Virus record (IMG/VR): IMGVR_UViG_3300020596_000095
Span: 1 to 26,229 of that record
DNA length: 26,229 bases
Direction: 5' to 3' (one strand)
Source: a virus
The notes below the pieces were generated by a model. That model had not been told where the DNA came from. It saw only the letters and a list, made by a program, of their open reading frames with translations, and did no database searches. A program made the position numbers and the translations under genes. Of the stretch, positions 1-26,229 are shown piece by piece; position 1 is the stretch's first letter; the number at the start of each line of letters is the position of its first letter.

Positions 1-126
1 GCGGCGCGCTCTCGCGTTCTCGCGTTCGCGGTCCTGACAATCGTTGATCGTGTGCCTCTCCGCCTTGACGTGATACACCGCCCCGCACCAGGGGCACGAA
101 TACGGCTGTCCTTTCTCGCGTTTCAT
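1..126 (-). CDS. Partial small zinc-ribbon-like protein (runs off left edge)
   Basis: An open frame starts at ATG 126-124 and stays open to base 1 (42 codons seen), so the 3' end is missing. The start overlaps the stop of the endonuclease gene as ATGA, the same coupling seen at other junctions here. The visible protein begins MKREKGQPYSCPWCGAVYHV and carries a CPWC knuckle, two later histidines and a further cysteine (ERHTINDC), which together could bind one zinc ion. After that it becomes very rich in Arg and Glu. Short proteins with such knuckles are common in phage accessory and early regions, often of unknown role. I cannot assign a function; nucleic-acid binding is only a guess from the zinc-ribbon pattern. 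Confidence 0.6.
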   Translation of the reverse strand, partial: MKREKGQPYSCPWCGAVYHVKAERHTINDCQDRERENARARR

Positions 127-788
127 ACCCATAGGTTGCCGACCTCCATCGCCCGTTTCTTCGCGATCCGCACAATCCACGCCGCACTCATCTTCGCCCG
201 ATGCTCAGGTGATAGTGTGCGCCCCCGATTCGCCGCGCTCAGCTTCGCCCGATGCTCAGGCGACATGGTGCGCCCCAGATTCGCCGCCAGCAGCTTCGCC
301 CGAGTCTCAGGCGACATGGTGCGACCCCGCAGCTTCGCCCGATGCTCAGGTGATAGTGTGCGCCCCACATTGTATGTATTGCCCATCATCGCCGCACTCA
401 TCTTCGCCCGAGTCTCAGGCGATAGCGTGCGACCCCGCAGCGCCGCACTCATCTTCGCCCGAGTCTCAGCAGAGACCGTAAAACCTACCCCAGAGGCATG
501 ACTGGGCTGTTGGTTATACAGAGGCATGTCATGGTCGAAGTACGCATCGATGAACGATTGCTCACGCTCAGCAAGTTTCGCCCTCTCGCACGACACGAGA
601 GCCTCATACGTGAACGCGCCCGCACCGTATTTATTAAAGGCGGACTGAAGGTGAGGATTACAGTGCTTCCCAGCCGCCAGCCGTCGCTTATGCTGCGCCA
701 ATCGTTTGTCAACGTTGCAAGACGAACCGATGTATGTTTTGCCGCTTTCTGCATTCACGATACGATACACACCCATTGTCACACCCAT
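123..788 (-). CDS. GIY-YIG homing endonuclease with tandem NUMOD3-like DNA-binding repeats
   Basis: The N-terminal ~85 residues form a GIY-YIG nuclease domain: GVY (6-8), TYIG (18-21), the catalytic Arg in VDKRL (about 29) and the metal-binding Glu in EREQSFID (about 76). From about residue 104 to 207 there are six tandem copies of a (T)LSPEHRAKMSAA.xGR-type unit, the NUMOD3 helix module that I-TevI/I-BmoI-type enzymes use to contact DNA. One copy has a short insertion (TYNV) and one lacks the SAA part. The gene is free-standing, with no intron or intein signs around it. Its stop overlaps the next gene by ATGA. Two in-frame starts lie within a duplicated ATGGGTGTG (788 and 776): the first overlaps the lysozyme stop, and the second matches the usual family N-terminus just before GVY. 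The expected role is double-strand cleavage of related phage DNA and spread of its own gene. Confidence 0.88.
   Translation of the reverse strand: MGVTMGVYRIVNAESGKTYIGSSCNVDKRLAQHKRRLAAGKHCNPHLQSAFNKYGAGAFTYEALVSCERAKLAEREQSFIDAYFDHDMPLYNQQPSHASGVGFTVSAETRAKMSAALRGRTLSPETRAKMSAAMMGNTYNVGRTLSPEHRAKLRGRTMSPETRAKLLAANLGRTMSPEHRAKLSAANRGRTLSPEHRAKMSAAWIVRIAKKRAMEVGNLWV
170..480 (-). repeat. Tandem repeats encoding NUMOD3 units
   Basis: Six imperfect copies of a unit of about 48-51 bp lie inside the endonuclease gene, seen on the plus strand as repeated 'cttcgcccgatgctcagg' or 'cttcgcccgagtctcagg'. Differences between copies are mostly synonymous or swap His for Thr and Thr for Met, which suggests duplication within the gene and some homogenisation. 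The spacing follows the codon frame, so this is a coding repeat. Confidence 0.85.
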
Positions 789-1219
789 ATAGAAACGTCC
801 TGCCGCATCATTTTTGCGAGTTGTTTGTAGCGAGTGGGGGCGTCTTCTTTCGCAGCCTTGCTGTCCAGGAGTTCATCCGCGGCCTCGTTCCAGTCCTCTT
901 TGTGAATCGCGTTCAGAAACCGCACCCATTTATTCATGCCAACCATGCCAAGATTGAAGGCCAGGCTGATAAGCACGAGTTGCCTTGGCCGGCTCAGCTG
1001 GTTGTAGACAGAGCACACGCGCCGCGCAATATCGATCGCGTCGGCGATATCTTCGGAAAACATCATCCGTGCCATGTCGTCGCTAATTCCTTTGGTATCA
1101 AGGCACCGACCATACCCAATCGTGGTTTTCCCGACTGTATCCACGTAGGGGAAAAATCGACCATACCTGACAGGACCCGTCCCCTCTTGCGCTTTCAGCA
1201 TCATTTCGATGTCGGTCAT
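779..1219 (-). CDS. Endolysin, T4-type lysozyme (glycoside hydrolase family 24)
   Basis: This 146-residue protein is expected to cleave the beta-1,4 bond between N-acetylmuramic acid and N-acetylglucosamine in peptidoglycan at the end of infection. The T4 lysozyme catalytic signature is present: Glu12 in KAQEG, Asp27 and Thr33 in DTVGKTTIGYGR. The T4 enzyme has Glu11, Asp20 and Thr26. The Asp-Thr spacing is the same, but the Glu-Asp interval is six residues longer. The C-terminal half carries the usual helical lobe (LVLISLAFNLG, NKWVRFLNAI). There is no signal peptide or membrane anchor, so it needs a holin or another route to the wall. The start at 1219 overlaps the preceding stop as ATGA and has a GGAGG six bases upstream. 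Confidence 0.9.
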   Translation of the reverse strand: MTDIEMMLKAQEGTGPVRYGRFFPYVDTVGKTTIGYGRCLDTKGISDDMARMMFSEDIADAIDIARRVCSVYNQLSRPRQLVLISLAFNLGMVGMNKWVRFLNAIHKEDWNEAADELLDSKAAKEDAPTRYKQLAKMMRQDVSIWV

Positions 1220-1566
1220 GGTGCCTCCACATCAGAATTTAACGCCTTTGTGGACAACGACAAAATCTCCTGTCTCGCCGTGCTCACTGGCACGTTCATC
1301 CGTTGCGCGATCCACATCGCCACCGCCTTCAACAACTGATCGTCGTCGAACCGAGCCGCCCGCTGCCCCGTCAATTTGGCGGTGTCGTAGCCGGCCATTT
1401 CCTGCTCCGACGCCTGTCGCATGCCGCCCGCGTCGTCGTAGCGTTCCGTGCGCGGATTCGGGTGGCGCGAGAGCCTCACGACCGCTTGCCCAGCGGTGGG
1501 CGTCACGTCGCACGGCCCCCCGTAGAGAAATTCGCCGGTGGCCACGATGTAGATCCAGTGAAACAT
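1216..1566 (-). CDS. Small phage protein of unknown function next to the tail fibre gene
   Basis: The frame is open to 1884, but the start at 1566 is chosen because AGGAGG with optimal spacing precedes it (1567-1578) and the extra upstream part lies inside the tail fibre gene in another frame. The 116-residue product begins MFHWIYIVATGEFLYGGPCD and contains an Arg-rich patch (HPNPRTERYDD) followed by YDTAKLTGQ and a mostly helical C-terminus. Small proteins with a FLYGG / PRTERxD pattern occur beside tail fibre genes in several phages, but I know no assigned role. It is the first gene after the fibre, and its stop couples to the lysozyme start by ATGA. It has no membrane segment or signal peptide. 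Confidence 0.75.
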   Translation of the reverse strand: MFHWIYIVATGEFLYGGPCDVTPTAGQAVVRLSRHPNPRTERYDDAGGMRQASEQEMAGYDTAKLTGQRAARFDDDQLLKAVAMWIAQRMNVPVSTARQEILSLSTKALNSDVEAP

Positions 1567-1574
1567 GCGCCCTC

Positions 1575-3110
1575 CTAGAACTCGAAGGATCCGAGATAGA
1601 GGTTGAGTGTACCGCCGTTTGTCGCGAGCATCATCCCTTGGGAGCCCTCCAGCACGAGCGGCGGGAAGGTAGACGTGTAATCCGCGCCCAGCGTGACACG
1701 GGCGGCCCCGGACATTTTGTTTGCGGTGAGGCCATTCACGTCCGTGGCCGATACATTCCCGATGGCCACATAGGCGCTTGTGGCGTTGTTGCCACAGGCT
1801 ATCACCACACACGGCACCGGCGGCACGAACGGGGACACATCGACCAGCAGCGGCGTCGTGCTCGTGAACGAGCCGATCTGCCAATCATTGATGTAGCCGC
1901 ATAACACCGTGCGATCTTTCTGGAGGAAATACTTGAAGTCGCTACTGCCATTATTGTAGACCCATCCGATGAGGGCGGAGCGGTAGCCCGTCGGAATCGT
2001 GAGCGACGTCTCGTTGACGGCGACGTACGCCTTGAAGACCATATCGTCGCCGGCGACGGTCGTCCATGTTGATGTGTCGGAATCGAACAGGGCTTTGCTG
2101 CCGTTGGCATAGGAGGCGCCGCCGGCATCCATGCGCCAGTTCACATAGTTGGCTGCACTCACGGTGTAGTCGCCGTACATCACAAGATGATATTGCGTGG
2201 CCGCGGAGACACTGAGCGGAGCATCAAAAGGAATGCGCACAAACCCTGCCGTGGTCGTCAGGCGCGCCGCGTCATACTTCCGGCTTGTGGCCAACGGGGT
2301 ATTACTCGGGACGCCGCCACTGTTGGCTTCAATTGTGAACCAGTAATTGCCGGTCGGCGAGCCTGTCTTGAGGAGCTTCACATCAATGAAGACCAGCGGC
2401 CCGGAGGTGGCGAACTGCAGGCCCTGCGAGATTCTGATCGTAGAATTATCGACCAACGACCGGAGGCCCTGGCTCGCGTCCTCGGTCGTGTAACTGGCAT
2501 CGAGGAAATAATTCTTCGCCCGATGGAGCATCAACCCCTTGGTCGTGCCGTTCCACACGGCGTGCACTTCGTACCAGGTCCAGGCTTGTTCGCTGCCCGT
2601 ATCGAGGCCACCCACGCCGAGTGCTGCGGCGATGTTGACATCGATATTATTCCAATCCACCACTTCCTCCCCATCGCTCATCACAATCGCATCGGCATGG
2701 ACCATCCGCACCCAGCTCAAGGCCTTATTGCTATCAGTATGGGTTTGGAGCGACAGGCCACGAAAGGTTTGTGAAAGCGAGAGATCGCCCAGCGCATCCC
2801 ACATCGCTTTCGTGATTCCGAGGACCATTTTGTAGGTTTTGCTGCCCGTGTTCTTCGCGCTGGCGCTGGTGCCTTCACCGGCCCGCGTCACGGTCAGCGC
2901 ATCGCCGACACGATTCGTCACGAGGACGATTTCTCGGCTCGGATCGTCGGCGGGATCGCTGTACGTCGTCGAATCCCACCACGTCAGCGGATACGGAAAC
3001 GTGGAGGGCAGCCGCGATCCGTGGCCGGTGGACAGCGCAAGGCTGGTCGCGGCAGCATCGTAGCCGGCGCTCACCGTGACTTTGCCGAAGTTAGTAACTG
3101 GGGTGCTCAT
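1575..3110 (-). CDS. Tail fibre-like protein with a choice-of-anchor-R-type beta domain
   Basis: The 511-residue protein starts at ATG 3110, eight bases after AGGAG. Residues 1-100 form a phage baseplate/fibre-attachment type N-terminus with turns such as REIVLVTNRVGDALTVTRAGEGT, typical of proteins beginning a fibre after the hub gene. Residues about 225-370 resemble the choice-of-anchor-R family: a long beta region with IDVKLLKTGSPTGNYWF, GGVPSNTPLATS, the YHLVMYGDYT segment and a DDMVFKAYV end. The C-terminal third is rich in Ser, Thr and Gly, ends LNLYLGSFEF, and contains KYFLQKDRTVLCGYIN. There is no signal peptide. Position directly after the hub supports a role in receptor binding, and the beta domain could bind a surface sugar. 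The receptor is not predictable from this sequence. Confidence 0.75.
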   Translation of the reverse strand: MSTPVTNFGKVTVSAGYDAAATSLALSTGHGSRLPSTFPYPLTWWDSTTYSDPADDPSREIVLVTNRVGDALTVTRAGEGTSASAKNTGSKTYKMVLGITKAMWDALGDLSLSQTFRGLSLQTHTDSNKALSWVRMVHADAIVMSDGEEVVDWNNIDVNIAAALGVGGLDTGSEQAWTWYEVHAVWNGTTKGLMLHRAKNYFLDASYTTEDASQGLRSLVDNSTIRISQGLQFATSGPLVFIDVKLLKTGSPTGNYWFTIEANSGGVPSNTPLATSRKYDAARLTTTAGFVRIPFDAPLSVSAATQYHLVMYGDYTVSAANYVNWRMDAGGASYANGSKALFDSDTSTWTTVAGDDMVFKAYVAVNETSLTIPTGYRSALIGWVYNNGSSDFKYFLQKDRTVLCGYINDWQIGSFTSTTPLLVDVSPFVPPVPCVVIACGNNATSAYVAIGNVSATDVNGLTANKMSGAARVTLGADYTSTFPPLVLEGSQGMMLATNGGTLNLYLGSFEF

Positions 3111-3120
3111 AAGTTCGCTC

Positions 3121-4857
3121 CTACCATTCGATCAACGCCGACCCATTGGAACCATTGACACCAGAGAAACCCGGCGCTACGACCGAGGCGGGATTTTTCC
3201 CTACGCCCCCAGCGCCGCCAACTCTCCCACCACCGACCGTCACAACGCTGCCAGATCCGCCGCCAGGCGTGCCAGGTGCGCCGTTCGCATACCCACCGGG
3301 AGGAGCGCCGCCACCGCCTCCAGGATTCGCAATAGCAATCGAAACACCGTTCCGGTACACGCTAGTCGCCGCCCCTGCGGTGCCAGCGGATGATGACCCG
3401 AACACCGATCCGGGCCCGCCAATCCCCTGACCCCCAATCACAATGTTCAGCACGTCTCCAGCCGTGACAATCAGGGAGCTCACGACCAGTCCGCTATTTC
3501 CGCCTGGACCTCCATCAGGCCAGTCGGAATATGCGAGTGAATTACTGTTAATGCCGCCGGCGCCACCGCCGCTGCCGCCTTTGACCGTAATCGTGACGAG
3601 GGTGACGCCTTCCGGGACGATCCAATCCACCGAGCCCGGCGCGGCGAAGGCCCCTGAGCTATGCACAAGCGCGAACAATCCCTGCACAATGATTTTCCCC
3701 TTCTGCAAAATCTCTAACCACGTTTCATAGGCCCGTTGCTGTGCGCTGGAGGATGTGAGTTCCACGTCGTGAGTCAACCGGGTCCCGGACTCCTCATTGA
3801 TGGTGACGCGCTGCAGGATGTAGGTGCCGACAATCCCGAAGGTCGGCAGGGTGACGGTCGCCAGTTGCCCCGCGCGAAAGCCGTAGCTCCGCACGCGCGC
3901 CTGCACGGTGTGGCGCTGCACGCCTGAGACCGAGAGCCGCAGGTTCGCATAGCCGACGCCCAACACTTCCAGGTCGTCGGCCCGATTGCTTGTCGGATGC
4001 GTAATTTCTTCATAGGATTCATAGATACCCGTCCCGCCTTCGATCGCTTGCCGATTCGCGATCTGATCGGTGTTGCTCCGCTCCACCGTCACGACATTGG
4101 CGTCCACACCTGCGAGTGGCGTGCCGGTCACGATGAGCCGCTGCACGTTGCGGTAGCTCTCGCGGTCGCTCTGGCTCGTCGTGCCGTCAATCTCCACCAC
4201 CGATTCTGTCAAGACCAAGGGGGCCACCGGCACCGACGTACTGCGCATCTGGATGGATCGATCAAAGTCCACGTAGAAGGTTTGCCCTGTGATGCCAGCC
4301 AGCGTGCGGCAGACATCGAAGGCCCTGGCATTCGTCACATCAACCAGCGGGATGGTGTCTACGCTATCCATCGTGCCGATGGTCAGCGACTCGCCAGCGA
4401 GTTCATTGTTCAACAACGATTCAACGATATTCTTGGCGGTCATGTTTGTGAAGTTCCGCCGCACCATCCGCCGCATGAGGATCTGCGACCAGTCCAGGCA
4501 GTCGCATTGATACGCCATCACTTGCAGGCCCACCGTGGTTTTGCGCACGAGGTCGATGGTGCCCGCAAAAATGAGTTGCGAATGGAACAAGATCCGCACC
4601 CGATCACCGACCACCGGCGCGGGCGTTGGGTCCAGCAGGATAAAGTTCGCCGTCGCCGGCTGGCCCAACGTGTCCTGTATCGCGAGGCTATCCATCTGCA
4701 CAAAGTCCCGCACGTTCACGCCGTTCAATTCCGTGGTGATGGCTTGCAGACTCGTCGGATCGACGATGGGGCCGGGGTCCAGCATGACCGCGCCCAGTTC
4801 GACGGCTGCGAGTGCGGCGCCGCCGAAGATCATGCGGGTAGCCCCATTCTCCGCCAT
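3121..4857 (-). CDS. Tail hub / late-control-D-like protein with glycine-rich adhesin C-terminus
   Basis: Residues about 20-400 look like a gp27/late control D-type hub, the ring that closes the tail tube and carries the fibres: VGDRVRILFHSQLIFAGTID, an NFTNMTAKNIVESLL helix, then several beta strands. After a linker (FALVHSSGAFAAPGSVDW) comes a glycine-rich domain beginning WIVPEGVTLVTITVKGGSGG, with many GG and GGxGG runs to the end, as in glycine-rich tips of phage adhesins. A fused hub and adhesin is the likely reading. The gene follows the tape measure directly; no separate lambda M, L, K, I or J homologues are seen. Start is ambiguous: ATG 4857 (GAGGA 12 bases upstream) or ATG 4833, which overlaps the tape-measure stop as ATGA and removes eight residues. 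Confidence 0.8.
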   Translation of the reverse strand: MAENGATRMIFGGAALAAVELGAVMLDPGPIVDPTSLQAITTELNGVNVRDFVQMDSLAIQDTLGQPATANFILLDPTPAPVVGDRVRILFHSQLIFAGTIDLVRKTTVGLQVMAYQCDCLDWSQILMRRMVRRNFTNMTAKNIVESLLNNELAGESLTIGTMDSVDTIPLVDVTNARAFDVCRTLAGITGQTFYVDFDRSIQMRSTSVPVAPLVLTESVVEIDGTTSQSDRESYRNVQRLIVTGTPLAGVDANVVTVERSNTDQIANRQAIEGGTGIYESYEEITHPTSNRADDLEVLGVGYANLRLSVSGVQRHTVQARVRSYGFRAGQLATVTLPTFGIVGTYILQRVTINEESGTRLTHDVELTSSSAQQRAYETWLEILQKGKIIVQGLFALVHSSGAFAAPGSVDWIVPEGVTLVTITVKGGSGGGAGGINSNSLAYSDWPDGGPGGNSGLVVSSLIVTAGDVLNIVIGGQGIGGPGSVFGSSSAGTAGAATSVYRNGVSIAIANPGGGGGAPPGGYANGAPGTPGGGSGSVVTVGGGRVGGAGGVGKNPASVVAPGFSGVNGSNGSALIEW

Positions 4858-7085
4858 GCACCAGGCTGTTCCTCGTTGACTGCATTCGCGATCTCACGCC
4901 CGTTAAGGTGGACATGTGTATGGATCACGCGCCCGCCGCCTTCTGTCCCACCGCCGCCCAACGCCTTCTGCATGAACGCAGCACCCCTTGCGTTCAGTGG
5001 GATGATCGCCTCTGGTCCGTGCAGAGTGGCCGTGGTGCCGCTGCCGAAATCGCCAATTCCCCCCTCTTTGAATCCAAGATTGCCGGTTGCTGCCAACGCA
5101 GCGAGAATGCCGACGATCCCCACGAGGATGGCGCCGGCAAACGGAATGCCGAATACGGTCGCCGCCAAGGCGCTGGCAATCGCCGAGAGCACTCCCATGA
5201 CAAACGTCGCCACCGCTGTGATCGTGGCAACAAGGGTGGCAAACATCGTCGCAAATGCCGCCGTGACGCTCGCAAAGACTCCCTGTACAATCAGCCCTGC
5301 CCCTGCCCAGACTCCCGCCGTCCCTGTCGCCGCGCTTGCACTCGCCAGCAGCATCATGCCTTGTTGCGCCGACCATTGCAGGACCGTATTCAGTCCGCCT
5401 TGCACCACTGCAAGCTGTGTGGATTGCCACGCCGCCTTCATGAAATTCCCGCCGTTCACGATGGAATTCGCGAGCCCGCTTGTCCAAGCCGATGTTATTT
5501 GGCTGATTGAAAAGGCATTGCTATCGACCAGCCCTTGTAATTGCCTCTCCCAAAAATCCGGGAACTGTTTCGCGATGGCAATCCGCTTTGCAATGCCCTC
5601 TGCGTCCAGGGCCACTAATCGAGTCAGCTTGCTGGCCTCTGACTCCTCAAGGCGGTTGATATTGAATTCCTCCAGATCACCCTCCGCCTGAATCACGGCC
5701 AGCCCGGCCTTACGCGCATTGCTGGCTTGATCGATCAACCCAGGAGCCTGCGCGTAGAAGGCGCGCTGAACGTCGAACTCCGCCTGCGTGATCATCAAAT
5801 TTTCGCGCAAGATTCTTTGCCGGCCAGTTTCGGCTGACGGATCGGGGCCAAGCGCAAACGATGCACTGCTCATCGCGTCTTCCGCGTCAAAGATCTCCTG
5901 AAAAATCTTCTTGCTTTGTGCGTCGAGCTGCTTGAGCTGAATCGTCGTGGAGCTAACGATGTTATCGCCCATCCGCATTTGCGCTTCACCTAACGCTTTG
6001 ATTTGTGCGAGCTGAATCGTCGTGGTACTCACGATGTTTTCACCAAGCGTCTTTTGGCTAACGATGTTCTTTTCCGTTGCCGACGCCGCATTCAACTGCG
6101 CGACTGCCAAATTACCTAACCCTTTTTCCGCCTCACGCGCAGTTTTCACTCCCGCGATCTGAGCACGCCCCCAATCATTGATTGCCGTCATATGATTAAT
6201 TGTCTCTTCCCACGCCGCTTTCGAAAACACTTTCATGGAGAAAATACGAGCGGACAATAATTGGATGTTCGTGACGAGCGTTGCGAAATTGATCACCAAC
6301 ACAGCCGACGCATCAGAGAGGGTGTTGAAGGCGTCTTTGGCGAACACGATGCCAGAGGTCAGCGCTTCGACCAGGATTATTGCCGCTGGAGAAAAGGCCA
6401 CGCCGACCTGCATAGCAAAGCCCTTCATGGCACTTTCCATATCATCCATCGCATCGTCAAACGCGGACAAATCCTTGCGGGCAACATCAGTCAAGACCAG
6501 TCCGAATTCAGCAGATTTTCTCATAGACTCATCGAGCGCCGCACCACCTTGATTTAACATCGGGATAAGATCTAGACCTGATCTCCCGAACAGTTCAACA
6601 GCAAATTGCGCCTTACTCGCGCCAGCGGGCAGCTGCGAGAACCTATCTGCAATTGCGCGCAATGTCGCGCCGGTGCCTTTGCCCACCACATCGAGACTGA
6701 CCCCCAAATCATTGAACAATTTCACACTAGACGTTGTGTTATCGGATACACCCACCATCTGTTTCGACAAGCCCTTCATGGCCGTCGCCATGTTATCCCC
6801 ACCCAGGCCGTTTCGGTTCAAGCTGACCGTCATCCCCTCAAGTGATGCAGCCGCAATGCCTGTTTTTTGGTGCAGTTGCTCAGTCGCCTCGGCGGTCTTC
6901 CCCGCTTGCACGGTCATGGCGAACGCTGCAGTGGCCACGCCGAGAAAGGTTGCCGCAACAGTCTTCCCAATGTTATCCATCGCGCGATTGAATTGTGAGG
7001 CGGACCCACCAAGATCCGAGAACGTGCGTTCCAGGTCTTTCGCATCGGCCCCGATCCGCACAATCAATGATCCAATATCAGCCAC
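4830..7085 (-). CDS. Tail tape measure protein
   Basis: The 751-residue protein is the longest tail gene and sits right after the G/G-T chaperones, the standard place for the ruler that sets tail length. It opens with an alpha-helical part (DIGSLIVRIGADAKDLERTF, FNRAMDNIGKTVAATFLG) and the TP901-type core (FGRSGLDLIPMLNQGG around 165-185). Hydrophobic segments lie near 42-62 and 235-257, and a long one near 575-670, as usual for tape measures that insert in the host membrane. A short repeat, NIVS(T/S)TTIQL, occurs near residues 350 and 375. The C-terminus has HGPEAIIPLN and a glycine-rich run. The start is GTG, overlapping the T-frame end by eight bases, with GGGGGG just upstream. At roughly 0.15 nm per residue the tail would be near 110 nm, an estimate only. 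Confidence 0.93.
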   Translation of the reverse strand: MADIGSLIVRIGADAKDLERTFSDLGGSASQFNRAMDNIGKTVAATFLGVATAAFAMTVQAGKTAEATEQLHQKTGIAAASLEGMTVSLNRNGLGGDNMATAMKGLSKQMVGVSDNTTSSVKLFNDLGVSLDVVGKGTGATLRAIADRFSQLPAGASKAQFAVELFGRSGLDLIPMLNQGGAALDESMRKSAEFGLVLTDVARKDLSAFDDAMDDMESAMKGFAMQVGVAFSPAAIILVEALTSGIVFAKDAFNTLSDASAVLVINFATLVTNIQLLSARIFSMKVFSKAAWEETINHMTAINDWGRAQIAGVKTAREAEKGLGNLAVAQLNAASATEKNIVSQKTLGENIVSTTTIQLAQIKALGEAQMRMGDNIVSSTTIQLKQLDAQSKKIFQEIFDAEDAMSSASFALGPDPSAETGRQRILRENLMITQAEFDVQRAFYAQAPGLIDQASNARKAGLAVIQAEGDLEEFNINRLEESEASKLTRLVALDAEGIAKRIAIAKQFPDFWERQLQGLVDSNAFSISQITSAWTSGLANSIVNGGNFMKAAWQSTQLAVVQGGLNTVLQWSAQQGMMLLASASAATGTAGVWAGAGLIVQGVFASVTAAFATMFATLVATITAVATFVMGVLSAIASALAATVFGIPFAGAILVGIVGILAALAATGNLGFKEGGIGDFGSGTTATLHGPEAIIPLNARGAAFMQKALGGGGTEGGGRVIHTHVHLNGREIANAVNEEQPGAWRRMGLPA

Positions 7086-7799
7086 CGCGCCCCCCGAATA
7101 ACATTTTTAATTGGTGCTTCATCATGCCAGGATCTATAATGACTTCCTCAGCTTCGTCTTCTTGGTCCTTAAATTCGAGAAGAAAATCTTCTAGTGAAAA
7201 CTTCGCGCCTTTTTTCGCGTTGACCGTGGCCAGCATCCACACAATCGACGCGGCTTGCAAATCCGCCCGCCGTGACCCGAACGGATCGATCTCCGCGTAG
7301 GCTTGCCATTCTGTCAATTCCTTGGACGATATTGACCCTAATAACTCCTCGACTGATCGCCCAAGCGCCAGAGCTAGTCGAAAGTAGAATTGCCGGTCTG
7401 GTCGGCTTCTGAGTTTTTTAGCGTGATCTCTGCATTCTGTTCGCCCATACCAGACAGGCGCTGCGCCACATCAAAGCAACGATCCAGCGCTAATGCACTC
7501 TTGCGGCCTAAGTCTATCACATCGTCGAGTGTAAACAGCAAGGTCCCGCGCTCGTCACACAATGCCATCGCGAGCAAATTCGCGCGGGTATTCTCATGAT
7601 TCAAGCGCACCTTCCGTTTCTTCTGTCCGCCATCTGTCACCGACACGCGCGACCCTTCAAAATTGTCACGCTGTGTGCCGGTCAGACCACGAACAAACAC
7701 GCACGCCTCAACATCACCAGAGCCCCACTCAGGCACCTTGACCGCTTCGATTGCCACGTCATCTGCTTTTAAGATTTGTTCTTTGGTCAAACACGTCAC
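7078..7799 (-). CDS. G-T tail assembly chaperone fusion made by -1 ribosomal frameshift
   Basis: The downstream frame (stop 7080-7078) shows the typical T-part sequence FYFRLALALGRSVEELLGSI followed by SSKELTEWQAYAEIDPFGSR, but it has no ATG of its own; its first usable codon, TTG 7317, lies in the middle of the conserved region. The frame stays open upstream through the G stop and back to the heptamer at 7413-7419, where a -1 shift joins the two: 129 residues of G, then 111 residues of T, giving about 240 residues. In lambda, gpG and gpGT bind the tape measure and recruit tail tube protein; the ratio is set by frameshift frequency. The T end overlaps the tape-measure start. The joining is inferred from the sequence and the family, not shown experimentally. 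Confidence 0.88.
7374..7799 (-). CDS. Tail assembly chaperone, G frame
   Basis: The 141-residue product has the tail assembly chaperone pattern: an early LTKEQILKADD helix, a VPEWG strand, then RGLTGTQRDNFEG, a conserved NTRANLLAMALCDERGTLLF segment, and a helix with LGRKSALALDRCFDVAQRL. It is the non-shifted product and should be the major one, binding the tape measure during tail assembly. The frame is open to TTG 7817, but GTG 7799 is preferred because GAGAGGA lies eight bases before it, whereas TTG 7817 lies at the edge of that ribosome binding site. The gene starts after a 14-bp hairpin that separates it from the preceding tail gene. The protein ends NSTFD just past the slippery site. 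Confidence 0.87.
   Translation of the reverse strand: MTCLTKEQILKADDVAIEAVKVPEWGSGDVEACVFVRGLTGTQRDNFEGSRVSVTDGGQKKRKVRLNHENTRANLLAMALCDERGTLLFTLDDVIDLGRKSALALDRCFDVAQRLSGMGEQNAEITLKNSEADQTGNSTFD
7413..7419 (-). promoter_or_regulatory. Programmed -1 frameshift slippery heptamer A AAA AAC
   Basis: On the minus strand the G frame reads CTA AAA AAC TCA, which contains the canonical X XXY YYZ heptamer A AAA AAC in the correct phase. After a one-base slip the ribosome reads CTC AGA AGC and continues without a stop into the T frame. The G stop comes 12 codons later. The position in the gene and the phase match the lambda G/GT arrangement. Confidence 0.88.
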
Positions 7800-7820
7800 A
7801 ATGCACGTCCTCTCCAATGC

Positions 7821-7853
7821 GTCCTAGAGGGGGAGGTGTTCCCCCTCTAGGAC
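7821..7853 (-). other. Perfect 14-bp hairpin between tail genes
   Basis: The arms at 7821-7834 and 7840-7853 are exact reverse complements with a five-base loop (7835-7839). It lies between the 123-residue tail gene and the G chaperone start. On the minus strand no T-tract follows, so it is not a standard intrinsic terminator; protection of the upstream tail mRNA end, or partial attenuation, is more likely. Confidence 0.6.
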
Positions 7854-7864
7854 TGTGTTGTTAT

Positions 7865-8236
7865 TTAGATACCTGCCGTCTCAGGAATACGAACCACAGC
7901 AAACAGAATGCCAGCGTTGGAGCCTTTCAAATAGACCTTTCCGCCGCTTTGCTCCCAGCCGGACTTTTTCCCAAACCAAAAAGATGCATACTCACCATTC
8001 GTCAGCGCGTAGGCTGTCACGTCCCCTGTCCGTTGCTTCTCATCCGCGACACTCTCCAGCGTGAATGTGTACGCACCGGTGCTTTTCACCACCAGCAATT
8101 CGCGCCCGGTAAAGACAAACTCGTCAAAATCAGCCACAGATGAAGCAGTGAAGATAAAATCTAAACTTCCCGCCGTGGGCTGAAGTGCGAGATACGGCCC
8201 TTTTGGGGCGATGATCGGTTGCGCCTGTCTTGGCAT
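7865..8236 (-). CDS. Hypothetical tail-module protein
   Basis: The 123-residue protein starts at ATG 8236 with GGGAAG eight bases upstream. It begins MPRQAQPIIAPKGPYLALQP and looks mostly beta: LDFIFTASS, DEFVFTGRELLVV, GAYTFTLESVADEKQRTGD, then YASFWFGKKSGW and a conserved-looking end GGKVYLKGSNAGILFAVV. There is no signal peptide or membrane segment. In lambda, G directly follows the tail tube gene V, so this is an extra gene inserted at that point. The beta character and position suggest a small structural protein of the tail, for example one decorating the tube. I do not recognise the family, and the function is open. Confidence 0.7.
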   Translation of the reverse strand: MPRQAQPIIAPKGPYLALQPTAGSLDFIFTASSVADFDEFVFTGRELLVVKSTGAYTFTLESVADEKQRTGDVTAYALTNGEYASFWFGKKSGWEQSGGKVYLKGSNAGILFAVVRIPETAGI

Positions 8237-8274
8237 CGTGTTCTTCCCTTCTATTCAATTAAGTGTATCGTGAA

Positions 8275-8709
8275 TTACGCTGGGAATGTCGGTGCGCCGG
8301 TCGCCATCACCGTAATATCCGCCTCCAGCACTCCGTCAGTTTCGGACTTCGCCGAAAACCCTGTGACGAATCCAGCAAAAATCCAAAACGTATTCCCGAC
8401 ATCAGGGAACACAATTTTGAAATTGGTCTTGACCCGCCCCACGAAATCAGCCAAGAACGCCTTATGCCCAGACGATGCTGGAACAAGATTGATCGCAAAC
8501 GTGGCTTCACCAGGATCGATCAAGCTGGAAATCTTTTCCCGCCATGCGCCCGCCGCTGCCGATGAATGCGTGGTCACATCGATCGTTTCCGCCTTCATGG
8601 AAAGGATCGTCATCGATCGAACTTCTGCCACCGTCACGTACACCCCTGATGCAGGGGTCGTCTCTCGCTGAAACAATGTCCCGTATGCTGGGATCGCTTC
8701 ACTTGGCAT
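8275..8709 (-). CDS. Major tail tube protein (lambda gpV-like)
   Basis: The 144-residue protein has the tail tube pattern of long-tailed phages: an N-terminal arm (AIPAYGTLFQRETTP), strands around VYVTVAEVRSMTI, the phrase KAETIDVTTHSS typical of tube proteins, then FAINLVPASSGHKAF and a C-terminal part ending GFVTGFSAKSETDGVLEADI. Hexameric rings of such proteins stack around the tape measure to form the tube. Length is near that of the lambda gpV N-terminal domain without the extra Ig-like domain. The start at 8709 has GGGAGGG six bases upstream, a strong site as expected for an abundant protein. No sheath gene is found nearby, which supports a non-contractile tail. Confidence 0.87.
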   Translation of the reverse strand: MPSEAIPAYGTLFQRETTPASGVYVTVAEVRSMTILSMKAETIDVTTHSSAAAGAWREKISSLIDPGEATFAINLVPASSGHKAFLADFVGRVKTNFKIVFPDVGNTFWIFAGFVTGFSAKSETDGVLEADITVMATGAPTFPA

Positions 8710-8734
8710 AACATACCCTCCCTATTGTGAAAGT

Positions 8735-9202
8735 CTACCCCTGTGCGTAAGGATCATCACGCACATGCTCAAAGATACATTCAAAAAATAACACTTTTGA
8801 TAAATGCGGCATGGTCATGTCGAGCTCTGTTTCCATATATGCCGCGGGGTCTGTATCAATTGCCAGCCCGCCCCATGACCGATCTCCCTGCACGCACTTT
8901 TCAACATCCGCCAACAGACTGTTAAGGATTGCACCACCGGTAGGCGTCTCGCCGACTTGCGTAGTAATGATCACGATATAGCACCCCATGCGCTTCTGGA
9001 CATTCGGATAGACCGACCGGCCTTTTTCCGGGTCTGTATTCCCTTCTTTCAGAAGCAGCGTCGGTAGGTCGGCAATAGAAATGCCGCTCAGGTTGTGTCG
9101 TTGCACCGTCGCGATTGTGTTCATATACCCGTTGGCGGGCGTGATTGTCGTCAGTCTCGCCGCGATCCTCACCATGATTTGTTCTTGAATGCTATCGGGC
9201 AC
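8735..9202 (-). CDS. Tail terminator-like protein (lambda gpU position)
   Basis: This 155-residue protein lies just before the tail tube gene, where lambda has U, the protein that caps the tube and stops its growth. It begins with an amphipathic helix (DSIQEQIMVRIAARLTTI) and has strands and a helix later (MGCYIVIITTQV, GGAILNSLLADVEKCV), ending LSKVLFFECIFEHVRDDPYA, all typical of the tail terminator / tail completion fold. The start is uncertain: GTG 9202 overlaps the preceding gene by 11 bases, and ATG 9175 would remove nine residues; neither has a clear ribosome binding site. The assignment rests on size, fold pattern and gene order rather than on a strict motif. Confidence 0.72.
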   Translation of the reverse strand: MPDSIQEQIMVRIAARLTTITPANGYMNTIATVQRHNLSGISIADLPTLLLKEGNTDPEKGRSVYPNVQKRMGCYIVIITTQVGETPTGGAILNSLLADVEKCVQGDRSWGGLAIDTDPAAYMETELDMTMPHLSKVLFFECIFEHVRDDPYAQG

Positions 9203-9686
9203 CTTGCACCAACGCCTTTTTCAGTGTGTCGTGTGTTGCTCGTGTTGCAGCTTTTCCGACCCTCACCAGCACTGCCGGCGCTTCCGCCCGCACCTGCGAT
9301 TCGAAGTGAAGGCGTTTAGGAATTTTCACCTGATCGACCACCGCAACGATTTGCCCCTTTTCCCGCAAATATAATTTCTTCCCGCCAGCCGCTCGAATCG
9401 TCAACCCTTTATCGTGGACGTGTAACAGCCGACTAATACGGATCGCTCCGCCTAACTGTTTCAGGCTTTTGCTGTCCACAAAAGTGACAACGTTTTTCCC
9501 CTTGGTCAACCGCCCACCTTTGATCCCAGGTGGGCCTTGTAATTGCGTCTTGATGAACGATTTCTTAATGCGCTTCAAACCCCTGGATAACTCCGTGCTC
9601 ATGTACCGCAATTGCACGCTTGGTGTCTTTGCGACCGCCGCAATAAATTTACCCATCATGGGTATCGCGGTATTCACGCGCGCCAT
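9192..9686 (-). CDS. Minor tail / tail completion protein, gpZ-like
   Basis: The 164-residue protein is basic and begins MARVNTAIPMMGKFIAAVAK, then has a KPP-like region (LQGPPGIKGGRLTKGK) often seen in prophage minor tail protein Z and HK97 gp10-type proteins, which act at the head-tail joint or finish the tail. The C-terminus is helical and basic (GKAATRATHDTLKKAL). Its start is coupled to the stop of the giant exported protein as TAATG, so translation may depend on ribosomes leaving that gene. In lambda this gene follows FII directly; here four exported-protein genes separate the two. Confidence 0.75.
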   Translation of the reverse strand: MARVNTAIPMMGKFIAAVAKTPSVQLRYMSTELSRGLKRIKKSFIKTQLQGPPGIKGGRLTKGKNVVTFVDSKSLKQLGGAIRISRLLHVHDKGLTIRAAGGKKLYLREKGQIVAVVDQVKIPKRLHFESQVRAEAPAVLVRVGKAATRATHDTLKKALVQGAR

Positions 9687-12600
9687 TATTCAGCAGGCCT
9701 TTCATCACGGCTCACTGTGCCACGATCCGGGTCACCACGACTTTCTCCAAATCTAATTGCATCCCTTTGGGAATTTTTCCCGACAATCGGTGTCACGCCG
9801 CACACGGTGTTGGAATAGCCAGGACTTAGATTCGGCGCTGCGGCACTATCCACGGTTCGGACGCGCCAGCAATACCCAATGCCAGGCGTCAGTTGCCGAA
9901 CAGAAAAATTGTCGATAGTCGGAGCGGCAGCTGATGCAAAGTTAGTACACGGCACACCTGCCACTCCTGCCCATGGTGTACACTGTTCAATCACCGATCT
10001 AACAGGCCCTTGGTTGTCCACGCCTAACGTCCACACAAGTAAGGCCGACTGTGTAAAGACTTCCACGGTCAGGTTACTCGCGTTCGTCGGCGGGTCAAGA
10101 TCGAGCACCGCGCTGGTCGTGACCGTTTGCACGTTAGAATTCGCACTCTCGTTTTCAGCCGTATCCACGAATCGCACGATCGTGTTCACCACCGTATCAG
10201 CGGGTAGCCCCGTTCTGATCACTGAGAGATCTGCAAGCGGAACTTCAGGGCCATGATATATGTAATCAGTACTCCCTGCGCCAAATGACAGATACGTCCT
10301 CCATCCTCGAATATCTCCATCCGCATTAGCAGGAGGCTGAATCACCAACTCAACCTGTGAGCTGCTTCTTGCCGTCGCCACAACGATCGGCTCTTCAGGA
10401 GGGGTGGTATCGCCAGGGGTCGCGGACACAACCACGGTCGCCACAGCGTTCGTCGGATTAAATATCGTGACCTGTGACGTATTTTCAAAACCACATGCCA
10501 TATAGTAGGTCGTCGTGGTATTGTCTGTCAGTCCTGTCACTACCTGCGACCCCTGCAATCCCGATGCACTCATTGTCAGTGTCATGGATGTGTAAGGAAT
10601 ATCGGTGAGTGCATAACGAGCGTTGCAGGGCTTGTCCGCGAGAAATCCAATGATGGCAGATGTTGTACCAGCCGGATACGAAAACGCCGCAAGTGGTTGA
10701 GGATTTGATAACACTGGCGGCACTGTGTCTGCGACTGGTGCGGCAGCGACTGCCGCGCATCGCTGCCCGCCAACAACCTCTGATCCTGTAGCCGTCCGCG
10801 CAATCGCACAGACATAATTCGTCATGCCTGAAATGAATTGGTTGTCCCAGCTATACGCCCCACCTACGATACCGACTATCGGCACCGTCACAGTTGAGAA
10901 CTCTGAAAAAAACCTGATGAAGGCCGGTGAGCCGGTCGTGGCGACGCCAGACACTCCTGTACGCCCCACAACCGTAAACGCTGAGATCGTTGGCACAACA
11001 GCCGGGGTCGAAGAGATCGTTTCCACCACCACATCGTCGAACTGCGCCAATGTGGGCGGGTTGCCGTATGTCATTAGCCCGACTCGCACGTTACTTGCAT
11101 ACGTGGAATCTGTAGCCGATGTTACGAGGGTTTCCGCCCCCGCACGAATCGCGTAACAACGAATCACATTTCCTTCTTTTTCTGCCCTCATCCTATCTGT
11201 TTGTACCCATGACCATGACGTGACGGAAACCAACGGAGTCATTACCCCAGCAACCCATCGCTCAACCTGCGTCGTCGTGCCAGGGGATACAACACGGCAC
11301 GCATTGGCGTTGAAATCAGGGCCAGCGCCCGCCCCTACCAGTAACCCGGGGTATGAGTTGGTGGCTGTGTAGACCGATAGGGTAGCAGTGATGGCGTGGT
11401 CTGCCGACGTGGCCACTACGGTCATTGCGGAATCACCAACACTTGCTGGGACGGCTCGCTGTGAGAGAATTTGAAAATTCTGCTTGGTGGCCGTTCCTCC
11501 TGCGGCAGCAGGCTTGATGGCGATCAACGAAATAGAGCCTCGTTCATTGTATGCCTGTGTCCACCTCATGGTCCTTGCGCCGGTCCCGACCTCAGCCAGA
11601 TAACTCACCCCGAACCCATCGTTGCCCACGCCTCTACGTGTCACCTGTACGGCACCGAGCGAAGTGTCTAGCGTTAGTCCGCCAGATGCTCGCCCCGCCG
11701 CACACGAAAACACCCATGCTTTATCATTCACCACAGTGGTACTCGCGCTAAGAGCCGAGCCAGTAGTGTTAAACGATGCGCCACCCGATGAATCGATCAG
11801 TGCCGCCGTATCTGCGCCAGATAATTGTATCCACGTCACCGCACCGCCCCATTGGTTTTTTACAGCAGCCGACCATGCCGCAACCCCATTCGCCGTCGTG
11901 ACTGTCGGATTGACCATATAGTACCAGGCAGAATTTCCGGCATCGAAGTCAACGCCACCGTTCCACGAATCTGTCTGTGAGGCAGTCATCGCCGAGCCGT
12001 TGAACGTCACGCCTGACGGCCCACCACCGGCGTAACTTCCGCTCCCGACACAAGCCAATAGGACTTTGGTCGTGGCGTCGATCGTCAAAGATTGCGTGGA
12101 ACTTGTGGCACTCACGACCCCGGCCGCTTCGACCTTTGGTGCACTCAACGCAATCACTCCGCCAACAGGGTCGGTATATCCACCAGCCCATGGTTTCCCC
12201 GTGCGGTTGATGGTCGTAGGATTGTCAGATACATTGAAATCGTCGGTAAACTCCGTCGTTCTATACAACACATTCGCTGATGGGGTTGTGGCTGTAACCG
12301 TGGTAGTAGGGGTAGACTTCAGCCCAACACCATTCACACCTTCGAGCCGGTAGCTGTACGTCGTACCTGCCGGGAGATTGATGTGGAGATACTGCCGAGG
12401 GGTGGCAGCGTTGGCGCTGACGGTCGTGAGCACAGACGTTGGGGTACAACTAGGAGTTGCGCACATGAGCACATTTGTTGATGCATAGCCGCTTTCGTTG
12501 TCCGCTCCCTGTGCAGTCCATGCGACAGTAATTTGTGAGCTGCTTGCGGTAGCAGTGAGTCCTGTTGGCGCCGATGGAGGCGTGGTATCTGGAGGAGGAG

Positions 12601-13444
12601 GAGGAGGCGCTATACCACCTGGCATGCCGATCCGTGTCGTGGAGGTCACGCTGTGATCGTAATACACATACTGTGTCTGTGGTAATGTCCAAGTGCCCCC
12701 GCCACCAAGAATAGGTGTATTCTTTACAAGACCAAACACACTATTGTTCGTTCGGAGCACGACGTCAAAATGCTCCATCATCAGCACGTCATTCACCCAT
12801 ACTCGATAGATCCCGTCGTGGCTCGAACTCAAGCCATTCCCTACGGTATTCATTTTCGAGTACGTTTCGACCCAATACCACGTACCGGGAACAAATGTCA
12901 TGGAGGCTTTGTTCTGGTTGTAGTTCCGCGTACATACTTGCGTCGCCCAGTCGGGGCGTGGGGTGTAGGTGCAGTTGTTCCACCATAGCTGTGCGGTAGC
13001 TGCCATGTAAGTCCCAGTAAGGCCCGATATGGTCAGCGCCATGTTGTCCTGGCTCGTTCCGACATTGCCGGCTGAGGGAGTTCGGTTGACGGTGAAGGAT
13101 TGCTTGGTGGCAATGGGATGCCAACTAAATGGGGAGCTGTACTTCACCCAGTATCCGTAATAGATCTCCGTCAGATTATACTGGCTGGGAATATCATATG
13201 CAGATGTTCCACCACTCGTGCTAGAGGTTTTTATTCCAGCAACGTGTCTTCCTGTGATAGCCGTTCCTCCTGAGGGGGAGCTGCCGCCAATGGGTGATGT
13301 GATGATGGGATAGAGATCTGCTTCCGCATTGCTATAGCTCCACCCTGCTTGGGTTTTATTGTTGAACTCGTTCGTGTCGATAACCAGAGCCTGTGCCGCC
13401 GGCGCGAACAACAAGAGAAAGAGCGTAATCCATATTCTTAACAT
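9686..13444 (-). CDS. Giant exported multidomain protein (signal peptide, lectin-like and fibronectin type III domains)
   Basis: The frame is open to 13546, but ATG 13444 is chosen: AGGTGG lies just upstream and the protein then starts with a clear Sec signal peptide, MLRIWITLFLLLFAPAAQA, ending in an AxA cleavage site. The 1252 residues contain: about 20-275, a concanavalin-like fold with WYWVETYSK and DGIYRVWVNDVLM, as in polysaccharide-lyase/laminin-G families; about 277-283, a proline run; about 285-385, a fibronectin type III domain (DTTPPSAPTGLTA); about 450-645, a module homologous to the preceding gene; about 655-815, a second lectin-like domain; then three Ig/fibronectin-like domains (VPPVLSNP, DTTPPEEP, DPPTNASN). 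Many cysteines fit an oxidising location. No catalytic centre can be assigned. It overlaps its upstream neighbour by seven bases. Confidence 0.85.
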   Translation of the reverse strand: MLRIWITLFLLLFAPAAQALVIDTNEFNNKTQAGWSYSNAEADLYPIITSPIGGSSPSGGTAITGRHVAGIKTSSTSGGTSAYDIPSQYNLTEIYYGYWVKYSSPFSWHPIATKQSFTVNRTPSAGNVGTSQDNMALTISGLTGTYMAATAQLWWNNCTYTPRPDWATQVCTRNYNQNKASMTFVPGTWYWVETYSKMNTVGNGLSSSHDGIYRVWVNDVLMMEHFDVVLRTNNSVFGLVKNTPILGGGGTWTLPQTQYVYYDHSVTSTTRIGMPGGIAPPPPPPDTTPPSAPTGLTATASSSQITVAWTAQGADNESGYASTNVLMCATPSCTPTSVLTTVSANAATPRQYLHINLPAGTTYSYRLEGVNGVGLKSTPTTTVTATTPSANVLYRTTEFTDDFNVSDNPTTINRTGKPWAGGYTDPVGGVIALSAPKVEAAGVVSATSSTQSLTIDATTKVLLACVGSGSYAGGGPSGVTFNGSAMTASQTDSWNGGVDFDAGNSAWYYMVNPTVTTANGVAAWSAAVKNQWGGAVTWIQLSGADTAALIDSSGGASFNTTGSALSASTTVVNDKAWVFSCAAGRASGGLTLDTSLGAVQVTRRGVGNDGFGVSYLAEVGTGARTMRWTQAYNERGSISLIAIKPAAAGGTATKQNFQILSQRAVPASVGDSAMTVVATSADHAITATLSVYTATNSYPGLLVGAGAGPDFNANACRVVSPGTTTQVERWVAGVMTPLVSVTSWSWVQTDRMRAEKEGNVIRCYAIRAGAETLVTSATDSTYASNVRVGLMTYGNPPTLAQFDDVVVETISSTPAVVPTISAFTVVGRTGVSGVATTGSPAFIRFFSEFSTVTVPIVGIVGGAYSWDNQFISGMTNYVCAIARTATGSEVVGGQRCAAVAAAPVADTVPPVLSNPQPLAAFSYPAGTTSAIIGFLADKPCNARYALTDIPYTSMTLTMSASGLQGSQVVTGLTDNTTTTYYMACGFENTSQVTIFNPTNAVATVVVSATPGDTTPPEEPIVVATARSSSQVELVIQPPANADGDIRGWRTYLSFGAGSTDYIYHGPEVPLADLSVIRTGLPADTVVNTIVRFVDTAENESANSNVQTVTTSAVLDLDPPTNASNLTVEVFTQSALLVWTLGVDNQGPVRSVIEQCTPWAGVAGVPCTNFASAAAPTIDNFSVRQLTPGIGYCWRVRTVDSAAAPNLSPGYSNTVCGVTPIVGKNSQRDAIRFGESRGDPDRGTVSRDERPAE

Positions 13445-14178
13445 CCACCTGCCCCCATTAGCATTAGTGAGCCATTGCACGCGCCTGCCGCCAATTGTTT
13501 TATACCTCTGACGATAATGGCCCACGTCGCGGATGATTGCGTCCAATTCAATGTCGCGCTCCCCGCAGTTGGTACCGCGAGCGTCGAACTTCCATGCCCC
13601 ATACTATTGGCGGTATTGTTTTGCTGCTGGACACCACTCGCCCCGATGGTGAGGCCTCCTGCCGCCTGCCCCATGACGCAGCCTATGGCCATTGATCCGT
13701 TCGTTGCAGTCGTAATGGTCCCAGATGGTGCGGTACTATTCCCGGTCCCAGTGACGCCGCCGTCACTAGCTGACGTATCAGCACCACTAAATTGCATCGC
13801 GTCTCCGTTGGCAGAGAAGGATGTGTCAGCCGTGCCCGCCCACGTGATAACGACATTCGCAGTTGTGACCGTAGGCGCGGCGGTCAGTCGCCAAAACTCG
13901 ACCTTGAGGTTATTCCCGTTTGCAACGTTGCCAATACTCGCTAAATTTTCAGACCCGTTGAACACCACACTCGTTGCAAAGTTGGCATTATTCCCACGCG
14001 ACTGCACACACACATACAGCGCATTCGTCGCCGCATCTATCGTGATTGACTTGGTAAGCGTCGTGACAGCGGAGCCCGCCGTAAATCCGTCACGTTTGAC
14101 AATCGCCACATCAGCCCACGCTGGGAGCGCCAGTGACCAAATGAGAAAGGTGAGAAGTATGCTGGAGGCTACTTTCAT
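13438..14178 (-). CDS. Exported beta-rich protein with signal peptide
   Basis: The 246-residue protein begins MKVASSILLTFLIWSLALPA and has a Sec signal peptide with an AWA cleavage site near residue 22. The mature part is a repetitive beta structure: SITIDAATNALYVCVQSR, SVVFNGSENLAS, APTVTTANVVITWAG, ADTSASDGGVTGTGNST, and a C-terminal IIVRGIKQLAAGA. This order of motifs is repeated inside the 1252-residue protein encoded next, so the two share a module. The start ATG 14178 overlaps the previous stop as TGATG; a GTG lies one codon earlier. GAGGAG is about 14 bases away, so coupling rather than free initiation is likely. No enzyme motif is seen. Confidence 0.78.
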   Translation of the reverse strand: MKVASSILLTFLIWSLALPAWADVAIVKRDGFTAGSAVTTLTKSITIDAATNALYVCVQSRGNNANFATSVVFNGSENLASIGNVANGNNLKVEFWRLTAAPTVTTANVVITWAGTADTSFSANGDAMQFSGADTSASDGGVTGTGNSTAPSGTITTATNGSMAIGCVMGQAAGGLTIGASGVQQQNNTANSMGHGSSTLAVPTAGSATLNWTQSSATWAIIVRGIKQLAAGACNGSLMLMGAGGC

Positions 14179-14504
14179 CACGGTATAACAGTCTCCTCAA
14201 TGGCGGGTCGCACAGGGCGCGTGATGGAGAGCTTGTCACCCGACTTTACTCTCGTTGGAATGCCCTTCACCCCGTTCAATCGCTCAATGATCCCTGCCGA
14301 CCATTCAGCCAATTGGTCTGGTAGGAAATTCCACGGTAGCAGCGTGGAATAGCGGACGGGGGTTTCACTCGGCCCAGTAAACCGCGCAGTAAGCGAGAAA
14401 GTCCCGCGCGAGTCCACTGGCTCAACTTGATCGACCGTCACATCATCGTAACCGGCCCATGCGGGAGTCGCGCTAAGAATGAAACAGATCAAAAGTAGAT
14501 ACAT
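14178..14504 (-). CDS. Small exported protein with signal peptide
   Basis: The 108-residue protein starts at ATG 14504 with GGGAG seven bases upstream. It begins MYLLLICFILSATPAWA, a compact signal peptide with an AWA cleavage site at residue 17, although it lacks a basic residue in the first positions. The mature ~91 residues contain RGTFSLTARFTGPSETPVRY and LLPWNFLPDQLAEWSAGIIE, with no cysteine and no membrane helix. A periplasmic or secreted location follows from the signal. I do not recognise the family. It is the second gene of the exported cassette, tightly placed 12 bases after the first and overlapping the third. Confidence 0.7.
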   Translation of the reverse strand: MYLLLICFILSATPAWAGYDDVTVDQVEPVDSRGTFSLTARFTGPSETPVRYSTLLPWNFLPDQLAEWSAGIIERLNGVKGIPTRVKSGDKLSITRPVRPAIEETVIP

Positions 14505-14516
14505 TGTGAATCTCCC

Positions 14517-15812
14517 TTAGTTAGCTGCGACGACATAGCTGATCACACCTGAGAGCTGCCCGGTGCTCGACATGAGGATGCAGATATTATCAGCATCCGT
14601 GTCGGACTTGGCGACAGTTCCCCTGCCATCTCCTAACGCAATTCCACCATTCGCTGCGAAATTCCATCCAGTCGCCGCAGTCGTCCCACCGATCATCGCG
14701 CCAAGGCTGGTCGCACAGACAGTTCCGGTCCCACTCACAAGGGCAATGTTTTGTGCAGTCGCACTCATCACCGTGACGGCGCATACATACGTGCGCATAG
14801 AGGCGGTCCCTGTAATGATCTGCGTGCCTGTCGTTTGGCTGATTGGCACAAGAATCTTGGCGGCCCCAGCGCACGGGTCGGCAATCGACGCAAGGACACG
14901 AGTGGAAATGGTATCTAGTTGTGTGGTCATCAGCCGGAGTTTAGCCGTCAGCGAGCCGGCTGCGCCTGTTGTTGCAGCGGCATCTGCTGCTGCTCCTACC
15001 CCTGCGGAAAGCTGACTATCGTTCGCCTCAGTTGTGCGAGAAGATCCGGTACCTGTCGATCCCGCGCCCATGAGCGGCGCCACGCCATTGATCTGTGAGA
15101 TGTTCGCACCTGAGCCAGACACAATGTTATCGAGGAGCTGCAATGCCGTGATCTGGGTGGTTTGATTCGCCGCGCTGGCATCGCCAGCCCCAGCCCCAGA
15201 GCTAGACCCTGCGATGCCCTGATTCACCCACGCCTGAACGGTTGCCCCTGTGCCGGAAATGGATGTGGTTACCCAATGATACCAGTTGCAATCTTTCGTA
15301 AACTGTGGAAGCTCATCAACATCCTTTGTGGTTGCACTCAAGGCAATCGTGCCGATCAGCGATCCGTGCGTGGTCGTGTTTTCGCCATCGCAATACAGCG
15401 CCACATTGGCAACTTGCGCGCCTGTGCCGGTCACTGAGGCCCAAGGCGTTTTGGATCCGCTCGGCAGCGTAAACGTGGCGCTGGTCGTGTTCGTTGTCAC
15501 GCCGGTCATGCCGATATGTGTCTGGATATTCGCGCCCAGTAGCTTCATCCATGATTCACCAGAGCACTTACTTTCGCCCGACAGGCACGGCAAATTGATT
15601 CGCAAACCGTTCAATAAATCAAACGATAAGCTCGCTGTTGCGCCCTCTGCTAATGTCGGGGCAACAGATGTGGCGGCCCCAACACCCTGCCCTTCAGTCG
15701 TCACATATAATGGATTGGACACCGTGCCGCCCGCCGCGTATGTCGTAGAGGGAGCGACCAATGCCAGCATCATGCTAATCGCCAGCAACCATTTCATCGA
15801 TACACGCATCAT
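14517..15812 (-). CDS. Exported protein with phage structural-like sequence
   Basis: The 431-residue protein has a signal peptide: charged MMRVSMKW, a hydrophobic LLAISMMLALVA, and a cleavage site near TTYA-A at residue 26. GGGAGG seven bases before ATG 15812 supports this start (ATG 15797 would also keep the signal). The mature part contains phrases frequent in phage structural proteins, such as AATTGAAGSLTAKLRLMTTQ near residues 285-305, and glycine/alanine-rich linkers. Eight cysteines (LPC, SKC, LYC, KDC, DPC, YVC, TVC, NIC) are an even number and would suit disulphides outside the cytoplasm. It heads the exported cassette and follows the FII-position gene by 14 bases. Function is unknown; a secreted or surface-displayed virion-related protein is the best guess. 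Confidence 0.78.
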   Translation of the reverse strand: MMRVSMKWLLAISMMLALVAPSTTYAAGGTVSNPLYVTTEGQGVGAATSVAPTLAEGATASLSFDLLNGLRINLPCLSGESKCSGESWMKLLGANIQTHIGMTGVTTNTTSATFTLPSGSKTPWASVTGTGAQVANVALYCDGENTTTHGSLIGTIALSATTKDVDELPQFTKDCNWYHWVTTSISGTGATVQAWVNQGIAGSSSGAGAGDASAANQTTQITALQLLDNIVSGSGANISQINGVAPLMGAGSTGTGSSRTTEANDSQLSAGVGAAADAAATTGAAGSLTAKLRLMTTQLDTISTRVLASIADPCAGAAKILVPISQTTGTQIITGTASMRTYVCAVTVMSATAQNIALVSGTGTVCATSLGAMIGGTTAATGWNFAANGGIALGDGRGTVAKSDTDADNICILMSSTGQLSGVISYVVAAN

Positions 15813-15826
15813 CAGTACCCCCTCCC

Positions 15827-16174
15827 CTACGTTTGGGCCAAGACAATAAAGGCGCCGTTACCGTTGCCAAAGCCATCATCTTCGCTAATCACCGTTTGCA
15901 CGACGAACAGCGTTGTGTCTGCATCGCTGAGATTCTTTTTCATACGAATTTTATCCAAACGCTCTTGAATCACCAGCACCCCATATTCGCTGTCTTTTGC
16001 GATCAACACCTGCCGAGTGTTCGCGCTATATCGCTGGCCGTTTGTCACTTGCACGTCATGCGTGGGTCGATCACGATCGACACACGCAAGAAACTCTAGA
16101 TCCGCACTCCCATATGGAGTGTACGTGATCATTTCCCCGCCGAGTTGCTTGATCAAATTCACAGTGGCAGACAT
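15827..16174 (-). CDS. Head-tail connector-like protein (lambda FII position)
   Basis: The 115-residue protein starts ATG 16174 directly after the TAA of the preceding gene. It begins MSATVNLIKQLGGEMITYTP and includes a beta core (YSANTRQVLIAKDSEYGVLV, TLFVVQTVISEDDGFGNG), resembling head-tail attachment proteins that finish the head and accept the tail. Its place after the FI-position gene matches lambda FII. It has no signal peptide, in contrast to the four genes that follow. The family link is by size, position and beta pattern, so it is moderately sure. Confidence 0.65.
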   Translation of the reverse strand: MSATVNLIKQLGGEMITYTPYGSADLEFLACVDRDRPTHDVQVTNGQRYSANTRQVLIAKDSEYGVLVIQERLDKIRMKKNLSDADTTLFVVQTVISEDDGFGNGNGAFIVLAQT

Positions 16175-16423
16175 TTATTGCGTGGTAACCTCTGCATACC
16201 CATGCGCCAACGCACGCCCCACCCTCTTTTCTGACCACCCTTCGACGTTCGGTGCAATCACAAAACCAGCTTCACACATCACATGATTTGCATTGAGGCG
16301 TGAAACTTTCAACACCACCACATCTATTGGGACGAGCGTCGGTGCAACCGGCGTCGGGTCGAGCGTCGGGGCAACCGGCGTCGGGGCGGGCTGTTTCTTC
16401 GCCGGCCTATTTCCGTGTGCCAT
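16175..16423 (-). CDS. Small proline-rich head protein (lambda FI position)
   Basis: ATG 16423 is preferred over TTG 16429 because GAGAG lies seven to eight bases upstream. The 82-residue product begins MAHGNRPAKKQ, followed by a repeated proline-rich linker (PTPVAPTLDPTPVAPTL) encoded by a tandem DNA repeat at about 16337-16390. The C-terminal part, VCEAGFVIAPNVEGWSEKRV and then HGYAEV, looks like a short folded domain. In lambda this slot holds FI, which assists packaging of DNA into proheads, but there is no clear sequence match, so I infer only a head-module role. Confidence 0.6.
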   Translation of the reverse strand: MAHGNRPAKKQPAPTPVAPTLDPTPVAPTLVPIDVVVLKVSRLNANHVMCEAGFVIAPNVEGWSEKRVGRALAHGYAEVTTQ

Positions 16424-16451
16424 GGTCAAACTCTCTTTCTTTTCGGGAAAG

Positions 16452-16477
16452 ACCAGGCGGTTGTTACGCCGCCTGGT
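16452..16477 (-). terminator. Hairpin after the major capsid gene
   Basis: Arms 16452-16460 and 16469-16477 are exact complements (ACCAGGCGG / CCGCCTGGT) around an eight-base loop, 25 bases after the capsid stop. On the minus strand only CTTTCCC follows, so termination may be weak; it could also protect the 3' end of the abundant capsid message. Confidence 0.5.
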
Positions 16478-16502
16478 GCAAATAGCTGTATGCGGTGATC
16501 GA

Positions 16503-17459
16503 TTAGCTCAACGTGGCCCGGATTGCATGTTGCCACATTCCATAGCCCACGTTCGTAATTTTCTTGACGCCATAATGATGTTCATTATGCTCAAATTCGA
16601 GCTCGGATCCTTCCGCAATTGCGGAGATCGTCACGCCCTCTTCCACCTGTTCAATGAATGGCTTGGTCCTGCCGTCCGTGCGAAACACGACCAGCTTTGT
16701 CGTGCTCGTCAGTCGAGGATTCACCACAACCTCAATGTTCATGCCCATTTTCAACAAGGGGTTGTCACGCGAGCCAGAACCCGTATTCAACATATTTACA
16801 GACACAGCGGATTGAGCCGCGCCCCACATATTTACAGGCACCATGATCATGAAACTTCTTGCCAACTCGTTGATCGGTTCCCCCTGATCATCCTTGAACA
16901 AAAAGAAATGCTGGATCAAGTCCATGATCACATCGGCCATTTCATTCGAGCTCGGCGCGGCCGCTGAAACAACATTCAAGGCGGCATACTCACCCACTGC
17001 CAGGTCATTAATGATCGTGCCGCTTGATCCTTGCGAGTGGTCCGTGTCAAAGAAGTACTGGCCGTCATACGCCAGCCCATTAATAGCCCCGCCGCCGTTC
17101 TCAATCAGCGTAGAAAGCAACTTCATCGGGTGGGCTGCTACACGGTCGGCCATTTCCTGAATCCTCAATTTAATCTGCCCGGTTTTATCCCGGCGAAGAT
17201 CCTCAACGAGAATGCTCAATGTTGACTCAAACGTTTTGTTTGTAATCGAAAATCCATTCTCGATCAAGGATTTTGCAAGCCTGCCCCCGACCCACTCACG
17301 CACTGCAGGCGCAGCGCCCAGCCACTTGTATGTCTCACTCTCCTGATTCGACGCGAAATTCATAGCGAGCTTCGGAACCCATGTGTTCCCAATCGCCTGC
17401 TCAAGCGTTTCGTAAAATGTGCCGATAATCGCTCTGCTTCCTAAGCCTGATCCTGCCAT
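16503..17459 (-). CDS. Major capsid protein, Mu gpT-like
   Basis: Although the frame is open to 17585, ATG 17459 is the start: GGAGG lies eight bases before it and the extra part overlaps the decoration gene. The 318-residue protein matches Mu gpT-like major head subunits: SETYKWLGAAPAVREWVGGR near residues 40-60, GFSITNKTFESTLSI soon after, AYDGQYFFDTDHSQG in the middle, and a C-terminal KPFIEQVEEG with FEHNEHHYGVKKITNVGYG. This family has the HK97 fold and forms the icosahedral shell. Its neighbours are lambda-type (portal, terminase, gpW), so the head is mosaic. A hairpin follows the gene. Confidence 0.9.
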   Translation of the reverse strand: MAGSGLGSRAIIGTFYETLEQAIGNTWVPKLAMNFASNQESETYKWLGAAPAVREWVGGRLAKSLIENGFSITNKTFESTLSILVEDLRRDKTGQIKLRIQEMADRVAAHPMKLLSTLIENGGGAINGLAYDGQYFFDTDHSQGSSGTIINDLAVGEYAALNVVSAAAPSSNEMADVIMDLIQHFFLFKDDQGEPINELARSFMIMVPVNMWGAAQSAVSVNMLNTGSGSRDNPLLKMGMNIEVVVNPRLTSTTKLVVFRTDGRTKPFIEQVEEGVTISAIAEGSELEFEHNEHHYGVKKITNVGYGMWQHAIRATLS

Positions 17460-17508
17460 TTTCAATCCCTCCAATTTTGTCAACCGTGAACCAACTAATG
17501 CGATGGAA

Positions 17509-18279
17509 TTACGACTGACGCGCCCACGTGCCACGCGACTCATACACTGCATACCCATCGGCATCATTGCCGCCGAGCACGACATAATCGCCGCGCCTGG
17601 CTGTCGCTTTGGTGTTGATCAAATCCTTATCATCAGCGCCGGTGATGTCAGGCCCGAGAATCATATCTGAAGCGTTGGGGCTAATCGTCACGGCCACCGC
17701 GCCGAACGCACCCCCGTTCACGATTTTGAACCCAGCAGCACCTGCCGCAATCGCTGGCAAGGTCAGGGTGAATGCATCAGTATCCACCCAGATCAGTTTC
17801 CCGTTGTCCTCGGCATCAATCGTATAATTGGCGCTTTTCACTTCGCGCACCGACCGATCACCGTATGGATCACGATAATTCAATGCATCAAAGGCAACGA
17901 TGGCCACGCCAGACGAGACGAACCGATCGATAAACCCAATGAAAACCGCAGAAACAGGGCTAAATGCAAACACGTCATCGTCTGTGGCATACACAGCCTG
18001 TCCCAAATCTGTAATGACGGCCCCAGTTACGGGAAGCTGGACCTTGCCACTCGCGATCACCTTGACGTTTTTTTCTGCAGCAGCACCAAGCGAATTGTCA
18101 AGCCGCGTCATGCAAAACCCGCCGAACCGATCGCCAGCTGCCAACGGTCGCGCGTGGCCAGTGCCGGACACGATGCCAACCGCCGCGCCCTCATAGATAA
18201 TGTCTGAGGCAATCACCGGAATGTCACTTAACTCTCCAAGCTCCTTGGGTCTCGGCTTGTCAACCGCTAATGTAGCCAT
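17509..18279 (-). CDS. Capsid decoration protein with two domains
   Basis: The 256-residue protein starts at ATG 18279 with GGAGG about nine bases upstream. Residues 1-135 resemble DUF2190-type capsid-associated proteins: IIYEGAAVGIVSGTGHARPL, FGGFCMTRLDN, GKVQLPVTG and a repeated beta pattern ending FIGFIDRFVSSGVAIVAFD. Residues 145-256 are a second beta module (ANYTIDAEDNGKLIWVD, TLTLPA, GDYVVLGGNDADGYAVY) of a kind also found on phage spikes and decoration proteins. It sits between the scaffold and capsid genes, the place of lambda D. It probably binds the outer surface of the shell and stabilises it; the second domain may be displayed outward. Confidence 0.77.
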   Translation of the reverse strand: MATLAVDKPRPKELGELSDIPVIASDIIYEGAAVGIVSGTGHARPLAAGDRFGGFCMTRLDNSLGAAAEKNVKVIASGKVQLPVTGAVITDLGQAVYATDDDVFAFSPVSAVFIGFIDRFVSSGVAIVAFDALNYRDPYGDRSVREVKSANYTIDAEDNGKLIWVDTDAFTLTLPAIAAGAAGFKIVNGGAFGAVAVTISPNASDMILGPDITGADDKDLINTKATARRGDYVVLGGNDADGYAVYESRGTWARQS

Positions 18280-18333
18280 ATCTCCAGTCCTCCATCATTA
18301 CCACGTGAATATAAGTTGCCGATCTGTCATTTA

Positions 18334-18747
18334 CTACTTAGGTGTGTTCTTCATCCTAACGAATCCAGCATCTTCAGCCCGTTTAAACGCCACATAAGTG
18401 GACAACGAGCCGAACTCGTCACGCAATCCAGGGGTGCGCGTAAACTCCGCCGCGTACCGCTCATCGGCTGGCAGGTGAGATAAATCTGCATGGGTCGCAT
18501 TTGCCTCAACGCCCCCAGCAGTTTCCGGCGCCTCTGAAGTCAACATGGTTAATTTTCTGGTCTTAAACATCTTTTCCGCTTCATCGGCGGTCAAGTCGGC
18601 GTCCACAGCACCATCCCGCACCTTCAATTCGATTGCCTGGTGCTTATCGCCCCAAACTTGCGTGAATCGCCTCATGATTTCGCTAACACGCGTGCGCTCT
18701 TGAATCACGCCGAGCTTGATGCCTTCTGCTTTCATTTCCTCACTCAT
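18334..18747 (-). CDS. Nested capsid scaffold protein, in frame within the protease gene
   Basis: An internal ATG at 18747 in the protease frame is preceded by a perfect AAGGAGG (18756-18762) with an eight-base gap, a better ribosome binding site than most true starts here. It would give a 137-residue protein, MSEEMKAEGIKLGVIQERTR and onward, which is charged and helical and ends near FVRMKNTPK. Lambda C/Nu3 and Mu I/Z both make their scaffold this way, as a separate product from the 3' part of the protease gene. The protein is expected to guide shell assembly and then be cut up by the protease. The family precedent plus the strong site make this likely. Confidence 0.8.
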   Translation of the reverse strand: MSEEMKAEGIKLGVIQERTRVSEIMRRFTQVWGDKHQAIELKVRDGAVDADLTADEAEKMFKTRKLTMLTSEAPETAGGVEANATHADLSHLPADERYAAEFTRTPGLRDEFGSLSTYVAFKRAEDAGFVRMKNTPK

Positions 18748-19467
18748 AGTGGTGCCCTCCTTAAAAGTGGCCAAAATGCTGGCCTGTAAGCTGGGCATCA
18801 AATTATTTTCTGCCCAACGATTGAGAAAACCTGTCAACTTCGCAGCCAAACTTTCCTCGCCATCGGCTGAAAACAACCCGCCCGCGTTTGCTGCCGGCTC
18901 GTCCACGACATCAACAGCAAACAATTTTTCCACCCGCGCAAGGTCTGGCATGGGCTTGCCGTCTTTGCCATTCTTCCGCGTGCCGTCATCGTTCAACACA
19001 TGTTCAGACTTGCCTGAAAAGACGATCGAGGCGCCGAATGCTTGCGGATCACTCTCTGCAAGGTCCATCGTATACGTATAATAGTCACCGCCAGGGGCCT
19101 TCTTCGCCGATTCATTCAAATGCAAATCTGCGAGCGCCTTGGTCTTGTCTTCTGACAGTCGAAAATTAACCGCTCTCCCCAGATGTGACCCCATGGACGT
19201 GCTGGAGGCGTTTGGATGATCGAATCTGGATTTGATACCGAACTTTGATATAGAGCCGAGGGCAATGACCTGTTGGAGGGTCTTTGCATCAACATCCATG
19301 CCGTGGCCAAGGGCAGGACCGATCGAAAGCACCGAAAAACCGTGGATGATCCCTGCCTCACGATCGACTTTCACGTCTTCGCCGCGCGACACGCCCGCAC
19401 GAAACCATCGATCGGTATCCGGTGCGCCAGTCACTTCAATCCCGTTATCGCCCAACTGGACTTTCAT
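18334..19467 (-). CDS. Prohead protease fused to scaffold domain
   Basis: ATG 19467 is chosen because AGGAGG ends six bases before it; the apparent earlier start is a TTG inside that ribosome binding site. The protein has 377 residues. Residues about 25-215 look like a phage prohead protease: GIIHGFSVLSIG at the start, a probable catalytic His in SRFDHP near 83, a probable Ser in FGASIVF near 146, and KLFAVDVVDEPAA at the end. A linker with LPSLQASIL leads to the helical scaffold region (241-377). It should cleave the scaffold and possibly other head proteins inside the prohead. It overlaps the portal gene end by 23 bases. Catalytic residues are inferred from the family pattern. Confidence 0.85.
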   Translation of the reverse strand: MKVQLGDNGIEVTGAPDTDRWFRAGVSRGEDVKVDREAGIIHGFSVLSIGPALGHGMDVDAKTLQQVIALGSISKFGIKSRFDHPNASSTSMGSHLGRAVNFRLSEDKTKALADLHLNESAKKAPGGDYYTYTMDLAESDPQAFGASIVFSGKSEHVLNDDGTRKNGKDGKPMPDLARVEKLFAVDVVDEPAANAGGLFSADGEESLAAKLTGFLNRWAENNLMPSLQASILATFKEGTTMSEEMKAEGIKLGVIQERTRVSEIMRRFTQVWGDKHQAIELKVRDGAVDADLTADEAEKMFKTRKLTMLTSEAPETAGGVEANATHADLSHLPADERYAAEFTRTPGLRDEFGSLSTYVAFKRAEDAGFVRMKNTPK

Positions 19468-21052
19468 CGGTTGCCTCCTCAACTTGGGTTTCCTGCGGTT
19501 TTGTGGGGCCCGCTACGACAGCAGGAGTCAATCCTAGTTCGTTCGCCAAATCAATCTCACGCTTGCGTTGGCGCATGGTGTCTTCCCAATCCCTGCCCTG
19601 GGCAGCGCACTCTTCTGCCAGCGTCGATACGCCACCAGCGATCGCCATTGTGGACGACTCCACTTCCTTCACCGGATCAACCCACCCCCACCCTGGCGCA
19701 ATCCAACTGGTGAGCGTCCAATCGTCATGTTGTTCGCCGAAGAGATCGACGGCAGGCAACTCTTGTTTCAGCCACGCTTCTTCAAGCAGCCATTCATACA
19801 CAGGCTGGCACAAGTGCGCAGCCAACCAGGTTTGATACACCTTAAACGCGCGGCGCGCCTCAATCAGCGCCGTGCGCGCACTGGAATAATTCATTCTGGA
19901 GAAATCTTTCAATACAATTTGCAGCGGCAAATTCAGGTTGGCACAAATACTACGCAACACGACTTGCACAAACGGATCAAACGTTCCGCCTGGTCTGCTT
20001 GGATCAGCAAATTGTATTTCTTCCCCTGGTTGTAAATAGCTGATCATACCTGGCTGAATGTCTTCTAATTTATTTCCGGCGGCATCTGTGCGTGTGTTCG
20101 CCTGTGCCGCGCCGTATGGATTCGCTTTCTTGATGAATGCAGAAAAACACGCTGCAATCCGTTCCGTCACCAATGCAGCCTCAATCACATCGCCAAGATT
20201 TTTAAACATGCCGAGCACAGAAGAAAAAATAGGCTCCCCTCGCGTTTGGCCAGGACGTTTGACTAAATACAGGTGAAGAATATTTTTATGGCCTGAAATC
20301 CTATTGACCGCCTCGTACCGAGTCCATTCGCCGGGTCCCACGTAGCCCAGCCCCATCCCGACATCGCCAGGGTGATTTTTGCGCACCCAATACGCAATTG
20401 GTTGCCCACGGTCGCCCAACTCTACGCCATCACGCATGTTCGGGCCGCTCTTGCCAGGGGGCGTGCTCACCCTATCCGCCTCAATCACTTCCAACGCGAG
20501 GCGATATCGCCGGTTAGACTCGTCCTGTATCATCTGCCTAAGTACAAACACTTCCCCATTTTCCAAGATTTGGCGCTCACAGAGGGCTTGAATCGCATAA
20601 AAATTCATACGATTTTGAGCATCTGCCGTGGGAACCCAGCGCCGCCATACCCGCTCCGCCGCCTTGATGAACGCTTTCGCTTCTTCCGGCGTGATCCCTA
20701 ACGCCTCTTCATCAGGGCGAGCTTGTGGTTTCAGGCCTGTACCCACGACATTGAGCACGATGGTGTTCGTGATGGCGCCGGCGTGCGCATCGTTGCGATT
20801 CAAATCACGCGAGCGTTGGCGCAAGGTCGGGAGATCAAGCAGGAGGTCGGCATCAGCAGATCCCGATTGAGCGGACCAGTCACCATGGAGCCGTGTGAAC
20901 TCCGCGCCACGATACGCACCAAACATTTTCGTCATGCCGCGCGCGCGAACGCGCGAAAGGCCCCACGCAGGCGCAACAAATCCAATCGCGGCATCGACCC
21001 ATAACGCCGCCTTCTCAATCCGTGACAATGCCGGCCTCAATGTTTCTCTCAT
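19445..21052 (-). CDS. Portal protein, lambda gpB-like
   Basis: The 535-residue protein belongs to the lambda-type portal family, the twelve-subunit ring at one vertex through which DNA enters and leaves and to which the tail binds. Telling features are an N-terminal region with RQRSRDLNRNDAHAGAITNT, then NVVGTGLKPQARP, ENGEVFVLRQM, the segment YRLALEVIEADRV, HLYLVKRPGQTRGEPIFSSV and a C-terminal FSRMNYSSARTALIEARRAF. The length is close to lambda gpB (533). The start 21052 overlaps the gpW stop as ATGA, as in lambda where W and B are adjacent. The C-terminus is charged and overlaps the protease start. Confidence 0.95.
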   Translation of the reverse strand: MRETLRPALSRIEKAALWVDAAIGFVAPAWGLSRVRARGMTKMFGAYRGAEFTRLHGDWSAQSGSADADLLLDLPTLRQRSRDLNRNDAHAGAITNTIVLNVVGTGLKPQARPDEEALGITPEEAKAFIKAAERVWRRWVPTADAQNRMNFYAIQALCERQILENGEVFVLRQMIQDESNRRYRLALEVIEADRVSTPPGKSGPNMRDGVELGDRGQPIAYWVRKNHPGDVGMGLGYVGPGEWTRYEAVNRISGHKNILHLYLVKRPGQTRGEPIFSSVLGMFKNLGDVIEAALVTERIAACFSAFIKKANPYGAAQANTRTDAAGNKLEDIQPGMISYLQPGEEIQFADPSRPGGTFDPFVQVVLRSICANLNLPLQIVLKDFSRMNYSSARTALIEARRAFKVYQTWLAAHLCQPVYEWLLEEAWLKQELPAVDLFGEQHDDWTLTSWIAPGWGWVDPVKEVESSTMAIAGGVSTLAEECAAQGRDWEDTMRQRKREIDLANELGLTPAVVAGPTKPQETQVEEATDESPVGR

Positions 21053-21273
21053 GATGGTCGCACAAACCCAGCGAGTGAGCGCGAATCGCCAGGTGGATTT
21101 TCAGACGATTGACGCGCGAGTAAGTTGGATTCGATTTTCAGCAATTGCGAATAGTCGTGTTTCACCTTCCGGCCATTGTATTCCCACTCGACCGATCCAC
21201 CTGCCACGAGCGCGTTATTAATCGCCACCCGCACGTTGGTTAGCATTTCTGCGATCGTCGGTTCTACCGCCAT
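21049..21273 (-). CDS. Head-tail joining protein gpW-like
   Basis: ATG 21273 is preferred: GGAG lies six bases upstream, and the longer frame from TTG 21345 would run through a terminator hairpin. The 74-residue product (lambda gpW has 68) shows the gpW pattern: helix EPTIAEMLTNVRVAINNALV, a beta hairpin with VEWEYNGRKVKHDY, and a second helix SQLLKIESNLLARQ. gpW binds below the portal after packaging so that DNA stays in and the tail connector can attach. It directly precedes the portal, as in lambda. Confidence 0.88.
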   Translation of the reverse strand: MAVEPTIAEMLTNVRVAINNALVAGGSVEWEYNGRKVKHDYSQLLKIESNLLARQSSENPPGDSRSLAGFVRPS

Positions 21274-21283
21274 GTGCCACTCC

Positions 21284-21330
21284 AAAAAAAAATAGCCAAA
21301 ATCAAGAATCATTTCTTGATCTTGGCTATA
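21284..21330 (-). terminator. Strong intrinsic terminator just before gpW
   Basis: On the minus strand a 17-bp stem (one G-T wobble) with a four-base loop ATGA is followed at once by nine T residues (21284-21292). The T-tract directly touches the GGAG of the gpW ribosome binding site (21280-21283), leaving no room for a promoter between them. Confidence 0.88.
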
Positions 21331-21374
21331 GGGGGAATCCGTCAAGCCTTCAGCAATGTGTTATGTGCAGCTTG

Positions 21375-21518
21375 TCAGCCCGACATTGAAGTCCCCAAAA
21401 AACTAAAACGCCAGTGAATAAACAACAATAGAGATATTACGCAACACGCAAGAGAAAAGCAAATGATTATTATCGCCTTCGCCTGATCCAATTTTCCTTG
21501 CGCTTCCCGGTTGCCCAA
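21375..21518 (-). CDS. Possible small single-helix membrane protein overlapping the terminase end
   Basis: A 47-codon frame from TTG 21518 (preceded by GAGAG about six bases upstream) overlaps the last 49 bases of the terminase gene in another frame. Its product has a charged start (GNREAQGKLDQAK), one clear hydrophobic helix, AIIIICFSLACCVISLLLFI, and a short tail. It ends 45 bases before the terminator and would be the last gene of the terminase transcript. Small membrane proteins of phages often act in lysis, for example as holins, but nothing here proves it. The TTG start and overlap make it uncertain. Confidence 0.33.
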   Translation of the reverse strand: MGNREAQGKLDQAKAIIIICFSLACCVISLLLFIHWRFSFLGTSMSG

Positions 21519-23380
21519 TTCGGTCTCTCTACTGGAGTTGGAGGGCCTGCCGGCGAGGCAGTCAATTGTGCGCGCAACGTATCCAGATTCGCTCCTTGCT
21601 TTTGCGTCGTCCACTCCAAAGCAGCATAGTTATAAACATTTAGGTCCAATGCCTCATTACGCACACCGTCTGGTAATTCCCACGCCAGCGTGATCTTCCC
21701 CATGCGCCACTTTTGCGTCAACTTCTCAGCCATCAGCTGCTTGCAAAATTCTTCCGTGTACCCCGTGTTGAAATGCAGAAACCCAGGCCCCGGATCTTGC
21801 TTCTGCAACCTGTCATAGATCGTGCTCTTGGCCGTATGCACTCCGATGATGATTAGCATCACGCCGTCTTTTGTGGTGTTCGGATTGTTCACAATCGGTG
21901 ATCCGGTTTCACTCGATCCCTTGATGGCAAAAATATTCCGGTGCTGACGCGATCGCACAAACGTATACACTTCATTCGTCCTGTGACTCGAATCGATAAA
22001 CGTGCAGTGAATGCCGAGTTGGATACCTGCCGGATGCTCCCATTTCGTGGTTAAATACTGATCCAGCGCCCTCCATGCGTTCACCACACCATCTTGATCG
22101 CGTTCACCAGGCGCAAACCCAGGCTGATCAATCGAGCCGTGAAACACTCTATGCTCGATGCCCCACGACTCTTCCCCAACGCCCCACCCCTTCACTTCCA
22201 CTTCAAGGCGCGCGGGGCTCGCTTGCACGTCCACGGCGCATGTGAGCACCACAACAGGGTCAGGCACCGTGTAGGTTTCGCGCCGTTGATACACTTTTTG
22301 ATAGTCCAATTGCTCACCCAGCTTCACTTTCCACACTTCCGCGAATTTCGTGTTGACGAACACGCGAAACTGTTTCGGGTCTCTATGCTCTTTCAAAAAT
22401 TGCGCGACAATTTCAGGCCACGTTTCAAACGCCGATGCCAACGCATTATGCCAAAAGCCAGCTGTACCCGTAAACCGTTCGCGCGCGCGCCATTTGCCCT
22501 TGATGTTCATCGCGCGCTTCTGGCGGTGCTCCATCGGGTATTCGCATGATCGGCAGATGTATCTGGCATGATCAGGATTGTGATGGGCGGAGTACAACGA
22601 CCCGGTGTTATCGGGCGACGGCCATTTCAATTGCGCCCAGACCAAGGCTTGAAACTCCCCGCACTCAGGGCACGGGACTTCCCATATCCGTTGATCGGAT
22701 TGCTGATATTCATCATCAATTTCGCTCGTGCCCTCCACAGTCGGTGAGGACACCAAAATGACTTTGCGATCTGGAAAAGTTGATGTGCGCCTACGCATCA
22801 ACGCAATCGGGTTGCCCTCATCCCCTGCATTCGCCTGAAACCCGTCGATGTCATCACCAATCACAACACGATGTGGCGTCATGCGAAACCCACGCGGCGA
22901 ATTCGCGCCCACCAATTTCACCCCACCGCCAGGAAATCGTTTACGTAAAATTGTGCTGTTGGTATCTCTCGATCGCTCCTCCTTCACTTTCTCACGTAGA
23001 CATGGCGTGTCTCGAATCATCGGTGAAAGAATTTCTTTTGAATAATCTTGAGCACTCTCTAATATTTGTTGCGCGTACATGATAGAACAGGGATCCTGAT
23101 CGATATGAAATCCGATGATGTTATTAATAACCTCGGTTCCACCGACTTGGGTCGGCTTTTTGTACACGATGGTATGCACCGCCGGATCACTGGCAGCGTC
23201 CATGATCTCAACCAGATACGGCGCTGTATCATTATTCCAAAGAACGCTTGCCCCGCCGTCTCTGCTTAGGTATCTTCTTTCCCCTGCCCACTGGCTGACT
23301 GTCATCTTTGGCATCGGGCGCAGGTGATTGCGGGCTTTCGTCACCATCGAGATCGTTTGCATCTGTAGTGCTAAATTCAT
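21470..23380 (-). CDS. terL: Terminase large subunit, lambda GpA-like
   Basis: The protein packages DNA into the prohead and cuts the concatemer. Counting from ATG 23380 (636 residues), the ATPase has a Walker A variant KKPTQVGGTE at about 74-83, a Walker B RVVIGDDID at about 171-179, and an SSPT coupling motif after it. A zinc-binding pair of knuckles, CPEC and CRSC, comes near 240-285. The nuclease half has AVDVQASPARLEVEV and FIDSSHRTNEVY, with acidic residues for metal binding, and the usual basic end KENWIRRRR. The start is uncertain: the frame is open to 23467, and GGAGG lies 12 bases before 23380. It overlaps the small subunit gene by about 149 bases. Confidence 0.93.
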   Translation of the reverse strand: MNLALQMQTISMVTKARNHLRPMPKMTVSQWAGERRYLSRDGGASVLWNNDTAPYLVEIMDAASDPAVHTIVYKKPTQVGGTEVINNIIGFHIDQDPCSIMYAQQILESAQDYSKEILSPMIRDTPCLREKVKEERSRDTNSTILRKRFPGGGVKLVGANSPRGFRMTPHRVVIGDDIDGFQANAGDEGNPIALMRRRTSTFPDRKVILVSSPTVEGTSEIDDEYQQSDQRIWEVPCPECGEFQALVWAQLKWPSPDNTGSLYSAHHNPDHARYICRSCEYPMEHRQKRAMNIKGKWRARERFTGTAGFWHNALASAFETWPEIVAQFLKEHRDPKQFRVFVNTKFAEVWKVKLGEQLDYQKVYQRRETYTVPDPVVVLTCAVDVQASPARLEVEVKGWGVGEESWGIEHRVFHGSIDQPGFAPGERDQDGVVNAWRALDQYLTTKWEHPAGIQLGIHCTFIDSSHRTNEVYTFVRSRQHRNIFAIKGSSETGSPIVNNPNTTKDGVMLIIIGVHTAKSTIYDRLQKQDPGPGFLHFNTGYTEEFCKQLMAEKLTQKWRMGKITLAWELPDGVRNEALDLNVYNYAALEWTTQKQGANLDTLRAQLTASPAGPPTPVERPNWATGKRKENWIRRRR

Positions 23381-23852
23381 ATTGAGCCATTGCCTCCAGC
23401 ATTTCTCGCAACCGCCGGTCTGCAACCGCGACCGCTTGTATCCGCACGCCAGGATCGTCGATGTCACGCCCGATCAATGATGGGATGCTCACGGCAATCG
23501 TCCGGCAGTGAATCATTAGCCCCTCCAACAATCTCCCTGTAAGGGCGGCATCCACCAGCGTGCCTTCCAGTTGCGCGACCTCTATCTCCGCTCGTCGCGC
23601 CTCGGCCTCCTGCTTCCGTCCCTTGGCTGTGGTTACTTGCCCTGGTGAGACTGGACCTCGTCGCGTGGACGCTTGGCGCTCGAGGTCCGCCTCACGCCAT
23701 TTCCACACGGTCGGCAGATGATACAGCGCGCCCGCTCGCTCCCGCGTGTGGATTGGCAAGCCGCGTTGCTCCATCGATTTGAAGCCGGTGTCAGTCACCC
23801 CGAAAATTGTAGCCATTTGGTGACGGCCTTTAATAAGAAAATCATCACGCAT
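23232..23852 (-). CDS. terS: Terminase small subunit, Nu1-like
   Basis: The 206-residue protein precedes the large subunit and should bind the packaging site on DNA. The N-terminal ~60 residues look like the winged helix-turn-helix of lambda Nu1: MATIFGVTDTGFKSMEQRGL, then GALYHLPTVWKWREADL. The middle is a long helix with GRKQEAEARRAEIEVAQLEG for assembly, and the C-terminus is charged and basic (GRGKKIPKQRRRGKRSLE), probably the contact to the large subunit. The start ATG 23852 has AAGG 12 bases upstream; an ATG 12 codons later at 23816 begins the conserved part and is possible too. The C-terminal part overlaps the large subunit gene. Confidence 0.87.
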   Translation of the reverse strand: MRDDFLIKGRHQMATIFGVTDTGFKSMEQRGLPIHTRERAGALYHLPTVWKWREADLERQASTRRGPVSPGQVTTAKGRKQEAEARRAEIEVAQLEGTLVDAALTGRLLEGLMIHCRTIAVSIPSLIGRDIDDPGVRIQAVAVADRRLREMLEAMAQYEFSTTDANDLDGDESPQSPAPDAKDDSQPVGRGKKIPKQRRRGKRSLE

Positions 23853-23892
23853 TTGATTAATTCGCCTTTTTGATTATCCGCCCGCCATATCG

Positions 23893-23920
23893 GTAATATA
23901 AATCCATTTCAAAATCTCAA
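23893..23920 (-). promoter_or_regulatory. Candidate sigma-70-type promoter for the terminase genes
   Basis: On the minus strand TTGAGA (23915-23920) and TATTAC (23893-23898) are 16 bases apart, with five and four of six matches to the consensus. A start site near 23886 would give a leader of about 34 bases before the small terminase ATG. Seen by eye only. Confidence 0.3.
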
Positions 23921-23992
23921 CCCTAGGGAAAAAACGCGCCTCACGCCTGCGTTGGTATGGTGGGGCCAGGAAGGACCCGTGAACTGCTTGAT

Positions 23993-24049
23993 TCCATTAA
24001 GGGTTTATTGCACAACACTATATCCATTAAGGGTTTATTGCACCACACT
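23993..24049. repeat. Direct repeat pair, 30-bp period, upstream of terminase
   Basis: Two copies of a 27-bp sequence (TCCATTAAGGGTTTATTGCA followed by C-A/C-ACACT) start at 23993 and 24023 and differ at one base. They lie about 140-200 bases upstream of the small terminase start, between it and the small membrane protein gene. In lambda-type phages terminase-binding repeats of the packaging site lie next to the small subunit gene, so a packaging (cosB-like) role is possible; an operator pair is the alternative. Confidence 0.7.
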
Positions 24050-24060
24050 GCACTCCCTCA

Positions 24061-24246
24061 TCACCAAAGCAGCCAACAATAGTACACCGGCACAATGACT
24101 GGGGTGACCCATAGGTATTGATCGACGATATCAATCACTGGTTGATACTCGCCGAGCATCGACGCGACCCCAAGAGTGAACGGCACCATTAGCACTATTA
24201 TTCCTGTTCCAATGATGAATGGCACCATCTTTGTTTCCACTCGCAT
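24061..24246 (-). CDS. Small membrane protein with two predicted helices
   Basis: ATG 24246 is preceded by GGAGG with a seven-base gap, one of the best ribosome binding sites here, which supports a real gene of 61 codons. The product, MRVETKMVPFIIGTGIIVLM and onward, has two hydrophobic stretches: about residues 7-29 (rich in Ile, Val, Gly) and about 44-61 (LWVTPVIVPVYYCWLLW), joined by an acidic loop with EYQPVIDIVDQ. It belongs to no family I recognise. Small two-helix proteins in phages are often holins or antiholins, and the lysozyme of this phage lacks an export signal, but the gene stands far from the lysozyme, next to replication genes. An inner-membrane location is all that the sequence supports. 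Confidence 0.65.
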   Translation of the reverse strand: MRVETKMVPFIIGTGIIVLMVPFTLGVASMLGEYQPVIDIVDQYLWVTPVIVPVYYCWLLW

Positions 24247-24264
24247 GTTCCTTCCTCCGACTGA

Positions 24265-24313
24265 TTATGAACATGAATTGAACCGCTATAACTTTTATGA
24301 ACATGAATTGAAC
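24265..24313. repeat. Direct repeat pair, 30-bp period, upstream of the small membrane protein gene
   Basis: Exact 19-bp copies of TTATGAACATGAATTGAAC start at 24265 and 24295. They lie 19-67 bases upstream of ATG 24246, in the leader or promoter zone of that gene. The period equals that of the other repeat pair, but the sequence differs. Binding sites for a repressor or a replication initiator are plausible. Confidence 0.75.
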
Positions 24314-24338
24314 TGTCCAACGTTTGAAAATCTTGTTC

Positions 24339-24457
24339 AACCTCTGACGACCTCTCCAATATGGCTTTCCATATTTAAATACTTTAAATACCCCTCTTTC
24401 TCTCTTATTTATTTTATTTATATAATGAAAGTAAAGAGGCAGAGGTCGTCAGAGGTT
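24339..24457. repeat. 17-bp inverted repeat around an AT-rich core; candidate replication origin
   Basis: AACCTCTGACGACCTCT (24339-24355) is the exact reverse complement of 24441-24457. The 85-base interval is extremely AT-rich and holds a smaller inverted repeat (AATATGG / CCATATT, 24358-24375), a 9-bp tandem repeat TTTAAATAC (24374-24391) and a TATAAT (24421-24426). It lies in the gene-free stretch directly after the primase-helicase gene. An AT-rich unwinding element beside repeated sites is typical of origins; a large stem at the end of the primase transcript is the alternative. Confidence 0.6.
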
Positions 24458-24478
24458 TTCCAATGTTTTTAACTTTCG

Positions 24479-26229
24479 TTAAATTGTGTCCCGCATGATT
24501 TCTTGCTCAACTTGGACCTTGGTGAGCGTTGTGCACGCCTGCACATACACCACCGACCACCTTCCATTCACCTTCCATCTCCCGAAATCGCCAGCGCTTG
24601 ACCCCGGTCTTGCATATTTTATGTAGCCTGCGCGGCTGATTGCGTGCGAAATGCGCTTCGCGACTATCTCCGACTTCTCCCCGTTGCCCACCGCCATCCT
24701 CGTAATCTGATCCGCTTTAATGACATCAGGATTGCCTAATTCATCCAGGATATCCATCAGCCACACGTCCCCCGCTCGCCCCTCTTGCACAACCATTTTG
24801 TGTGCCAGTGTCTTGCGTTGCCCGTGATCTGGCGACCACTTCTTGAGATCGTGCTCACGCAAAAATGCTGCGATATGTGCGGTCCCCTCCTTCCACGCCC
24901 ACGTATATAATTTCTGAAAATACGCCGCGCGCGTCTCCTCATTGGTCAACTCCATTTCCGCAAACGTCGCACACTCCAACACATCATACCGGCGATCATC
25001 CTCAGGAATAAATATACCATTAAGCAAATGATTCGTGGTGAGGATCACCCCGCAATACAACCGGATCGTATATTGATGGCCATATTTCGGATTGATATCG
25101 CATCCATCTGACCCACCCCCTGCGATGAGTGTTTTCATCTGTTCGTTGAACGCCCACTTCCCCATATCGGGAATATTCGACGCCTCGTGGATACGCAGCA
25201 GCGTGCAGACCTTAAAGCTCGTGTAGGCAGAATCTAAAATCGACGGCTCAATTGATTTGACGTTCCATGACCCGATCGCATTGACGCACAAATCCACCGC
25301 GGTGTCCTTCCCCACCCCTTGCCCACCGGCCATGAGGAGCGCAAAGCGGGGCTTGACGCCTGGATGTTGGACCCGGTGTGCCATATAATTGATAAACTGA
25401 TCTGCATCACCTGGTTTATTCAACAATCTCCGCACGTGCTCCACCCACGGCGTCGCTTGTGTCGGATCACCACGTTCGTCGATCGAGGGGGGGCGATACA
25501 AATTAAACACGGACGCGCCAGTCGCATCAATCAATGACCCGTTCCGGCAATCTTTACCGAGCAACATGTCACCATCAATGAGTGGATCGCACGTAATCGA
25601 TGAGATGATTTGATGGCGCTTCAGCCAATCCGACGCGCGAATAATTTTCCCATCAACATTCTTTGATCCGCACGCGGCATCGACCCCCGCTGCACTCCAT
25701 TCCGCGGACGTTGGGCGATAGATAAACGTATTCCCCGCCCCATAGTACACAAATTGATCAACCGGGATGGAGCCGCCTTTCGGCGTCCACCCGGCGTCCA
25801 TTGCAAGACGCACAATCGTTCCTAAGGATAATTGGTTCTCTGGATCCAACGCACTGAGATCGTAGAATGCCTCGTGCATCACGCGGTCGTGATTGGCTGC
25901 GTGCGCCCCACCCCACGTCGCGCTCCACGTCTGATAGACCTCCCACGCCAGGTCAGACCGATCAAACGTGCGACCGAGGATGATGCCCACCGAGCGCCAC
26001 AAATCACGGTCGTCCGCTGAGATCAACGCCAGCATCTCGGCGACCTCGGGGATGGCGAAGGTCTGCCGGCGCACATCATCCTTTTTAGGCCTGCCGCGCG
26101 TTTCTACAGGCACAAGCCACGCCGGGATAGGTGCAATGGCCTCACCCCAATTGATCCACGTATATCGCTCGCCTGATCGATGTCGCGATGGTGCGAGCAC
26201 CACGTACCCTCCATCATTTTTGCAATCGA
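24479..26229 (-). CDS. Primase-polymerase / SF3-type helicase, 5' part beyond the window
   Basis: The frame stays open to the right edge. The residues before the internal GTG 26203 (DCKNDGGYVVLAPSRHRSGE) match the end of bifunctional primase-polymerase domains, so the true start is outside. Counting from 26203, residues about 48-125 look like a PriCT-2 domain (VAEMLALISADDRDLWRSVG, then WEVYQTWSA). The helicase has Walker A GGQGVGKD near 291-298, a Walker B-like LLRIHEA, sensor ILTTNHL near 388 and an arginine-finger candidate DDRRYDVLE near 403, as in D5/DUF5906 superfamily 3 helicases. A winged-helix-like C-terminus follows (NPDVIKADQITRMAVGNGEK). It should synthesise primers and unwind DNA at the phage origin. 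Confidence 0.9.
   Translation of the reverse strand, partial: DCKNDGGYVVLAPSRHRSGERYTWINWGEAIAPIPAWLVPVETRGRPKKDDVRRQTFAIPEVAEMLALISADDRDLWRSVGIILGRTFDRSDLAWEVYQTWSATWGGAHAANHDRVMHEAFYDLSALDPENQLSLGTIVRLAMDAGWTPKGGSIPVDQFVYYGAGNTFIYRPTSAEWSAAGVDAACGSKNVDGKIIRASDWLKRHQIISSITCDPLIDGDMLLGKDCRNGSLIDATGASVFNLYRPPSIDERGDPTQATPWVEHVRRLLNKPGDADQFINYMAHRVQHPGVKPRFALLMAGGQGVGKDTAVDLCVNAIGSWNVKSIEPSILDSAYTSFKVCTLLRIHEASNIPDMGKWAFNEQMKTLIAGGGSDGCDINPKYGHQYTIRLYCGVILTTNHLLNGIFIPEDDRRYDVLECATFAEMELTNEETRAAYFQKLYTWAWKEGTAHIAAFLREHDLKKWSPDHGQRKTLAHKMVVQEGRAGDVWLMDILDELGNPDVIKADQITRMAVGNGEKSEIVAKRISHAISRAGYIKYARPGSSAGDFGRWKVNGRWSVVYVQACTTLTKVQVEQEIMRDTI

Follow-up and report, generated by a model that had tools for sequence, protein, structure and literature searches.

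A block of four leader-bearing genes within a virion operon

The window analysed here is the whole 26.2-kb IMG/VR virus record IMGVR_UViG_3300020596_000095. On its minus strand, PHROG matches give the order primase-like gene, TerS, TerL, portal, virion structural protein and major head protein, followed by tail terminator, major tail protein, chaperone, tape measure and fibre-like genes. Four consecutive open reading frames on this strand, with verified coordinates and plausible starts, form the block described below: gene A (14517–15812, 431 amino acids), gene B (14178–14504, 108 amino acids), gene C (13438–14178, 246 amino acids) and gene D (9686–13444, 1,252 amino acids). The block stands between a gene in the head–tail joining position ('FII-like'; 15827–16174, minus strand) and a gene in the Z position (9192–9686, minus strand), labels that are based on position and on similarity to two relatives, L001 (38% for the FII-like and 35% for the Z-like gene) and L041 (32% and 33%). 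The major head protein of L001 is 77% identical to that of the window. In both L001 and L041 the two flanking genes are direct neighbours, and the block A–D is therefore an insertion. The stops of B, C and D are overlapped by the starts of C, D and the Z-position gene, respectively, the last of these in TAATG, and a gap of 12 nt separates A from B. These results confirmed the original prediction of four coupled genes placed between two genes that adjoin each other elsewhere. A–D matched no PHROG family, including the minor tail families phrog_2106 and phrog_553, and no outer-membrane-protein (Lom-type) family in Pfam. Searches of GenBank phages by tblastn with C and D gave no matches, nor did single-sequence searches of viral contigs with P0006, P0001 and P0004.

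We scored N-termini with our own heuristic, which uses n-region charge, the h-region and the AxA site. Scores were 4.79 for A, 5.39 for B, 4.8 for C and 5.17 for D, and all remaining window genes scored 3.3 or less. The same heuristic gave scores of 4.3–5.6 to all but one of eight textbook E. coli leaders (PhoA was missed, at 3.0), and pseudo-starts inside window proteins reached 4.4 in 6 of 1,042 cases. The predicted signal peptides are MMRVSMKWLLAISMMLALVAPSTTYA in A (residues 1–26, 15735–15812), MYLLLICFILSATPAWA in B (residues 1–17, 14454–14504), MKVASSILLTFLIWSLALPAWA in C (residues 1–22, 14113–14178) and MLRIWITLFLLLFAPAAQA in D (residues 1–19, 13388–13444), all on the minus strand, with predicted cleavage between TYA and AGG in A, AWA and GYD in B, AWA and DVA in C, and AQA and LVI in D. 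The n-region of B is neutral; by our heuristic, all four proteins have the n-region, hydrophobic core and AxA-type site of Sec substrates. The prediction that A–D carry Sec-type signal peptides holds, and among the window genes only these four do so.

Exported genes within phage tail regions are known to serve superinfection exclusion or surface change. One alternative is that A–D, in the manner of lambda lom or N15 cor, alter the surface of the host cell ahead of lysis and so cause aggregation or superinfection exclusion. A report on Porphyromonas phages offers a parallel, as several exported genes are proposed there to alter the outer membrane (PMC10367356). In A–D, however, we found no lipobox, the residue following the cleavage site being A, G, D and L rather than cysteine, and we saw no second membrane segment, both of which speak against a cell-surface role before lysis. 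The very large, multi-domain D protein and the non-exported homologues that occupy the same position in other phages also argue against this alternative, which we consider improbable; superinfection exclusion and aggregation, as originally suggested, were not supported as such.

Domain content of the four products

The C-terminal region of A (residues 310–431, 14520–14885, minus strand) forms a predicted beta-sandwich domain, as defined by alignments and AlphaFold (pLDDT about 75–93 across the domain). Searches with this domain found 31 viral loci with a type 1 domain, the window type, and 80 with a type 2 domain, the L001 type; an alignment of the profiles of the two types was not significant. 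The domain has cysteines at residues 314, 344, 366 and 411; in the type 1 alignment (A6), Cys344, Cys366 and Cys411 are invariant and Cys314 is nearly so. The predicted disulphides join Cys314 to Cys344 and Cys366 to Cys411. It resembles uncharacterised phage proteins in BFVD (TM 0.80 by target). The top structural match was to the jelly roll of Ena, an endospore appendage protein (Z 8.3, rmsd 5.2, 102 residues), yet this Z lies near the level of chance best matches. We did not adopt an Ena-like fibre fold for this domain, for which no supporting Pfam sequence match was found. In the central repeat region of A, residues 219–288 match leaderless L100 (43%, E 2e-5) and residues 221–265 match L117 (50%); exported L186 also shares this region. 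Sequence similarity in this region relates A to the leaderless A-type proteins of phages ('glycoprotein repeat domain').

The mature part of B resembles the leaderless B′ protein of L001 (16020–16412), although the match is weak (pairwise E 5e-4). C is homologous to residues 447–649 of D (35%), and near its C terminus it carries the motif CNGSLMLMGAGGC (13441–13479, minus strand) between Cys234 and Cys246, the equivalent of the LLGVG-type ends on the gene following A in other phages.

D combines several domains, all on the minus strand. Its N-terminal region (12590–13387) has a sub-cut-off match to polysaccharide lyase family 14 (PF21294; residues 169–263, 26.3 bits against a curated cut-off of 27, E 7e-6), and the AlphaFold model of this region has a pLDDT of 27.8. 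A fibronectin type III domain follows (residues 291–382, 12299–12574; PF00041, E 2.8e-6). The domain homologous to C (residues 447–649, 11498–12106) resembles the product of L111 8475–9137 (27% over 180 amino acids, E 7e-5), which comes after a type 2 A, has the C terminus SLLGVGQ and finds PHROGs of phage minor tail proteins at an E value of about 1e-12. Through this intermediate, the C and D domain is indirectly tied to minor tail proteins, a link that sequence similarity suggests. Relatives of the D domains were too divergent to collect. The domains found in the block (lyase-like, fibronectin type III, minor-tail-linked and fibre-type) fit two further options of the original prediction, capsule binding and attachment to particles at lysis.

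Similar blocks recur at other positions in structural operons

Searches of viral metagenomes showed that exported A-type blocks recur across numerous unrelated phages, and that L001 keeps the four-gene order, but the location differs from that in the window. In L001, A′, B′, C′ and D′ follow one another in the window order, with the tail chaperone region on one side and the tape measure on the other; C′ ends in LGLLGVGR, and D′ has a partial match to the pectate lyase PelN. Leaders are present on A′, C′ and D′ of L001 and absent from B′; members of a block are thus not always all exported, which complicates the proposal developed below. L195 has three exported genes (the third weakly PL14-like) after TerL and portal and ahead of scaffold. 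The podovirus ctLwi270 (GenBank) has a leader-bearing A relative after the portal gene, followed by two genes with leader-like starts, and further exported blocks lie near a head protein, portal or major tail protein. The setting was a structural operon at every locus with readable context. Because the position of the block varies among phages, it appears to move among structural operons, as far as the gene orders indicate. A significance of the FII/Z slot in itself, as originally suggested, was not supported, as blocks of this kind sit elsewhere in other phages.

Type 1 matches were also found in Acidobacteria metagenome-assembled genomes (three relatives). We rejected Acidobacteriota as the main host, as the domain occurred in only 1 of 396 genomes of the phylum, which was the query genome itself. 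The three relatives, together with lyase-like domains that carry leaders, would suit an auxiliary metabolic cassette whose secreted polysaccharide-degrading enzymes feed the host. We regard this explanation as highly unlikely: the block lies inside a structural operon, where expression is expected to be late and feeding the host useless, and A and C match no enzyme family.

Predicted export state is coordinated and accompanied by even cysteine numbers

Near-duplicates were removed before counting, some of the data had already been seen when thresholds were set, and the ambiguous type 2 proteins L111, L151 and L158, which have weak or internal leader-like stretches, were not counted as exported. 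A leader was present on 17 of the 21 type 1 A proteins with an intact N terminus and on at most 6 of 52 type 2 proteins, three of these being ambiguous. The gene following A had a leader at 16 of 20 loci at which A is exported and at none of the 46 at which it is not (Fisher P = 6e-12, an optimistic value because the counted sequences are related). An LLGVG-type C terminus was found in the gene after A, within 5.5 kb, at 14 of 20 exported and 28 of 61 other loci, against a background of 9 in 943 open reading frames elsewhere. In exported forms, cysteines often lie beside this motif.

Even cysteine numbers are a known preference of exported bacterial proteins (PMC7678975). Export predicts disulphides, and the cysteine counts of the mature proteins in the window, 8 in A, 0 in B, 4 in C and 16 in D, agree with this prediction in being even; those of D stand in neighbouring pairs. 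By comparison, the window's tape measure has no cysteine in 751 residues, and two fibre-like genes have three each. Across loci, all 20 exported A proteins had an even mature cysteine count, as did 9 of the 30 non-exported A proteins having any cysteine, and cysteine density was about five times higher in the exported proteins (1.63 against 0.30 per 100 residues). Exported downstream proteins had even counts in 25 cases and odd counts in 4 (n = 29), whereas genes downstream of a non-exported A had even counts in 27 and odd counts in 40 (n = 67). Individual proteins point the same way. The A relative of ctLwi270 lacks both the first and the second type 1 cysteine, as would be expected of a pair, and among type 2 proteins a cysteine pair common to the exported L001 and L094 is absent from the leaderless sequences aligned with them.

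Even counts and disulphide-type pairs lend independent support to the original claim of exported proteins, which our heuristic had confirmed for the leaders of A–D. Three signs, namely leaders on the next gene, even cysteine numbers and a shared C-terminal motif, indicate that export is probably real and concerns the whole block. These observations also bear on the possibility that the hydrophobic N termini are virion features, for example leaders cut off by a prohead protease, an explanation that PMC10367356 offers for the signal-peptide-like starts of some major capsid proteins. Against it, even cysteine numbers and invariant cysteines track the leaders, leaderless homologues are cysteine-poor, and the leaders have complete n-, h- and c-regions with AxA sites, which leaves it with very little probability.

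A proposed model: periplasmic folding and release at lysis

Computation supports the leaders, the insertion, the recurrence, the coordinated export state, the disulphide signature and the domain content of the block. We infer, in addition, Sec export, periplasmic oxidative folding, release at lysis, virion attachment and a glycan target. In our preferred explanation, which we judge to have slightly better than an even chance of being correct, the block encodes a cassette of glycan-active proteins of the tail or fibre type, which are exported by Sec, fold in the periplasm, remain soluble, are released at lysis and act on surface polysaccharide. A–D would be made alongside the virion proteins but leave the cytoplasm by the Sec pathway. 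Once in the periplasm, an oxidising compartment, they would shed their leaders and acquire disulphides, with a maximum of four pairs in A, two in C and eight in D. As they have no recognisable anchor, A–D should stay soluble and be freed at lysis, after which they would act outside the cell on surface polysaccharide and might attach to the particle.

It is also possible that the products never join the particle and are free soluble lectins and polysaccharide-degrading enzymes, which would clear polysaccharide or occupy receptors on debris and so aid the spread of progeny. The lyase-like and fibronectin type III domains of D, the pectate-lyase-like stretch in L001 D′ and a beta-helix domain in L196 are all consistent with such a role, as are the separate non-exported tail fibre genes of the window and the fact that no virion anchor was seen in A–D. 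By contrast, the blocks are embedded in structural operons wherever context is readable, and the C and D domain is linked to minor tail proteins. Purely free enzymes or lectins seem rather unlikely to us, yet they are the chief alternative to attachment.

Attachment to the particle, as the destination envisaged in the preferred explanation, appears slightly more likely than a free state, because the leaderless counterparts of the exported proteins look like virion proteins and A and C share with these non-exported forms both their order and the C-terminal motif. A protein can be both exported and associated with the particle. More tentatively, and with a probability that we place below even, some tailed phages may finish their particles outside the cytoplasm, with Sec-exported, disulphide-folded receptor- or glycan-binding appendages docking during or after lysis, perhaps through the C-terminal domain of A and the LLGVG-type C-terminal motif of the protein that follows it. 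We know of no precedent in tailed phages for a protein that is made in the periplasm and meets the virion only after lysis.

Relation to known systems

Exported phage proteins are already known, as are phage depolymerases and fibres. Lambda Lom and the Cor proteins of N15 and phi80 are Sec-exported products of the late tail region. The block resembles them in encoding (here predicted) Sec-exported products within the late structural region, but Lom and Cor are small, single membrane proteins or lipoproteins, whereas the block encodes several soluble proteins of fibre- and lyase-like character, most of them rich in cysteine. Depolymerase tailspikes and tail fibres, which are normally cytoplasmic, leaderless and attached during assembly, share with the block polysaccharide-active and adhesive domains, modularity, high variability and a place in the structural operon; they differ from the leader-bearing A–D in having no leaders. 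Leaderless A-type genes (for example those of MW202647, MW202601 and Microcystis phage Mwe-JY08) likewise lie in structural operons, often with an LLGVG-ending gene after them, but unlike A of the window they lack a signal peptide, their cysteines are few and random in number, and their C-terminal domain is of type 2. Virion proteins of filamentous phages do pass through the Sec pathway, but these phages are extruded through the membrane instead of being released by lysis, and their proteins are unrelated to those of the block.

Porphyromonas gingivalis phages have several genes of unknown function fitted to the host Sec system, but the passages on them that we consulted mention neither a conserved block nor a disulphide signature, and no domains of fibre or lyase type (PMC10367356). 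Beyond that report, our searches of the literature outside subscription journals and preprints gave no precedent for tailed phages that export virion or fibre proteins, and no description of such an exported block.

Tailed phages are thought to assemble their particles wholly in the cytoplasm. If recurring, mobile blocks of this kind are indeed exported, either some virions are completed outside it, or a class of phages sets free a soluble toolkit when the cell lyses. Such blocks would also provide a simple sequence rule for finding proteins of this type, a leader and an even number of cysteines after an A-type gene, and disulphides would matter for the recombinant production of such binding proteins.

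C-terminal motif downstream of A-type genes

We found that, in many loci, the gene following the A-type gene (a relative of window gene A) ends in a C-terminal motif of the LLGVG/LMGAG type, in phages with exported A-type products, as predicted by a heuristic score of the N terminus, and in those with non-exported ones alike. Examples are the end of the 246-residue gene C in the window (13441-13479, minus strand), L001 16425-17171 and L082 12353-13609. In exported forms, cysteines often lie next to this motif, which is possibly a docking peptide.

Leaders and leader-like starts in related loci

As in the 'Q rule' of Bacteroidetes, glutamine often directly follows the predicted cleavage site, in nine of the viral loci compared (L081, L085, L094, L167, L171, L175, L184, L186 and L199); none of the window genes A, B, C and D has glutamine at this position. 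This residue could hint at the host. At L081 13470-15224 (MW202554) lies a gene annotated 'endopygalactorunase' (the spelling of the record), and the frame upstream of its annotated start codes for the leader-like stretch VRLLAIVTTLLVVMPALVEA. Judged from this sequence, the annotated start may be too far downstream.

A leader is also carried by L180 2910-3350, which directly precedes an exported A gene and is a relative of the small gene at window 7865-8236, the next one after the major tail protein. Large proteins downstream of tape measure or tail genes have leader-like or membrane-like N-terminal segments at L027 15820-19626, L054 16748-19825 and L012 18357-20930; such segments may belong to tail-tip proteins as a feature in their own right. 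Three genes in a row after the head protein in L038 (9150-11501) have leader-like starts; we noticed no similarity between these genes and A–D, and the start of the last appears dockerin-like by eye.

At the end of the record, window 123-788 matches homing endonucleases in PHROG, one match being of the GIY-YIG type.
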